DNA from: Bacteroidota bacterium
GTDB taxonomy: Bacteria; Bacteroidota; Bacteroidia; AKYH767-A; 2013-40CM-41-45
Assembly (NCBI GenBank): GCA_003389385.1
Contig: QQVM01000003.1
Coordinates: 1 to 64,000 of the forward strand
Direction of reading: 5' to 3'
Length of the DNA stretch: 64,000 bases
Part shown: positions 1 to 64,000 of the stretch, in pieces
Position numbering within the stretch: the stretch's first letter is position 1
How the letters are laid out: the number at the start of each line of letters is the position of its first letter
Notes under the pieces: generated by a model
The model's input: the letters and a program-made list of their open reading frames with translations, nothing else
Told to the model about the DNA's origin: nothing
Databases searched by the model: none
Program-made: the position numbers and the translations under genes

Positions 1-196
1 ATATATAAGATGCTTCTGCATAACGCAGCGACCCGATCCCCGAAGGGGATCAACCTGAGTAGAAAAGTGATTATTAAAAAAACAAGCCTGAAGGGCTTGA
101 ATATGTTTTCCGTAGGTGGTCTGAAATTGTAAGGGTGGTCCGGGCGGAATCAGCATTCGCACTTGTACCATCGCACAAGATTCCGCGATGCGGGGG
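1..196. repeat. 238-bp-spaced direct repeat, copy 1
   Basis: First of two copies offset by exactly 238 bp (CTGCATAACGCAGCG at 16 and 254). It carries a perfect hairpin GATCCCCGAAGGGGATC (35-51), a second near-palindrome at 84-98, and an inverted pair GCGGAATC (144-151) / GATTCCGC (179-186). No credible coding potential. The left edge may continue outside the window. A related sequence lies inverted near 8.7 kb. Confidence 0.85.
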
Positions 197-238
197 TAGT
201 AAAAAAATATCCAAAAGTAATCGACCGAGCATTTTCAA

Positions 239-434
239 AAATATATGATGCATCTGCATAACGCAGCGACCCGATCCCCGAAGGGGATCAACCTGAGTAG
301 AAAAGTGATTATTAAAAAAACAAGCCCGAAGGGCTTGAATATGTTTTCCGTAGGTGGTCTGAAAATGTCAGGGTGGTCCCGGCGGAATCAGCATTCGCGC
401 TTGTACCTTCGCACAAGATTCCGCCAAGCGGGTC
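239..434. repeat. 238-bp-spaced direct repeat, copy 2
   Basis: Second copy of the preceding repeat, about 95 percent identical by eye. It has the same hairpin (273-289), a perfect palindrome AAGCCCGAAGGGCTT (322-336) and the same GCGGAATC...GATTCCGC pair. Similarity ends near 434. Bases 435-617, up to the next start codon, show no recognisable signal apart from an AT-rich stretch after 500. Confidence 0.85.
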
Positions 435-617
435 TCCAATCAACGGAGTTCCCCTACCATTAAACCTCACGCACAAAGACTCTGGAGATAGGATTCGTGG
501 GATTAATTTGCATTAATAAACAATTTTTCTATTTTAGTCACTGAATTTGAATCCTTGTATTTTTCATGAACTATTTATAATAATTTACATCTTCGATATC
601 TTCATTCTCTTATTCGA

Positions 618-1581
618 ATGAAACACTCTTTGCTACTGGCTTTCTTTGCATGCACTTGCACATTGTTTTCCTTCAATGCAAAAGGACAGGTAAATTTAGT
701 ACCTAACCCAAGTTTTGAAATATTGGATTCTTGCCCCAGCCAACATGGTCAATTGAATTATGCAAAAAGTTGGAAAATAATACATAGAAGTCCTGATCTA
801 CTACATTATTGTTCTAGCCATTTTGCAACTCAAATACCATTAAATTTAGGAGGATTTCAATTTCCAAGCAACTCAATTGACAGTAGTTTCGCTGGATTGT
901 TTTTTTTCTATGATTGTAGATTCTGCTAAAGAAATTATAGGAGTTGAACTTGAAGAAGCACTAGAAACCGGAAGTAAATATTTTATTACATTTCAAATTT
1001 CAGCAGGATCAAATTTAATTTCTTCTCCATGTTATTGCAATAAAATAGGAGTAAAATTCTTTAGGAATATTAAATTCCTGGCTAATTTTAATGCATGGTT
1101 GATTGATGACCATGCGCACATTTTTGAAGATTCCATAATGACCGATACAACAAACTGGAATCTTTTCCAGGGTAGTTTTATTGCGGATTCTGCCTACAAA
1201 GCAATTTTGATTGGTAACTTTTTTAATTTGATTAATATTAATTACACTTGCCTAAGGCAAGGTGCATTGGCAGCATATTATTATTTCGACCGATTTTGTG
1301 TCTCTACCGACTCCCTACATTGCGCAAGATACAGCCGGGGTCTTCCCCTGCCCAATCAAAATCCTCCGGATGCATATCAGATTTCTTTTATTGACAATGA
1401 AATTCAAATTTTTTTGGAATCAGATCAGCAAGACCTCATGGTGATAATTTTCGATACAGCAGGCCGGATGATTTTTAAGAATCAACTCAGGCCGGGTATA
1501 AACAAAATAAATTATTATGATTTTGCCTCAGGGATGTATTTGCTGAGAATTGGTACTAAAACTTACAAGTTTATTCGATGA
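618..1581 (+). pseudogene. T9SS-secreted surface protein, frameshifted at a T8 run
   Basis: Two overlapping reading frames (618-929 and the frame ending at 1581) are one gene split by a single-base shift. The first part has a signal peptide (hydrophobic residues 4-22, ending near NAKGQ) followed by NLVPNPSFE, a start common in Bacteroidota secreted proteins. The second part ends in a T9SS type A sorting domain (FDTAGRMIFK ... GMYLLRIGTKTYKF). The break is at eight T residues (900-907); seven would restore one frame, reading AGLFFSMIVDSAK. It may be a real pseudogene, a phase-variable gene or a sequencing error. The substrate or partner is unknown. The next gene starts 21 bp downstream. Confidence 0.7.
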
Positions 1582-1602
1582 TCAATTTTAAAATAAAATA
1601 CT

Positions 1603-2262
1603 ATGAAAAAATTATTCAAAACAGAATTGTCTATTTTAATTGTGTTTCTGCTTATAAGCTTTCCTCATTTCATTTATTCTCAAGCAATTTTAATCAATCC
1701 TGCCACTATATCCGGGAGTACCATTGGTGAAACGGATGTCTCAGGCAACCAGATTTCTGCCATTGGAATCGGGGAGTTTGTAAATAATGGTGATGAACCA
1801 CAATCTGCGCTGGATGTTCGTGTTCCTTACTTATATCCTTCGAGCATTCCTTATGATCCTGCCGAGGTCTTTCATACTACTACAGAAGAGTATTATGGCT
1901 CTTTCTGGCGTATGTTCTCAGGTGTACATTCAAATTCATATAGGGAAAAATTTCATATAAAAAATTATGCCAACAGTTCACATGATATTGAGCTCAATGT
2001 GTTACAGGAAGGCGGAAGCATGAATTTCTTCACTCAGGACCTTCACTGGATGCAATTGAGAAGCGATGGCCACCTGGGGCTGAATAATGGTGTGAGTAAT
2101 TCCGTTCCGTGGAATAATTTTTCTCCTCAATCTATTCTGCCTATGCCGGGCGTAGTCAAAAGCGCGGTTAACGAATTTGATCGAAGTGAAAACGCTTCCT
2201 CGCGCAGACTACGCCCTCACAACAAACAAGATGGCAACCAACTGAATATAGCCCTCCCATGA
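1603..2262 (+). CDS. Secreted protein with C-terminus replaced by REP element (truncated)
   Basis: 219 codons. An N-terminal signal peptide (charged KKLFK, hydrophobic stretch, then FIYSQ) is followed by a region rich in Ser, Asn and Gly with no domain I recognise. The last ~38 codons are read out of a REP-like palindrome (2148-2216) and its flank, so the natural protein was probably longer. No sorting domain remains, so if made the product would probably not be anchored by T9SS. It lies 21 bp after the frameshifted surface-protein gene and may have shared its transcript. Confidence 0.6.
   Translation: MKKLFKTELSILIVFLLISFPHFIYSQAILINPATISGSTIGETDVSGNQISAIGIGEFVNNGDEPQSALDVRVPYLYPSSIPYDPAEVFHTTTEEYYGSFWRMFSGVHSNSYREKFHIKNYANSSHDIELNVLQEGGSMNFFTQDLHWMQLRSDGHLGLNNGVSNSVPWNNFSPQSILPMPGVVKSAVNEFDRSENASSRRLRPHNKQDGNQLNIALP
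2148..2216. repeat. REP-like palindrome, left copy
   Basis: A 69-bp element whose 10-base ends are perfectly complementary (GGGCGTAGTC at 2148-2157, GACTACGCCC at 2207-2216). After an asymmetric bulge (AAAA on one side, A on the other) comes a second stem, GCGCG (2162-2166) with CGCGC (2201-2205). This stem-bulge-stem layout is typical of REP sequences. Its mate at 2950-3018 has the same length and structure in the opposite orientation, with the transposase gene between them. Confidence 0.8.
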
Positions 2263-2303
2263 ATCCTTTAGCCGCTTGAAATGATGATCCATTATCAAGT
2301 AGA

Positions 2304-2864
2304 CTAAAACAGAGAATGTAATTCGATGGGAGTAACCTTTACCGGACTTTTCTTTCCTGCGTAATCTTTGGCGCTGCTATAAAGGTAGTCTTCCGCACGA
2401 TCCACAAAGCCCTCTTCTAATGGGTTATTGTGTATGTATTTAATCTTTGAAAGCATAAACTTTGAAGACCATATTTCTTCAGCATGATTATTTTGTTGCC
2501 ACAGCTGGTAATTTTTATTCCTTGAATTCTTCAGCCCGGCTTCGAGAAGCATTGGCAATATCCATTCCTTCCTGCTCTCGTTCGATTTCTTTAATTCCAG
2601 AACAATCATTTTACTGCTGATTTCTTTAAGCTTTCCAATGACAGAACTCAAATTATTATTTCTTGAACCAGCAATCATATGAAAATGACTTGGCATGATT
2701 ACGTACGCATAAATCTCTAGTCCGAAATTATCAACGCAATGATTTAGCCGGTCTGTCAGGATTTGTTTATACCTGTCCCGGATAAAAATATCAATCCAGT
2801 TAATGATAGTCGGAGTCAGAAAATAGGTTCCATCCTGTTTATGTATTTGGTATGCAATAGACAT
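2304..2864 (-). CDS. REP-associated tyrosine transposase (RAYT, IS200/Y1 family)
   Basis: 186 aa when started at the ATG at 2864. The ORF can extend upstream to 2903, but those residues are not family-like. The HUH motif is seen as VIMPSHFHMI (residues ~55-64; His60 and His62), and the C-terminal half has YIHNNP ... DYLYSSAKDYAG, typical of RAYTs. These single-stranded DNA endonucleases act on REP palindromes rather than on their own terminal repeats. The gene lies between two inverted 69-bp palindromes (2148-2216 and 2950-3018), which are probably its cognate substrates. No frameshift or stop, so it may be functional. Confidence 0.88.
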   Translation of the reverse strand: MSIAYQIHKQDGTYFLTPTIINWIDIFIRDRYKQILTDRLNHCVDNFGLEIYAYVIMPSHFHMIAGSRNNNLSSVIGKLKEISSKMIVLELKKSNESRKEWILPMLLEAGLKNSRNKNYQLWQQNNHAEEIWSSKFMLSKIKYIHNNPLEEGFVDRAEDYLYSSAKDYAGKKSPVKVTPIELHSLF

Positions 2865-2949
2865 GTTTAAATATAGCGAAAGGCAAAAGGTGATTGCAAC
2901 CAATAAGAGATGGATATTTTAAAATTTATGGCTACAACATACATGGGAA

Positions 2950-3018
2950 GAGCGTAGTCAGCGCGTGCCAACTACTAAATATTGTTGAAAAGTTGAATGC
3001 GCGCTCTTGACTACGCTC
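2950..3018. repeat. REP-like palindrome, right copy
   Basis: 69 bp with perfect 10-base arms (GAGCGTAGTC at 2950-2959, GACTACGCTC at 3009-3018) and inner stem AGCGCG (2960-2965) / CGCGCT (3000-3005). On the reverse strand the bulge reads AAGA, matching AAAA in the left copy, so the two copies are inverted relative to each other. Bases 3019-3127 up to the ribosomal terminator show no feature. Confidence 0.8.
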
Positions 3019-3127
3019 AGCATAGAGAAATAATCCTTGGCTAAATGTATTAAACTCACAAGTTACTTGCAGGATGACGGCTTCGTAGCCAGAGACAGAT
3101 CAGGAACTCACAAGATCCTTACTGGAT

Positions 3128-3159
3128 AAAAAAAAACGCCGGTCGTTGAACCGGCGTTT
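3128..3159 (-). terminator. Rho-independent terminator of rpsF-rpsR-rplI
   Basis: Stem AAACGCCGGT (3134-3143) / ACCGGCGTTT (3150-3159), six-base loop. On the minus strand it is followed by a run of T (plus-strand A run 3128-3136). It lies 18 bp past the rplI stop codon. Confidence 0.9.
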
Positions 3160-3176
3160 CCATAATGTGTGTCAGA

Positions 3177-3623
3177 TTACTCTGCTATCACTTCGAAATT
3201 GATTTTCGCTTTCACATCCTTGTGCAGATTCACGGTAGCGGTGTATGCACCGAGTGCCTTGATGTGGTCATCGTCCAGGTGAATCTTCTTGCGGTCAACG
3301 ATCACATCGTGCTTAGCAAGAGCGTCAGCAATCTGTAATGAAGTAACGGAACCGTAAATTTTTCCGCTCTCGCCCACTTTAGCGCCGATCTTCAGCACCA
3401 TTGCTTCAAGCTGCTTGGCGACTGATTCAGCATCACCCTTTATCTTCTGTGCTTTGTGAGCACGCTGCTTTTGGGTTTCTGCCAGCACTTTGCGGTTTTC
3501 CTCGTTGGCAATGATGGCCATTCCGCGGGGGATGAGAAAATTGCGGGCATAACCCGGCTTCACCTTCACAATCTCATCGGCATAGCCGAGATTGTCCATA
3601 TCCTGTTTTAGAATAACTTCCAT
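3177..3623 (-). CDS. rplI: 50S ribosomal protein L9
   Basis: 148 aa, the usual bacterial L9 length. The N-terminal domain begins MEVILKQDMDNLGYADEIVKVKPGYARNFLIPRG, split here only for length: the VKVKPGYARNFLIP signature is at residues ~20-33. It is joined by a long Lys/Ala-rich helix (~45-75) to the C-terminal rRNA-binding domain. It binds 23S rRNA at the base of the L1 stalk and limits frame slippage. Last gene of the rpsF-rpsR-rplI operon, 12 bp after rpsR and ending in a strong terminator. Confidence 0.98.
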   Translation of the reverse strand: MEVILKQDMDNLGYADEIVKVKPGYARNFLIPRGMAIIANEENRKVLAETQKQRAHKAQKIKGDAESVAKQLEAMVLKIGAKVGESGKIYGSVTSLQIADALAKHDVIVDRKKIHLDDDHIKALGAYTATVNLHKDVKAKINFEVIAE

Positions 3624-3635
3624 GTGATGCCCTCC

Positions 3636-3902
3636 TTATTTTAAAAGATCTGATACATAAGGCATCAGCGCAAGGTGGCGTGCCCTCTTAATAGCCTGAC
3701 CGACGTGGCGCTGGTATTTCAATGATGTTCCGGTAAGACGGCGAGGTAGAATTTTACCCTGCTCGTTCACCAGCTTCACCAGGAAATTCGCGTCCTTATA
3801 GTCGATGTATTTAATGCCGTTCTTCTTGAAGCGGCAGTATTTCTTCTTGCTGGTATCAACCGTTGGCGGGTTGAGGTAGCGTACTTCGTTTGATTGTGCC
3901 AT
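3636..3902 (-). CDS. rpsR: 30S ribosomal protein S18
   Basis: 88 aa, full length. It contains [19 protein letters not shown] and the conserved [15 protein letters not shown] segment (residues ~52-66) followed by the basic [13 protein letters not shown] tail. S18 pairs with S6 on the platform of the 30S subunit, which fits its place 12 bp downstream of rpsF and upstream of rplI. The ATG at 3902 is the only sensible start. Confidence 0.98.
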
Positions 3903-3914
3903 CGTTTTCTGAGT

Positions 3915-4274
3915 TTAAGATACTTTTTCTTCTTCTTTTTTCAGCGCGGCATTACGGCGCTTCTTTTCATTGTACGCAATCGCGTGCTTGTCAAGACGTA
4001 CGGTGAGGAAGCGCATGATTCTTTCATCGCGTTTGTAATCCACTTCCAGCTTGTTGATCAACTCGCCGGGAGCCTTGAACTCGATGAGGTAATAAAACCC
4101 TGTGTTTTTCTTCTGGATAGGGTAAGCCAGCTTGCGCAATCCCCAGTTGTTCTCATGAACAATTTCGGAACCGTTGTCGGTGAGGATTTTCTTGAATTTG
4201 TTGACTGTATCCATCATCTGTTCCTCCGAAAGAACAGGAGTCATGATGAAAACTGTCTCATACTGGTTAGACAT
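3915..4274 (-). CDS. rpsF: 30S ribosomal protein S6
   Basis: 119 aa. It starts MSNQYETVFIMTPVLSEEQ and shows the ferredoxin-like S6 fold, with the WGLRKLAYPIQKKNTGFYYL core (split at residues ~44-63) and the RDERIMRFLTVRLDKHA C-terminal half. The tail is Lys/Glu-rich. First gene of the rpsF-rpsR-rplI operon. The predicted promoter lies just upstream at 4314-4342, leaving a short leader of about 30 nt. Confidence 0.98.
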   Translation of the reverse strand: MSNQYETVFIMTPVLSEEQMMDTVNKFKKILTDNGSEIVHENNWGLRKLAYPIQKKNTGFYYLIEFKAPGELINKLEVDYKRDERIMRFLTVRLDKHAIAYNEKKRRNAALKKEEEKVS

Positions 4275-4313
4275 GTTGTTTTTTTAGGTTTTACGGAGAT
4301 TTTTAATGGGTGG

Positions 4314-4342
4314 CAAAGGTAAACAAATAACCTTAAATCCAA
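4314..4342 (-). promoter_or_regulatory. Bacteroidota-type promoter of rpsF operon
   Basis: On the minus strand, -7 box TACCTTTG (plus CAAAGGTA, 4314-4321) with TTG (4340-4342) 18 bp upstream of it. This matches the Bacteroidota -33/-7 pattern. The start of rpsF is 40 bp downstream. Confidence 0.5.
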
Positions 4343-4542
4343 AATATAGCGAGATGAAACTTATTTGCTGCCTGATGAATGGCAAAGCCCTATTGGAATC
4401 CTTTAAAAGTTGATTTTTTTCAGGAAAAGGGCAATCTTCAGCCAAATTTGTGTTGAAAAGTCTGAAAGCGGAGTGAAATATTTCTCCTCCAGAGACTCAA
4501 AATTTTTTTTCATTTTTTTCGATGATTGGAATGCTTATCACC

Positions 4543-4572
4543 TTGACTTGCAGCAATTATGGCTTATCTTTG
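4543..4572 (+). promoter_or_regulatory. Bacteroidota-type promoter of paaZ
   Basis: TTG (4543-4545), 19 bp, TATCTTTG (4565-4572): a full match to the phylum consensus. It predicts a leader of about 110 nt before the paaZ ATG at 4690. The rest of the 415-bp gap 4275-4689 shows no clear operator palindrome or gene. Confidence 0.55.
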
Positions 4573-4689
4573 TGCAGGCTTTCCAATTTACACCTCAACA
4601 TTGTTTATTGCTTCCTCAATCCGCTGGAATTGAGGACTTTGTTATCCGGACAAGAACCGGAATGGTGCATTTATCGGGAATTGAATCAT

Positions 4690-6735
4690 ATGTCAACACA
4701 ATTACAAAGTTATATACAGGGTCAGTGGTATGCCGGAAACGGCAAGGCTTCCCCGCTTTTTCATGCCATCACCGGTGAGGAAATTTTCAGAATAAGTTCT
4801 GAAGGAATTGATTTTAAAGCAGCTCTTGAATACGGAAAAAAGAAGGGCGGCAATGCGCTGCGTAAGATGACTTTCCACGAAAGAGCCCGCATGCTTAAAG
4901 CCCTGGCTCTTTACTTGAACGAGAACAAGAAAAATCTTTACGCGCTCTCAGCTGCCACAGGCGCAACCAAAGCCGATTCATGGATTGATATTGACGGTGG
5001 CATAGGAAACCTCTTCGTTTACGCGAGCAAAGGAAGACGCGAACTTCCGGATGAGTCATTCCTGGTGGATGGCAACATGGAAAAGATTTCGAAGAACGGC
5101 ACTTTCACCGGACATCATATATGTGTCCCGTTAGAAGGCGTCGCGGTTCATATCAACGCTTTCAATTTCCCTGTTTGGGGAATGCTTGAAAAGATCGCGG
5201 TAAATCTGCTTGCAGGTGTCCCCGCCATTGTAAAGCCGGCAAGTTCCACCGCTTACCTCACCGAACTCGCGGTGAAAGAAATCGTGAAAGCAGAAATTCT
5301 GCCCGAAGGCTCTCTGCAACTTATCTGCGGTAGCACCGGTGACCTGCTGAATCACCTCGACTGCCAGGATGTTGTGACATTCACCGGCTCCGCGCATACA
5401 GGTAAATTATTGAAGTCGCATAAAAATATTTTAGATAATTCAATTCGCTTCAACATGGAGGCAGATTCCCTGAACTGCTCCATACTTGGACCGGATGCTA
5501 CACCGGAGACAGAAGAGTTCAAACTCTTCATCAAAGAAGTAGTCAGGGAAATGACTGTCAAGGCCGGTCAAAAGTGTACCGCCATCCGCCGTACCATTGT
5601 GCCTGAAAACCTGAGCGAAGCTGTTCTCGCCGCGCTAAGTGAAAGACTCAAAAGCACGGTAATCGGTGATCCTTCCGTGGAAGGTGTGAGAATGGGACCG
5701 CTTGCAAACAAAATGCAGGTGAAAGATGTCAAAGAAAAGGTGCGCCAGCTTATGGGCGTCTGCGAAGTCGTTTACGGCGATATTGAAAATGTTTCTGTAG
5801 TCGGCGCTGACAGCGAGCGTGGCGCATTCATGTCATCCATGCTGCTTTACTGCAAGGACCCGATGAAACAATCGGAGCCGCATTCAGTAGAAGCCTTCGG
5901 TCCGGTGAGTACGGTCATGCCTTATAAGAATACCGGAGAAGCTATTGAACTTGCCCGCATGGGTAAGGGCAGCCTGGTAGGATCGGTCTTCACATCAGAC
6001 AATAAATTCGCCAGAGAAGTTGTGCTTGGATCAGCATCCATGCACGGACGCATGGTGATCATCAATAAAGATTGCGCAGCTGAGTCGACCGGTCACGGTT
6101 CTCCCCTTGCCCACCTGGTGCATGGAGGTCCGGGTCGCGCGGGAGGCGGAGAAGAAATGGGCGGCGTGAGAGGTGTGTATCATTACATGCAACGCACCGC
6201 GCTACAGGGTTCTCCTACCACTCTGATGAAGATTCTGAATGTGTATCTGCCGGGAGCGAAAATGAAGGAAGACGCGATTCACCCTTTCAGAAAATACTTT
6301 GAAGAAATTGAAGTCGGTGATACACTTGTCACTCACAAGCGTACAATCACCGAAGCGGATATAGTGAACTTCGCCGGAATCAGCGGTGATTATTTCTACG
6401 CGCATACGGATGAAACCTCCCTGGAGGGATCAATCTTTGAAAAGCGCGTGGCACACGGATACTTCGTGATTTCCGCTGCAGCCGGCCTGTTCGTGGATCC
6501 GAAGAAAGGTCCTGTGCTGGCAAACTACGGACTGGATAATCTCCGCTTCACCCAGCCGGTGTATGTGGGTGACACCTTGCAAGTCAGTCTCACCTGCCAG
6601 AGAAAAACGAGGAAGGAAGACCGCGAAGGTCAGATTCCTCAGGGAGTGGTGGAGTGGTACGTGACCGTATCCAATCAGAAAAATGAAATTGTGGCGATCG
6701 AAACAGTATTGACCTTGGTCGCCTGTAAAAAATAA
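4690..6735 (+). CDS. paaZ: Bifunctional oxepin-CoA hydrolase / semialdehyde dehydrogenase PaaZ
   Basis: 681 aa from the ATG at 4690, the usual PaaZ length. The frame is open 56 codons further upstream, but those residues are not family-like. Residues ~1-520 are an aldehyde dehydrogenase with catalytic Cys296 (AGQKCTAIRR) and Glu257 (NMEADSLN). Residues ~535-681 are a MaoC hot-dog hydratase (FAGISGDYFYAHTDE, with the D-x4-H pair; then HGYFVISAAAGLF). In phenylacetate breakdown it opens the oxepin-CoA ring and oxidises the reactive semialdehyde. The monooxygenase and isomerase genes paaABCD-paaG are 12 kb away. Transcribed from the promoter at 4543-4572, with an unknown gene 30 bp downstream. 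Confidence 0.95.
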   Translation: MSTQLQSYIQGQWYAGNGKASPLFHAITGEEIFRISSEGIDFKAALEYGKKKGGNALRKMTFHERARMLKALALYLNENKKNLYALSAATGATKADSWIDIDGGIGNLFVYASKGRRELPDESFLVDGNMEKISKNGTFTGHHICVPLEGVAVHINAFNFPVWGMLEKIAVNLLAGVPAIVKPASSTAYLTELAVKEIVKAEILPEGSLQLICGSTGDLLNHLDCQDVVTFTGSAHTGKLLKSHKNILDNSIRFNMEADSLNCSILGPDATPETEEFKLFIKEVVREMTVKAGQKCTAIRRTIVPENLSEAVLAALSERLKSTVIGDPSVEGVRMGPLANKMQVKDVKEKVRQLMGVCEVVYGDIENVSVVGADSERGAFMSSMLLYCKDPMKQSEPHSVEAFGPVSTVMPYKNTGEAIELARMGKGSLVGSVFTSDNKFAREVVLGSASMHGRMVIINKDCAAESTGHGSPLAHLVHGGPGRAGGGEEMGGVRGVYHYMQRTALQGSPTTLMKILNVYLPGAKMKEDAIHPFRKYFEEIEVGDTLVTHKRTITEADIVNFAGISGDYFYAHTDETSLEGSIFEKRVAHGYFVISAAAGLFVDPKKGPVLANYGLDNLRFTQPVYVGDTLQVSLTCQRKTRKEDREGQIPQGVVEWYVTVSNQKNEIVAIETVLTLVACKK

Positions 6736-6765
6736 ATTATTAGTTAACCATTAAAACCATGAGCC

Positions 6766-7218
6766 ATGTTACTCTATGACACACTCGACAGATTCGAGAA
6801 AAAGTTCGGACACCTGAAGAAGAAGGGGCTCCGCATTAACGGCCTCAAGATGGTGGATCCAAAAAGAAAAAAGCATGTGATCGATGTCAGCCGTCCGCTG
6901 GTATTCGACAACAGGCTATTGCCAAAATCTTTCGAGGGGCTCGACGTGAAAGCAATCATTCACGGAGACCTTCCGCAGGAATTCAACATTGACCGCAGCA
7001 AACCTGACTGGCAAAAGAGGGAATACATCTGGGCGCCAGAGAGGTTTGAGCATTTCGTGGACCGTTGTTCCGCGGAGATCAAGAAACAACTTGGAAACCC
7101 TGCGATGACGCGGGATGAAATTCTCTCCGCGCTGTGCTTCGGCGATTTCGAAGCGCACAAGGAAAAAACCACAACTATGGTGAAAGAAGGAAAAATTCCT
7201 GCTTACAACAATAATTGA
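6766..7218 (+). CDS. Conserved-looking protein of unknown function in paaZ operon
   Basis: 150 aa, start ATG at 6766, 30 bp after paaZ, and ends just before a terminator, so probably co-transcribed with paaZ. The protein is basic and soluble, with no signal peptide or membrane segment. It has a Lys-rich N-terminus (FEKKFGHLKKKGLRINGLK), an HGDLPQEFN segment near residue 66 and a C-terminal helix AHKEKTTTMVKEGK. I do not recognise the family. Position suggests a role in phenylacetate or CoA-ester metabolism, but that is inference only. Confidence 0.75.
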   Translation: MLLYDTLDRFEKKFGHLKKKGLRINGLKMVDPKRKKHVIDVSRPLVFDNRLLPKSFEGLDVKAIIHGDLPQEFNIDRSKPDWQKREYIWAPERFEHFVDRCSAEIKKQLGNPAMTRDEILSALCFGDFEAHKEKTTTMVKEGKIPAYNNN

Positions 7219-7237
7219 CATTTTCAATAACACTTCA

Positions 7238-7265
7238 GAGGGCCGTGCAAGACGGCCCTTTTTAT
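7238..7265 (+). terminator. Rho-independent terminator of paaZ operon
   Basis: AGGGCCGT (7239-7246) / ACGGCCCT (7252-7259) stem with five-base loop, followed by TTTTTATTTT. It separates the 6766 gene from the crotonase gene downstream. Confidence 0.85.
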
Positions 7266-7317
7266 TTTGATCCCTTGCAATCAAATTTTAATTTCGCTTA
7301 CGAATAAACCAATTCAC

Positions 7318-8082
7318 ATGTCAGAAGGAAAAATCAGCGTTGCAAAAGAAAACGGCATTACCACAATAACTTTTTTTCATCCGCAGAGCAATTCCATGCC
7401 CGGGAAACTCCTTTTCGAGCTTGCGGAAGCAATTAAATCTTCTGGCGATGACAAGGATGTAAAGGTGATTATTCTGAAAAGCGAAGGTGAAAAGGCTTTT
7501 TGCGCCGGAGCTTCCTTCGACGAGCTGGTATCAATTGAAAACATCGAACAGGGCAAGAAATTCTTTTCCGGATTCGCTGCGGTTATCAACGCCATGCGCA
7601 AGGCGCCGAAGTTTGTCATCGCGAGAGTGCAGGGCAAAGCGGTCGGTGGCGGCGTAGGCATTGCAAGCGCAGCGGATTATACGCTCGCACACGAAAGCGC
7701 CTCGGTAAAGCTGAGTGAACTTGCCGTGGGCATTGGCCCTTTTGTCGTGGGTCCGGCTGTAGAAAGAAAAATCGGTAAATCGGCATTCAGCGCTTTAACA
7801 ATTAATGCCACAGCATGGCAGGACGCAGTTTGGGCGAAGCAATGCGGTTTGTATGCGGAAGTATTCAGCAGCATAAATGCACTCGACAGCGCGGTAGACA
7901 GTCTGGCGAAAACGCTCGCGGCCAGCAATCCCGATGCCATGAAGGAATTGAAAAAGATTTTCTGGAGAGGTACAGAAGACTGGGATCAGCTGCTGGCAGA
8001 GCGGGCGGAAATGAGCGGCAAGCTGGTGCTTTCGGAATTCACACGCAATGCGATTGCTAAGTTTAAGGCTGGGGTGCGGTAA
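7318..8082 (+). CDS. Enoyl-CoA hydratase/isomerase (crotonase) family protein
   Basis: 254 aa from the ATG at 7318. The open frame reaches back to 7267 in non-family sequence that overlaps the terminator tail. Crotonase fold: KAFCAGASFDEL (CoA-binding loop), KAVGGGVGIASAADY (oxyanion-hole region) and LSELAVGIGPFVVGP. The first classical catalytic Glu, after GGG in rat hydratase, is Gly here; the second (SEL) is kept. That resembles branched-chain or methylglutaconyl-type members more than a standard hydratase. It may take part in acyl-CoA breakdown alongside paaZ, but a terminator separates the two. The exact substrate is unknown. Confidence 0.85.
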   Translation: MSEGKISVAKENGITTITFFHPQSNSMPGKLLFELAEAIKSSGDDKDVKVIILKSEGEKAFCAGASFDELVSIENIEQGKKFFSGFAAVINAMRKAPKFVIARVQGKAVGGGVGIASAADYTLAHESASVKLSELAVGIGPFVVGPAVERKIGKSAFSALTINATAWQDAVWAKQCGLYAEVFSSINALDSAVDSLAKTLAASNPDAMKELKKIFWRGTEDWDQLLAERAEMSGKLVLSEFTRNAIAKFKAGVR

Positions 8083-8084
8083 AA

Positions 8085-8120
8085 GATGTCTGAACTGGGA
8101 TTTATGGGATTGTTGGGATT
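8085..8120. repeat. 36-bp direct repeat, left copy
   Basis: Begins GATGTCTGAACTGGGATTTA and repeats TGGGATT at ~10-bp spacing. Identical over 36 bp to 8539-8574. It starts 3 bp after the crotonase stop codon. The two copies bracket the 103-bp tandem array. Confidence 0.85.
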
Positions 8121-8167
8121 TGTGCAGTTGAGAAAATCGCAAAATCCAATTTTAAATCTTTTCAGCC

Positions 8168-8493
8168 GCACTGCTTCTCACACTCGGGCTTTCCGACAAC
8201 TTTCTATGCGTTTCGTTATTTGATATGGGTTTGAGTTCGGGGTACGAGTTCGTATTTCCACTGTTCACCCGCACTGCTTCTCACACTCGGGCTTTCCGAC
8301 AACTTTCTATGCGTTTCGTTATTTGATATGGGTTTGAGTTCGGGGTACGAGTTCGTATTTCCACTGTTCACCTGGACTGTTTCTTACACTCGGGCTTTCC
8401 GACAACTTATTAAACGTTTCGTTATTTGATATAGGTATTTGTTCGAGGTACGAGTTCGTATTTCCACTGTTCAGCCGCACTGTTTCTCAAACT
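8168..8493. repeat. 103-bp tandem repeat array (3.2 copies)
   Basis: Units start at 8168, 8271, 8374 and (partial) 8477, each exactly 103 bp apart and beginning GCACTGCTTCTCACACTCGG or a close variant. Units 1 and 2 are virtually identical and unit 3 has diverged by roughly 12 bases. No open reading frame is conserved across units and there is no spacer variation, so it is not a CRISPR array. Confidence 0.9.
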
Positions 8494-8538
8494 TACACTT
8501 GAAGGCAGATCGCTCTATGCGAATTGTCGTGTGAAAAT

Positions 8539-8574
8539 GATGTCTGAACTGGGATTTATGGGATTGTTGGGATT
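8539..8574. repeat. 36-bp direct repeat, right copy
   Basis: Identical to 8085-8120 and followed by one further AATGGGATTGTTG period. Bases 8575-8699 hold no other recognisable feature. Confidence 0.85.
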
Positions 8575-8699
8575 AATGGGATTGTTGCCCGCTTAAAGGC
8601 AAGGTAAAATTTTGTGCGATGACATAAGATCGAACGCTGATACAGATATAAGCAGCTGTAAAATGATTAACCATCATGCACGACAGCTAATATCAACCC

Positions 8700-8960
8700 A
8701 ACACAAACGAAAAACATATTCAAGCCCTTCGGGCTTGTTTTTTTTAATTGCCGATTTTCTATTGATGTTGATCCCCTTCGGGGATCGGGGCGTTACGTAA
8801 TTCTGATTTCTATTTATGTTGATCCCCTCCGGGGGATTGGAGCGTTACGTAAACCGACTTCATTTCAAGTTGAAACCTATGGGGATTGTGTCGTTACGTT
8901 AACCGACTTCCAATGATGTTGGTCCTCTTCGAGGATCGGTGTGCTTCGTTCAGCAGCATC
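8700..8960. repeat. Hairpin repeat cluster, inverted relative of the 1-434 repeats
   Basis: AACATATTCAAGCCCTTCGG (from 8713) and the following GATCCCCTTCGGGGATC hairpin are the reverse complement of the same elements at 273-350. About four ~51-bp units follow (anchors near 8765, 8816, 8867 and 8916), each a GTTGATCC-type hairpin ending CGTTACGT; the later units are degenerate. Intergenic, no coding signal. 8961-9076 is featureless. Confidence 0.8.
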
Positions 8961-9076
8961 ATTTTTTTAGACAATTGATCAAGTTTTTATACTAGCTGCC
9001 AACCAGTCCGTCTTTCGGCAAACGTTTTTCAAAATCAACTTCCATACAACAAAGAAAAATTTAGGCTGTCGTTCAA

Positions 9077-10750
9077 TCAGAAGGAATAAGAAATTCCGCC
9101 GAGCACGTTGAACTTCTCGGATGGATAGTTGTACCATCTCTGGTAGCGGCTGAACCCAAGATTGTTCATGTTGAGGTACACGGAAAGGATCTTTGAATAG
9201 CGGTACTCAACACCAAGATTGGCGTCTATGTATGAGTTGATCTTCTCCGAAATAAATCCATTGGGCACGATCATGCGTGCATAGGATTTTCCACGGTGGT
9301 AAACTGCTGCCTTTAAATTGATCTTGTCGCGCAGCACATACCTGGCCTGAAGCTTCATTTCATTCGCCGGCATGTGCCAGACCTTGTCCTGAAGATCTGT
9401 TGAGTATGAATACTGGTCCACATGGAAGGATATCTCCGTGTTATTGGTATGATATCCTATCTCGGCATGCAAATCAAGAATGTTCACATCGTCGTAAATC
9501 AGATCAAACTGGTTGAAGAATACACTGTCGGTGACAAAGAGCGCCTTGTCCTTGTAAGTGGAGTACTTCGCCCATGCAGAGAATGAAATGGTATTGGAAA
9601 AGTTGCCTGTAAGTCCGCCCTGCAGTGACAATGCCCTGTTGGAATTCTTTGCCTCCACAGCAGGATTCATGAAGGGATTCTCAAGCGTGAGCGTACGAAA
9701 GCTGTTCTTCTGCACATCGCCGTCAACCCTGGCAAAAGCAGATAGAATATTATCTGCGATCGGAATGGATACAAGAATGTCTGGATATAAGTGCAAATCG
9801 GAATCAAGGTTTTTCTCAATCACTACTTTTCCGCCAAGCTCAAAACGCACTTTGTCTTTGTTCAGGTTAATTTTGGGAGAGATCCTTACAATGTTCCTGT
9901 TCAGATTGGAAAGCAGACTGAGTGTTTCATTCTCAGCAGGTGTCTTTTTGAAGTAATTGAACTCCACAGCCAAACTTCCGTACTTCCCGTTCATCTCTTT
10001 TCCTAACATTCCCTTGAAAGAAAAGTCGTTCTCCCCTACCTCGTATGCATCGGATGTATTGGAGAAACCGAAACGCGTGTTGTAGTTGAGCCTGTCTTTC
10101 GAAGAGTGATTGGATGCAAGCCCCGCGCTGAAGGCAAAGGTGGAAAAACGCTGCCTGATGCTTTTCTTGTCGATGATGGTATCTGCAGTGTTAAAGCCAT
10201 AGTAATGCACCACGTCCCGGTCGTAATCCGCCTCGCCACTGAATACGACATTCTCCAGAAAATATTTCCCGTACACCTCAGCGTCATTCTGGCTGTATGA
10301 TGCGTCGCCGACATTTTTCAGATTAGGCGAAGCGGATAAATGCTTCGCTGAAAGTCCGAGCGAACCCTTTTTCGATCGCAATGAATTCACATACAGTTCG
10401 CCGTTATACTTTGAATAGTTCCCAAGGCCGAGTACGACATGATTTCTGTACAGTTTTGAAAGACTCTCATCTTTGATCTTCACTGCTTTGATTGTGGCAG
10501 TCTCGAACTCCGTCTCAGCCTGCTTCGGATTGATCCTGTAATTCTGCGCAGGCAATGCCGCGCTGGATGTATCCGCTTCCGGCGAATCAGAAATCTTGAA
10601 TGACTCTGCAAGCACAGGCTTGTAATCCTTCACGATGATATACTCCTTATCGCCCAGGTTATCTTTTTCCTTCTGCTGCGCATAGCTGCTGAAACAGGAA
10701 ATAGCGCTGAGGATGAATCCTGTCCCTATGGCGTTCAAAACTTTATTCAT
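9077..10750 (-). CDS. Outer-membrane beta-barrel protein (TonB-receptor-like)
   Basis: 557 aa from the ATG at 10750; a TTG at 10768 would add six residues. The signal peptide (MNKVLNAIGTGFILSAISCF ... SYAQ) is followed by a ~90-residue periplasmic segment with KEYIIVKDYKPVLAESFKI, then alternating aromatic/polar beta strands to the C-terminus, which ends YSF as outer-membrane barrels do. No plug domain is evident, so I call it barrel only. It is 36 bp downstream of the large TPR gene, a pairing I know from other Bacteroidota. The cargo or role is unknown. Confidence 0.8.
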   Translation of the reverse strand: MNKVLNAIGTGFILSAISCFSSYAQQKEKDNLGDKEYIIVKDYKPVLAESFKISDSPEADTSSAALPAQNYRINPKQAETEFETATIKAVKIKDESLSKLYRNHVVLGLGNYSKYNGELYVNSLRSKKGSLGLSAKHLSASPNLKNVGDASYSQNDAEVYGKYFLENVVFSGEADYDRDVVHYYGFNTADTIIDKKSIRQRFSTFAFSAGLASNHSSKDRLNYNTRFGFSNTSDAYEVGENDFSFKGMLGKEMNGKYGSLAVEFNYFKKTPAENETLSLLSNLNRNIVRISPKINLNKDKVRFELGGKVVIEKNLDSDLHLYPDILVSIPIADNILSAFARVDGDVQKNSFRTLTLENPFMNPAVEAKNSNRALSLQGGLTGNFSNTISFSAWAKYSTYKDKALFVTDSVFFNQFDLIYDDVNILDLHAEIGYHTNNTEISFHVDQYSYSTDLQDKVWHMPANEMKLQARYVLRDKINLKAAVYHRGKSYARMIVPNGFISEKINSYIDANLGVEYRYSKILSVYLNMNNLGFSRYQRWYNYPSEKFNVLGGISYSF

Positions 10751-10786
10751 TGAAATATTCTTCTGCAATGTTTATAGAGAAAGATA

Positions 10787-13700
10787 TTACTCTTCCGTTT
10801 CTTCATTCTCCGGTACTTTACTCTGCTTCTGCTCCATCAACCCGGCTTCCTTTCTTCTTGCATCAGCGATGAGCGCGTCCAGTTTCTGTCTTGCGATCTC
10901 GCGCAGGTCATCCGGATCTCCCGGTGATTTTTCGAAATTATCAACTATGCTCTTGTATGTTTCCCTGGCCTGGAATGTGTCTGCTTGAGCAAGGTAATTG
11001 TCGCCGAGCAGAATAAACCCTTTCGCAACCCAATAGTCATAAGAAGGTACCTGCTTCTGAATTTCAAAAATAATTTTCTGGCTTTCCTTGTAATTGGATT
11101 GCTTATACTCTATCGCAGCGAGATAATATTTACTTTCAGCTGTCATTTCACTGTTCGTTCTCTTTGAAACAACAGAAAGACTGATCTTCGCTTTTTCCAG
11201 CTCGTTCAGAAAATAATGTGATTTACCCGCAATGAGATGAGCCTCATTCATGAGGTCTTTATCGGATGTATTGGAATCAATAATCTTTTTAGCCTGCTCC
11301 TGTGCGCGTGCATAATCTTCCAGCTTGAAATTGCAACGCATTTGTCCGGCCTGTGAAGCAAGAATATTCTCTTTTATTTCTGCGATGTTCTCCAACTCAG
11401 AAAAATTATTCAGCGCCTCGACGTATTCCTTGAAATGAAAATTAATCAGGCCTGCATGCAGCAGTGATTTCTCCGTGAAAGAATTTCTTGAAGCATCGAT
11501 TACTACATTATAAGCTGTAAGCGCTTTTTCGTATTGCTTGTTCCTGAAGAGGCAGTCTGCTTTGTAATAATTGGCATTCGTCCTGAATAATGCATCAGGA
11601 TATTTGGAAAGGTAGGAATCAAATTCACGGATTGCCTGGTCGCATTTCCCCTGTGTGTACAAAAGTTCAGCAGCTTCGTATGAAAGTGAATCTTCAGAAG
11701 CCTTGCTGATATCCGCATTGGGCACGGTCTTCACATAATCGAGGAACTGATTCACCTTGTTCTGGGATACAGAAATATTTCTGATTTGCGCCAACGCTTC
11801 CCGGGATTCAGGTGTGTTCGGATATTTCTTCACAATGTTCTGGTAAGCCGCCAATGCCTTATCATCTTCGTTGTTGTTGTAATACACGAGCGCTTCTCCC
11901 AATTCAGCTTTCTTCACATAGCTGCCGCCCGGAAAATCTGTGATTACCTTCCTATAATAGGTGAGCGCCTGGGCATTATTTCCAGCGATCATACTGGCAG
12001 AACCGGCTTCATACAGCGCGTCGTCGTAATAAACTGACTTCGGATACTTGTCGAAAAGCTTTTGAAGTGTAGCAACCTTATCATTCATTCTTCCCTGTAC
12101 ACCCTGAATGATGGCTTTTTGAAAAATTGCATAATCGCTTGACTTGGCATTGGCGGCAATGGCCTGGTTGTAATAATCCAACGCGTTTGCCTGGTCTCTC
12201 ATCATAAAGAAACAATCTGCAACACGAATGATTGCGTCATTGTATCTGCCCGGGTCTGATTGACTTTTTTCCTGCAGGTATTTTCTGAAAGCGGTCTGAG
12301 AATTTTTATAGTCTTCTTTTTTGAAATGAGTATAGCCAATGTTGTAATTCGCCAGATTGTAGTATTGGCTTTTCACCGCAGCCGGTGTGTACAGAAAATC
12401 ATTGTATGACTTCAGAGCCTTGTCAAATTCACTCAGGCGGTAATGTGCTTCAGCTTTCCAATAGTGAGCCAGGGCAACAAGATTCTGGTCATGCGGATTA
12501 GAAAGTGATACATTGAAAAGTCGGATGGCTTCCGAATTGTTATTGTCCATGAACAGTTCAATCCCTCTGAAGTATGCCACTTTCTGATATGCCTGTTTGA
12601 TACCAGCTGACTTTACTTTGATGGATTCAATCGCTGAAAGTGCATCCTTGTAATTGCGCGTATTTGAGTACAGCGCCACCAGCAATTCATTCGCCTCGTC
12701 CACATACACTGAATTTGGAAAATCACGAACGAATGAGCGGAATGATTCCACAGCCACTGAATGAAAATTCAGTTCATTTGAAAGTTTGGCATAGTTGAAA
12801 GCAGACTCTTCCCTGATCTGATTATCGTATGTCATCTTCGCAGCAGATTGAAAGGCTGTGCGCGCGCTTCTTTTGGCATTTGTCTTCAGGTATGAATCAG
12901 CCAGCATAAAGTACGCATTCTGGGCAATCGCATCATCCTGTGATGTAACTTTCTGAAAATAGGAAATAGCCTTTTCAAATGAGCCTGTTTTGTAGTGGCA
13001 ATATCCGATCTGGTAATAATCCTGTCTCCCGGCATTGGAAGAATTCTTCTCATAGTCGAGCAGATAAGGCAGGGCTTCCCTGTAATTGCCCTTACGGTAA
13101 TGCGATTCCCCCACCATTCTGCCGATCTCCAGTCCGTTCTTCGCGTCAACTGAATCAAGTGCTCCCGGCGCGAAACGGATCAGTTCATCGTATTTACCCT
13201 GCTTGTAATAAATCTGTGTGATATAATACGGAGCGACCGGACCGAACGATTCCGAATCTTTCAGCTTCATAAATCCTTTCAAAGCGGTTTCGTAATTACC
13301 GTTCACATAAGCCATGTGTGAATAATAATACCCGGCAGCGGAAGCGTATTTGCTGTCACCGTCTTTTACATTGAAAAATGACTTTGATGCCTGCTCATAA
13401 TCATTCGTCATGTAATAAGCATATCCAAGGCGAAAATTCAGCTCGTCTCTTTTCTGCTGGCCGAGATCATTCTGATCTATCAGCACAAATCTTTCCTGAG
13501 CTTTTTTATACTTCTTCTGGCGATAATAAAAATTTCCGAGATCCAGCTGTGCGCTCAGATAATTCGGATTTTCCGGATAATCGACCATATAGGAAAGCAG
13601 CAGACTCTCAGCATCCTTGTGAAAGAGTTCCGCAGCGCAGACGGCATGATAATAAGCTGCATTTCCCTTGATCTCAATCGGAACATTTTTATCAGAATCA

Positions 13701-13861
13701 AGGATATGCTTGAACTCTTTCTGCGCCGCAGTGAATTTTTGTTTCTGAAACAAATTCAAACCTGTTTCATAGGAGCTGGCAGGATCGGTATAAACTGCAG
13801 TCTGCTGTGAATATGCGCCAAGGGTAATGAACAGAAATACCGATAAAAGCCGGAAAGACAT
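10787..13861 (-). CDS. Large tetratricopeptide-repeat periplasmic protein
   Basis: 1024 aa. Signal peptide MSFRLLSVFLFITLGAYSQQ, then TPR-like helix pairs along the whole length (repeated patterns such as YKKAQERFVLIDQ, YETALKGFMKLKD, YNDAIIRVADCFF, YARAQEQAKKII), ending in an acidic/Lys tail. Likely periplasmic or outer-membrane-associated scaffold. First gene of a two-gene unit with the barrel protein downstream. A candidate -7 box (CAAAATTA on the plus strand, 13900-13907) lies about 40 bp before the start, with no clear -33. Confidence 0.88.
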   Translation of the reverse strand: MSFRLLSVFLFITLGAYSQQTAVYTDPASSYETGLNLFQKQKFTAAQKEFKHILDSDKNVPIEIKGNAAYYHAVCAAELFHKDAESLLLSYMVDYPENPNYLSAQLDLGNFYYRQKKYKKAQERFVLIDQNDLGQQKRDELNFRLGYAYYMTNDYEQASKSFFNVKDGDSKYASAAGYYYSHMAYVNGNYETALKGFMKLKDSESFGPVAPYYITQIYYKQGKYDELIRFAPGALDSVDAKNGLEIGRMVGESHYRKGNYREALPYLLDYEKNSSNAGRQDYYQIGYCHYKTGSFEKAISYFQKVTSQDDAIAQNAYFMLADSYLKTNAKRSARTAFQSAAKMTYDNQIREESAFNYAKLSNELNFHSVAVESFRSFVRDFPNSVYVDEANELLVALYSNTRNYKDALSAIESIKVKSAGIKQAYQKVAYFRGIELFMDNNNSEAIRLFNVSLSNPHDQNLVALAHYWKAEAHYRLSEFDKALKSYNDFLYTPAAVKSQYYNLANYNIGYTHFKKEDYKNSQTAFRKYLQEKSQSDPGRYNDAIIRVADCFFMMRDQANALDYYNQAIAANAKSSDYAIFQKAIIQGVQGRMNDKVATLQKLFDKYPKSVYYDDALYEAGSASMIAGNNAQALTYYRKVITDFPGGSYVKKAELGEALVYYNNNEDDKALAAYQNIVKKYPNTPESREALAQIRNISVSQNKVNQFLDYVKTVPNADISKASEDSLSYEAAELLYTQGKCDQAIREFDSYLSKYPDALFRTNANYYKADCLFRNKQYEKALTAYNVVIDASRNSFTEKSLLHAGLINFHFKEYVEALNNFSELENIAEIKENILASQAGQMRCNFKLEDYARAQEQAKKIIDSNTSDKDLMNEAHLIAGKSHYFLNELEKAKISLSVVSKRTNSEMTAESKYYLAAIEYKQSNYKESQKIIFEIQKQVPSYDYWVAKGFILLGDNYLAQADTFQARETYKSIVDNFEKSPGDPDDLREIARQKLDALIADARRKEAGLMEQKQSKVPENEETEE

Positions 13862-14046
13862 GTGTATGCTTAGGAATTTTGAGATTAACGGGACCTTAGC
13901 AAAATTATTGCAAAGCCCTTGCAGGCAGGTTTGAAAGCTTTGTATTTACCAACATAGTTTTAAACATAAAAACAATTCTTTTCCGCTTCAGTCAGCCCAT
14001 TCAATAAACATCTTACATTTGTTAAGGCAAATACAAAAATCAAATC

Positions 14047-14910
14047 ATGAAACTGATTCAATCATTCGGATTGCTTATCGTTTTTGCATTTATCATATGG
14101 TCTTGCAAAAAAGATGAAACCAAACTTGAATTTGATATTCAGGCGGCACAGGATCACGCACTGGCTGAAGGAATATTCAATGATGTGATGAGTATCTCAA
14201 ATCTGGCTATCGAGAATGGCGAGCCAGGAGTGCAATCGGCTTATCGCTCGGGTGAAGGCAGCAATCTGCTTGCAAGCAACTGCGCAAGAGTCAGCATCAC
14301 ACCCGACAGCAGCGGACAAGGCGGCTTCATTGTGGTTGATTTCGGAAGCCAGAACTGCAAAGGGAGCGATAACCGATACAGGAGAGGCATCATTAACATC
14401 AGCTATACAGGTTTTTACAGAGATTCGGGAACGGTCATTACCAGTACCATGCAGGATTACTACGTAGGAATTGACAGCACGAACATGTATAAGGTTAACG
14501 GAACCAAGACACTGAAGAACGAAGGAAGAAACAGCAGCAACAATATATGGTTTTCAATTTCGGTTAACAGCCAGATCACCAACAAAGGCAACTCTGTGCT
14601 TACCTGGAATTCAACCCGACAGAGAGAGTGGATTGCAGGAAGCACCACGACCGGATGGCTGATGTGGCTTGATGATGTGTACAGCATCACCGGCTCTGCC
14701 AGCGGAACAAGTTTTGAAGGAAAAAATTTTACGGTGAACATCACCAAGGCGCTTAAGGTTGCTCTGAATTGCAAATGGATCACAGAAGGAACCCTGGAAC
14801 TTACACCTGAGGGACTCACACCAAGAGTATTAGACTACGGCTCAGGAACATGCGACAATGACGCGAGAATCACTGTTGGCGGAGCCAGTTTTGATGTGAA
14901 GTTGCGTTAA
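14047..14910 (+). CDS. Secreted lipoprotein, unknown function
   Basis: 287 aa with lipoprotein signal peptide and lipobox IIWSC, modified Cys at residue 20, followed by KKDE. The mature part is rich in beta strand, Ser, Thr and Asn (GFIVVDFGSQNCKGSDNRYR, repeated NGTK/GSASG turns). No family recognised. A -7-like box TACATTTG (14014-14021) lies 26 bp before the ATG. It stands alone between the divergent TPR gene and the 14982 gene. Confidence 0.8.
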   Translation: MKLIQSFGLLIVFAFIIWSCKKDETKLEFDIQAAQDHALAEGIFNDVMSISNLAIENGEPGVQSAYRSGEGSNLLASNCARVSITPDSSGQGGFIVVDFGSQNCKGSDNRYRRGIINISYTGFYRDSGTVITSTMQDYYVGIDSTNMYKVNGTKTLKNEGRNSSNNIWFSISVNSQITNKGNSVLTWNSTRQREWIAGSTTTGWLMWLDDVYSITGSASGTSFEGKNFTVNITKALKVALNCKWITEGTLELTPEGLTPRVLDYGSGTCDNDARITVGGASFDVKLR

Positions 14911-14981
14911 GAGTCAAGGATTGTTAACAGAAAAGCCTCGTCAGCTTTCAAGTTTGATTTTTCATTGTTTATTTTCGCAAA

Positions 14982-15188
14982 ATGTATATCCTGAAAGTTA
15001 AGGGAACGGCAAAGATTCCTGACTATGTGCAATTGCGTGATGACAGCTTCACGCTGCTTGCATACTTTCGTGTAGACAGGCCTGAGAAAGCGATTGCCAA
15101 AGCAGGATTCGCAGATCGCGAGGAGGAAATCATCAGGATAATCAATGAGATTCCCTACGGCAAAATGCAAAAGATAAACCTAGATTAA
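14982..15188 (+). CDS. Small conserved-looking protein upstream of FtsE-like ATPase
   Basis: 68 aa, start ATG at 14982. Soluble, with no signal or membrane segment: MYILKVKGTAKIPDYVQLRD, then a helical C-terminal half (REEEIIRIINEIPYGK). Only 12 bp separates it from the ATPase, which implies co-transcription and perhaps a related role at the division or envelope ABC complex. Family not recognised. Confidence 0.7.
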   Translation: MYILKVKGTAKIPDYVQLRDDSFTLLAYFRVDRPEKAIAKAGFADREEEIIRIINEIPYGKMQKINLD

Positions 15189-15200
15189 TCATTTCGCTTC

Positions 15201-15899
15201 ATGTCAGAAGAAAGCATTGTATCCATACGAAACGCCAATATTTTCCAGTCGAATAATCTTGTGCTTTCAAATGTCAACCTTGAATTTCAGCGCGGCGAAT
15301 TCGCTTATTTGATCGGCAAAACCGGCAGCGGAAAAAGCAGCCTGCTTAAGATGCTCTACGGCGATGTTGAGCTCTCTGAAGGAGAAGGAAAAGTTTGCGG
15401 ATTTTCTCTGAACAAATTACGCGTAAAAGATGTGCCATTTCTACGGAGGAAACTGGGAATCGTGTTCCAGGACTTTCAGTTGCTCACCGACCGCTCAGTG
15501 AATTCCAATTTATTCTTCGTTCTAAAAGCGACTGGCTGGAAAGAGAAAAAGAAAATGTCGGAGCGCGTCAGTCAGGTTCTTGACAAAGTCGGACTGTCAA
15601 CAAAAGGCTTCAAGATGCCGCATGAACTAAGTGGCGGTGAACAGCAAAGAGTTGTAATCGCACGCGCTCTTCTCAACGATCCCGACCTGATCCTTGCCGA
15701 CGAGCCGACCGGCAACCTTGATCCGGAAACATCAGAAGGAATCATGCGCCTCTTGCTTGAGATCAGCCAGAATCAAAAGGCGGTTCTTATGGCCACACAT
15801 AACTATTCCCTCATTGAAAAATTTCCCGGGCGCATCATACGTTGTGAAAATGGAAAACTGCTCGACTCAAAAGTGATGGCTGAATCTTATCAATCCTGA
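15201..15899 (+). CDS. ftsE: ABC transporter ATP-binding protein, FtsE-like
   Basis: 232 aa. Walker [10 protein letters not shown] (residues 39-47), Q-loop FQDFQLL, signature [10 protein letters not shown], Walker [13 protein letters not shown] and H-loop ATHNYSL. Length, a short Walker A-to-signature distance and the DEPTGNLD form fit FtsE/LolD-type ATPases; best match by eye is FtsE, partner of FtsX in activating cell-wall hydrolysis at division. No permease gene adjoins it, which is usual for FtsE in Bacteroidota. Stop codon abuts the stop of the converging glycosyltransferase gene. Confidence 0.8.
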
Positions 15900-17024
15900 T
15901 TAAAAAATCAGCCTGACAAGCTTTTTGGCATTTACAGCATTTGAAAATTTTTCATTCAAAATCTTTCTGCGTTTTTCAATTTCAGCTTCTGAAAAACTTC
16001 CGAGCTTCATGATTTTTTTCAGGGAAGCTTTCATCTCTGACTCCGAATCTGCAATTGTACAAAGTGATTCCAATCCGGTATCTTTTACCATAGGAGAATT
16101 CACCAGGCAGTACCTCCCAAGGAACAGGGCAGCGAGAAACTTCAGCTTAATTCCTGTCGCCTGAAAAGTCGGCAGGACATTGCAATGTGCCTGGCTGATT
16201 AAAGAATAAATTTCCGCAGGCGATTTGTCAGTAATGAGTTCTGCATTGGCACAGTTACGCACGGCCCGGATCAGTTCTTTAGAAGGCTTGGAGCCTGCAA
16301 TTTTTAACTGAAGCTTCAGTCCGGGCATTATCCTGTTCACTAAATACAAAGCAGCTTCATTATTTTCCCCGATTGAAAGGTTGCCGTGATAAAGCACGTA
16401 GTTTCCAATGCCCTTTTCTATCTTCACATCATCGAAAGGATGAAAGGCAGGCACATATTCAACCTTTTTAAAAAGCCCTGCATAATACTTTCTGTCATTC
16501 GGTGAAATGGCGGCAACCATGTCTGCCTGTTCAAGCACATTTTCATACTTCTTCAACTTTCCTGCTTCGTTGTAGAAGTAATATTTTTTAAAAATGTTGC
16601 GCTCAACTTTTGCCAGGTTTTCATAGTAATCATGCTCCACATTATGAGTCCTCACGATCTTTCTTCGACCTGCAAGACTCTTATCCGAAAGGAGAAATGT
16701 TGAATGCAATCCTTCCATCAGCACAGGATAGTTGTCCTTCAGAAGATTCTTCCTGAGCTGATCACTCTGACGGCTCAAAACTATATATGGAAGGGTATTG
16801 AAGAGCTGGGATCGGGCAGTGTGCCTGGGATAGTAATGAACCTTTCTGCATATCTCTTTCAATTCGCTCGCATGTGTTCTCCCATACTCGAAACAATGCA
16901 AGTGTATCTGTATTCCAGCTTCGTTGAGAGCTTTCAATTTGTAAAACACATCAATTACTCCGCCATAATCAGGAGGATAGGGTATGTCAAAAGAAATGAC
17001 GTGTAAATGCTTTTCAGAGGACAT
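15900..17024 (-). CDS. Glycosyltransferase, GT4-like
   Basis: 374 aa. Two Rossmann-type halves: the N-terminal half opens HVISFDIPYPPDYGGVIDVF, with the glycine loop; the C-terminal half has YVLYHGNLSIGENNEAALYL and VLPTFQATGIKLKFLAAL, as expected for nucleotide-sugar binding in GT-B enzymes. Probably works on cell-surface polysaccharide. Its start overlaps the end of the upstream glycosyltransferase by 11 bp, so the two are translated from one mRNA. Donor and acceptor cannot be told. Confidence 0.85.
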   Translation of the reverse strand: MSSEKHLHVISFDIPYPPDYGGVIDVFYKLKALNEAGIQIHLHCFEYGRTHASELKEICRKVHYYPRHTARSQLFNTLPYIVLSRQSDQLRKNLLKDNYPVLMEGLHSTFLLSDKSLAGRRKIVRTHNVEHDYYENLAKVERNIFKKYYFYNEAGKLKKYENVLEQADMVAAISPNDRKYYAGLFKKVEYVPAFHPFDDVKIEKGIGNYVLYHGNLSIGENNEAALYLVNRIMPGLKLQLKIAGSKPSKELIRAVRNCANAELITDKSPAEIYSLISQAHCNVLPTFQATGIKLKFLAALFLGRYCLVNSPMVKDTGLESLCTIADSESEMKASLKKIMKLGSFSEAEIEKRRKILNEKFSNAVNAKKLVRLIF

Positions 17025-18144
17025 CTCGGTAAATATCGTACAGCTTTTCTTCTTCTTTTTCCCAGTTCAGGTCACTGGCGGCAAGTTTCAAATTTTCCCT
17101 CCACATGTCAAGTCTTTCCTTGTCGAAGAACATATTATTCATGTATTCAGCCAGAACAACCGGGTCATGCGACTTGCAAATCATCCCGATGTTATATTTT
17201 TCCACAATATTTCTCACTTCAGGAAGATCAGAAGCAAGAACGGGAAGTCCGGCATGGATATAATCGAAGAGTTTATTGGGTAAGGAATATTTATAATTGA
17301 TATTACTGTCACGATCCAATGTCAGTCCTGCATCCGCCATGCGTGTCAGCCCCCTCAGTTTTTCCAGCGGGACTTTAGGAATGAAAAAGACTTTATCACT
17401 GAGATTCAGACTGACAGCTCTTCGTTTTAATTCCCCAATTACATCACCGCTGCCAATGAAAAGAAGGACAGCGTCATTCACATGCAGCATCGCTTCGAGA
17501 GCTTCTTCAGCACCACGGTGAATATTGATTCCGGCACCCTGAAAAAGAAATATTCGCTTGCTCTCTGGCAGGCCGTATTCGCTTCGTAAGGCTCTCTCCA
17601 TAGAATGCTGCCTTGCAGCAGGAAGATTTCGTATGACACTTACATCGATACCGTATTTTTTTCTGTACAGATCGGCGATTGAGTCATTGACTGTGTACAT
17701 GTTTTTTAGCCGGGGTAAAATCTTCCTTTCGATCATCATCCAAAGCAATTTTACAAATCGCCTATTCTGCAGTTCCGGAACCTCGGTAAAATACTCGTGG
17801 CTGTCGTAAAAAAGCGGAATCCGCTTAATACGAGAAATCAAAAAATTCGGCAGCAAGGTATCAAGGTCGTTCGATACAAGTACATCAACTTTTCTGAACA
17901 ACAGAAAGAAGAACAGGCGAATATTGTATGAGGCGTAAAACAAAGGGCCTTTTTCAAAAGGAAGACTGAACCTATGGGTTTTGTACTCACGGCTTTGAAT
18001 TTCCAGGCTGCTTTTCATTTTCCTTCCCACCAACAAAATGTTCATTCCTCGCTTTCTCAAACTATCAGCCGTACGATGTACACGTTGGTCGGTGACCAGG
18101 TCGCTAATCACAGAAATAATGAAGATTTTTCCTGCGGAATTCAT
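17014..18144 (-). CDS. Glycosyltransferase family 4
   Basis: 376 aa GT-B enzyme: IISVISDLVTDQRVHRTADS at the N-terminus, FYDSHEYFTEVPEL mid-protein, and the family-4 donor site RIFLFQGAGINIHRG ... LPNKLFDYIHAGLPVLASDL, with the E/D-x7-E region near NIVEKYNIGM. Likely envelope or exopolysaccharide synthesis. First gene of a two-gene minus-strand unit. Confidence 0.88.
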   Translation of the reverse strand: MNSAGKIFIISVISDLVTDQRVHRTADSLRKRGMNILLVGRKMKSSLEIQSREYKTHRFSLPFEKGPLFYASYNIRLFFFLLFRKVDVLVSNDLDTLLPNFLISRIKRIPLFYDSHEYFTEVPELQNRRFVKLLWMMIERKILPRLKNMYTVNDSIADLYRKKYGIDVSVIRNLPAARQHSMERALRSEYGLPESKRIFLFQGAGINIHRGAEEALEAMLHVNDAVLLFIGSGDVIGELKRRAVSLNLSDKVFFIPKVPLEKLRGLTRMADAGLTLDRDSNINYKYSLPNKLFDYIHAGLPVLASDLPEVRNIVEKYNIGMICKSHDPVVLAEYMNNMFFDKERLDMWRENLKLAASDLNWEKEEEKLYDIYRDVL

Positions 18145-18199
18145 GATTTTACCAATCAGGGGTCAAGCTATCAAATAGCTTTCAGATCTGAGTTATGAT

Positions 18200-18230
18200 T
18201 TTGATTGAAGGCCCTAAAAACGTAGATTTG
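18200..18230 (+). promoter_or_regulatory. Bacteroidota-type promoter upstream of 18248 gene
   Basis: TTTG (18200-18203), 19 bp, TAGATTTG (18223-18230). The ATG at 18248 is 17 bp downstream. Read-through into the paa operon is possible. Confidence 0.55.
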
Positions 18231-18247
18231 CAAGGATAATTCTTTTA

Positions 18248-18685
18248 TTGATGAAAAAACAGAGTTATTCCAATCATAAGCGCTCAGGACTGTTTTTTAA
18301 CGGATTCTTTCTGAGTCTGATCATCATCACCCTGATAGGATCACTTATCAATCTGAACATGGCCCTAGACCGGGGAGGAATCTTGTACCCCTCAGCACTC
18401 TTAGTGGCCACAAGCATTTTGATGCTGATCATGTTTCATTTTCTACGCACATTCAGCATTCGATTACAGGATCGGGTAATACGTTCGGAAGAGAATTTCA
18501 GACACTACCTCATAACGGGAAAACCGCTGGACAGCAGGATACACATCAGACAGATAAGTTCATTACGGTATGCACCAGACAATGAACTTGCCGAATTGGC
18601 GAAGGAAGCTGCAGAAAGGCAGCTTTCACCTGAAGAAATAAAAAAACTGATAAATCGCTGGAGGGGAGATTATCACAGTATATAA
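18248..18685 (+). CDS. DUF6526-like membrane protein
   Basis: 145 aa. Two hydrophobic helices (residues ~17-37 and ~47-67), then a soluble part with the conserved pattern RLQDRVIRSEENFRHYLITG (~72-91), RIHIRQISSLRYAPD and LSPEEIKKLINRWRGDYH. I recognise this as the Bacteroidota family now called DUF6526; function unknown. It lies 66 bp before paaA on the same strand, but its own promoter and an operator-like palindrome between the two suggest separate control. Confidence 0.75.
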   Translation: MMKKQSYSNHKRSGLFFNGFFLSLIIITLIGSLINLNMALDRGGILYPSALLVATSILMLIMFHFLRTFSIRLQDRVIRSEENFRHYLITGKPLDSRIHIRQISSLRYAPDNELAELAKEAAERQLSPEEIKKLINRWRGDYHSI

Positions 18686-18700
18686 CAAATGATGACTTTG

Positions 18701-18716
18701 ATCATTATATAATGAT
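18701..18716. promoter_or_regulatory. Perfect 16-bp palindrome, candidate paa operator
   Basis: ATCATTATATAATGAT, a perfect inverted repeat 35 bp before the paaA ATG. Its position and size fit the site of a dimeric repressor such as a TetR-family regulator. No regulator gene is in the window, and the paaZ promoter region shows no copy. Confidence 0.4.
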
Positions 18717-18751
18717 ACTGCGGAAATTAACTTAAACCTTGTTTCAAAATC

Positions 18752-19702
18752 ATGATAAAAGATTCGGAAAAAGAACTTGAAAAAAAATTCCAGGAAAAGA
18801 TCGACCGGGGAGAATCCATTGAGCCGAAGGACTGGATGCCTGAAAGGTATCGCAAGCAGCTCATCAGGATGATGGGACAGCACGCCCACTCAGAAATTGT
18901 GGGTATGTTACCTGAAGGAAACTGGATCACAAGGGCTCCCAGCTTAAAGCGCAAAGCGGTGTTGTTGGCAAAGGTGCAGGACGAAGCCGGTCACGGACTT
19001 TATATTTACAGCGGCACGGAGACTCTTGGAATTTCAAGAGATGAAATGAATTCCGAACTGCTCAGCGGCAAAGCAAAATACTCAAGTATCTTCAACTACC
19101 CTACACTCAGTTGGGCGGATATGGGAGCAATTGGATGGCTTGTTGACGGAGCCGCCATCATCAATCAGACTGCTCTTGCGAAATGTTCTTACGGGCCGTA
19201 TGCAAGAGCCATGGTAAGAATTTGCAAGGAAGAAAATTTTCATCATAAGCAGGGTTATGAGATACTTGCCACATTGATGAAAGGAACAGAAGAGCAAAGA
19301 GAAATGGCACAGGATGCAGTGAACAGATTCTGGTGGCCTTCCATGATGATGTTCGGGCCATCAGATAAAAACTCCCCGAACAGTGAAGAGCTGATGAGAT
19401 GGAAAGTGAAGCGCTTCTCCAACGATGAACTCAGGCAGAGATTCGTAGACCGTACAGTACCTCAGGCAGAAAACATCGGAATTAAAATCCCAGATCCTGC
19501 ATTGAAGTGGAATGAAGAAACAAGACACTACGATTTTGGTGAAATCAACTGGGAAGAATTTTACAATGTGATCAGCGGAAAGGGAATTTGCAACAAGGAA
19601 AGACTTCAGGCAAGGAATGAAGCTCATGACAAAGGCGCATGGGTAAGAGAAGCAGCACTAGCTTACGCGAAAAAACAGGCATCCCAGGAATTTGCTGCAT
19701 AA
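18752..19702 (+). CDS. paaA: 1,2-phenylacetyl-CoA epoxidase, catalytic subunit PaaA
   Basis: 316 aa. Ferritin-like di-iron enzyme: the ligand motifs are seen as [12 protein letters not shown] (Glu78, His81) and [13 protein letters not shown] (~residues 155-167). Catalyses O2-dependent epoxidation of the CoA-activated aromatic ring. First gene of paaABCD-paaG; a PaaBC scaffold and a flavin reductase (PaaE) complete the enzyme, and paaE is not present in the window. A perfect palindrome precedes it. Confidence 0.97.
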
Positions 19703-19747
19703 AACCCAGCTCCTTCTTCACACAAAAACATAAAACAAAGAAAGCAT

Positions 19748-20029
19748 ATGAACAACGAATGGCCACTGTGGGAAGTTTTCACCCAGAAGAAAAGCGGCCT
19801 GCCTTTTGAACATGCAGGAAGTCTTCACGCCCCTGACAAGGAGATGGCACTACAGAATGCCAGGGATGTGTATTCCAGAAGAAACGAAGCCACGTGTATC
19901 TGGGTGGTGGAAACAAAAAATATAGTGTCCAGCACACCTGAAGATGTAGGTTCATTCTTCGAACCGTCGAATGATAAGATTTACAGACATCCGAATTTTT
20001 ACAAAACTCCGGGAGCAGCTTTTGAATAA
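19748..20029 (+). CDS. paaB: 1,2-phenylacetyl-CoA epoxidase subunit PaaB
   Basis: 93 aa, the family length. Begins MNNEWPLWEVFTQKKSGLPF and contains HAGSLHAPDKEMALQNARDV and the IWVVE strand, as in PaaB. PaaB bridges PaaAC dimers in the complex. 45 bp after paaA and 17 bp before paaC. Confidence 0.96.
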   Translation: MNNEWPLWEVFTQKKSGLPFEHAGSLHAPDKEMALQNARDVYSRRNEATCIWVVETKNIVSSTPEDVGSFFEPSNDKIYRHPNFYKTPGAAFE

Positions 20030-20046
20030 GCCCAGAAAACATTGCG

Positions 20047-20808
20047 ATGAAAAACACCTCAGAACATTTATTTGAATACTGCCTTCGTCTGGGAGACACT
20101 CCCCTGATACTTGGGCAGCGACTTGCAGAATGGTGTGGCCACGGTCCGATACTGGAAGAAGATATTGCCATGACCAATATTTCTCTCGACTGCATAGGGC
20201 AAGCACGGGCTTTTTTGACATATGCAGGAGAAATCGAAGGGAAAGACCGTACTGAGGATGACCTGGCATACTTCAGAAATGAAAGAGAATTCAGGAATCT
20301 TCTCATCACTGAACAGCCTAATGAAGATTTCGCTCAAACTATGCTCAGGCAGTTTCTCATCAGCGCTTTTCATAAGCACTTCTACTCTGAGCTCATGCGC
20401 AGTGCAGACAAGACACTTTCCGCACTGGCAGAAAAATCACTGAAGGAAGTGAACTATCATTTCAGGCACAGCAGCGAATGGTTGAAAAGATTCGGAAATG
20501 GAACAGAAGAAAGTCGCACGCGCCTGATGAACGCCATGGATAATCTCTGGCGCTATACAGGAGACATGTTTGATATGGATGAAACAGACAAACACCTGGT
20601 CGAATGCAAAATTGCCGCCGACTTAGATAAAATCAAAACTCTCTGGAACAAATCAGTTGAGGAAGTTTTCAGCGAAGCAGGAATTGATATGCCCAAAGAC
20701 GTGTTCATGATGAGCGGAAGCAGGAAGGGAAAACATACAGAACATCTGGGCCACATACTTGCAGAGATGCAATCGCTCGCCAGATCATTCCCCGGTGCGA
20801 GCTGGTAA
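20047..20808 (+). CDS. paaC: 1,2-phenylacetyl-CoA epoxidase structural subunit PaaC
   Basis: 253 aa, all-helical ferritin-like protein: YCLRLGDTPLILGQRLAEWC, then ISLDCIGQARAFLTYAGE, and KSLKEVNYHFRHSSEWLKRF. Partner of PaaA, forming the stable AC core; in known enzymes PaaC is structural and not catalytic. Immediately upstream of paaD, with a 31-bp gap. Confidence 0.96.
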   Translation: MKNTSEHLFEYCLRLGDTPLILGQRLAEWCGHGPILEEDIAMTNISLDCIGQARAFLTYAGEIEGKDRTEDDLAYFRNEREFRNLLITEQPNEDFAQTMLRQFLISAFHKHFYSELMRSADKTLSALAEKSLKEVNYHFRHSSEWLKRFGNGTEESRTRLMNAMDNLWRYTGDMFDMDETDKHLVECKIAADLDKIKTLWNKSVEEVFSEAGIDMPKDVFMMSGSRKGKHTEHLGHILAEMQSLARSFPGASW

Positions 20809-20839
20809 ACAATTTTCTTTTCAGTTTGTCATCTAATTA

Positions 20840-21325
20840 ATGAAGAGCAAGGAAGAAATCTGGTCGATTCTTGAAACAATACCTGATCCTGAAATACAGG
20901 TAATCAGCATAGTTGAACTCGGCATCGCGCGTGATGTTCAGATCGAAGGAGACAAAGTTGTTGTCTGCATCACACCCACTTACAGCGGATGCCCTGCCAT
21001 GGATGCTATCACACATGACATAAGGGAGAAGTTTGCAGAGGAAGGGATCAAAAACACAGAGATAAAAATGATTTATTCCCCAGTCTGGACAACAGACTGG
21101 ATCGGCGAGGAAGCGAAAAAAAAACTGAAGGCCTACGGCATTGCTCCGCCCGACAAGACATCCACAGATAAGTCATTAATTACAGGTAAGAAAAAAATCA
21201 TTCCTTGTCCGAGGTGCGGATCCGACAAAACAATACTTGTCAGTCAATTCGGATCTACGGCCTGCAAGGCCTTATACAAATGCGAGGAATGCCTTGAACC
21301 ATTTGATTATTTCAAATGCCATTGA
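20840..21325 (+). CDS. paaD: Phenylacetate pathway protein PaaD (MIP18 family)
   Basis: 161 aa. N-terminal DUF59/MIP18 domain (IPDPEIQVISIVELGIARDV, then ITPTYSGCPAMD with its Cys). The C-terminal zinc-binding tail has CPRCGSDKT ... CKALYKCEECLEPF ... KCH. PaaD is thought to help build iron centres of the Paa oxygenase or reductase. Keeps the paaABCD order; 15 bp before paaG. Confidence 0.95.
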   Translation: MKSKEEIWSILETIPDPEIQVISIVELGIARDVQIEGDKVVVCITPTYSGCPAMDAITHDIREKFAEEGIKNTEIKMIYSPVWTTDWIGEEAKKKLKAYGIAPPDKTSTDKSLITGKKKIIPCPRCGSDKTILVSQFGSTACKALYKCEECLEPFDYFKCH

Positions 21326-21340
21326 AAATTCAATTCGAAA

Positions 21341-22123
21341 ATGCAGAGCACATCAATCCTTTATTCAAAAGAAAATAACATAGCCATTATCCGCCTTAAT
21401 CGTCCGGACAAATTCAACAGCTTTAACAGGGAAATGGCACTGAACATGCAGGAAGCACTAAAGACTGCTGAGCATGATGAAGAAATCCGCGCTGTATTCA
21501 TCACCGGAGAAGGCAAGGCTTTCTGTGCTGGGCAAGATTTATCTGAGGCCATTGATTCAGACGGTCCGGGCATTCCACGAATTGTGGAGGAGCATTACAA
21601 CCCAATCATATTCGCACTACGCAATATCCCGAAACCGGTTGTTTGCGCAGTGAACGGGGTCGCCGCAGGAGCAGGCGCCAATATCGCCCTTGCTTGCGAT
21701 GTGGTGCTGGCAGCTAAATCCGCAAGCTTTATTCAGGCCTTCAGTAAAATCGGACTTATTCCTGACAGCGGAGGTACATTTATCCTTCCTCGTTTGATCG
21801 GCTGGCAAAAAGCAAGTGCATTGATGATGACAGGAGACAAAGTGAATGCAGAGGAAGCCCTGAACATGGGAATGATTTTCAAAGTCTTTAATGATGAAGA
21901 TTTGCAGGCTGAAGCCATGAAAATTTGCTCAGGACTTGCAGCTATGCCCACACGTGGACTGGGTCTTACAAAGAAGCTACTCAACAATTCGTTTCATTCG
22001 ACTCTTGAACAGCAATTGCATCTTGAAAAAATCATACAGGAAGAAGCGGGAAACACTGATGATTACCGTGAAGGAGTGAATGCTTTTCTTGAAAAGAGAA
22101 AGCCTAAGTTTACGGGCAAATAA
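21341..22123 (+). CDS. paaG: 2-(1,2-epoxy-1,2-dihydrophenyl)acetyl-CoA isomerase PaaG
   Basis: 260 aa crotonase. Oxyanion-hole segments AFCAGQDLSE and NGVAAGAGANIALACD, and LIPDSGGTFILPR, where the Asp replaces the hydratase Glu as in PaaG. It turns the epoxide into oxepin-CoA, the substrate of PaaZ. Last gene of the operon, ending 24 bp before a bidirectional terminator. Confidence 0.93.
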   Translation: MQSTSILYSKENNIAIIRLNRPDKFNSFNREMALNMQEALKTAEHDEEIRAVFITGEGKAFCAGQDLSEAIDSDGPGIPRIVEEHYNPIIFALRNIPKPVVCAVNGVAAGAGANIALACDVVLAAKSASFIQAFSKIGLIPDSGGTFILPRLIGWQKASALMMTGDKVNAEEALNMGMIFKVFNDEDLQAEAMKICSGLAAMPTRGLGLTKKLLNNSFHSTLEQQLHLEKIIQEEAGNTDDYREGVNAFLEKRKPKFTGK

Positions 22124-22146
22124 ATTCAAGATGAGATATAGGTAAT

Positions 22147-22177
22147 AAAAAACCCCGCCGGGGCGGGGTCATGTTTT
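22147..22177. terminator. Bidirectional terminator between paaG and HU gene
   Basis: Stem ACCCCGCC (22152-22159) / GGCGGGGT (22162-22169), with TTTTT after it on the plus strand and an A run before it (T run on the minus strand). Serves the paa operon and the converging HU gene. Confidence 0.9.
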
Positions 22178-22191
22178 TCGTGCAAAAGGTT

Positions 22192-22464
22192 TTACTTGAT
22201 TTTTGCAGAAAGCTCAGAACCGGCTTTGAATTTAGCCACTTTCCTGGCAGCGATTTTAATTGGCTTACCAGTCTGAGGATTGCGACCGTTACGTGCAGCA
22301 CGCTTCGCCACGGAGAATGTTCCGAATCCAACGAGAGCAACACGCTCACCCTTTTTCAGAGTCTTGGAAGTTACATTCATAAATGCTTCGAGTGCGCGGC
22401 TTGCGTCAGCTTTGGTGCACTTAGCTTCTGATGCAATTGCATCAATCAGTTCAGCTTTGTTCAT
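22192..22464 (-). CDS. HU-family DNA-binding protein
   Basis: 90 aa from the ATG at 22464; the open frame runs upstream to 22614 in non-family sequence. Full HU/IHF fold: [20 protein letters not shown], then [20 protein letters not shown] and the basic arm and tail [14 protein letters not shown]. Nucleoid protein. It has its own promoter at 22503-22534. Confidence 0.95.
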
Positions 22465-22502
22465 TTGGTGATTGTTTTTAGTGATTGAGTTAAATGACAT
22501 TT

Positions 22503-22534
22503 CAAAAGTATATACAGGTTTGGCCTGTTGCAAA
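22503..22534 (-). promoter_or_regulatory. Bacteroidota-type promoter of HU gene
   Basis: Minus-strand -7 TACTTTTG (plus CAAAAGTA, 22503-22510) and -33 TTTG (plus CAAA, 22531-22534), 20 bp apart. About 39 bp before the HU start. Confidence 0.55.
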
Positions 22535-22744
22535 TTTGCGAACAGCAAATGCTCTGTTTTGTTGATAAATATTGAGCTTTGTTGAAAACTTTGGCGCAAG
22601 TCCGCTATTATCAAGCTTCACAGCAAGTTTAGTTTCAGAAATGCGCGCATCAAAAGGCTTTCCGGCAAGACTCTCATCAGGAACTCCAATGTTTCTTGCA
22701 TTGAATTCACATACACATGATCTGCACATATTTATTGCTAACGC

Positions 22745-22773
22745 TTGTTGCAGCGCTGAATCTCTTATCTTTG
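22745..22773 (+). promoter_or_regulatory. Bacteroidota-type promoter of dnaX
   Basis: TTG (22745-22747), 18 bp, TATCTTTG (22766-22773). The dnaX ATG at 22787 is 14 bp away, so the leader is very short. Confidence 0.5.
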
Positions 22774-22786
22774 TTTCAAATTGAAC

Positions 22787-24586
<1,800 letters not shown>

Positions 24587-24825
24587 TCTGCTCAATTTAT
24601 AGCTCAAAAAGCTTGCTCCGGTCGTAAAAAATATGACTCCGTCTTCTCTATAAATCTGCCAGTATTCAGGTAACTTTACAATATTTCAGACTTTTTATTG
24701 TATTTTTCTGATTTTCAATATATTAACAACAAAATAGTGAACAATTCTCTGTCTGAAAATGAAGCAATTAGATCCACCAAATAATTGTTGATAAGGCCTA
24801 TATTTTGTAAGTTTACAAGCTATCA

Positions 24826-24851
24826 GGCTGATTAAAAAAATCGGCCTTTTT
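24826..24851 (+). terminator. Hairpin with T run upstream of gyrB
   Basis: GGCTGATT (24826-24833) / AATCGGCC (24839-24846), one G-T pair, then TTTTT. It lies 240 bp after dnaX and 46 bp before gyrB. It could end dnaX transcripts or attenuate a gyrB leader. The rest of the 24587-24896 gap is AT-rich without a clear promoter match. Confidence 0.5.
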
Positions 24852-24896
24852 AGTATCTGTTTAACAGATCCGGGGGGGATAATCAAGATTTAAAAA

Positions 24897-26897
24897 ATGA
24901 GTGAATTTATCAGAGAGCAAGTGAGTAAACAGGACGACATTACCACAAGCAAAAACAACAAATCACAGGATTACTCAGCTGACAGTATCCAGGTTCTTGA
25001 AGGACTTGAAGCAGTCAGAAAGAGGCCTGCCATGTACATTGGCGACATCGGTTTCAAGGGTCTGCATCACCTCGTGTACGAGGTCGTTGACAATTCAATT
25101 GACGAAGCTCTTGCAGGCCATTGTAAAAACATTGACGTCATCATACACATTGACAACCGCATCACTGTGAAAGACGATGGTCGTGGAATTCCAACAGGCA
25201 TTCATCCAAAGGAAAAGAAAAGCGCTCTGGAAGTTGTAATGACCGTGTTACATGCTGGTGGAAAATTCGACAAAGACTCCTACAAAGTATCAGGTGGTCT
25301 GCATGGTGTGGGTGTATCCTGTGTAAACGCATTATCAACCAGTCTCAAAGTACATGTCCACAGAGAGGGAAAAATATGGATGCAGGAATATGAACAGGGG
25401 AAACCTGTATCGGACGTAAAAGTGATTGGAGAAACCAATCGTACAGGAACTGAAGTGACATTCCTTCCAGATGCGGGAATTTTTATCACAACCACTTATC
25501 ATTACGATACTCTCTCTGCTCGTCTGCGCGAACTGGCCTATCTTAACAAAGGCATACGTCTGAACATTACGGATGAAAGAGAAACTAACGGAGACGGAAC
25601 GTTTCTGAATGAATCATACTATTCGGAAGGTGGACTGAAAGAGTTCGTTACATATCTGGATGCTAACCGTGAAAAGCTGATACCAGAGCCAATTTATATT
25701 GAAGGAGAAAAAAGCGGCATACCTGTTGAAGTAGCAATGCAATACAACACTTCCTTCAACGAAAATGTGCACAGCTATGTGAATAACATCAACACTCACG
25801 AAGGCGGAACGCATCTTGCTGGATTCAGGAGAGCTCTTACGCGTACACTCAAATCATACGCGGAAAAGGGCGGCTTCCTTGACAAGTTAAAATTCGAAAT
25901 CAGCGGCGACGATTTCAGGGAGGGTATGACAGCAATCATTTCCGTGAAAGTTGCAGAGCCACAGTTTGAAGGACAGACCAAAACTAAACTCGGTAACAAC
26001 GAAGTGATGGGAGCTGTCGATCAGGCTGTGAGTGATATGCTTTCAGCATACCTGGAAGAACACCCACGCGAAGCAAGACAAATCGTTGACAAGGTGATTC
26101 TTGCCGCCACAGCACGTCATGCAGCGAGAAAAGCACGTGAACTGGTTCAGAGAAAAAATGTGCTTACAGGAACAGGATTGCCAGGAAAACTCTCGGATTG
26201 TTCAGACAGTAATCCTGAAGCATGTGAGCTCTTTCTCGTTGAGGGAGATTCAGCGGGAGGGACTGCAAAGCAGGGCCGTGACAGAAGATTCCAGGCCATA
26301 CTTCCACTCAGAGGTAAAATCCTCAACGTAGAAAAGGCACTGGATTACAAAATCTATGATAACGAAGAGATCCGAAATATTTTCACTGCACTTGGAGTGT
26401 TCAGAGATGAAACCAAGGAAGGAAGGCCACTGAATATGGACAAGATCCGTTACCACAAGATTGTCATCATGACAGATGCCGATGTGGACGGAAGCCACAT
26501 CACCACTCTCATTCTCACCTTTTTCTTCCGTCACATGAAGGAACTCATTGAAGAAGGCTACCTATACATTGCCACACCCCCGCTCTACCTCGTGAAGAAA
26601 GGTAAAGACCAGGAGTACGCATGGAATGAAGAACAAAGACTTGCCGCAATTCGCAGGCTTGCAGGTTCTGGAAAAGAAGAAAGCGTGCATACTCAGCGTT
26701 ACAAGGGTCTCGGGGAAATGAATGCAGAACAGTTATGGGAGACAACGATGAATCCGACAACACGCACCTTGCGCAAAGTTACCATTGACAGCGCGGCGGA
26801 AGCTGACAGGATTTTCTCCATGCTGATGGGCGACGATGTTCCTCCGCGCAGAGAATTCATCGAAAAGAATGCCAAGTACGCCAAGATCGATGCCTGA
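24897..26897 (+). CDS. gyrB: DNA gyrase subunit B
   Basis: 666 aa. GHKL ATPase domain: YEVVDNSIDEALAG, KDDGRGIPTG, GGLHGVGVSCVNALS. Transducer domain, then TOPRIM: LVEGDSAGGTAKQGRDRR and TDADVDGSHI; ends QRYKGLGEMNAEQLWETTM ... AKYAKIDA. Introduces negative supercoils with GyrA, which is not in the window. The first ~25 residues are a Lys/Asp/Ser-rich extension before the conserved core. A strong terminator follows. Confidence 0.98.
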   Translation: MSEFIREQVSKQDDITTSKNNKSQDYSADSIQVLEGLEAVRKRPAMYIGDIGFKGLHHLVYEVVDNSIDEALAGHCKNIDVIIHIDNRITVKDDGRGIPTGIHPKEKKSALEVVMTVLHAGGKFDKDSYKVSGGLHGVGVSCVNALSTSLKVHVHREGKIWMQEYEQGKPVSDVKVIGETNRTGTEVTFLPDAGIFITTTYHYDTLSARLRELAYLNKGIRLNITDERETNGDGTFLNESYYSEGGLKEFVTYLDANREKLIPEPIYIEGEKSGIPVEVAMQYNTSFNENVHSYVNNINTHEGGTHLAGFRRALTRTLKSYAEKGGFLDKLKFEISGDDFREGMTAIISVKVAEPQFEGQTKTKLGNNEVMGAVDQAVSDMLSAYLEEHPREARQIVDKVILAATARHAARKARELVQRKNVLTGTGLPGKLSDCSDSNPEACELFLVEGDSAGGTAKQGRDRRFQAILPLRGKILNVEKALDYKIYDNEEIRNIFTALGVFRDETKEGRPLNMDKIRYHKIVIMTDADVDGSHITTLILTFFFRHMKELIEEGYLYIATPPLYLVKKGKDQEYAWNEEQRLAAIRRLAGSGKEESVHTQRYKGLGEMNAEQLWETTMNPTTRTLRKVTIDSAAEADRIFSMLMGDDVPPRREFIEKNAKYAKIDA

Positions 26898-26918
26898 TCA
26901 AATTATCAAAATACAGAA

Positions 26919-26947
26919 AGAGCCATGTGTATATGGCTCTTTTTTTA
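26919..26947 (+). terminator. Terminator of gyrB
   Basis: AGAGCCAT (26919-26926) / ATGGCTCT (26933-26940), loop of six, then seven T. Confidence 0.9.
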
Positions 26948-26950
26948 TGC

Positions 26951-27796
26951 TTATTTCTGCGCTGAGATGATCAAAGCATTGCATTCTATCTTCATTTTCC
27001 CATCCGGACACAGTTTATCAAGTCCTTCGAAAACGGCTTTCTTAATCTTCGAACGGGTGGCATCATCAGCGGCAGACATTGCTGAAACGACTGGCGCAGC
27101 AAGTTCATTCATAAGTTGCCAGTAGTGCTCCTTACTTTCATATTCCACGTGAGAATCAAGGTCAGTGACATTTACATCGCTGAATCCGTTGATAGATAGT
27201 AAATCTGAAATGTAATTCTTGGATGCGCATCGAAAAATTCCCGGAGCATCAGAAGGAGGATGAGGCAGTTCCATGATTTCAAAAATGGGTTTCATTGTGA
27301 CTGTCACCCATGGATTTTTTTCTGGCGGCCCCCAAACGGATGTAGCAATCCTGCCTCCCTTTCTCATTACCCTTTTCATCTCCTTCACCGCAAGATCAGT
27401 ATCAGGAAAAAACATGAAACCCATCCTGCAACTAACAGCATCGAATGAATTGTCTTCGAAAGGCAACTCGGTAATATCACACATACGGGTTTTGAAATTC
27501 TGAAGGCCTTTCATTTTCGCATTTTCATCCGCGATCTTTAACATGTTTTCAGAAATGTCTGTTCCAATCACACTGCCCTTTTTCACAATTGATGCAATGG
27601 TAAGTCCGGGCTCACCGGTACCTGTTGCCACATCCAGCACCGTGTTATCTTCATGCAGATGCAAATCGCGGATGATGGCATCTCCCATTGGTTTGAGGAA
27701 CTCCATAGTGAAATCGTCCCATTTTTTCCAGCCAGGGGCGAAAGTGTTCCAGGTTTGCTTTTGTTGGTCTCTGATTTTTTCTAGTGTTGCTTCCAT
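26951..27796 (-). CDS. Class I SAM-dependent methyltransferase (UbiE-like)
   Basis: 281 aa from the ATG at 27796; upstream in-frame residues to 27847 look non-family. SAM-binding motif I VLDVATGTGEPGLTIA (~55-70), acidic GTDISENML, and motif IV/post region SFDAVSCRMGFMFF. Soluble. Resembles the UbiE/COQ5 class, but the substrate is not evident from the context. Converges on gyrB's terminator. Confidence 0.85.
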   Translation of the reverse strand: MEATLEKIRDQQKQTWNTFAPGWKKWDDFTMEFLKPMGDAIIRDLHLHEDNTVLDVATGTGEPGLTIASIVKKGSVIGTDISENMLKIADENAKMKGLQNFKTRMCDITELPFEDNSFDAVSCRMGFMFFPDTDLAVKEMKRVMRKGGRIATSVWGPPEKNPWVTVTMKPIFEIMELPHPPSDAPGIFRCASKNYISDLLSINGFSDVNVTDLDSHVEYESKEHYWQLMNELAAPVVSAMSAADDATRSKIKKAVFEGLDKLCPDGKMKIECNALIISAQK

Positions 27797-27928
27797 GGTT
27801 ATTTCATTTAAATTAAAAAGTAAAATATTAAACCAAATTGACTCCAACGAGTCAGGTATTGTAAGCCATTCTTAAATTTAACAATAATTATTAATTTTAT
27901 CATCCTCATTCGAAATGAAAAGCATGCC

Positions 27929-29275
27929 ATGAAGACATTTACAAGGAATCTCGTCGTTATTGCGGCATTATTTATTTCTGCCATTTGCCATGCACAGCTG
28001 AGGACAAGTATTGGCATTGGTCCGCTCCCTGCAGACAATGAGCCTGTTTGTCCTGTTCAGATATTCGGCGGAGGATTTAACACCAGTGGCTACCAGGAAA
28101 CAGATACTGTTCCGGATTTTACATTGTATGATCTGAACGGTGACAGCATGAACTTGTCAAGCACATTAAATTCAGGTAAGCCAATATTACTGATTGCGGG
28201 AAGCTATACTTGTCCGGTTTTCAGAAATAAAATCGCCAGCATAAATAACGTAGTGAATACATATGATACACTAATCAGTGTATTTGTCGTGTATACTTTA
28301 GAAGCTCATCCGGATGTGGATATCAGCGTGTATTCAGGCAATGTAAATCCTACATCTGGAAATATAGCAGCCGGAATATTATATCGTCAACCCACCACGT
28401 ACGGAGAAAGAAAACTCATCGCACAGGATCTTCTGGATTCTATGGCTATTAACGCAAGAGTTTTGATAGACGGACCCTGCAACAACTGGTGGCTGAATTA
28501 CGGCCCCGCTCCGAATAATGCTTACCTGATTCGGCCTGACGGAGTTGTCTTTGCAAAGCACGGCTGGTATGACAAGAGTCCGGAAAACATTCTTTGTGAC
28601 CTGGATTCATTATTGGGTTTAAACGGCAACTGCAATACATCCACAGGTGGAAATGGTACATTCACTTACCGAATGCTTACTTCTAATCAAATGACCGGTC
28701 CTCAGGGAAGCACAATAACAATCAGCGGAGAACTTCAAAACAACGGCGGAAGCGATATCGAAATCATCATGCAAAGACTGATCAATGATATTCCTTCCGG
28801 ATGGAGCACTTCTTTGTGTGCGGATGTATGTTATCAGACCTTTGAAGATTCCGTTCACTTCATTCTGCCCGATGGCTATCTGCAGCCTTTTCACTTTTAC
28901 TTTTTCACAAGTATGGGTCTTGACACAGGAATGGCCCGTGTTCGATTGATGAATGCAAGGAACAATTCCAATTCTTATACATTCAATGTATTCGGGCGAA
29001 CAAATGGACAGATCACATCCGTTGATGAGTCTCAAATGCAAGAGGAGTTGTTTAGCTTATACCCAAATCCGGCCAGAGGTTTCGTTCAGATCTTTGCAAA
29101 AGGAAATTCAGGTGAAAAATTAAATCTTGACTTGCTGGATGCACAGGGAAAAATTGCGTTGTCCCACTCAGGCATTTTACCGAATTCGATTCTCAGGATT
29201 GACATATCAGATCTTTCGCCGGGAATATATTTCGCCAGACTCGGAGAAACTGTGAGCAGACTGATAGTGCGTTGA
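27929..29275 (+). CDS. T9SS-secreted protein with deiodinase-like thioredoxin-fold domain
   Basis: 448 aa. Signal peptide (1-22, ending CHAQ). Residues ~60-230 look like the iodothyronine-deiodinase family: VPDFTLYDLNG, GSYTCPVFRNK with Cys95 where animal enzymes carry selenocysteine, VVYTLEAHPDVD (the EEAH-type strand), RQPTTYGERKLIAQDLLD, VLIDGPCNNWW and NAYLIRPDGVVFAKHGWYD. A beta-rich domain (~240-360) and a T9SS type A sorting domain (LYPNPARGFVQI ... GIYFARLGETVSRLIV) follow. Likely a surface or secreted redox protein; the substrate is unknown and iodothyronine activity is not implied. Stands alone, converging on the M20 gene. Confidence 0.8.
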   Translation: MKTFTRNLVVIAALFISAICHAQLRTSIGIGPLPADNEPVCPVQIFGGGFNTSGYQETDTVPDFTLYDLNGDSMNLSSTLNSGKPILLIAGSYTCPVFRNKIASINNVVNTYDTLISVFVVYTLEAHPDVDISVYSGNVNPTSGNIAAGILYRQPTTYGERKLIAQDLLDSMAINARVLIDGPCNNWWLNYGPAPNNAYLIRPDGVVFAKHGWYDKSPENILCDLDSLLGLNGNCNTSTGGNGTFTYRMLTSNQMTGPQGSTITISGELQNNGGSDIEIIMQRLINDIPSGWSTSLCADVCYQTFEDSVHFILPDGYLQPFHFYFFTSMGLDTGMARVRLMNARNNSNSYTFNVFGRTNGQITSVDESQMQEELFSLYPNPARGFVQIFAKGNSGEKLNLDLLDAQGKIALSHSGILPNSILRIDISDLSPGIYFARLGETVSRLIVR

Positions 29276-29283
29276 TTTATAAA

Positions 29284-30483
29284 TCAGGATTGAAGTTCCT
29301 TCAGGGCCATCCAGGCCATCATACCCATTCCAATTTCAAGGGCAGCTTCATCGATGTCAAATGTACTGGTATGCACCGGCGATGTAATTCCTCTCTTTTC
29401 ATTTCTCACACCTAAACGGTAAAAGCAAGCCTTAGACTGCTGTGAAAAGAAAGCAAAATCTTCCGCTGCCATCCAGATTTCCAATTCCTCGATATTCTCC
29501 TTGCCGGAATATTCTCCCGCATATTCACGAAGTCTTGAAGTAAGCTCCTCATCATTCACAAGAAAAGGATAGCCTCTTCTGATTTCAAACTCGCACTTCC
29601 CTCCCATGCTTTCAGCAATGCCTTCAGCCATTTTTTTCATTCTTGCATGTGCCTCGTCACGCCATTCTTCGTTAAGTGTCCTGAATGTTCCTTCAAGATA
29701 AACTTCATCCGGAATCACATTGGTAGCACCACTTGCAATTACCTTTCCGAATGAAAGTACAGAAGGAAGCGAAGGTTTGGCATGTCTGCTCACAATTTGC
29801 TGCAGAGCGACTAAGATCTGAGCAGTGATCATCACAGGATCTATGTTCAGATGAGGCATCGCTCCGTGTCCGCCCTTCCCCTTCACTCTGACATATATTT
29901 CATCAGTGCTGGCCATGTAAAGTCCATTTCTGAAACCGAATTTTCCTGCATCGATCTGAGGCATTACATGCTGACCAATTACAACATCAGGCTTTGGATT
30001 GTCTAGTACACCTTCTTTGATCATCATGCTTGCGCCTCCGGGAAGCTTTTCTTCTCCCGGCTGAAAAATAAATTTCACTGTTCCTTCGAAATCATTTCTC
30101 AGATCAGAAAGAATTCTGGCCACGCCCAAAAGAGATGAAGTGTGCACATCGTGTCCGCAGGCATGCATAACTCCTTCGTTTCTTGACTTATAATCAGTAT
30201 TATTCGTTTCCTGAATTGGGAGTGCATCCATATCAGCTCTTAGTGCAACCACTTTCTTTCCTTTGCCTCTTCCTTCAAGCAGTCCGACTATGCCGGTGTT
30301 TGCCATTCTTGCAACAGAAGAAAATCCGAATGACTTCAACTTTTCTTCCACGAACTTTTGTGTGTTGTATTCATGAAAGGAAAGTTCCGGATTTGCATGC
30401 AAATGCCTCCGGTATCCCACCACATCTTTGTGGTATTTCGAAGCAAGGGATTTGATTTTCTCTAACAAGTTTCCTGCAGACAT
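29284..30483 (-). CDS. M20-family amidohydrolase (N-acyl amino acid hydrolase type)
   Basis: 399 aa. Metal-site motifs: LRADMDALPI, MHACGHDVHTSSLLG, FIFQPGEEKLPGGASMM, IGQHVMPQ and, near the end, WMAAEDFAFF. These place it in M20D (hippurate hydrolase/IAA-amino acid hydrolase-like). Cleaves N-acyl amino acids; probably cytoplasmic, no signal peptide. 38 bp downstream of the TolB-like gene, likely co-transcribed. Confidence 0.92.
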   Translation of the reverse strand: MSAGNLLEKIKSLASKYHKDVVGYRRHLHANPELSFHEYNTQKFVEEKLKSFGFSSVARMANTGIVGLLEGRGKGKKVVALRADMDALPIQETNNTDYKSRNEGVMHACGHDVHTSSLLGVARILSDLRNDFEGTVKFIFQPGEEKLPGGASMMIKEGVLDNPKPDVVIGQHVMPQIDAGKFGFRNGLYMASTDEIYVRVKGKGGHGAMPHLNIDPVMITAQILVALQQIVSRHAKPSLPSVLSFGKVIASGATNVIPDEVYLEGTFRTLNEEWRDEAHARMKKMAEGIAESMGGKCEFEIRRGYPFLVNDEELTSRLREYAGEYSGKENIEELEIWMAAEDFAFFSQQSKACFYRLGVRNEKRGITSPVHTSTFDIDEAALEIGMGMMAWMALKELQS

Positions 30484-30521
30484 ATTTTCAGATAGTAATT
30501 ACGATAACCTACCCGGAACAA

Positions 30522-33500
30522 TCAGAAATCCAGCCCGAGTGAAAAATAAAATTTATATGGAAGCACTACACGGTTCTCAACACCCCATGCCCAGTCAGCG
30601 CGCATGAAATATCCAAGCAGTCGACTCCTGAGTCCGAATCCAAAGCCACCGACAATCGGTTCATTCTGACTGATGAGTGTGATCCTGAATGGCTGCAGGA
30701 AGAGAGTACGATTGTTGAGTGCGTTGGTAGAATCATACGGTGAATCACCGTTCCATGCAGTACCCACATCCCCGAAACCTACAACCTGAAAGTTTCTGAT
30801 AAAATCAGATTTAATAGGACGATTGAGCAGGTATTTGAACAGCGGAACACGAATTTCACTGTTGATGAGCGCGAAAGTATTTCCGTTTCTGATATTCTGG
30901 TCGAAACCTCTCATGTTTGTGGCCAAAGCCTGGAAATAATAATTCTGAGTGAAATCGATCGGGGTTTCATTATTGAACGACGGAACAATCCAATTGTCTG
31001 TAGATCCCATGTAGAAAATCACTTTTTCTTCTCCGAGAGAAGTGCTGGCGGCAACACGGTTTGCCCAGATAATTTCTCTGTGTATTTTCTGATAATGCCT
31101 CCAGTCAGCGCCACAAACTATCATGCCAGATTCCGAAACATCCATCTGTTTGTAGTATTCAGTAAAAAACTTGCCGCGTGTACCATTATACAGATTCACA
31201 CCGGTACTGAGAGTATTATCGAAAACATACTCAAGTTTACCAGTACCCCAATGAAGATAATCATTGGGAATTCTGAGAGTAAAATCATTCACAGAAAGAA
31301 TGGTCAGGCGGTCATTTCGATAGGCGAAAGATCCTCTCACGCTCGACACATCACTGAATGGCCATTTTCCTCCGAAGCGGAATTCATGAGAATGCAGCTT
31401 GGCTCCGAATTGAGCAAGCAGAAGTGCCTGTCTGTAAAAAGTAAATTCCTTGTCAAATCGCTTTTTCAGATTTTCATATTTCAGGAAATATTCGTTTGAA
31501 TTGAGGTCACCGGCGAGTTTAAATCCGCCTGTGATTCTGAAGTCCTCCATCAGGTCGCTGATGCCTAACTTAAAGAAACCGTTCAGTCCCGGATTATAAT
31601 AAACCGCTCCACCTCCGGTGAAAATCTGGTAATTCTGGTTGAGTAAAGTATTGTCGAGCTGGCTGACAAAATAGTTTGATGAAAAAGCAGTCTCATAATT
31701 TCTTTGCTTTGGAAGTGCCAATCGCAGGGAATCGGTAACTGATATTTGGCTCTGTGCAGGAGTTTCATCCTGTACACTTTCCTTTTTCTTTTCCTTATCC
31801 TTTTTGCTCTTTGATTTCGGAAAATCACTTTGGAAGACATAATTTTCGATGTCCACAAAATTCGTATCAGTGACAGATTCGGATTTTTCTTTGACTATCT
31901 CCGGCTCCTTCACCTGAGTGTCTATTACAGGCCGCTCGATCACCCGGCTCCTGATTTCTTCATTCCGGTAAAGTGTTTTTGGCAGCGTGATTCCTGTGAG
32001 GGAACTTTCACGTTTTCTTTCGACTGTAAGCTTAGTTTTTCCTTTATCGAAAAAGATCTGGCTCAAATGTTTTCCTGAAAAATTAATGTCATGCTGTATG
32101 ATATTCCTTGAATAGTTTGACTCAGGAGAATTGTTTACAATCATCCTGTAATGTTCTACTGTATCAACAAAAGCGATGACGCTGTCAAGGTGAGCGAGAT
32201 ATCTGTTCACCACCCCGCTTTCATCACTCAAATAGGAAATATGCTCCTTGTCATAGGGCATCGGCTGAGTTTCATTGTAATTTACGGTATTGGTGAGACG
32301 GCGAACCACAGGTGCATTGCCTTTGTAATCGTAATAAAACACATCGAAGTTATTCTTCTCTGTCAGCACAGGCATCACCTGGTGGTTGATTGTGTCATTG
32401 AGCCTGTTTGAAGAAAATACAATTGCTGTATTGTTTTTTATAAAACGCGGGTGATGGTCATCATAAAAATCCTGTGTGATTTGTTTATAAGTACGAGTCC
32501 GCAGATTGTAAACAAAAATATCACTCTGTCCTTTTTGAATCGCCGACATGACCATCAATTGTCCGTCATCCGAATATGAAAAATCCAGCACCTTTTCGAA
32601 ATTGAATAATTTCCCTTCCGTGAATTTTCTCTCCCTTAGAGGAAAAGTTCCCATCCAGATGAAACCTTTTCTCTCCCTTATTACGGCGAAGAGTTCTCCA
32701 CTTGGATGCCAGGCAAGCAAAGGGAATGATACGTCTGTCTCCTGAGTATAGGATCTGTATCCGCCTTTGACAATTCGCTTTCTTTTCTTCTTTACATGAT
32801 CATACATCATCACCTTGTAGCGACCAAGATCATTCTGAACGTAAATGCTGTATCTTCCTTCTGCATTCGTTCTCAGCTGAGTGTAATTAAATCTGCTTTT
32901 GGGTTTCTTCACCAGACCTTTTACCGGAATGCTGTCTGTTCCTTTGTCGCTGTTGTAGTATCTGCTCCTCATTGAGTTTTGCCAGTTCTTTGAGAGCTCT
33001 TTCATGTTAATGCCGAGCACATAAAGAAAACCGCTTTCAATGTTGCGGTTTATCCTGGTCATGTAAAGCAGGTTTGACACCGCAGATTCGCTGTAAGTGT
33101 CAATGATGTATTTCCAGATTGAATGGCCTGCGATAACAGCGTCATCACCTGTAAGCCTGTTGAATTTACGATAGCGACCGTTGAGAATCCCGTCACGCAT
33201 CCGGTTGTCAACTTCAACAGTCCAGCCGCCTGACACATGAGAGATAAGTCCGTTCACATACCAGTCCGGCAAGTGCAGAAGCGCAGAGTTCTGAATCCTG
33301 TCACGCACATCGCCACCATACATGATCTGGTCAATCAGCACTTTCGCAATCCCGGCCCTGATCTGTTCCCTGAATTCCTCGTGATCGCCGGTGAAATAAA
33401 GGAATACCTTGTTGCCCACAATGCGTGTAATACCACCTGTATTGTTGTTGAGCTGATCCGTTTCGAGGCCGATATTCGACTGCTTGGCATCACTGAGTTT

Positions 33501-33818
33501 ATTATAGATAATGAAAATGATACGGCCATCCAGCTTGTAATCAAAAAGCTTCTCTATCTCTTCAAGATCTTTGTCTGCCGTTCGTCCTGTAAATGCTGCC
33601 AATTCCAATCCACCCAAATAATAATAAGTGTCGAAGTTTTTATACTTCATAAAGGACCAGAAACGCTCGTCGTACTGTACTCGATTCTTCCCAAACTGCA
33701 TTTCATATCCGCTGTAAAACTGTGCAATTGACACATTCAGATGAACCATGACAGAAACGATCAATATCAATGAAAACTTCCAGTGAAAAGTGCGGAAAGG
33801 CGATTCAAAACTCATCAT
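30522..33818 (-). CDS. TolB-like beta-propeller / outer-membrane barrel fusion protein
   Basis: 1098 aa from the ATG at 33818 (an adjacent ATG at 33815 is equally possible). Signal peptide with LILIVSVMVHLNVSIAQ. Residues ~40-300 resemble a peptidase MA-type gluzincin region without an HExxH (LPDWYVNGLISHVSGGW). Then TolB-like propeller blades (LLAWHPSGELFAVI, YSDDGQLMVMSA, FIKNNTAIVFSSNRLND). After a Lys/Ser-rich linker, residues ~760-1098 form a barrel ending KFYFSLGLDF. Such proteins are widespread in Bacteroidota and unassigned in function; outer-membrane location inferred. Confidence 0.82.
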   Translation of the reverse strand: MMSFESPFRTFHWKFSLILIVSVMVHLNVSIAQFYSGYEMQFGKNRVQYDERFWSFMKYKNFDTYYYLGGLELAAFTGRTADKDLEEIEKLFDYKLDGRIIFIIYNKLSDAKQSNIGLETDQLNNNTGGITRIVGNKVFLYFTGDHEEFREQIRAGIAKVLIDQIMYGGDVRDRIQNSALLHLPDWYVNGLISHVSGGWTVEVDNRMRDGILNGRYRKFNRLTGDDAVIAGHSIWKYIIDTYSESAVSNLLYMTRINRNIESGFLYVLGINMKELSKNWQNSMRSRYYNSDKGTDSIPVKGLVKKPKSRFNYTQLRTNAEGRYSIYVQNDLGRYKVMMYDHVKKKRKRIVKGGYRSYTQETDVSFPLLAWHPSGELFAVIRERKGFIWMGTFPLRERKFTEGKLFNFEKVLDFSYSDDGQLMVMSAIQKGQSDIFVYNLRTRTYKQITQDFYDDHHPRFIKNNTAIVFSSNRLNDTINHQVMPVLTEKNNFDVFYYDYKGNAPVVRRLTNTVNYNETQPMPYDKEHISYLSDESGVVNRYLAHLDSVIAFVDTVEHYRMIVNNSPESNYSRNIIQHDINFSGKHLSQIFFDKGKTKLTVERKRESSLTGITLPKTLYRNEEIRSRVIERPVIDTQVKEPEIVKEKSESVTDTNFVDIENYVFQSDFPKSKSKKDKEKKKESVQDETPAQSQISVTDSLRLALPKQRNYETAFSSNYFVSQLDNTLLNQNYQIFTGGGAVYYNPGLNGFFKLGISDLMEDFRITGGFKLAGDLNSNEYFLKYENLKKRFDKEFTFYRQALLLAQFGAKLHSHEFRFGGKWPFSDVSSVRGSFAYRNDRLTILSVNDFTLRIPNDYLHWGTGKLEYVFDNTLSTGVNLYNGTRGKFFTEYYKQMDVSESGMIVCGADWRHYQKIHREIIWANRVAASTSLGEEKVIFYMGSTDNWIVPSFNNETPIDFTQNYYFQALATNMRGFDQNIRNGNTFALINSEIRVPLFKYLLNRPIKSDFIRNFQVVGFGDVGTAWNGDSPYDSTNALNNRTLFLQPFRITLISQNEPIVGGFGFGLRSRLLGYFMRADWAWGVENRVVLPYKFYFSLGLDF

Positions 33819-33940
33819 TCTGATAGTAATACCGGTATGAGGATTAGCAATAGGCGAATATAAACAATTCAAATCAGAATAATATCACGATAAAATCAGA
33901 TTGATCAGGTCAGAAAGGACGAATCCCTTACCTTTGCAAA

Positions 33941-34594
33941 ATGATAAAAGTACAGTCCTTCACCTTCAACCCTTTCGCTGAAAACACCTTTGTGCTGCAT
34001 GATGAAAGCAAGGAAGCGATTATCATTGACCCGGGATGCTATGACGAAAGTGAAAAAAAAGAACTGGCCGCATACATTGAGACTATGGGTCTCAAGCCGG
34101 TTAAACTTATCAATACGCATACCCATATCGACCATATCCTTGGAAATAATTTTGTGAGCGGGAAATACAAGCTCGAGCTCTGGATGCACAAAGACGATGA
34201 GCAATTACTGAAAGCTGTTTCCGTGTACGGACAAACCTGGGGAATAAACTGTGAGCCATCTCCTGATCCTTCACATTTCCTGAATGAAGGTGATGTGCTG
34301 CACTTTGGTAATTCCGAATTGAAAGTTCTGTTCACCCCTGGCCACAGTCCGGGTAGCATCAGTTTTTATTCTGTGGAAGACCGATTTGTTATAGCCGGCG
34401 ATGTGCTTTTTCAGGGAAGCATTGGAAGAACTGATCTTCCCGGAGGAGATTATGACCAACTGATAGAAAGCATTAAAACAAAACTTCTGACACTTGGCGA
34501 TGATGTGATTGTATATTGCGGTCATGGTCCCGAAACAAAAATTGGAAACGAAAGACGTCACAACCCATTCTTAACAGGCGCCTGGAGTCAGTGA
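33941..34594 (+). CDS. Metallo-beta-lactamase-fold hydrolase (glyoxalase II-like)
   Basis: 217 aa. Metal motif THTHIDH (residues 59-65), further ligands in TPGHSPGS, AGDVLF and YCGHGPET. Matches the YcbL/GloB-like group of thioester hydrolases. A -7-like TACCTTTG (33929-33936) lies only 4 bp before the ATG, suggesting a leaderless or near-leaderless mRNA. Converges on kmo with a 2-bp gap. Confidence 0.92.
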   Translation: MIKVQSFTFNPFAENTFVLHDESKEAIIIDPGCYDESEKKELAAYIETMGLKPVKLINTHTHIDHILGNNFVSGKYKLELWMHKDDEQLLKAVSVYGQTWGINCEPSPDPSHFLNEGDVLHFGNSELKVLFTPGHSPGSISFYSVEDRFVIAGDVLFQGSIGRTDLPGGDYDQLIESIKTKLLTLGDDVIVYCGHGPETKIGNERRHNPFLTGAWSQ

Positions 34595-34596
34595 AA

Positions 34597-35958
34597 TTAA
34601 CTTTTCCTGATTCTGTTAAGAATAAAATTTTCTACTTTCTTAGTATGCCAGATTTTCTGGATGTTTTTCATTTTCATTACCTCATTCATGATTTCCTCCT
34701 GGCGCATTCCGTTTGCAAGCGCTTTGGAATAAGGGGTGTGGCTGAACGTAACCTGAGAATACAAAGGCAGCCATTTTGAAGGGTGAAGCTCATGCATTCT
34801 CGCTTCAATTTTCTTACGAAGTAAAAACTCAGGATGACCTACTTTGTCGCGCATCTCATAGAAATTCATCACGGCAAGTTCGGCGATCGCGTCCGCATCA
34901 GGTTTCCTTGTACTCTGAAATTCCGGAAGTATTTTTGTCCAGTCATCCTTGTGCTTGTTCATCAGGCGATCCAGCACGGTACAATCTTCAAATCCGCAGT
35001 TCATGCCCTGACCGTAGAATGGAACAATGGCATGAGCAGCATCGCCAATCAGGCAGGCCTTATCCTTGTATGCCCATGGAAAGCATTTCACTGTCACCAG
35101 GGAGCTTGTAGGATTTCCGAAGAAATCTTCTGTGAGAGTGGGCATCATTGGCACCACGTCCGGGAAAACTCTTTTGAAGAAGGCAACACATTGTTTCTTT
35201 GTTCGAATTGATTCAAAAGAATCCTTTCCCGTAAAAGGGAAAAACAATGTACAAGTAAAACTTCCGTCCAGATTCGGAAGGGCGATAAGCATATAACCTC
35301 CGCGAGGCCAGATATGCAGCGCGTTTTTTTCCATTCTAAAACTGCCGTTCTTACCGGGAGGAATCAGCAGTTCTTTGTATCCGTGATCTAGATATGACTG
35401 GCTGTACTCGAAACGGTCAGTTGTAATTTGCTGTTGAAGTCGCGCAATGGAGAATGCCCCATCAGCCCCGAAAATCAGGTCACTGTCGATTGTGGTAGCC
35501 ATATTTGCAGCTTGATTTTCCATTCTCGCGGTTCCTTCCTCCAGGTCAACCCAGGTGCAACGCTCATTGAAATAAATCTTCACTCCGTGCTTTTCCGCGA
35601 GGTTCATCATTTCGCAGTTAAGGATTCCACGTGAAGCTGCGTAAATCGACTGATTCTTTTTTCCGTAAGGCTGATAAGAAAGCTTTCCCTTCTGGTCATG
35701 CATCATCCTTCCGTGCATAGGAATTGCAATCTCTCTGATTTGCTCCTCTATGCCAACACCGCGTAAACCCTTCCAGCCTCTGTCACTCAATGCCAGGTTG
35801 ATTGAACGTCCTGCGGAAATTTTCTCTTTCCTCATATCAGGCCTGCGTTCATAAATGGTGACATTGTAACCGCGCTTTGCGAGATAAATTGAAAGCAGGC
35901 TGCCAACCAGACCGGCGCCGAGTATTGTGATGTCCCTTACTTTTTTGGATTTTTTCAT
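34597..35958 (-). CDS. kmo: Kynurenine 3-monooxygenase
   Basis: 453 aa from the ATG at 35958 (a GTG at 35964 is in frame). FAD hydroxylase: GAGLVG (14-19), SAGRSINLALSDRGWKGL, GILNCEMMNLA, and the GDAAHAIVPFYGQGMNCGFE FAD/substrate motif. Hydroxylates L-kynurenine with NADPH. Downstream partner of kynU, 39 bp apart; together they feed 3-hydroxyanthranilate to quinolinate/NAD. The 3,4-dioxygenase is not in the window. Confidence 0.96.
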   Translation of the reverse strand: MKKSKKVRDITILGAGLVGSLLSIYLAKRGYNVTIYERRPDMRKEKISAGRSINLALSDRGWKGLRGVGIEEQIREIAIPMHGRMMHDQKGKLSYQPYGKKNQSIYAASRGILNCEMMNLAEKHGVKIYFNERCTWVDLEEGTARMENQAANMATTIDSDLIFGADGAFSIARLQQQITTDRFEYSQSYLDHGYKELLIPPGKNGSFRMEKNALHIWPRGGYMLIALPNLDGSFTCTLFFPFTGKDSFESIRTKKQCVAFFKRVFPDVVPMMPTLTEDFFGNPTSSLVTVKCFPWAYKDKACLIGDAAHAIVPFYGQGMNCGFEDCTVLDRLMNKHKDDWTKILPEFQSTRKPDADAIAELAVMNFYEMRDKVGHPEFLLRKKIEARMHELHPSKWLPLYSQVTFSHTPYSKALANGMRQEEIMNEVMKMKNIQKIWHTKKVENFILNRIRKS

Positions 35959-35997
35959 ATACACTTTATGTTATCTGATTAAAAGGGCTGCTCGATT

Positions 35998-37287
35998 CTA
36001 CTGAAGGCTTTGTTCGAGGTGCATACCAAATGTAAACACATCTTCAAATGAATTATATAAAGGCACAGGCGCGGCACGCATGACATCCGGCTCACGCCAG
36101 TCGACAATCACTCCCTTTTTTACCATATTCTCATAAACGCTTTTTCCGTTTTTACGGATAATCATGGAAAGTTGGCATCCTCTCTGTCCAGAATCAGCCG
36201 GTGAAATAATTTCCACCGGCTCATCAAGGCCGGCATTCATGCGGGATTCATTGATCGATCGAATGATGAACTCCAGATATGCTGTCAGCTTTTGGCTCTT
36301 TGCTGCGAGGCGGTTCATTCCGGCTTCTTCAAAAATATCAAGGGATGCTTTCAGAGCAGACATTGACAGCACAGGCGCGTTGCTCAGCTGCCAGCCTCTT
36401 GCGCCTTCAGCAGGAACAAATTTCCTGGGCATCTGAAAACGGGTATCCGGGTCGTTACCCCACCATCCGGCAAAACGGGGAAGCGCGGGATTGTTCTTAT
36501 GTTTTTCATGCACAAAGATTCCGGAAACTCCACCGGGACCGGAATTCAGGTATTTGTAACTGCAAAAGCAGGCATAGTCAACATTCCAGTCATGGAGCCT
36601 GAGTGGCACATTACCTGCAGCGTGGGCTAGATTCAGTCCGTATGTAGCTCCCGCTTTATGAACAGCTTTTCCGATTGCATCGATTTCAAAAAACTGTCCG
36701 GTATAATAATTCACCGCACCCAGCATCACTGTGGCAAGGCTGCTGCCATGTTCTTCGATTTTTGCAATGATGTCTTCAGTTCTCAGCACATGTTCACCTT
36801 TTCTGGGTTTAAGAAAAACCACAGCATCATCCGGGTTGAATCCGTGAAAAGCTGCTTGTGACTGCACTGCATACAGATCTGAAGGAAAAAGATCGTACTC
36901 GCAAATTATTTTATAACGCTTTTTATCAGGCCTGTAAAAAGAAACCATGAGAAGATGAAGATTGGTTGTGAGTGAATTCATTGCCACCACTTCATCATTC
37001 TGAGCGCCCAAAAGATCTGCGATCTGTACAGTGAGAAAATCCTGATATTCAAACCATGGCATACGTGCATGAAAATGTCCTTCAACACCCCAACTCGCCC
37101 AATCTTCAAGTTCCCTCAGTACGTAATCCTGAGTGCTTTTAGGCTGGAGCCCGAGTGAATTGCCTGTCATGTAAATCACATCTCTACCGTCCATCTGCGG
37201 GAAATAGAATTTTTCCCTGAAGCCGGCCAGGCTGTCCTGGTCGTCCATTTCCCATGCAAATTCAAGAGTATTTTCAAATCCTTTCAT
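35998..37287 (-). CDS. kynU: Kynureninase
   Basis: 429 aa PLP enzyme. N-terminal YMTGNSLGLQPKS, LTTNLHLLMVSFY, catalytic Lys in FCSYKYLNSGPGGVSG, then GWWGNDPDTRFQM and VIVDWREPDVMRAAPVPLYN. Splits 3-hydroxykynurenine to 3-hydroxyanthranilate and alanine. Operon with kmo; divergent from hemL with a shared 115-bp promoter region. Confidence 0.96.
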   Translation of the reverse strand: MKGFENTLEFAWEMDDQDSLAGFREKFYFPQMDGRDVIYMTGNSLGLQPKSTQDYVLRELEDWASWGVEGHFHARMPWFEYQDFLTVQIADLLGAQNDEVVAMNSLTTNLHLLMVSFYRPDKKRYKIICEYDLFPSDLYAVQSQAAFHGFNPDDAVVFLKPRKGEHVLRTEDIIAKIEEHGSSLATVMLGAVNYYTGQFFEIDAIGKAVHKAGATYGLNLAHAAGNVPLRLHDWNVDYACFCSYKYLNSGPGGVSGIFVHEKHKNNPALPRFAGWWGNDPDTRFQMPRKFVPAEGARGWQLSNAPVLSMSALKASLDIFEEAGMNRLAAKSQKLTAYLEFIIRSINESRMNAGLDEPVEIISPADSGQRGCQLSMIIRKNGKSVYENMVKKGVIVDWREPDVMRAAPVPLYNSFEDVFTFGMHLEQSLQ

Positions 37288-37353
37288 TGTATTTCTTTCA
37301 TAATATCAAATTACTATCATCAAATGTCATTTTCAAATTGACAATTCCTTAGG

Positions 37354-37370
37354 TAACTTTGCCAAAGTTA
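37354..37370. promoter_or_regulatory. Palindromic overlapping -7 boxes between kynU and hemL
   Basis: TAACTTTGCCAAAGTTA is a 17-bp palindrome made of a plus-strand -7 TAACTTTG (toward hemL) and a minus-strand -7 of the same sequence (toward kynU). No convincing -33 on either side, so it may instead be an operator. Confidence 0.4.
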
Positions 37371-37402
37371 GTTTTTTGATTTTTTAATTACGCAATTACA
37401 AA

Positions 37403-38722
37403 ATGAAACAGGAAAAATCAAATGATCTTTACAGGAAAGCCCTGAATTATTTTCCGGGAGGGGTAAATTCACCGGTGCGAGCTTTCCGTTCTGTAGGAGG
37501 AACTCCGATATTCATAGAAAAAGGCGAGGGATGTTATCTGACGGATGCTGACGGCAATACATACATTGATTTTTGCTGTTCATGGGGACCATTGATTTTA
37601 GGGCATAATCATCCCAGAGTCAGGGAGTCCATTATTGACTCACTTTCAAATGGAACTTCATTTGGCGCTCCGACAGCAAAGGAAAACGAACTCGCAGAAC
37701 TTATACTTCAACACAATCCTTACATTGAAAAAATCCGCTTTGTGAGTTCTGGGACAGAGGCGGTTATGTCTGCAGTACGACTTGCCAGAGGATATACCGG
37801 GAGACCAATCATTGTGAAATTTGAAGGTTGTTACCATGGACATGTGGATAGTCTGCTTGTAAAAGCAGGCAGCGGCCTCAGCACATTTGGGATATCATCA
37901 TCGGCAGGCATTCCGGAATCCGTTGCTTCTGACACGATGGTTTTACCACTCAATGACAAAAGAGCTTTGGAGGTTGCCATTTCAGATTTCGCGCATGACA
38001 TAGCAGCCATCATCATTGAACCTGTTCCTGCAAACAACGGCTTGTTGCTTCAGGAAAAATCTTTCCTCGAATTCCTCAGAAAAATTACGGCCGATAATAA
38101 TATCATGCTCATTTTTGATGAAGTTATTTCCGGGTTCAGACTTGGTTTCACAGGAGCTGCGGGATACTATGGCATTCAGCCGGACATAATCACCTACGGT
38201 AAAATAATCGGAGGGGGTTTGCCAGTGGGAGCCTACGGAGCCAGCGCTGAAATCATGTCGAAAATTGCGCCTGATGGTGATGTATATCAGGCTGGAACAC
38301 TTTCAGGCAATCCAGTTGCCATGTCGGCAGGCATCGCTCAGTTGAGGGAATGCCTGAATGATGTATTGTACTACGAACTGGAAAGAAAAACAATCAGGTT
38401 CTGTGAAAAACTTAACGGGTTTGCCGAAGACAAAAGTTATGACTTCCGTGTATTCAGTATCGCTTCGATTTTTTGGTTTGCATTCACTGACAAAGAAAAG
38501 ATCAGGTCATCAGAAGAAATAGATCCGGAAAGCATGAGGCATTTTAAAAAGCTGCACAAGATTCTGCTTGAAAACGGAGTTTATCTTGGACCTTCGGGAT
38601 ACGAAGTAGGCTTTATATCAGCAGCACATACAGAAGAAGTTCTGGAATCAGCTGCAGAAAAAATCTGCAATGCATTAGACCAGGTCTTCTCGGAATTACC
38701 TGAAGGGATTTCCAAAGTTTAA
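37403..38722 (+). CDS. hemL: Glutamate-1-semialdehyde 2,1-aminomutase
   Basis: 439 aa. Fold-type I PLP enzyme: FPGGVNSPVRAFRSVGGTP, SSGTEAVMSAVRLARGYTGR, FDEVISGFRLG, and Lys267 in ITYGKIIGGGLPVGAYG. Forms 5-aminolevulinate for haem in the C5 pathway. Its last 27 bp overlap the 3' end of the gene on the other strand (38696). Confidence 0.96.
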   Translation: MKQEKSNDLYRKALNYFPGGVNSPVRAFRSVGGTPIFIEKGEGCYLTDADGNTYIDFCCSWGPLILGHNHPRVRESIIDSLSNGTSFGAPTAKENELAELILQHNPYIEKIRFVSSGTEAVMSAVRLARGYTGRPIIVKFEGCYHGHVDSLLVKAGSGLSTFGISSSAGIPESVASDTMVLPLNDKRALEVAISDFAHDIAAIIIEPVPANNGLLLQEKSFLEFLRKITADNNIMLIFDEVISGFRLGFTGAAGYYGIQPDIITYGKIIGGGLPVGAYGASAEIMSKIAPDGDVYQAGTLSGNPVAMSAGIAQLRECLNDVLYYELERKTIRFCEKLNGFAEDKSYDFRVFSIASIFWFAFTDKEKIRSSEEIDPESMRHFKKLHKILLENGVYLGPSGYEVGFISAAHTEEVLESAAEKICNALDQVFSELPEGISKV

Positions 38723-39118
38723 AAAACTCCAGAAAGATTTTTTTTCTTTCTTCTTGTCGTGCTGTTGAATTTCGAAAGCGAGCTTCAGCCAGGATTTTTG
38801 CTTGAGTCGTAGCAACAATGCAACTGCCGTTTTATTTCCTGAACAGGCATCCACAAAAGCGGCCATGTCACGGTTTCCGGATTTGATCAGCCAAACTTTT
38901 GCATTGTCATTTCCCATCAAAGCGTCCAGCGAAGCAGCAAGTTCTTTATGTTCGCTGTGCATCAGAGTGTTGAATTTACGAGTATCGCCGTCATAGGCAT
39001 CCCAAAACTCCAAAAGTTCAGGATCAGATGAGGCAGCCAGCCATTGCCTGGAATACTCATCTTCAGACCTTATGACTTCTATTAAAAAATTAATGGATTC
39101 TTGCGAGTAAGATTTCAT
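38696..39118 (-). CDS. Unknown protein, translationally coupled to membrane protein
   Basis: 140 aa from the ATG at 39118, inside the ATGA that ends the upstream membrane-protein gene; a longer frame to 39181 is unlikely. Soluble, mostly helical: SQESINFLIEVIRSEDEYSR, then a basic Lys-rich tail DKKKEKKSFWSFLNF. Family not recognised. Its stop overlaps the converging hemL by 27 bp. Confidence 0.7.
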   Translation of the reverse strand: MKSYSQESINFLIEVIRSEDEYSRQWLAASSDPELLEFWDAYDGDTRKFNTLMHSEHKELAASLDALMGNDNAKVWLIKSGNRDMAAFVDACSGNKTAVALLLRLKQKSWLKLAFEIQQHDKKKEKKSFWSFLNFGNPFR

Positions 39119-39966
39119 GAGATCATTAAAGTTACGAAAAGAAAACGGACATGCATCATTCCGTCTGAATAGAATCTGCAATAAAACGATGAAGGCGAAT
39201 CCGGGGTACTTTTAATTACATAAGCAGTAAGTAATATTGATGAAACTAAAGCTGCGAAAACTTCAAAGCTGATCAAATCTGAATAAAATGCAGCAAGATC
39301 TGCGATCACAATTGCAGCTAGAAGAATCAATCCACCAGTCTTGAATCGCTCAGGGCCGAGGGAAAGCGCAAGGTTTACAATCCCTCTTTCAGAATCTTTT
39401 TTCATGTCGCGGATTTCAAACGGGATGCACAGGACAAGCACAAAAATCGCTGTAGTGAAAAAAGTAATAATTACACTTAACAAACTTACCTGATTTTCGG
39501 ATTCGATGTAAGGAACGATCACTGTGATAATCGCCCAGCTGACAGATAGCAAAGGCAGTTTCATTACGGAAACTTCACGAAGTGTAATACTCTTTCCCCT
39601 GTATTTGATAAGAGGAAAGGAATAAAAAACGCTTAAAAGAAAAACCAGAAAGAAACATAGCAATACTTCAAGGCTGACAAAAAACAGACATATCACAAAA
39701 AGAAGCATTGACAGAATAATAAGTGTTGTTGAAATTCCAGATATGCCTGCGTCTTTCCAAGATCCTGTAAATTCTTTCAATGATTTAAAACGAAGCATGA
39801 ATGAATAAGGATGAATTGAATAATACGCTACGGTTGAAGAAACGACCATCAGGGCAGATGCTGACATCTTCAAATCAAGTCCAAATATCAACCGGTTAGA
39901 TTCAAAAAGCGACAATGCGCACAAACCAATAAATAGATTCAGGGAGATTAGTCTGTTCAGCAACAT
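39115..39966 (-). CDS. UbiA-like polytopic membrane protein
   Basis: 283 aa with about eight membrane helices. The segment IPFEIRDMKKDSERGIVN resembles the second Asp-rich motif of UbiA prenyltransferases, but the first NDxxDxxxD motif is missing, as in some Bacteroidota homologues whose role is unknown. Its TGA overlaps the start of the next gene (ATGA). Confidence 0.6.
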   Translation of the reverse strand: MLLNRLISLNLFIGLCALSLFESNRLIFGLDLKMSASALMVVSSTVAYYSIHPYSFMLRFKSLKEFTGSWKDAGISGISTTLIILSMLLFVICLFFVSLEVLLCFFLVFLLSVFYSFPLIKYRGKSITLREVSVMKLPLLSVSWAIITVIVPYIESENQVSLLSVIITFFTTAIFVLVLCIPFEIRDMKKDSERGIVNLALSLGPERFKTGGLILLAAIVIADLAAFYSDLISFEVFAALVSSILLTAYVIKSTPDSPSSFYCRFYSDGMMHVRFLFVTLMIS

Positions 39967-40018
39967 TTTAAATGTCGAAGGAAAACTCGTATCACCAGGA
40001 CGAGTGACCCGGAATTAT

Positions 40019-40801
40019 TCAAAGAATGATGTTAAATGCCACTACAAAGGCTGCGAATCCAGACAAGCCACCCAGCAGAGCATTTCTGATTTTACGGTCA
40101 CGGGCTTTGCGTTCATATCCTTCTCTGTATTCAGGCACTATAACGAGGGACTTGTCGGAAAATGAAACTGATTTGCCATAGTTGTCCAATGTTTTCTGAT
40201 ATTCCTTTTGCAACTCATTGGGCTCTGATCCAGCTTCCGGAAACAAGGATACTTTCATGCTGTCCATTTCACTCACTTTGGCGGAAACTGCTTCCTCAGC
40301 TGCAATTTGCTTACGCAGCCGCTTATCAAGATTCGGTGAATACGATCCGACAACCGTTGAATAAAGAGGAGGAATCACCAGTCCGTAGAAACCTAAGATA
40401 CCCGCACCGGCGCCTACTCCAACGGCCAGCACTTTGTTAAGATCATTTTTATAATACATGGCGGCATCCTGCTCACCTTTGATAAACATTCTCATCTGGC
40501 TGACGCTGAATTCCAGAGGATCAAGAGTGTCCGGTTCAAACACGACCTGCTCCCTACCATCGCTGAATCTGACAGAAAAAACACGGTCAGGATGAATAAA
40601 ACGAAGCTTCGATTTTTTATTTTTCCCTGTTTGGGATTCTACTTTTCGGTATGCAATACCATGATCACGGATTTCGACACTGTTTACGAGTATAGTTTTT
40701 CCGTTTAGCAACACAATGGTGTCCTGAGCTGAGGATTCCGTTGAATAGAATATACAAAGAGCAAGGCTTATTAAAAAAGTGAAACCGCTGAATCTTTTCA
40801 T
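40019..40801 (-). CDS. Exported protein with two C-terminal hydrophobic segments
   Basis: 260 aa from the ATG at 40801; a TTG at 40810 would add three residues. Signal peptide ending SSAQ, then DTIVLLNGKTILVNSVEIRD, a pattern common in uncharacterised Bacteroidota exported proteins. Hydrophobic stretches near residues 125-150 and 240-260. Lies 53 bp upstream of the UbiA-like gene on the same strand. Function unknown. Confidence 0.75.
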   Translation of the reverse strand: MKRFSGFTFLISLALCIFYSTESSAQDTIVLLNGKTILVNSVEIRDHGIAYRKVESQTGKNKKSKLRFIHPDRVFSVRFSDGREQVVFEPDTLDPLEFSVSQMRMFIKGEQDAAMYYKNDLNKVLAVGVGAGAGILGFYGLVIPPLYSTVVGSYSPNLDKRLRKQIAAEEAVSAKVSEMDSMKVSLFPEAGSEPNELQKEYQKTLDNYGKSVSFSDKSLVIVPEYREGYERKARDRKIRNALLGGLSGFAAFVVAFNIIL

Positions 40802-40877
40802 AGTCTTCAAAACTACAATAATTTAGTGTGACAGAAAAGAAAAATTGAATGCCAGAACTCAGTCTGAACGTTCAGGA

Positions 40878-43778
40878 ATGATTACATTTGCAGTCAAATT
40901 CCTAAACCAAAATCCTGTGATTACAGATTTTTCTTCCCGCCACATTGGACCTGATGAAAATGATCTCCGCCAGATGCTTGAAGTTGCCGGTGCTAGTTCT
41001 CTTGACAAGCTTATCGACGAAACTATTCCTTCATCCATTCGTCTTGAAGAAATGGCCGAATGGCCTGCACTGGGAGAAAGGGAATATCTTCAGATCCTGA
41101 AAAATATAGCAAGCAAGAATAAAGTATTCAAATCATACTTAGGGCTTGGCTATTACGATACTGTAGTTCCAGGGGTCATTCAAAGAAATGTTCTTGAAAA
41201 TCCAGGATGGTACACTGCTTATACACCATACCAGGCAGAAATTTCTCAAGGCCGGATGGAAGCGCTTTTGAACTTCCAGACAATGGTTATTGACCTTTGC
41301 GGACTTGAGATTGCAAATGCATCTCTGCTCGATGAAGCCACAGCGGCAGCCGAAGCGATGCACATGTTTTTCGCATCCAGATCGAAAGAGGCCACGAACA
41401 GGAATGCGAACAAGTTTTTTGTAGCAGAAGACTGTTTTCCGCAAACGATAGCTGTGCTTCAAACACGCTCTGAACCATTAGGAATTGAAATCATCATCGG
41501 AAGAGCTGAGGATTTCAATCCTGATAACAGTTTCTTCGGGGCTGTTTTGCAGTATCAGGGAATGAACGGTGAAGTTCACGACTACCGCGAGTGGATTCAG
41601 AAGGCTAAGACTCAGGAAATCCAGGTGGCCGTTGCCGCTGACCTTATGTCACTTGTATTGTTAACTCCTCCTGGAGAATGGGGAGCGGATGTGGTTTTTG
41701 GCAACTCTCAGCGTTTCGGTGTACCACTTGGATATGGCGGTCCGCATGCAGCATTCTTTGCAACAAAAGAACATTACAAGCGAGACCTGCCTGGCAGGAT
41801 TATCGGAGTTTCCATCGACGCACAGGGCAACCGAGCACTGAGAATGGCACTGCAGACTCGTGAACAGCACATTAAAAGAGACAAAGCCACTTCCAACATC
41901 TGCACATCACAGGTATTGTTAGCCGTTATGGCAAGCATGTACGCGGTTTATCACGGACCACAAGGACTCAGGGAAATAGCCGGTAAAATACACAGCACCA
42001 GCGTGAGAGCTGCAGGAATTCTGAATTCAATTGGATTCAGGCAGCTGAATAAAACCTACTTCGACACCTTGCTGATTGAATGTAACGGACAAGCGGAAAG
42101 CATTTACAGTTCCTGTCTGGCCAAAGGAATCAACATCCGGAAGATTGACGAAAATCATCTGGCCATCAGCTTTGACGAAACCACAACAGAATCTGACTTC
42201 TCCGAATTGATGCATGTTTTTTCCAGTGTTTCCGGTAAAAGCATTCAAACAGAAAAGAGAAATGCAGAGGCAACTGTGATCAGTGGCCACATGAAACGCA
42301 ACAGTACCTTCCTGCTTCACCCTGTTTTCAATACGCATCATTCTGAAACGGAGATGCTCCGTTACATACACTTTCTTGAGAAGAAAGATCTCTCCTTGAA
42401 CCAGAGCATGATTGCGCTTGGCTCCTGTACCATGAAATTGAATGCCACCACGGAGATGATGCCATTAAGCTGGCCTGAGTGGAACGGAATTCATCCATTT
42501 GTTCCGCTTGATCAGGCTGAAGGCTATATGCACATCATCCGGGAGCTGGAAGATTTTCTCTGCAAGATTACAGGTTTTACAGCTGTTTCCTTGCAGCCCA
42601 ACTCCGGAGCACAGGGAGAATACGCCGGATTGCTCGTCATCCGTGCATTTCATCATTCCAAAGGCCAGAGTCACAGAAATATCGTACTTATTCCTTCTTC
42701 CGCTCACGGAACTAATCCTGCGAGCGCCGTGATGGCAGGCCTGAAAGTGGTTGTGGTAAAATGCGATGATGCAGGAAATGTCGACATCACTGACCTGCGG
42801 AGCAAAGCGGAATTGCACAAAGACAATTTGTCATCAATCATGATCACATACCCTTCCACCCATGGAGTGTATGAAGAAGGAATCAGAGAAATCACAAAGA
42901 TCATCCACGATTGCGGTGGACAGGTATACATGGACGGTGCAAACATGAATGCACAGGTCGGACTTACAAACCCGGCGAATATCGGTGCGGATGTATGCCA
43001 TTTGAATCTTCATAAGACTTTCGCGATACCGCATGGCGGCGGAGGTCCAGGCATGGGCCCAATCGGTGTAGCCGCTCATCTGGCGCCATTTCTCCCTTCA
43101 CATCCGGTGGTAAAAACCGGGGGACAAAGCGGGGCGGTCTCCGCGGCTCCCTGGGGAAGCGCGAGCATCCTCCTGATATCATATGCCTACATACGATTGC
43201 TCGGCAGCAAAGGAGTGACAGACGCTACACGATATGCAATTCTAAATGCAAATTATATCAAAGCCCGTCTTGAAGGTCATTACCCCGTGCTTTATGTGGG
43301 TAGCAGGAACAGAGTGGCACATGAAATGATCATTGACTGCAGACAGTTTAAAAATTCTGCAGGCATAGATGTAGTTGATATTGCAAAGCGACTCATTGAT
43401 TACGGATTTCATGCACCTACAATGTCATTCCCTGTACCGGGAACAATGATGATAGAACCAACAGAAAGCGAATCCAAATCGGAGATTGACAGATTCTGCG
43501 AAGCGATGATTTCAATCAGGGCTGAAATTGAAGAGATCGAAAAAGGCAAAGCAGACCGCACAGACAATGTTCTAAGGAATTCCCCGCATACAGTTTCTGA
43601 ACTTACGGCAGATGAGTGGAAGCATACTTATCCAAGAAGCAAAGCCGCTTATCCCCTACCATGGCTGAGGGAACATAAATTCTGGCCCGGAAGCGCGCGA
43701 GTGGATAACGCTTACGGCGACAGGAATCTGGTCTGCGCATGTCCGCCGGTTGATTCGTACGAAGAGGCTGCAATATGA
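40878..43778 (+). CDS. gcvP: Glycine dehydrogenase (glycine cleavage P-protein)
   Basis: 966 aa from the ATG at 40878. A GTG at 40917 ([16 protein letters not shown]) fits the family start better and follows a -7-like TACATTTG (40883-40890). A TTG at 40845 is a third option. Fused alpha-beta P-protein: [27 protein letters not shown] (20 residues), [26 protein letters not shown], and PLP Lys713 in [18 protein letters not shown]. Decarboxylates glycine in the cleavage system; T, H and L proteins are not in the window. Confidence 0.97.
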
Positions 43779-43856
43779 TTAAAAAGGCCTGAAAAGCGCT
43801 TTCATCAGGCATTTCCGCATTTCACAACTACAGGTTAAAATCCCTTAAATCCGGGA

Positions 43857-43887
43857 TTTGTACATCTGTTATTTTAATTTAATTTTG
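43857..43887 (+). promoter_or_regulatory. Bacteroidota-type promoter of first T9SS paralogue
   Basis: TTTG (43857-43860), 19 bp, TAATTTTG (43880-43887), 28 bp before the ATG. The same boxes and spacing precede the paralogue downstream. Confidence 0.6.
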
Positions 43888-43915
43888 AAAACCTGAAACA
43901 ATCAAATACGAAGAA

Positions 43916-45670
43916 ATGAAAAACTCTACCAGATTTCTTGCAGTGATCCTCATGGTCTGCTGCTCCAGTTTTGCTTTTGCAACACAGAACCGGAACGCTC
44001 ATGTAGATAACTCTGCGGGCAAGCCAATCAACAAAGTTACAGTTCCTGCAAAGATGAACTCCACTCCTTTTTACAGTGAAGACTTTTCCGGAGGATTACC
44101 GGGAAGCTGGACTGCTGTGGACAGTGCAGGCAACGGTGTTAACTGGCGTTGGACCACTACAGGAATTTTCAATTACGGCACTCAGCCCGGACTGGATTCA
44201 CTTAGTCACAGCGGCACTACCGCCTCCAACGGATACATGATTTATGACAGTGATTCTTCCGGTGGCAGTGTAGGCGGAGAAAATGCAGACCTTATCAGCG
44301 GCTCTATTGACTGCTCAGCATATAGTGTGGTTCGCCTGTCTTTCAACCAGCTTTTGAAGCACTTTAATGAAATCGCCACAGTGCATGTCAGCAATGACGG
44401 CGGAACTACTTGGAGTATGGTTTACAACGCAAGTGCAGGCCTGACTCCGCACCAGGCGACCAGTAATCCGGATGCCATTGATATCGACATCAGCGCAGAA
44501 GCAGCAGGACAAATGGATGTGATGATCCGTTTCAATTTCACAGGCGATTATGACTTCTTCTGGATGATTGACGACGTGATGCTGTACGAGCCAACATCAA
44601 ACGATGCTGCCCTTGTTGACATTACTTCACCTCAAAATTCCTGCACAGGCTTATCGGCTACTGAAATTGTAACCGTGCAGATCTTCAACAACGGTAGCGC
44701 AGACATCAGCGGCTTCGATGTTTCTTATGTGTTGAATGGAGGAACTCCTGTGACTGAAACTGTTTCTGCCACAATCAATCCAGGCAACACACTTTCATAT
44801 GATTTCTTCATCACAGCAGATTTGTCTGTACCAGGTCCTCATACAATCCTTGCTTATACTTCCCTCGGCGGAGATACTTTGAACAATAATGATTCACTTT
44901 CCATCAGTGTTTACAGCGGACCGTACACAGTGTCATCAGCTTCCAATTTTACGATGGGATTTGAAGACAATGAAGACCTGAGCGGATGGGCAATTGAAGA
45001 CGGAAATTTCGATGGCAACATGTGGAACCTTAGTACTACCCTTCCTCGCACTGGTGCTGTCTGCGCTCGCATGAACACACCTGCAGCAGGCACTGTCGCT
45101 GATGACTGGCTGTTCACCAGCTGCATTGAACTCAGTGATACAGTCAGTTATGATCTTGAATACTACTACCGTACATTCTCTACCAGTACCAGAGCAATGT
45201 TTGAAATCATGATCGGAAGTGCGCAAAGTGCTGCCGGCATGACCCAGGTACTTGAGCCTTCTTTCATGGTATCAAACCTGAATTACGTGCAAAGAGTATC
45301 TAACTTCACTGTTTCACCTTCCGGAACTTATTTCATAGGATTCCATGTGACTAATGCAGATTCTGCAACTTCACTTCGTTTGGATGACATCAGGATTTCT
45401 CCTGCAAGTGGAACTGGAATCATGAAAAACACTCATTCAGGAATCAGCATTTATCCTAATCCCACAAGCAACAACTTACAAGTTCAGGGATTGTCTAATG
45501 GAGATAAGATTGAAATCTACAACAGCTTTGGCCAACTGATACATACACAGCATCACGCAGGCAGTGAAAAGGCAAATGTCAATCTGAGTTCTCACGCTAC
45601 TGGCACATACATTATTCGTGTAATTGGAAACGAAGCAACATCCACGCATAAGATTAATCTTATTCGTTAA
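43916..45670 (+). CDS. T9SS-secreted cleaved-adhesin-type protein, paralogue 1
   Basis: 584 aa. Signal peptide (residues 1-22), two cleaved-adhesin/choice-of-anchor-J-like domains (~50-225, starting FYSEDFSGGLPGSWTAVD; and ~335-490, starting MGFEDNEDLSGWAIED), separated by a CARDB-like Ig fold (~230-325), then a T9SS type A sorting domain (ISIYPNPTSNNLQVQGL ... GTYIIRVIGNE). Likely a secreted or surface-anchored protein. 187 bp upstream of a paralogue of the same layout. Confidence 0.88.
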   Translation: MKNSTRFLAVILMVCCSSFAFATQNRNAHVDNSAGKPINKVTVPAKMNSTPFYSEDFSGGLPGSWTAVDSAGNGVNWRWTTTGIFNYGTQPGLDSLSHSGTTASNGYMIYDSDSSGGSVGGENADLISGSIDCSAYSVVRLSFNQLLKHFNEIATVHVSNDGGTTWSMVYNASAGLTPHQATSNPDAIDIDISAEAAGQMDVMIRFNFTGDYDFFWMIDDVMLYEPTSNDAALVDITSPQNSCTGLSATEIVTVQIFNNGSADISGFDVSYVLNGGTPVTETVSATINPGNTLSYDFFITADLSVPGPHTILAYTSLGGDTLNNNDSLSISVYSGPYTVSSASNFTMGFEDNEDLSGWAIEDGNFDGNMWNLSTTLPRTGAVCARMNTPAAGTVADDWLFTSCIELSDTVSYDLEYYYRTFSTSTRAMFEIMIGSAQSAAGMTQVLEPSFMVSNLNYVQRVSNFTVSPSGTYFIGFHVTNADSATSLRLDDIRISPASGTGIMKNTHSGISIYPNPTSNNLQVQGLSNGDKIEIYNSFGQLIHTQHHAGSEKANVNLSSHATGTYIIRVIGNEATSTHKINLIR

Positions 45671-45691
45671 ATTTTTATACGATTTAATACG

Positions 45692-45721
45692 AGCCGGTTC
45701 CGCAAGAACCGGCTTTTTTTT
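45692..45721 (+). terminator. Terminator after T9SS paralogue 1
   Basis: AGCCGGTTC (45692-45700) / GAACCGGCT (45706-45714), five-base loop, then a T run. Confidence 0.9.
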
Positions 45722-45791
45722 ATTTGATAAAAGACTGAAATTGAAATACCAAGAATTGACTGCACTTTAACGTTTTTATCTATTAACTCAA

Positions 45792-45822
45792 TTTGCCACC
45801 TTCTTAAAAAAAAGTAATTTTG
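45792..45822 (+). promoter_or_regulatory. Bacteroidota-type promoter of second T9SS paralogue
   Basis: TTTG (45792-45795), 19 bp, TAATTTTG (45815-45822), 35 bp before the ATG at 45858; the same core and spacing as the promoter at 43857. Confidence 0.6.
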
Positions 45823-45857
45823 TCATCAATCACAACTCTAACCAATAAATTCAAATC

Positions 45858-47681
45858 ATGAAAAAAATTACCATGTTGTTTTCTGCTTTGTTTCTGGCAT
45901 CTATGGCATTTGCCGGAAATCCAGAATTCAACAGCAATTCATCTTTAAAAAGTCACCCTGCAAAATCAGAAGGATTTAACAAGAAGATTAATCAAACCAG
46001 CAATGTAGGAATTTCGAATGCCAAAATCCGCAATTCCTCTCCATCAATCAACAGTGTTCCTTTCTATACTGAAGATTTTGCCGGCGGAATTCCTAACACC
46101 TGGCAGATCGTTGACAGCATTGTCAGCGGTGTAAGGTGGGGCTGGACTACAGTGGGAGCTTATGACCGTACTGCGGCCCCAGGTTCTGACTCATTGTCTC
46201 ATTCAGGTACTACTGCTTCAAATGGTTATGCTAAAATCGACAGTGACTCTTCAGGTGGTTCTGTGGGAGGTGAGCACAGTGTACTGATTTCTGAAGCGAT
46301 CAATTGCAGCGCTTACTCTAACATCAACCTCAACTTCAATGAGTTTTTCCTGTTCTATCAGGCAGCAACACCTGCGCAACCAAATACAGCAAAGGTTTAT
46401 GTGAGCAACGACGGAACAAACTGGACTCACGTGCATTCTGCACATGCCGGACTTGCAAACTTTGAAGAGACTCCGAATCCAAACAGAGTGTCTGTAGACA
46501 TTTCTGCTGTTGCTGGAAATCAGGCCACTGTATATCTGAAGTTCAGCTTCACAGGTGACTGGTCATACTGGTGGTTTGTTGATGACATCCAGCTGAGTGA
46601 GGTTGGCGCCACTGAAGCAAGCCTTCTCGGAATTGTTGATCCATTCAATGGCTGCGCACTTTCTTCCACTCAGGACGTGACAATCGCAGTGAAGAACGTA
46701 GGTGTGGATTCTATCTCCAACATCAGCGCTGCTTACACAGTAAACGGCATTCCGGTTGGAATGGAGACAATCACCGACACAATTGCACCTGGCGACACCT
46801 TGCTTTACACATTCACTACAACAGTTGATCTGAGCACTCCTGGATTGTACACCATCCTTTCTTACATCAACCTGACTGGCGATACCGATCAGAATAATGA
46901 TACAGCAGCAATCGGAACAGCATCTGTTGCTACAGGCATGATCCCTTACACAATGGGTTTTGAAGCTGCTGATGACCTGAGCGGCTGGACTACTTTCGAT
47001 GCTGACGGCGATGGTAGAGTTATTGATATCACCAACGTTTCTGTAAGAACAGGACTCGCAGCTCTCCGATTCCTTTTCCCTACAACTCCTACCAACAGCG
47101 GTGACAACTGGGTGTTCAGTAATTGCATTGATCTTACAAGTGGTACAACATATCAGTTGAGCTTCTGGCATAAGTATTTCGATGTATCTAATGCATATAC
47201 TGTGCAGGCTTACATCGGAACAGACCAGAATGTGCAGTCTATGACATTGCTGACTAATGCTGTTCCTGCAACAGACACCACTTTCTACTATAATACGATC
47301 ACCACATTTACAGTACCAACAAGTGGTGCTTATTACCTTGGAATCAGAGCTTTCGGAACAACAGTTCTGAGCACTACACGCGTAGACGACATCTGGCTGG
47401 ATTTCAACACAAACGTTGGAAAAACAGACATCAGCAATGCTCTCGTTGTTTATCCTAATCCAAGCAGCGGACGCATCCAGATCGAAAACAGAAACAGCTC
47501 TGATCAGGAAACTACTGTTACAATCACCAACGCAGTTGGTCAGGTTGTATTCAGCAACAAATACGACAAGCTGGTTCGTGAAATCGTAGACATCAGCACT
47601 CAGCCTGAAGGAATTTACACAGTTCAGATGAGAACCAATTCTGGTGTGGTTACAAAATCAATTATCAAATCCAACAAGTAA
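45858..47681 (+). CDS. T9SS-secreted cleaved-adhesin-type protein, paralogue 2
   Basis: 607 aa with the same layout as the preceding gene: signal peptide, FYTEDFAGGIPNTWQIVDS domain, Ig-like middle (SLLGIVDPFNGC ...), MGFEAADDLSGWTTFD domain, and sorting domain (LVVYPNPSSGRIQIEN ... EGIYTVQMRTNSGVV). The two genes probably arose by tandem duplication. It has its own promoter and terminator, so the pair is not one operon. Confidence 0.88.
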   Translation: MKKITMLFSALFLASMAFAGNPEFNSNSSLKSHPAKSEGFNKKINQTSNVGISNAKIRNSSPSINSVPFYTEDFAGGIPNTWQIVDSIVSGVRWGWTTVGAYDRTAAPGSDSLSHSGTTASNGYAKIDSDSSGGSVGGEHSVLISEAINCSAYSNINLNFNEFFLFYQAATPAQPNTAKVYVSNDGTNWTHVHSAHAGLANFEETPNPNRVSVDISAVAGNQATVYLKFSFTGDWSYWWFVDDIQLSEVGATEASLLGIVDPFNGCALSSTQDVTIAVKNVGVDSISNISAAYTVNGIPVGMETITDTIAPGDTLLYTFTTTVDLSTPGLYTILSYINLTGDTDQNNDTAAIGTASVATGMIPYTMGFEAADDLSGWTTFDADGDGRVIDITNVSVRTGLAALRFLFPTTPTNSGDNWVFSNCIDLTSGTTYQLSFWHKYFDVSNAYTVQAYIGTDQNVQSMTLLTNAVPATDTTFYYNTITTFTVPTSGAYYLGIRAFGTTVLSTTRVDDIWLDFNTNVGKTDISNALVVYPNPSSGRIQIENRNSSDQETTVTITNAVGQVVFSNKYDKLVREIVDISTQPEGIYTVQMRTNSGVVTKSIIKSNK

Positions 47682-47702
47682 TTTATACTTGCTTGGGCAA
47701 AG

Positions 47703-47736
47703 AAAAAGGCGGTTCAGTTGAACCGCCTTTTTCTTT
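47703..47736. terminator. Bidirectional terminator
   Basis: AAAAAGGCGGTTCA (47703-47716) / TGAACCGCCTTTTT (47719-47732), a near-perfect palindrome with T runs on both strands. Shared by T9SS paralogue 2 and the converging mlaF-like gene. Confidence 0.9.
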
Positions 47737-47750
47737 TTCAAATTTTCCGA

Positions 47751-48500
47751 TCAATGCTTTTTTATGCCTTTCGCCAGCTTGCTTGCGAAAATAAAATCGT
47801 TGAGCTCCTGGTTTTCTGTTCTCAATATATCCTCCACAGTTCCCTCCCACCACTTTTTACCCTGGTGTAAAAACAAAATCTTGTCGCCCACTTCAAGCAC
47901 AGAATTCATGTCATGTGTATTCATGATTGTGGTGATGTTGTATTCTTCCGTTATTTCTTTAAGCAGATTGTCAATCACAATTGAAGTGCGTGGATCAAGA
48001 CCGGAATTGGGTTCATCACAAAAAAGATAGTCGGGTTTTGTAGCAATTGCTCTGGCAATAGCCACACGCTTTTTCATTCCTCCGCTCAATTCTGAAGGGG
48101 AAAGTTTGTTCGAATTCACAAGGTTAACACGCCTAAGGCAGAAATTTACACGCTCCAGTTTTTCTTCAAGTGTCTGATTGGTGAACATGCTAAGCGGGAA
48201 CATGACATTCTGCTCCACATTCAGAGAGTCAAACAAAGCACCACCCTGGAAAACCATTCCGATCTCCTGGCGAAAAGGTTTTCTTTCTTTCCTGCTCAGT
48301 CCGGAAAATTGCTTCCCGTCATATATGATTTCACCACTGTCGACTTCAACAAGGCCTACCATGCATTTCATCATCACAGTCTTCCCTGACCCGCTGCCAC
48401 CTATGACCAAATTGACATGGCCTTTCTCAAATGAAGTGCTCACATTGCTCAGGATACTCCGGCCATTGAATCCTTTTGATATGTTTTTTAGCTCTATCAT
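47751..48500 (-). CDS. mlaF: ABC transporter ATP-binding protein, MlaF-like
   Basis: 249 aa. Walker A GGSGSGKT (34-41), Q-loop FQGGALFDSL, signature ELSGGMKKRV, Walker B YLFCDEPNSGLD. The FQGGALFDSL and GGMKKR forms are typical of MlaF/Ttg2A lipid-transport ATPases. Overlaps its permease gene by 4 bp (ATGA). An MCE-domain protein (MlaD), usual in such operons, is not adjacent. Confidence 0.9.
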   Translation of the reverse strand: MIELKNISKGFNGRSILSNVSTSFEKGHVNLVIGGSGSGKTVMMKCMVGLVEVDSGEIIYDGKQFSGLSRKERKPFRQEIGMVFQGGALFDSLNVEQNVMFPLSMFTNQTLEEKLERVNFCLRRVNLVNSNKLSPSELSGGMKKRVAIARAIATKPDYLFCDEPNSGLDPRTSIVIDNLLKEITEEYNITTIMNTHDMNSVLEVGDKILFLHQGKKWWEGTVEDILRTENQELNDFIFASKLAKGIKKH

Positions 48501-49237
48501 GTAAGAATCAACTGCGTGAGAACGTAATCGAATATCAAAATCAGAATGCTGCTGTAAACCACAGCATTTGTGCTGGACTGTCCCACTTCAAGAGCGCCGC
48601 CACCGGTATAGTAACCCTGATAAGCTGAAACGGTTGTGATTAAATATGCGAAAGTGAGAGTTTTGATTATCGCAAATGTGATATTGAAAGGAACAAAGGA
48701 ATCCTGGATTCCCATGATGTAGTCTGTTGAGCTGATCACCCCCGCTGCCGTACCTGCAACCCATCCGCCAAAAATCCCAAGGAACATGCTGATGATAACA
48801 ACAAATGGAAATATAAATATGGCGGCAAAAATTTTCGGAAGTACCAGATAAGCGGAAGAGTTGATACCCATGATTTCTAAGGCATCGATCTGCTCGGAAA
48901 CTCTCATGGTTCCGATCTCTGACGCAATACTTGATCCAATTTTGCCGGCAAGGACAAGTGACATCATGGTCGGAGAAAACTCAAGGATGATGCTGTCTCT
49001 GGCGACAATACCCACTGCAGTCATGGGAACCAGCGGGTTCACCAGGTTATAAATTGTCTGGATGGTAATTACCGCTCCCATAAAAACAGAAGTGAGTGCG
49101 ACAATGCCCAGCGAACCCCATCCGAAATTATTGAGTTCCCGGATAAACTGCTTCCAGTAAAGTGAGTACTTTTCGGGCCGGGTGAACATTTCCTTCATAA
49201 ACACCCAATACCGGCCAAGATGAAATAACCAATTCAT
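48497..49237 (-). CDS. mlaE: MlaE-family lipid ABC permease
   Basis: 246 aa, five or six membrane helices. Conserved MlaE region LVLAGKIGSSIASEIGTMRV and EQIDALEIMGINSSAYLVLP (residues ~120-160). Couples to the MlaF-like ATPase for phospholipid movement between membranes. First gene of the two-gene unit; no clear promoter box upstream. Confidence 0.92.
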   Translation of the reverse strand: MNWLFHLGRYWVFMKEMFTRPEKYSLYWKQFIRELNNFGWGSLGIVALTSVFMGAVITIQTIYNLVNPLVPMTAVGIVARDSIILEFSPTMMSLVLAGKIGSSIASEIGTMRVSEQIDALEIMGINSSAYLVLPKIFAAIFIFPFVVIISMFLGIFGGWVAGTAAGVISSTDYIMGIQDSFVPFNITFAIIKTLTFAYLITTVSAYQGYYTGGGALEVGQSSTNAVVYSSILILIFDYVLTQLILT

Positions 49238-49361
49238 TTGCGCGTTAAAAATAACAAGAATTGACAGACTCTTCCTGTATTAAAAATGCATTTTTCACAA
49301 TCAGAAGTGTGAATGAATTTCTTTGGAAGAATTGCATCAGGATTGTCTTAACTTTGCTTCC

Positions 49362-49505
49362 ATGATTAAGCCGAATCGTCTGCATATTTTTATTTTGTTC
49401 CTGACACTTGCCTTCTTGCAAAGCGGATGCTTTGTGTTCAAAAAAAAGTGCGATTGTCCTCCTGTCGGCAAAAAACCGGAAATCAGTCAGGAAAACCGGA
49501 TTTAG
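49362..49505 (+). CDS. Small lipoprotein
   Basis: 47 aa from the ATG at 49362. Signal LHIFILFLTLAFLQSGC with lipobox, then FVFKKKCDCPPVG, a short Cys-rich motif seen in small Bacteroidota lipoproteins. Function unknown; the ORF's upstream extension is not lipoprotein-like. About 100 bp before feoA. Confidence 0.6.
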   Translation: MIKPNRLHIFILFLTLAFLQSGCFVFKKKCDCPPVGKKPEISQENRI

Positions 49506-49570
49506 GCATGAGTGATATATTTTCTTATCCTGAAACTGATATAAATCATGCATTTATTCAACAAATTAGC

Positions 49571-49578
49571 TATTTTTG
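49571..49578 (+). promoter_or_regulatory. -7 promoter box of feoAB
   Basis: TATTTTTG matches TAnnTTTG. No clear -33 box at the expected distance. 30 bp before the feoA ATG. Confidence 0.4.
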
Positions 49579-49584
49579 AGTCCT

Positions 49585-49603
49585 ATTTATAATCATTCTA
49601 AAT
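49585..49603. promoter_or_regulatory. Candidate Fur box of feoAB
   Basis: ATTTATAATCATTCTAAAT is a 19-bp palindrome with one mismatched pair, between the -7 box and the feoA start at 49608. Position (overlapping the transcription start) and sequence fit a Fur-type iron-repressor site, consistent with ferrous-iron import genes downstream. Confidence 0.55.
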
Positions 49604-49607
49604 AACA

Positions 49608-49853
49608 ATGGCTAACTTATCCGGGCTCCTTTCCGGGATGAAAAAAGGACAAAAAGGAATCATAGATTCCTTCACCGACCCGGATCTTTCATTGAAGTTA
49701 CTTGAGATGGGTTGCATCCCGGGTGAAGAAGTTGAAATTGTCCGCATTGCTCCTCTCGGAGATCCAATTGCCATCAATGTTGCCGGATACATTCTGGGAC
49801 TCAGGAAATCTGAAGCAGGAACAATCCGTGTAAGGATGAATGCAGGCAAGTGA
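49608..49853 (+). CDS. feoA: Ferrous iron transport protein FeoA
   Basis: 81 aa SH3-like domain: MANLSGLLSGMKKGQKGIID, LLEMGCIPGEEVEIVRIAPLG, GYILGLRKSEAGTIRV. Cytoplasmic regulator of FeoB. 90 bp upstream of feoB; a likely Fur box lies just before the start. Confidence 0.95.
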   Translation: MANLSGLLSGMKKGQKGIIDSFTDPDLSLKLLEMGCIPGEEVEIVRIAPLGDPIAINVAGYILGLRKSEAGTIRVRMNAGK

Positions 49854-49943
49854 TAATTATTTCAAAGCCCATTATTAATGTTCAGTTAATCATTCTGACC
49901 TCATCAGGGTCTTGAATGCTTACCCAAATAATCTGCCTATAAA

Positions 49944-52070
49944 GTGATCGAAACACATCTTAAAGTTGCACTGATTGGAAATCCGAATAGCGGCAAATCA
50001 TCTGTATTTAATCTGCTGACCGGATTAAATCAGAAGATTGCGAATTTCCCCGGTGTCACTGTCGAGAAGCGCACAGGCTCAACAGTGCTTAAGAAATCTG
50101 ATGGCCGCCGGCTCAGGGCAGAAATCACAGACCTTCCAGGCACCTATTCACTTTATCCCAAATCCCCCGAAGAAGTAATTCCATTTTCAATTCTCTGCGA
50201 CCCTGACAATGCTGCTCATCCTGATCTTGCGCTTGTTGTGGCCGACGGTACAAACCTCAAACGTAATCTATTTTTGTGTTCTCAGATTCTTGACCTGAAG
50301 ATCCCTGTGGTTCTCGTAATCAACATGATGGATATTGTAAGGTTCAAAAATATAAACATAGATATTGAAGGTTTATCTGCAAGGCTCGGCATTCCGGTTA
50401 TACCTATGAACAGCCGCAATGGCGAAGGGCTTGATGAACTCAAGGCAGCAATGGCTGAAGAGATAAGTCCGGCAGCTGATAAGTTTATTGACGTAGCCTC
50501 ATTCTCTCCTAAAGTAGTTATGGAGACAAGATCCATGATCAATGTCAACAGCGACTACAACGCTTTTTTAGTAGCCAACAACCTCAAACTTATCACAGGT
50601 TTTGAATTACCTGAATGGAAAAAAAACAAGATAGCACAGATCTGTGCTGAGGAGAAATTTGATTCCAACACAATGCAACAAAAAGAAACCCTTGAAAGGT
50701 ACAAGGTGATTTCTGAAATTATGCATCATTATGTGAAGGTGCAGCGCGGACAATTAAAGTCGTACACAAATAAAATCGACAGTCTTCTCACCCACCGAAT
50801 CTGGGGCTACGCAATATTTCTGGGAGTTCTTCTTTTAATTTTTCAGGCAATTTTTGCCTGGGCCAGTTACCCCATGGACCTGATCGATTCAGGATTTCAG
50901 TCACTCAGTATTGGACTTGCATCAGTTTTACCTGAAGGCATACTGAGCGACTTGCTTATTAACGGAGTTCTGGCAGGTCTCAACGGTATCGTAGTATTCG
51001 TGCCTCAAATCGCATTGTTATTTTTCTTCATTGCGATTCTGGAAGATACCGGCTATATGGCCAGAGTCAGTTTCATCATGGACCGTCTCATGCGCAAATT
51101 CGGACTGAACGGCAAGTCATTGATACCTCTTATCAGCGGAGTAGCCTGTGCTGTTCCTGCAATCATGTCGACTCGCACGATTCAAAGCTGGAAAGAAAGA
51201 CTGATCACAATCATGGTCACTCCTCTGATGAGTTGCTCGGCAAGGCTTCCGGTGTACACTCTTCTGATAGCGCTGATTATTCCCAAATCTACTTTCATGG
51301 GCTTCAATCTGCAGGGACTTGTTCTGATGATGATGTACATGCTTGGCTTTGTTGCTGCCATGGCAGCGGCTTTGGTGATGAAATACATCATACGATCAAA
51401 TGAAAAGAGCTTTTTTGTGATGGAGCTGCCCATGTACCGAATTCCCAGATGGTCTTCCATTGTCATGCATCTGGTCGAAAAAGTGAAGATCTTCCTCTTC
51501 GAAGCAGGTAAAGTGATCATTTCTATATCTATCATTCTTTGGGTGATGGCTTCCTTTGCTCCTTCCGGAGCCTTCAATACAATCGAGGAAAAATATTCGG
51601 AAACAGAATTCACTTCAATCCTTACTGAAGAAGAAATCAGCCAGAAAATTCAATCGGAAAAACTGGAGGCTTCTTATGCCGGACGGCTTGGCCACATCAT
51701 TGAACCGGTGATTGAACCACTTGGCTTCGACTGGAAAATCGGTATTGCCCTCATCACATCCTTCGCTGCGAGAGAGGTTTTTGTAGGCACGATGTCTACG
51801 ATTTACAGTGTGGGAATGGATGAATCTTCGTCAATGACAGTAAAAGAAAAAATGCGTGCGGAGATAAATCCTGACACCGGAGGACCGCGATATAATTTTG
51901 CAGTCGGGCTTTCACTCATGTTTTTTTATGCTTTTGCAATGCAGTGCATGAGCACTGTGGCAGTGGTTTACCGTGAGACACGAAGAATCCGCTATCCGCT
52001 TATCCAGGTACTTTATTTAAGCGGGCTTGCCTATATCAGCAGTCTGATTATTTATCAGACTCTGAGTTGA
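49944..52070 (+). CDS. feoB: Ferrous iron transporter FeoB
   Basis: 708 aa from a GTG at 49944. N-terminal G domain: G1 GNPNSGKSS (12-20), G3 DLPGTYSL, G4 NMMD. A membrane region follows with the two Gate domains and core (NGVLAGLNGIVVFVPQIALL, 20 residues; PLISGVACAVPAIMSTRTI; SCSARLPVYTLL). Imports Fe2+ across the inner membrane. Start inferred from the family N-terminus; no ATG is nearby. Confidence 0.97.
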   Translation: MIETHLKVALIGNPNSGKSSVFNLLTGLNQKIANFPGVTVEKRTGSTVLKKSDGRRLRAEITDLPGTYSLYPKSPEEVIPFSILCDPDNAAHPDLALVVADGTNLKRNLFLCSQILDLKIPVVLVINMMDIVRFKNINIDIEGLSARLGIPVIPMNSRNGEGLDELKAAMAEEISPAADKFIDVASFSPKVVMETRSMINVNSDYNAFLVANNLKLITGFELPEWKKNKIAQICAEEKFDSNTMQQKETLERYKVISEIMHHYVKVQRGQLKSYTNKIDSLLTHRIWGYAIFLGVLLLIFQAIFAWASYPMDLIDSGFQSLSIGLASVLPEGILSDLLINGVLAGLNGIVVFVPQIALLFFFIAILEDTGYMARVSFIMDRLMRKFGLNGKSLIPLISGVACAVPAIMSTRTIQSWKERLITIMVTPLMSCSARLPVYTLLIALIIPKSTFMGFNLQGLVLMMMYMLGFVAAMAAALVMKYIIRSNEKSFFVMELPMYRIPRWSSIVMHLVEKVKIFLFEAGKVIISISIILWVMASFAPSGAFNTIEEKYSETEFTSILTEEEISQKIQSEKLEASYAGRLGHIIEPVIEPLGFDWKIGIALITSFAAREVFVGTMSTIYSVGMDESSSMTVKEKMRAEINPDTGGPRYNFAVGLSLMFFYAFAMQCMSTVAVVYRETRRIRYPLIQVLYLSGLAYISSLIIYQTLS

Positions 52071-52156
52071 GCATCACACTTGTCTGTTGAAAAAATCGAA
52101 TCAGGTTTAATAATTCCGGGATTTGAAATTCTATTTTTGAATTGGGACAATTCCTT

Positions 52157-52795
52157 ATGTCACAAATTGAAATTAAAAACATATTAGGCAAATACCTTCC
52201 AGAAGGAAGCGTAGATATATGTGCATTATGGATCACGGAAAAAAGCATCCACCTGAAAATCACAAGAGGCCGCGCCACAAAGTACGGTGACTATAAACCG
52301 CTTGGCCCGGGAAAAGGACACCATATCAGTGTCAATCATGATTTGAATCCATATTCTTTCCTCATCACATTTATTCATGAAGTGGCGCATCTTCACTGCT
52401 TCAATATGTACGGACAGAGGCATGATCCGCATGGACGTGAGTGGAAAAATGAATTCGGATATTTGCTTGGATATTTCATTCAGCAAAATGTCTTTCCCCA
52501 GGATATGGAGGCCGTGCTGAAAGAATATCTGAAAAATCCTTCAGCTTCCTCATGCTCAGATCCCGACCTGCACAGAATTCTTAAAAAATATGATCAGAGT
52601 CTTAAGTCAGGAGTTATACATCTTGAAGAACTGCCGCGTGATTCACTTTTTTACTTACACCAGTCAAAATCCGGTCAACTCTTTAAGAAAGGAAAGAGGC
52701 TGAGAACACGTTTTCATTGCCTGGAATTAAACAGCGGCAGGGAATACCTTGTCAATGCGCTTTCTGAAGTTGTGCCGGCAGCGAACAGTCACTGA
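52157..52795 (+). CDS. SprT-like zinc-dependent protein
   Basis: 212 aa from the ATG at 52157. HEVAH zinc motif (residues 74-78) in FIHEVAHLHCFNMYG, then RHDPHGREWKNEFGYLLGYF; the C-terminal part lacks a clear zinc ribbon. SprT-like family, whose eukaryotic member Spartan is a DNA-protein crosslink protease; bacterial roles are unknown. 86 bp after feoB. Confidence 0.85.
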   Translation: MSQIEIKNILGKYLPEGSVDICALWITEKSIHLKITRGRATKYGDYKPLGPGKGHHISVNHDLNPYSFLITFIHEVAHLHCFNMYGQRHDPHGREWKNEFGYLLGYFIQQNVFPQDMEAVLKEYLKNPSASSCSDPDLHRILKKYDQSLKSGVIHLEELPRDSLFYLHQSKSGQLFKKGKRLRTRFHCLELNSGREYLVNALSEVVPAANSH

Positions 52796-52936
52796 ATGAC
52801 AACCGTTCAATTAATCAGCACGAGTTTCCAGCTTGTGAATTCTCCTGAATTGGCAAATAATTAAGAGTGAAATGGGCCTTCATTTACATCAATAATCATT
52901 ACATTTGCCATAAGCAGTTTCTTTAACACGGCGCAT

Positions 52937-54226
52937 ATGCAAGAAAGCATCATAGCTCAAAACGGAGGCTTACATGTTTCAAACATGGCAGAAAACCTTA
53001 TCGGTTCTGAGATCATCAAACTCGCTGCTGATATAAATGAAAAAATTCGCAACGGGGAAACAATTTACAACTTCACCATAGGTGATTTTGATCCTTCCAT
53101 TTTTCCAATTCCTTCAGAACTCAATGATGAAATTATAAAAGCATACAGGGAGAATCATACAAATTATCCTGCTGCTAATGGTATGGCTGAACTCAGAAAT
53201 TCCGTTTCGGATTTTATCAGGGAAAATATGGGGCTTGACTATACACCCGATGAAGTTCTCATTTCCGGCGGATCTAGACCATTGATTTACGGAGCCTATG
53301 TAACCATTCTTGACAAAGGTGACACGGTGATTTTTCCTGTTCCCTCCTGGAACAACAATCACTACTGCCATCTGACTCATGCTTCTTCAATTCTGGTTGA
53401 AACCAAACCTGAAAATTTCTTTATGCCAACAGCTGAAGAACTGAAGCCGCATTTGTCAAGCGCGACATTTCTTGCTTTGTGCTCACCGTTAAATCCTACC
53501 GGAACAGTATTCGCGAAGAATCAGCTTGAGGAAATCTGCGACTTGATTCTTGAAGAAAACACTCGCAGAGGCCCCAACATGAAACCTCTGTATCTTATGT
53601 ACGATCAGGTTTACTGGGTACTTACTTACGGACACACAAAGCATTATGATCCTGTGAGCCTGAGACCTGAAATGCGCAATTACACTATTTACATTGACGG
53701 TATATCAAAGTCACTTGCTGCAACAGGTGTGCGTGTGGGCTGGGCATTTGGCCCTAAGAGAATTATGGATAAAATGCGAGCGATCCTTTCACACATCGGG
53801 GCATGGGCTCCAAAAGCAGAACAGATCGCCACAAGCAGATATCTGAATAACAAGACTGCATTAAACACTTTTTTATCGGGGTTTAAAAAAGAAGTGGACG
53901 AAAGGCTGCAGTCATTCTACCAAGGATTTATTCAACTGAAAGACGAAGGTCACTTCGTGGATGCGGTAATACCTCAGGCTGCAATTTACCTTACAGTGAA
54001 AATTGATCTTAAAGGCAAGAAGACTAAGGAGGGAAAAAATCTGAATTCACAAAAGGTTGTCACACAGTACATTCTTGACACAGCAAAGATAGCCATCGTC
54101 CCATTCTCGGCCTTCGGCGCTTCCGATGATTCATGCTGGTACAGGCTTTCTGTAGGCACATGCCGAACTGAGCAAATCCCTTCTGTGATCGAATCACTGA
54201 GAAAAGCGCTTGAGTCATTGACATAA
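52937..54226 (+). CDS. Class I/II PLP-dependent aminotransferase
   Basis: 429 aa. FTIGDFDPSIFPIP, NYPAANGMAELRNSVSDFI, LCSPLNPTGTVF, and YIDGISKSLAATGVRVGWAFG with the PLP Lys in GISKSL. Resembles aspartate aminotransferase-type enzymes; the amino acid cannot be named from sequence. A -7-like TACATTTG lies at 52900-52907. 89 bp before the manC-type gene. Confidence 0.9.
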   Translation: MQESIIAQNGGLHVSNMAENLIGSEIIKLAADINEKIRNGETIYNFTIGDFDPSIFPIPSELNDEIIKAYRENHTNYPAANGMAELRNSVSDFIRENMGLDYTPDEVLISGGSRPLIYGAYVTILDKGDTVIFPVPSWNNNHYCHLTHASSILVETKPENFFMPTAEELKPHLSSATFLALCSPLNPTGTVFAKNQLEEICDLILEENTRRGPNMKPLYLMYDQVYWVLTYGHTKHYDPVSLRPEMRNYTIYIDGISKSLAATGVRVGWAFGPKRIMDKMRAILSHIGAWAPKAEQIATSRYLNNKTALNTFLSGFKKEVDERLQSFYQGFIQLKDEGHFVDAVIPQAAIYLTVKIDLKGKKTKEGKNLNSQKVVTQYILDTAKIAIVPFSAFGASDDSCWYRLSVGTCRTEQIPSVIESLRKALESLT

Positions 54227-54315
54227 AGATTCTTTCGCGACAATAAAAAAATCTGAAATCATTCCCGGAATAAAATTGAGGGTGCGCATAGAGTAAAAAA
54301 CTCCCTGATTAAAAT

Positions 54316-55401
54316 ATGAAGAACAACTACTGCATCATCATGGCAGGCGGCATTGGAAGCCGGTTCTGGCCCATGAGCAGAAACCATAATCCGAAACAAT
54401 TTCTGGACATTCTTGGAACCGGCAAAACGCTTATCAGGCAAACATATGAGAGATTCCTGAATATATGCCCACAGGAAAACATCTATATAGTCACAAATGA
54501 CCATTATATCAGCCTGGTGAAAGAACAAATTCCGGAAATCGGTGACAACCAGATTCTGGCCGAACCTCAGCGCAGAAACACTGCCCCTTGTATAGCATAT
54601 GCTGTATTTAAAATCGCATGCATTAATCCGAATGCGAACATGGTAGTTGCCCCGTCGGATCATGTGATCACTGATGAGAAGAGATTTCAGCAAGCAATAA
54701 TGAAAGGACTGGATTTCACATCCACAAACGATGGCCTTCTTACCATCGGAATCAAACCCAGCCGTCCAGATACCGGTTATGGTTATATTCAGTTTAAAGA
54801 GAACAGCTCTGTAGAAGATTTTCGCATCAGCGAAGTGAAAACATTTACCGAAAAGCCGAACCTGGAAATGGCCAAGTTTTTCCTTAAGAGCGGAGAATTT
54901 CTTTGGAATGCCGGCATATTTCTTTGGAATGCACGCAGTATAAAGAAAGGTTTCGAAATGCACCTTCCTGAAATGTACAACCTGTTCAATTCAGGGAATG
55001 AAGTCTACAACACTCCGGGTGAAGATGAATTTATCAGAAGAGCATATACCCATTGTACCAACATCTCAATCGATTACGGTGTGATGGAAAAAGCCAAGAA
55101 CGTTTTTGTTCTTAGCGCAGAGTTTGGCTGGAGCGATCTCGGGACTTGGAAATCACTCTATGAACACCTTCCGCATGATGAGCAGGGCAATGCCATGACT
55201 GCAGCCAATGTCATGCTCGATCATACTTATAATTGCATCATCAACACAGGCAAGGAAAAACTTGCCGTGATACAGGGACTGGAAAATTTCATTGTGGTTG
55301 ACACAGAACAGGTTTTGTTCATATGTCCTAAAGATGACGAACAGAAAGTTCGCAACCTGGTGAATGATGTGAAGATCAAGAAAGGTGAAAAATACACCTG
55401 A
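54316..55401 (+). CDS. manC: Mannose-1-phosphate guanylyltransferase
   Basis: 361 aa. Nucleotidyltransferase: MAGGIGSRFWPMSRNHNPKQ, APSDHVI, VKTFTEKPNLEMAKFFLKSG and LWNAGIFLW. Makes GDP-mannose for surface glycans, fitting the glycosyltransferases elsewhere in the window. Lacks the C-terminal isomerase domain of bifunctional ManC. Confidence 0.93.
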   Translation: MKNNYCIIMAGGIGSRFWPMSRNHNPKQFLDILGTGKTLIRQTYERFLNICPQENIYIVTNDHYISLVKEQIPEIGDNQILAEPQRRNTAPCIAYAVFKIACINPNANMVVAPSDHVITDEKRFQQAIMKGLDFTSTNDGLLTIGIKPSRPDTGYGYIQFKENSSVEDFRISEVKTFTEKPNLEMAKFFLKSGEFLWNAGIFLWNARSIKKGFEMHLPEMYNLFNSGNEVYNTPGEDEFIRRAYTHCTNISIDYGVMEKAKNVFVLSAEFGWSDLGTWKSLYEHLPHDEQGNAMTAANVMLDHTYNCIINTGKEKLAVIQGLENFIVVDTEQVLFICPKDDEQKVRNLVNDVKIKKGEKYT

Positions 55402-55421
55402 GTTTTTCCATCTGCACAAAA

Positions 55422-56834
55422 TCAGGCTTTCACTTTGCTGATATCACCCACCATGTCTTCGGGTCTTACCCATTCTTCAAACTGTTCGGCAGTCAGATAG
55501 CCAAGCTCTATCGCCGTTTGCTTTAGAGTCAATCCCTTTTTGTGTGCGGTCTGCGCGATCTCCGCAGCTTTATAGTAGCCGATCTTTGTGTTGAGTGCAG
55601 TCACCAGCATAAGTGAATTGTCGAGATTCTTTTTGATGTTCTCTTCAATAGGACGAATACCTGTTGCACACTTGTCATTGAAGGAAACACATACATCTCC
55701 GATCAGTCGTGCAGAATGCAGGAAATTAAAAATCATTACAGGTTTGAAAACATTAAGCTCGAAGTGACCGGTAGCTCCGCCAATATTGATTGATACATCA
55801 TTGCCAAGAACCTGGGCCGCAACCATTGTCATTGCTTCGCATTGCGTAGGATTCACTTTACCGGGCATGATTGAAGACCCCGGCTCATTATCGGGAATAA
55901 AAATTTCGCCTATACCCGATCGTGGTCCGGAAGCGAGAAGCCGAATATCGTTGGCGATTTTCATCAATGAACAAGCTACAGTTTTCAGTGCGCCATGTGA
56001 TTCCACTATAGCGTCATGCGCTGCCAAAGCCTCGAACTTGTTCTCAGCGGTGATAAAAGGAATTCCGGTCAGTTTCGCGATATGCGCAGCCACTTTTTCA
56101 GAATAAGCCGGAGGCGTATTTATTCCTGTACCCACTGCAGTTCCTCCAAGGGCCAGCTCAGAAAGATGAGCGAGTGTATTCTTAATCGCCCTCAGTCCGT
56201 GATCAAGCTGAGACACATATCCTGAAATCTCCTGTCCGAGGGTAAGCGGTGTAGCATCCATCAGATGTGTCCTGCCGATCTTGACAACATGCATGAATTC
56301 ATTGGCTTTAGTGCGTAATGTGTCACGCAGCTTTTCAATGCCCGGAATGCAAACATCAAGCAGAATTTTATATGCAGCAATGTGCATTGCTGTTGGAAAT
56401 GTATCGTTTGATGACTGCGATTTGTTCACATCATCATTCGGGTGAAGCACTTTCTTTTCATCAGTCAGTTGCCCTCCACTGAGCACATGAGCCCTGTATG
56501 CAATCACTTCATTGACATTCATGTTCGACTGGGTTCCTGAACCTGTCTGCCATACAACGAGCGGAAACTGATCGTCCAGTTTTCCTTCCAGGATTTCATC
56601 ACATACTTTACCAATCAGATCACATTTCTGCTTGTCCAAAACTCCAGCATCAAGGTTTGTAAGTGCAGCGGCTTTTTTCAGGTAAGCGAAAGCATAGATT
56701 ATCTCCAAAGGCATTCTGTTGGTATCAGCCGCAATTTTAAAATTCTCAATTGAACGTTGAGTCTGTGCGCCCCAGTATACATCAGCCGGAACTTCCACAA
56801 TTCCCATTGTATCTTTTTCTTTCCTGGTTTTCAT
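55422..56834 (-). CDS. fumC: Class II fumarate hydratase
   Basis: 470 aa. Aspartase/fumarase fold: [44 protein letters not shown], and signature [15 protein letters not shown]. Interconverts fumarate and malate in the TCA cycle. Last gene of a prfB-arsC-fumC unit, 37 bp after arsC. Confidence 0.95.
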
Positions 56835-56871
56835 ATCAGTCTAGTTTAAACTTTCTTAAAAAATATGTGTA

Positions 56872-57216
56872 TCAAAGCATTTGCTGAATGAGTTCAAGCG
56901 GTCTCGCGATGAATGCTTTATTACCTTTAATAACTATCGGCCTTTCGATAAGAATCGGATTCTGAGCAAGAACCTTAATCCATTCTGAATTGCTCAGCTT
57001 TTTACTTTCGTATTTCTCCTTATAAAGCGATTCCTTTTTTCTGATAAGTTCTTCAGCTTTCAAGCCAAGTAATTTCAAAAGTTCTTTAATCTCCTTTTGC
57101 TTTGGCTTTTCAAGCAAATACTCATACACTTCTGCGTCTTCTCCGCAATGCTCCCTTATCGACTTCATCGCTTTCGCGCATGTGCTACAACCTGATTTAT
57201 GCCAAACCCTGATCAT
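56872..57216 (-). CDS. arsC: ArsC-family reductase (thioredoxin fold)
   Basis: 114 aa. Active site HKSGCSTC with Cys10 and Cys13, and ILIERPIVIKGNKAFIARPL near the end (the RP arsenate-reductase segment). Could be an arsenate reductase or a Spx/YffB-like relative; no other ars genes nearby, so arsenic resistance is unproven. 4 bp after prfB. Confidence 0.88.
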   Translation of the reverse strand: MIRVWHKSGCSTCAKAMKSIREHCGEDAEVYEYLLEKPKQKEIKELLKLLGLKAEELIRKKESLYKEKYESKKLSNSEWIKVLAQNPILIERPIVIKGNKAFIARPLELIQQML

Positions 57217-57220
57217 ATCT

Positions 57221-58307
57221 TCAGTTCTTTGCAGTTTCCATCAGATATGCCTTTATGAATTCATCGAGGTCACCATCCAGCACTGCCTGCACATTTGAAG
57301 TTTCAATGTCTGTACGAAGATCTTTCACCAGTTTGTAGGGATGCAGGACATAGTTCCTTATCTGAGAACCCCATTCGATCTTTCTTTTATTAGCCTCCGC
57401 AGCAGCCTTAGCTTCCATCTTCTTTCGCATCTCCAGCTCATAGAGCTGAGACCTGAGCATTTTCATGGCTCTCTCTTTGTTAGCCATCTGAGAACGCTCT
57501 ACCTGGCATACCACTACAATTCCGGTTGGCAAGTGAGTCAACTGCACCTTGGTCTCGACCTTGTTTACATTTTGTCCGCCCGCGCCGCCGGAACGCGATG
57601 TCTGCATTTCAATGTCTGAATCCTTGATGTCGATTTCGATGGTTTCATCCACTACCGGATATGCAAAAACAGATGCAAAAGACGTATGCCTTCTTGCGTT
57701 TGAGTCGAAAGGCGAGATGCGTACAAGACGATGGACACCACTTTCACCTTTAAGATAACCGTATGAATAGTCACCGTCAATTTCCAGCGAGCAGGATTTT
57801 ATTCCGGCTGTGTCGCCGTATTGCAGATCAAGTTCCGTGACTTTGAATCCGCGTTTTTCCGCCCACATGATGTACATTCTCATGAGCATTGAAGCCCAGT
57901 CCTGACTCTCTGTACCCCCTGCACCGGAATTGATATTGATAATGGCGCTCAATGAATCTTCAGGTGCACCCAGCATGTTTCTGAATTCGAGATCTTCGAG
58001 CAGATGAAGAGTATCCTTCATATGCTTTCCAATCTCTTCTTCGCTCACCTCGCCTGCCTTGTAAAAGTCAAAAAGCACAGCCAAGTCCTCGTAAGAACTG
58101 CGCAGGCCTTCATAATCTTCAATCCAGTTTTTTCTTTGCTTGATCCCTTTCAGGATTTTCTCCGCCCCTTTTGGATCATCCCAAAAGCCGGCTTCGTGAG
58201 TTAGCGCTTCCTCTTTTTCGACGAATTGTTTCTTCCCGTCGATGTCAAAGATGCCTCCTCAGGACGTCTGCGCGTTCCTTAATCTCTCTTAATTGTTCAA
58301 TGGTCAT
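57221..58307 (-). CDS. prfB: Peptide chain release factor 2 (programmed +1 frameshift)
   Basis: 361 aa when the +1 frameshift is included: 20 codons from the ATG at 58307 ([20 protein letters not shown]), then a shift over the T at 58247 into the frame ending at 57221. Without it only the ORF from 58084 would be called and the N-terminus would be lost. GGQ motif in [18 protein letters not shown] and the RF2-type [17 protein letters not shown] segment. Terminates at UGA and UAA. First gene of prfB-arsC-fumC. Confidence 0.96.
58244..58259 (-). promoter_or_regulatory. RF2 autoregulatory +1 frameshift site
   Basis: On the minus strand AGGAGG-CAT-CTT-TGA-C: internal Shine-Dalgarno-like AGGAGG, slippery CTT and in-frame TGA (58247-58245). 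Same spacing as the E. coli prfB site (AGGGGGTATCTTTGAC). Low RF2 slows termination at TGA and favours the shift to GAC. Confidence 0.95.
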
Positions 58308-58315
58308 AATGGGCG

Positions 58316-58323
58316 CAAAGGTA
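58316..58323 (-). promoter_or_regulatory. -7 promoter box of prfB operon
   Basis: Minus-strand TACCTTTG (plus CAAAGGTA), 9 bp before the prfB start; -33 not clear. Confidence 0.4.
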
Positions 58324-58364
58324 GTTTATTTGACTAAAATGAAGAAACTACAGCCAAGCTTATC

Positions 58365-58868
58365 TCACTCATTTTCACCGCGTCCGAGTTCATTCCAAAC
58401 GAGATCGGATTCAAAACCCCTGCTGATCGCATATGAAGCCAGCTTGAACTTTATTTTCAGAGGATCTTTTTCTTTGATAATTTTCTTCTTGCCCTTGATC
58501 ACCTTACGCAAGACTTCCAGGTATTCACTATCATCAAGAGAATTAAGAGCTTGAGAGATTAAAGCGCCGGAAACTTTCTTCTCAGTCAATCCTTTTCGTA
58601 TCAGATTTCTTCCCCATTTCTTTACCCTCATTTTTCCCTGAGCATAAGCCATTGCAAAACGCTCTTCTTTTAAAAAACCTTCGCTGATCAGGTTGGAAAT
58701 TATCTGCTCACAAAGACTGTAGTTCAAGCCCCATGACTTCAGTTTTATCCGCACTTCATGCTGACTACGCTCCTGGTAGGCGCAGTAACTTTGAGCTTTT
58801 GCAAGGTATTTAGAAGATTGTTCCAAGTCTTGGCGAAATTCGTCTGTAAATCTAAAGATTCGATTCAA
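58365..58868 (-). CDS. recX: Regulatory protein RecX
   Basis: 167 aa from a TTG at 58868, the only start after an in-frame TGA immediately upstream. RecX three-helix repeats: YCAYQERSQHEVRIKLKSWG, IISNLISEGFLKEERFAMAYAQGK (split ~60-83), KKWGRNLIRKGL. Modulates RecA; recA is not in the window. Starts overlap region of the divergent deacetylase gene. Confidence 0.88.
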   Translation of the reverse strand: MNRIFRFTDEFRQDLEQSSKYLAKAQSYCAYQERSQHEVRIKLKSWGLNYSLCEQIISNLISEGFLKEERFAMAYAQGKMRVKKWGRNLIRKGLTEKKVSGALISQALNSLDDSEYLEVLRKVIKGKKKIIKEKDPLKIKFKLASYAISRGFESDLVWNELGRGENE

Positions 58869-58898
58869 TCAATGCACCTATTAAATATATTTGCCACA

Positions 58899-59936
58899 AT
58901 GTCACAATCGAACGGAACAGGAATCTTTAAAAATCTGGCACGTAAGCTGGTTTTTCCTGCAGTCAATTCCATGGGCATTGAAAAACTGTTTTCCACTTTA
59001 AGCAGTCATTCAACTTTAATCCTCATGTATCACGGAGTGGTGAAGCATCAGGATCTTTCACTCTCTGTTAATCATATTTCAGTATCTGATTTTGAAAAAC
59101 ACCTGGAATATTTCAGCAGGAATTTCAAGATAATTTCTTTGGAAGAAGCTTTTGACAACTACCGGTCGGGAAAAGCTACCAAAAGAAAATCTCTTGTTAT
59201 CACCTTCGACGACGGATACGAGAATAACTATCTCAATGCTTATCCACTGCTGAAGAAGTACAATTTTCCCGCGACAATTTTTGTCACCTCCCAGTGCTTG
59301 TTAAATCCGGAGCGTTTACTGTGGTATGATCAACTTGACCTTTGCAAGTCTGTGATCAATTATGAAAAATTCAGCAAAAGGGAAATACAACTGAGCAGTC
59401 AGGATGAAAACGGAACATTAAAGATCAGAGACATACATGCATTGAGGAGACTTATGAAAAGCGTGAATGCCAAAGACAAGGAGTTGATTCTTTCAAACGT
59501 CATCAACAAAGACGAAGCAAAGGATATCATAAATAAAACGGATCCTGAATATTACCGGCTATTAAAGAAAGATCAAATCAGGGAAATGGCTGATTCCGGA
59601 CTGATTGAAATCGGTTCTCATACGGTATTTCATCCTAACCTTGATACGCTTCAGACAAAGGACCTGGAATTTGAATTGAATGAGTCAAAAAAAATTCTGC
59701 AACTCGCAAGCGCGAAAAAAATCAATTCAATCGCATTCCCTGACGGCGCATACAATCAGGATGTAAAGAGAATGGCTGAAAAGGCAGGATACCAAAACCT
59801 GCTTGCTGCTGAATACAAAATACAAGAAGACAAAGCAGACAAAGGCATACTTCCCCGTCTTAGTATCAGCAATACCACCAGCCCCGAATCGATTTTCATT
59901 CAGCTGCACATGGCTTTCAGCAAACTTGGCTTCTGA
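58899..59936 (+). CDS. Polysaccharide deacetylase (CE4/NodB family)
   Basis: 345 aa from the ATG at 58899, 5 bp after a -7-like TATATTTG (58886-58893); the frame opens further upstream inside recX, which is unlikely to be used. NodB motifs: LMYHGVV, VITFDDGYENNY (Asp-Asp), EIGSHTVFHPNLD (His-x3-His). Removes acetyl groups from surface glycans. Its stop abuts that of the converging GNAT gene. Confidence 0.88.
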   Translation: MSQSNGTGIFKNLARKLVFPAVNSMGIEKLFSTLSSHSTLILMYHGVVKHQDLSLSVNHISVSDFEKHLEYFSRNFKIISLEEAFDNYRSGKATKRKSLVITFDDGYENNYLNAYPLLKKYNFPATIFVTSQCLLNPERLLWYDQLDLCKSVINYEKFSKREIQLSSQDENGTLKIRDIHALRRLMKSVNAKDKELILSNVINKDEAKDIINKTDPEYYRLLKKDQIREMADSGLIEIGSHTVFHPNLDTLQTKDLEFELNESKKILQLASAKKINSIAFPDGAYNQDVKRMAEKAGYQNLLAAEYKIQEDKADKGILPRLSISNTTSPESIFIQLHMAFSKLGF

Positions 59937-60875
59937 TTAAAAGGTATCCAGATCGGATTGAGTGAAGCGCATATTTTCCGGTGAATCTTTTTGAAGAAAA
60001 TCAAGATAGCCTATTGCGAGACTTTCCTGTCTGTTCAGCTTTACCTGAATTTCAGCCATCACATCATCCGCTTCACTTCCTGTATAAATAATTTTATCTG
60101 CTCCGAGTAATCGTGCAAGGGAAATCAATTCTCTGATGACTCCTTTAAATTCATCTGGCTCACAAGACTCCACATCTCCCAGATACATGTAGCCATCAAG
60201 TTTTATCCAGACTTTCTTGCCTGAGATTTCAAGCAACACTGAGCCTGACTTCATCTTGTACTGAAGAAATTCCGGCTTCCGCTCGACATGGGAAGAATCT
60301 CTTCCGGAAAGAAAGTGTGAGTTATATGCTGACGGAATCGTTATATACTTTTTTAGTATAGCAGATGACAAAATCTTATAGAGTGGTTCGAAAAATTTAA
60401 ATCGTTTGGCAACTTTTAGAAATGGAAGAGTTGTTATCGGAATTCTGTATTCGATGAGATTCTCCCTGTGAGTCCAGTTCAGCTTACGGACAAATCCCGG
60501 ATAAGAATTTTTGTTTGGAAAGCCAAACACAAATGACACACCTTCTTTGGCTGCAAGTTCATACGTCAGTTTAGCCAGTTTGGTGAACAGGCCTTTTCCC
60601 ATGTGATCCTTGTGGGTCATCGTGTCGCCTGACTGGGCAGCGACAGCACGTTTACCGTGAGACATCACTGGATAAGCATACATGCCGTAAAAGGCTGCGG
60701 GTTCTCCCTTTGAGGAATACGCTATGTATCCCAGATTTGAATGGCCGAGGAAATGCGTATTGTTTTTCTCAGAATAATACTCGTAACCCGGATCGAAACC
60801 AAAGGCGCTGAGAGAAATTTTTCTCAGGTCATTATAATGACTTTCATTGAGCCTTTGAAAAGAGTATTCTTCCAT
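59937..60875 (-). CDS. GNAT-family N-acetyltransferase
   Basis: 312 aa. GNAT fold with acetyl-CoA loop near residues 85-100 (QSGDTMTHKDHMGKGLFTKL, the R/Q-x-x-G-x-G/A region) and the FVFGFPNKNSYPGF strand. A further C-terminal domain (~200-312) has no match I know. Near the polysaccharide genes, so a glycan or nucleotide-sugar role is possible but unproven. Confidence 0.75.
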   Translation of the reverse strand: MEEYSFQRLNESHYNDLRKISLSAFGFDPGYEYYSEKNNTHFLGHSNLGYIAYSSKGEPAAFYGMYAYPVMSHGKRAVAAQSGDTMTHKDHMGKGLFTKLAKLTYELAAKEGVSFVFGFPNKNSYPGFVRKLNWTHRENLIEYRIPITTLPFLKVAKRFKFFEPLYKILSSAILKKYITIPSAYNSHFLSGRDSSHVERKPEFLQYKMKSGSVLLEISGKKVWIKLDGYMYLGDVESCEPDEFKGVIRELISLARLLGADKIIYTGSEADDVMAEIQVKLNRQESLAIGYLDFLQKDSPENMRFTQSDLDTF

Positions 60876-60914
60876 CGGGAATAGATAATCAGGGAAGAAA
60901 TGGAATTATAAAAA

Positions 60915-61922
60915 TTATTGCTGAATCGGATAGTACACCATGGTCAGCCACTTGCTGGTGTCCGGCTCTGCACCTGGATCGGTTACATACACCTCCCAAG
61001 GCACACCTGAAACGGTGAGATTATTCTCAGCTACGTAAGCATCTATCATTTGATGTGCATTGCCCAGACTTGAATAATCTCCGTAATGATGCCCCACCAC
61101 AGCTTTTCCAGCCATGATCTGCCCGGCTCTTACTTTTCCTGACGATTTACCGGGTTTATCTACAGGTATGGCTGAATCAAAATCGAACCTGCCCTCACCA
61201 CCGGAATAATAAATAGCGAAAGGTTGTCCGCCGTAATTAAGACCCTGTACCTTCATGGCCTCAGCGACCAGGCCGTAATTCATCCCGAGCTTCATGCTGA
61301 TGGAATTATAATCCGCTGTATCGCGAACAGCGAGATAGTGCAAGGGAGTTACATCCACAATTTCTATTTTCATTGCTGAAGAGTTGAACGATTCTGATTC
61401 CAAAACCGACTTGAGATTATTCAAACCTTTCTCAAAATCCTTTGCAATCATTCCGTCCATGAATTTACCCATGATACGAAGCAAAGGATTGAAACCTGTT
61501 TCAAAATTGAATGACCAGGTGAATTTGGTTGCCTCCGCCTCTTCGTCCAATTTATACATTGCGTATGCAGTCCCATTCTCCATGAAATTTAGTTCGAGTG
61601 CAATAGACTCCGGCTCTTTCACTTCAGTGAATGTCATGCTGCCCTTTCCCACGTTTTCATGTGTACTGTTCCAGTTAAGTTTTGCACCCGTTCCGGAGGC
61701 GCTGCCTTCAATGACATAGCTGGCATTCGTATCCAATGCATGCCATGGAGACCATGTATTCCAGTTGTTCAGGTTATTTACATAATTAAAAACTGCTTCC
61801 CTTGGCTGATTGATTACGATTGAACGTTCAACCTCCACTTTGGATGGGAGGAGAAGTCCGATTGCGGTAATCACCAAAAGAATTATTGCGAGAACAAGAA
61901 GAATGCGTTTGATTATTTTCAT
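60915..61922 (-). CDS. SRPBCC domain and GyrI-like effector-binding domain protein
   Basis: 335 aa. An N-terminal membrane anchor (residues ~5-27), then an SRPBCC/polyketide-cyclase-like fold (~30-175, INQPREAVFNYVNNLNNW) and a GyrI-like/effector-binding domain (~185-335, ending WEVYVTDPGAEPDTSKWLTM). Such fusions bind small hydrophobic ligands; function unknown. 39 bp upstream of the GNAT gene. Bases 61923-62209 (287 bp) to the next gene are AT-rich with no clear signal. Confidence 0.78.
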   Translation of the reverse strand: MKIIKRILLVLAIILLVITAIGLLLPSKVEVERSIVINQPREAVFNYVNNLNNWNTWSPWHALDTNASYVIEGSASGTGAKLNWNSTHENVGKGSMTFTEVKEPESIALELNFMENGTAYAMYKLDEEAEATKFTWSFNFETGFNPLLRIMGKFMDGMIAKDFEKGLNNLKSVLESESFNSSAMKIEIVDVTPLHYLAVRDTADYNSISMKLGMNYGLVAEAMKVQGLNYGGQPFAIYYSGGEGRFDFDSAIPVDKPGKSSGKVRAGQIMAGKAVVGHHYGDYSSLGNAHQMIDAYVAENNLTVSGVPWEVYVTDPGAEPDTSKWLTMVYYPIQQ

Positions 61923-62209
61923 GGTTCTAAATAGATTTTAGGAAGGCGAAAGATCGTACTTTTTATCAAAATAATTGAAAAGACGGTGCAATTTATCTGA
62001 GATTTTTCTAAAGGAAATTGATTTTACCGCTTAATTTATGTACAGACTATAATCACATTATCAGTTTCAAATTTGACTACATAATTTGAATTTGGATAAT
62101 AACAATTAATCCTTAATTTTAATAGGCTATTTCATGCACAGAATTATCAATTTCGGCCCTGATATTTTGATTGAAATTCAAGTTTGTTTCCAAAATAATT
62201 TAAAGCTTT

Positions 62210-64000
62210 ATGAAAAAACAATTGCAAATTATTACTTGCTTTTTTACGATTGCTCTTCTCACCTGCATTGACCTGTATTCTCAAAACTGCAGTACAGATT
62301 CGATTGTCCGAACTTTTTACTATTACCGAAACTCCCACATTGCTAGTGAGCTTTGGACAGACAGCTTTGATATCAGTACAAATCAAATGACTCACACCAG
62401 GCAGGACTTCACTGATATGTCTGTCATATCACAAAGCAGCGGGTCTTTTGCAAGAAGATTTATCCAACGTAACAGCCTTGGCGACACGCTTGTGTATATG
62501 AACCTGGGCACTTCTTTTCCTATATCAAAAATCGAAATCACATACGACACAGTCAGTAATGAGAAACTTAGCAGAAACACGTTTTCATATTCCGGCGGTT
62601 GGATTCCAAGCCAAACTGAAAGTTGGACTTACAATGTCTCCAACCAACTTGTGCTGCATGAAAAATGGAGTGCCGCAACCGACTCGATTAGAATCACACA
62701 TTCCTATTCCGGCAATCAGAAACAATCCATTTTACATGAAAGCTTTGACGGCAGTGGTTGGACGAATAATATTTTATACCTGATAACATATAATGCAGGA
62801 ATCAGAGATTCCCTTCTTTTGAAAAAATGGGATTTACAAAGCAGTACCTGGGCCGACAGCTTATTTGGAATCTATAATCCCTTATTTAATTTTCAGGTAG
62901 AACTCTCAGATACGGTTTTCAGTCCGGGCATTTTTAAAGTTTATCATCAGTTTTATGATACACTCGATAGATCCACCATAGAAATTGTTTCAGAAACAAA
63001 TACGGGGATAAATTTTACAAGTAGTACAACTGATAGATTCATTTACATACGATCCAACAAACTGGTAAGTCGCAATTCTCAATCCAATAATTCTGGCGGG
63101 CATGGCGAATACAATTATTCGTATAATCCGGCAGGATTAATAATCTACTGGGGATCAAGTACCGGCACCGGTGGGATCACAAGTTACTACAATACACATT
63201 ATTCATACGACAGCTTATACAGGAGAGCAACGGAAGAAAGTACATATTCATCTATGACTTCCTGGAGTAATACAAACTACATTTACTCTTATAGTTCCGC
63301 GAATAATATTGGTGTGACCATCGCACCTATCCGTCAATTTCAAAATGTCAGTTCAAAATATTTTTGTGCGGGAGACACTATGCAGCCTCTCGTGATTATT
63401 GATGGTGGATGCGGGCCTTATACCTACTTGTGGACGCCATCCACTGGACTATCTTCAGACACAGTTGCCAGTCCAATAATAACCCTTAGCAATGATTCAA
63501 TTGTCTACACGCTTACCGTGAGTGACACAAGTGGTAATGTCACTCAGGCAATTTTTGAAGCATTCCCTGTATCCACCACAAGCATTCAGTTCAATGCATA
63601 TACCACTTCAGCAGGTCCGGTAATGCTTCATGCCATGAATCCTTTCTGGGGAGCAACTTATCAATGGTATCTGAACGGAATTCTTGTTTATTCTTCCAAT
63701 GACAACTTCTATAATGCCACAACAACAGGATATTACAACGTAGTAATTGTAATACCCGGAAGGTGTAGCATCCATTCTGATACAGTTTGGGTGAATACTG
63801 ATGGTCCGGCAAGACTGTTTGGCAGAATATTTCTGGACAAAGATTCCAGTTGCTCCTTTACTCCGGGAGACTCACCGCTTACTGAACATAATTCCGAAAG
63901 ATTTTTTATTGAACACTTCTTTCGTGGTGAATTTTTAACAATACCTGACAGCAATGGCATGTTCAACCTACCCAGTGACACCGGGATTACCATATTAAAA
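62210..64000 (+). CDS. Large secreted protein with PKD-like domain (runs off the window)
   Basis: Open for 597 codons from the ATG at 62210 to the window end, with no stop. Signal peptide (QIITCFFTIALLTCIDLYSQ). Residues ~20-370 are rich in Tyr, Ser and Asn (repeat-like strands). A PKD-like domain follows at ~385-445 (CAGDTMQPLVIIDGGCGPYT ... YTLTVSDTSG), then an Ig-like segment (ATYQWYLNGILVYS) and a start of a GRIFLDKDSSCSFTPGD domain. Likely ends in a T9SS sorting domain outside the window. Weak base composition contrast: more AT-rich than its neighbours. Confidence 0.8.
   Translation, partial: MKKQLQIITCFFTIALLTCIDLYSQNCSTDSIVRTFYYYRNSHIASELWTDSFDISTNQMTHTRQDFTDMSVISQSSGSFARRFIQRNSLGDTLVYMNLGTSFPISKIEITYDTVSNEKLSRNTFSYSGGWIPSQTESWTYNVSNQLVLHEKWSAATDSIRITHSYSGNQKQSILHESFDGSGWTNNILYLITYNAGIRDSLLLKKWDLQSSTWADSLFGIYNPLFNFQVELSDTVFSPGIFKVYHQFYDTLDRSTIEIVSETNTGINFTSSTTDRFIYIRSNKLVSRNSQSNNSGGHGEYNYSYNPAGLIIYWGSSTGTGGITSYYNTHYSYDSLYRRATEESTYSSMTSWSNTNYIYSYSSANNIGVTIAPIRQFQNVSSKYFCAGDTMQPLVIIDGGCGPYTYLWTPSTGLSSDTVASPIITLSNDSIVYTLTVSDTSGNVTQAIFEAFPVSTTSIQFNAYTTSAGPVMLHAMNPFWGATYQWYLNGILVYSSNDNFYNATTTGYYNVVIVIPGRCSIHSDTVWVNTDGPARLFGRIFLDKDSSCSFTPGDSPLTEHNSERFFIEHFFRGEFLTIPDSNGMFNLPSDTGITILK

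Follow-up and report, generated by a model that had tools for sequence, protein, structure and literature searches.

What might a protein built around a deiodinase-like core do at the surface of a bacterium? The question is raised by one gene in the window, the 64,000-nucleotide stretch of Bacteroidota DNA analyzed here. By its sequence, the gene would code for a protein that is tagged for cell-surface export and has a core like that of the thyroid-hormone-deiodinating enzymes, with cysteine in place of selenium. Bacterial deiodinase-like proteins containing Cys or selenocysteine (Sec) were reported in 2005, with a suggested redox role (PMC1088965), and a 2026 review describes the function of such bacterial proteins as still largely unknown (PMC13188914).

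Gene and Family Distribution

The gene (Table 1) is solitary, with a divergent methyltransferase gene on one side and a convergent M20-type peptidase gene on the other. Its open reading frame contains all of the motifs quoted in the earlier note: GSYTCPVF with Cys95, TLEAHP, RQP...VLIDGPCNNWW, and PDGVVFAKHGWYD. When its flanks are compared with those of relatives, no neighbor recurs except a DNA polymerase III subunit gene, which the window shares with the surroundings of one relative (L076). Because the neighbors differ among relatives, gene context gives no information on the substrate. Elsewhere in the window, two adjacent genes at 34597-37287 resemble kynurenine 3-monooxygenase and kynureninase, as judged from sequences read by eye only.

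Among 395 genomes of the same class, a domain profile (E up to 1e-6) detects relatives of the protein in 47, and in the window's own order only 4 of the 42 genomes have one; these frequencies are rough because the sampled genomes represent part of the phylum. The distribution of the family is patchy. Thirty-one of the 47 score above 150 bits, and the remainder, mostly from one genus, score 36-61 bits. None of the relatives matched by this profile contains a premature stop. A second, weaker deiodinase-like group, at about 47-61 bits, is present in many genomes of genus g170 (G344, G481, G511, G538, G563, G588, G610, G632, G652, and others).

A search of a phage collection returned no deiodinase-like match. 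A plasmid collection contains one distant match, on Mycolicibacterium vanbaalenii plasmid NZ_CP126902.1 (L070, 3327-4714). The tail of an AhpD/CMD-type peroxidase-related gene overlaps this plasmid gene, and a glutaredoxin-domain gene comes after it, a pairing that hints at a peroxide/thiol role in the actinobacterial branch and is not evidence for the window protein.

Conservation was assessed in 32 full-length members with a mean column identity of 36%, all of which match the T4_deiodinase family (PF00837; E up to 0.01). Member lengths fall into two recurring sizes of about 320-330 and 410-460 residues. The longer members contain a beta-sandwich with a C-x-x-x-C pair, which is found in 18 of the 32 and missing from 14.

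Domain Architecture and Export

The window protein is predicted to consist of a signal peptide, a deiodinase-like domain, a beta-sandwich module, and a C-terminal type IX secretion system (T9SS) sorting domain (Table 1).

Table 1. Features of the exported deiodinase-like protein and their positions in the window.
Feature	Position	Strand	Basis
Exported deiodinase-like protein, whole ORF, 448 aa	27929..29275	+	ORF list, ATG start; architecture common to homologues across the class
Putative signal peptide, residues 1-22, predicted cleavage before Gln23	27929..27994	+	By eye; helix 4-18 in model
Cys41, predicted disulfide partner of Cys184	28049..28051	+	Co-occurrence in 32 members
Deiodinase-like thioredoxin-fold domain, about residues 50-236	28076..28636	+	PF00837; NF038285 below cut-off; Dio3/Dio2 best matches
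Putative reactive-site motif S92-Y-T-C95-P-V-F-R99	28202..28225	+	C95 and R99 in 32/32; position 94 T in 29, S in 3; S92 in 27/32
Y122...E125-A-H127-P128, matching YIDEAHP/YIEEAHP of Dio2/Dio3	28292..28312	+	H127 and P128 in 32/32; E125 in 31/32; Y122 in 27/32
Pro155, in the place of the second relay His (Dio2 His182)	28391..28393	+	4tr3 alignment; P in 22, H in 7, E in 2, A in 1 of 32
Cys184 in DGPCN motif	28478..28480	+	Perfect co-occurrence with Cys41
Asn196-Asn197, in the place of Dio2 Glu225-Arg226	28514..28519	+	4tr3 alignment; N196 in 27/32, N197 in 22/32, never E/R
Beta-sandwich module with CADVC Cys pair, residues 244-360	28658..29008	+	Model strands; Cys pair in 18/32
T9SS C-terminal sorting domain, residues 377-440	29057..29248	+	PF18962, TIGR04183

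The signal peptide, recognized by inspection, reads MKTFTRNLVVIAALFISAICHA and is followed by Gln23. The Ala22-Gln23 junction agrees with a published Bacteroidetes rule, by which signal peptidase I cleavage leaves Gln exposed (PMC5837995), and this supports the predicted cleavage site. At the other end, Por_Secre_tail (PF18962) matches residues 377-440 with 43.2 bits (cut-off 27, Pfam E 5e-11) and TIGR04183 matches with 36.5 bits (cut-off 23). Of the two export signals proposed in the earlier note, the T9SS tag is thus upheld and the signal peptide seems clear when the sequence is read by eye, and the protein is expected to reach the cell surface. The 3.36-Mb source genome encodes the T9SS translocon (SprA, 2655 bits) and at least 150 T9SS tags, so status as a T9SS cargo is ordinary for this host. 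Two further T9SS-tagged ORFs lie within the window, near 45449 and 47448.

Por_Secre_tail is carried by 25 of the 32 members. One member, L098, lacks the tag and begins with LSLSSC, a lipobox-like start (LSSC) that probably makes it a lipoprotein. This start in place of the tag suggests that export is retained in the family though the route switches, which is more informative than T9SS cargo status itself.

Modules like residues 244-360 also occur apart from the deiodinase-like domain. Stand-alone secreted proteins of about 235-240 residues (L037, 1456-2178, minus strand; L015, 1459-2160, plus strand) are made up of such a Cys-pair module and a T9SS tag, and by its sequence this type of module appears to be movable.

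Deiodinase Likeness

T4_deiodinase matches residues 71-208 of the window protein with 30.0 bits (cut-off 27, E 4e-7). AhpC-TSA and Redoxin, the kind of competing families whose higher scores would, by the earlier note, have refuted its reading, stay below their cut-offs at 17.0 bits (cut-off 26) and 16.5 bits (cut-off 26.6), and T4_deiodinase prevails. Membership in the NCBIfam family NF038285 (deiodinase_rel) was rejected: the protein scores 75.7 bits against a cut-off of 250 and aligns with profile positions 173-324 of 347 only.

Searches of solved structures with the family profile rank mouse Dio3 first (E 3.1e-11) and Dio2 second (1.7e-9), followed by ResA (2.8e-5). A domain-only profile gives the same ranking (Dio3 2.8e-10, Dio2 2.1e-8, next about 1e-4). 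The match with animal deiodinases stops near residue 211 of the window protein. Structure prediction yields a full-length model with a pLDDT of 79.1 and a domain model with a pLDDT of 93.9 and a pTM of 0.91, and Foldseek places Dio3 and Dio2 at ranks 1 and 2 with either model. In VIA-align, the domain model superposes on Dio3 (4tr3) with Z 18.3, rmsd 3.1, and 171 aligned residues and on Dio2 (9h48) with Z 18.1, rmsd 2.9, and 168 aligned residues. Thiol-disulfide oxidoreductases of the ResA type reach Z 15-16.6 and AhpE 14.3. The lead of the deiodinases in the fold scores appears genuine but modest, as would be expected within one fold superfamily. Profiles and models agree with the earlier note in pointing to a deiodinase-like domain with Cys for Sec, and on sequence grounds the protein is best filed in the T4_deiodinase superfamily rather than dismissed as a chance resemblance.

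The second-best fold matches raise the alternative of a TlpA/ResA-kind thiol-disulfide oxidoreductase working on disulfides of cell-surface proteins. TlpA, ResA, and DsbE share the fold superfamily and the extracytoplasmic location with the window protein, and they also give weak HMM matches. However, deiodinase profiles outscore them throughout, and the second active-site Cys is missing: the CxxC motif is found in none of the 32 members, and position 98 is mostly Phe. ResA membership was rejected on the missing CxxC, and a role of this kind is quite unlikely. Membership among the glutathione peroxidases was likewise rejected by scoring or motif search.

Active Site

The window protein shares with the animal deiodinases Dio1-3 a variant of the thioredoxin fold and a motif order of S-x-T-Sec/Cys-P, then Y-x-x-E-A-H-P, followed by a helix with a conserved Arg and a D...G...Y strand. 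It differs in having Cys for Sec, Tyr93 in the place of the Dio3 Cys two residues ahead of Sec, and a longer, differently conserved loop following EAHP. Animal deiodinases have an N-terminal membrane anchor, whereas the window protein has T9SS-tagged export.

Cys95 is encoded by TGT at 28211-28213. A selenoprotein identity was rejected, as Cys occupies this position in all 32 members, the relatives have no in-frame stops, and the genome has no SelB above the cut-off, so a Sec form is not expected in this host.

Eight residues are invariant across the 32 members: Cys95, Arg99, His127, Pro128, Tyr158, Arg161, Asp181, and Trp213. Their retention in such divergent proteins points to chemistry and argues against a surface protein with no enzymatic activity, either an adhesin or a ligand-binding protein, in which the fold would serve as a retained scaffold. 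This alternative gains some plausibility from the many T9SS cargoes that are binding proteins and from the occurrence of the beta-sandwich and tag alone in L037 and L015. The Cys pair of the beta-sandwich is missing from the 14 members noted above, and the scaffold reading is unlikely.

A proton relay formed by Ser127, Thr129, Tyr157, Glu160, His162, and His182 around Sec130 has been proposed for Dio2 (PMC11592359). In the 4tr3 alignment, its counterparts in the window protein are Ser92, Thr94, Tyr122, Glu125, and His127, with Cys95 at the place of Sec. The sixth residue is replaced by Pro155, and the place of the Glu-Arg pair, the proposed anchor for the amino acid part of thyronine, is taken by Asn-Asn. 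With the relay core retained and the distal His and Glu-Arg lost, the chemical core seems to have been kept while the features tied to thyronine have not. As an enzyme identity, iodothyronine deiodinase was rejected on the presence of Pro155 and Asn196-Asn197 and the lack of Sec, and thyroid-hormone deiodinase activity is unlikely.

The same residues bear on a wider dehalogenating role. As an extracellular reductive dehalogenase, the protein would use the Cys95 thiolate to take the halogen from an aromatic, for example an iodinated or brominated phenol, while the ring is protonated by His127 and the relay, as animal deiodinases do. The five of six non-Sec Dio2 relay residues with counterparts (PMC11592359) fit this proposal, as does the ranking of animal deiodinases as the closest solved structures. 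It is opposed by the loss of the sixth residue, with His present at that position in only 7 of 32 members, by the Asn-Asn pair, and by Cys itself, since a selenolate, being softer, is considered better suited to attacking iodine (PMC10298544). In addition, no halogen-related genes are found among the neighbors of the window gene. Such dehalogenation is therefore improbable, and its full form, in which T9SS would deliver a deiodinase-type reductive dehalogenase without selenium to the cell surface, there to strip halogens from aromatics outside the cell, is very improbable.

Cysteine Pattern

The mature window protein has seven Cys residues, at positions 41, 95, 184, 223, 235, 297, and 301. Of the 32 members, 28 have Cys41 together with Cys184 and the other four have neither, while Cys95 is always present. 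A Fisher test gives p 2.8e-5 for this association, a value that ignores kinship, and a tree count was relied on instead. On a maximum-likelihood tree, the four members without the pair are scattered, with four changes in Cys41/Cys184, at least two of which are forced by well-supported branches. This paired loss with Cys95 unchanged suggests that Cys41 and Cys184 probably form a disulfide and that Cys95 is the lone reactive thiol. In the mature form of L098, Cys95 is the sole Cys, which fits one-Cys chemistry.

An alternative is a relay of two or three Cys residues, in which oxidized Cys95 would form a disulfide with Cys184 and pass it to Cys41, as in the deiodinase cascade, before reduction by a thioredoxin-like partner. 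In the alignment, the segment containing Cys184 comes directly after Dio3's distal Cys, and the presence of Cys41 and Cys184 together in most members is consistent with such a relay, which for the paired loss would be roughly as good an explanation as a structural disulfide. Against it, the four members on separate branches without both residues retain Cys95 and its motif, and L098 has no Cys other than Cys95. The relay is unlikely.

Proposed Function

The window protein is proposed to be a one-Cys redox enzyme that is exported to the surface and built on a scaffold of deiodinase type. Given the sequence and model evidence, this reading has about an even chance of being correct. Its domain, tags, invariant Cys95, and retained relay core are established at the level of sequence and predicted structure; the surface location, the Cys41-Cys184 disulfide, the one-Cys chemistry, and the kind of substrate are deduced, and one-Cys chemistry would be the simplest reading of the Cys pattern.

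As a T9SS cargo, the protein would cross the outer membrane and end up either displayed at the cell surface or released from it. The deiodinase-type thioredoxin-fold domain would be the working part, in which the Cys95 thiolate attacks an electrophile and becomes oxidized, with Ser92, Thr94, Tyr122, Glu125, and His127 giving the pocket its shape and passing protons along. The likeliest chemistry would be one-Cys and peroxiredoxin-like, acting on a peroxide or another oxidized small molecule. Oxidized Cys95 may be recycled by an outside thiol, or the protein may serve for few turnovers. The earlier note had suggested a dehalogenase or peroxide-type redox role; the redox half is the likelier of the two, and the dehalogenase half, with the distal His and Glu-Arg missing and no halogen context, does not advance beyond a possibility.

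The structure of a mammalian deiodinase has been described as close to the atypical 2-Cys peroxiredoxins (PMC10298544). The one-Cys peroxiredoxin AhpE (1xvw) shares the fold superfamily and a lone reactive Cys with the window protein. However, the window protein scores under the AhpC-TSA cut-off, and the canonical peroxiredoxin motif, P-x-x-x-T/S-x-x-C, is missing at Cys95, which counts against the one-Cys reading: position 88 is Leu, Ile, Met, or Val in all 32 members and never Pro. Six members contain the pattern at cysteines other than Cys95. Membership in AhpC/TSA was rejected on the score and the motif.

Significance

The bacterial Cys and Sec deiodinase-like proteins described previously (PMC1088965, PMC13188914, NF038285) share with the window protein their bacterial origin, PF00837, and Cys for Sec. 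The reviewed bacterial Sec form has a UxxC motif (PMC13188914), whereas the window protein has CxxF and adds a signal peptide, a beta-sandwich, and a T9SS tag. No papers linking a deiodinase with type IX secretion were found in the open-access literature. Reports of bacterial Cys deiodinase-like proteins go back to 2005, but the subfamily that is exported and carries the T9SS tag seems to be a new form of them.

The family bears on the role of bacterial deiodinase-like proteins (PMC1088965, PMC13188914). Its members are natural versions based on Cys, some of them very poor in Cys residues, and are expressible without selenium machinery. The family also separates the residues of the deiodinase active site into those that are kept (Ser, Thr, Cys, Tyr, Glu, and His), which may serve general redox chemistry, and those that are lost (the distal His and Glu-Arg), which may serve thyronine.
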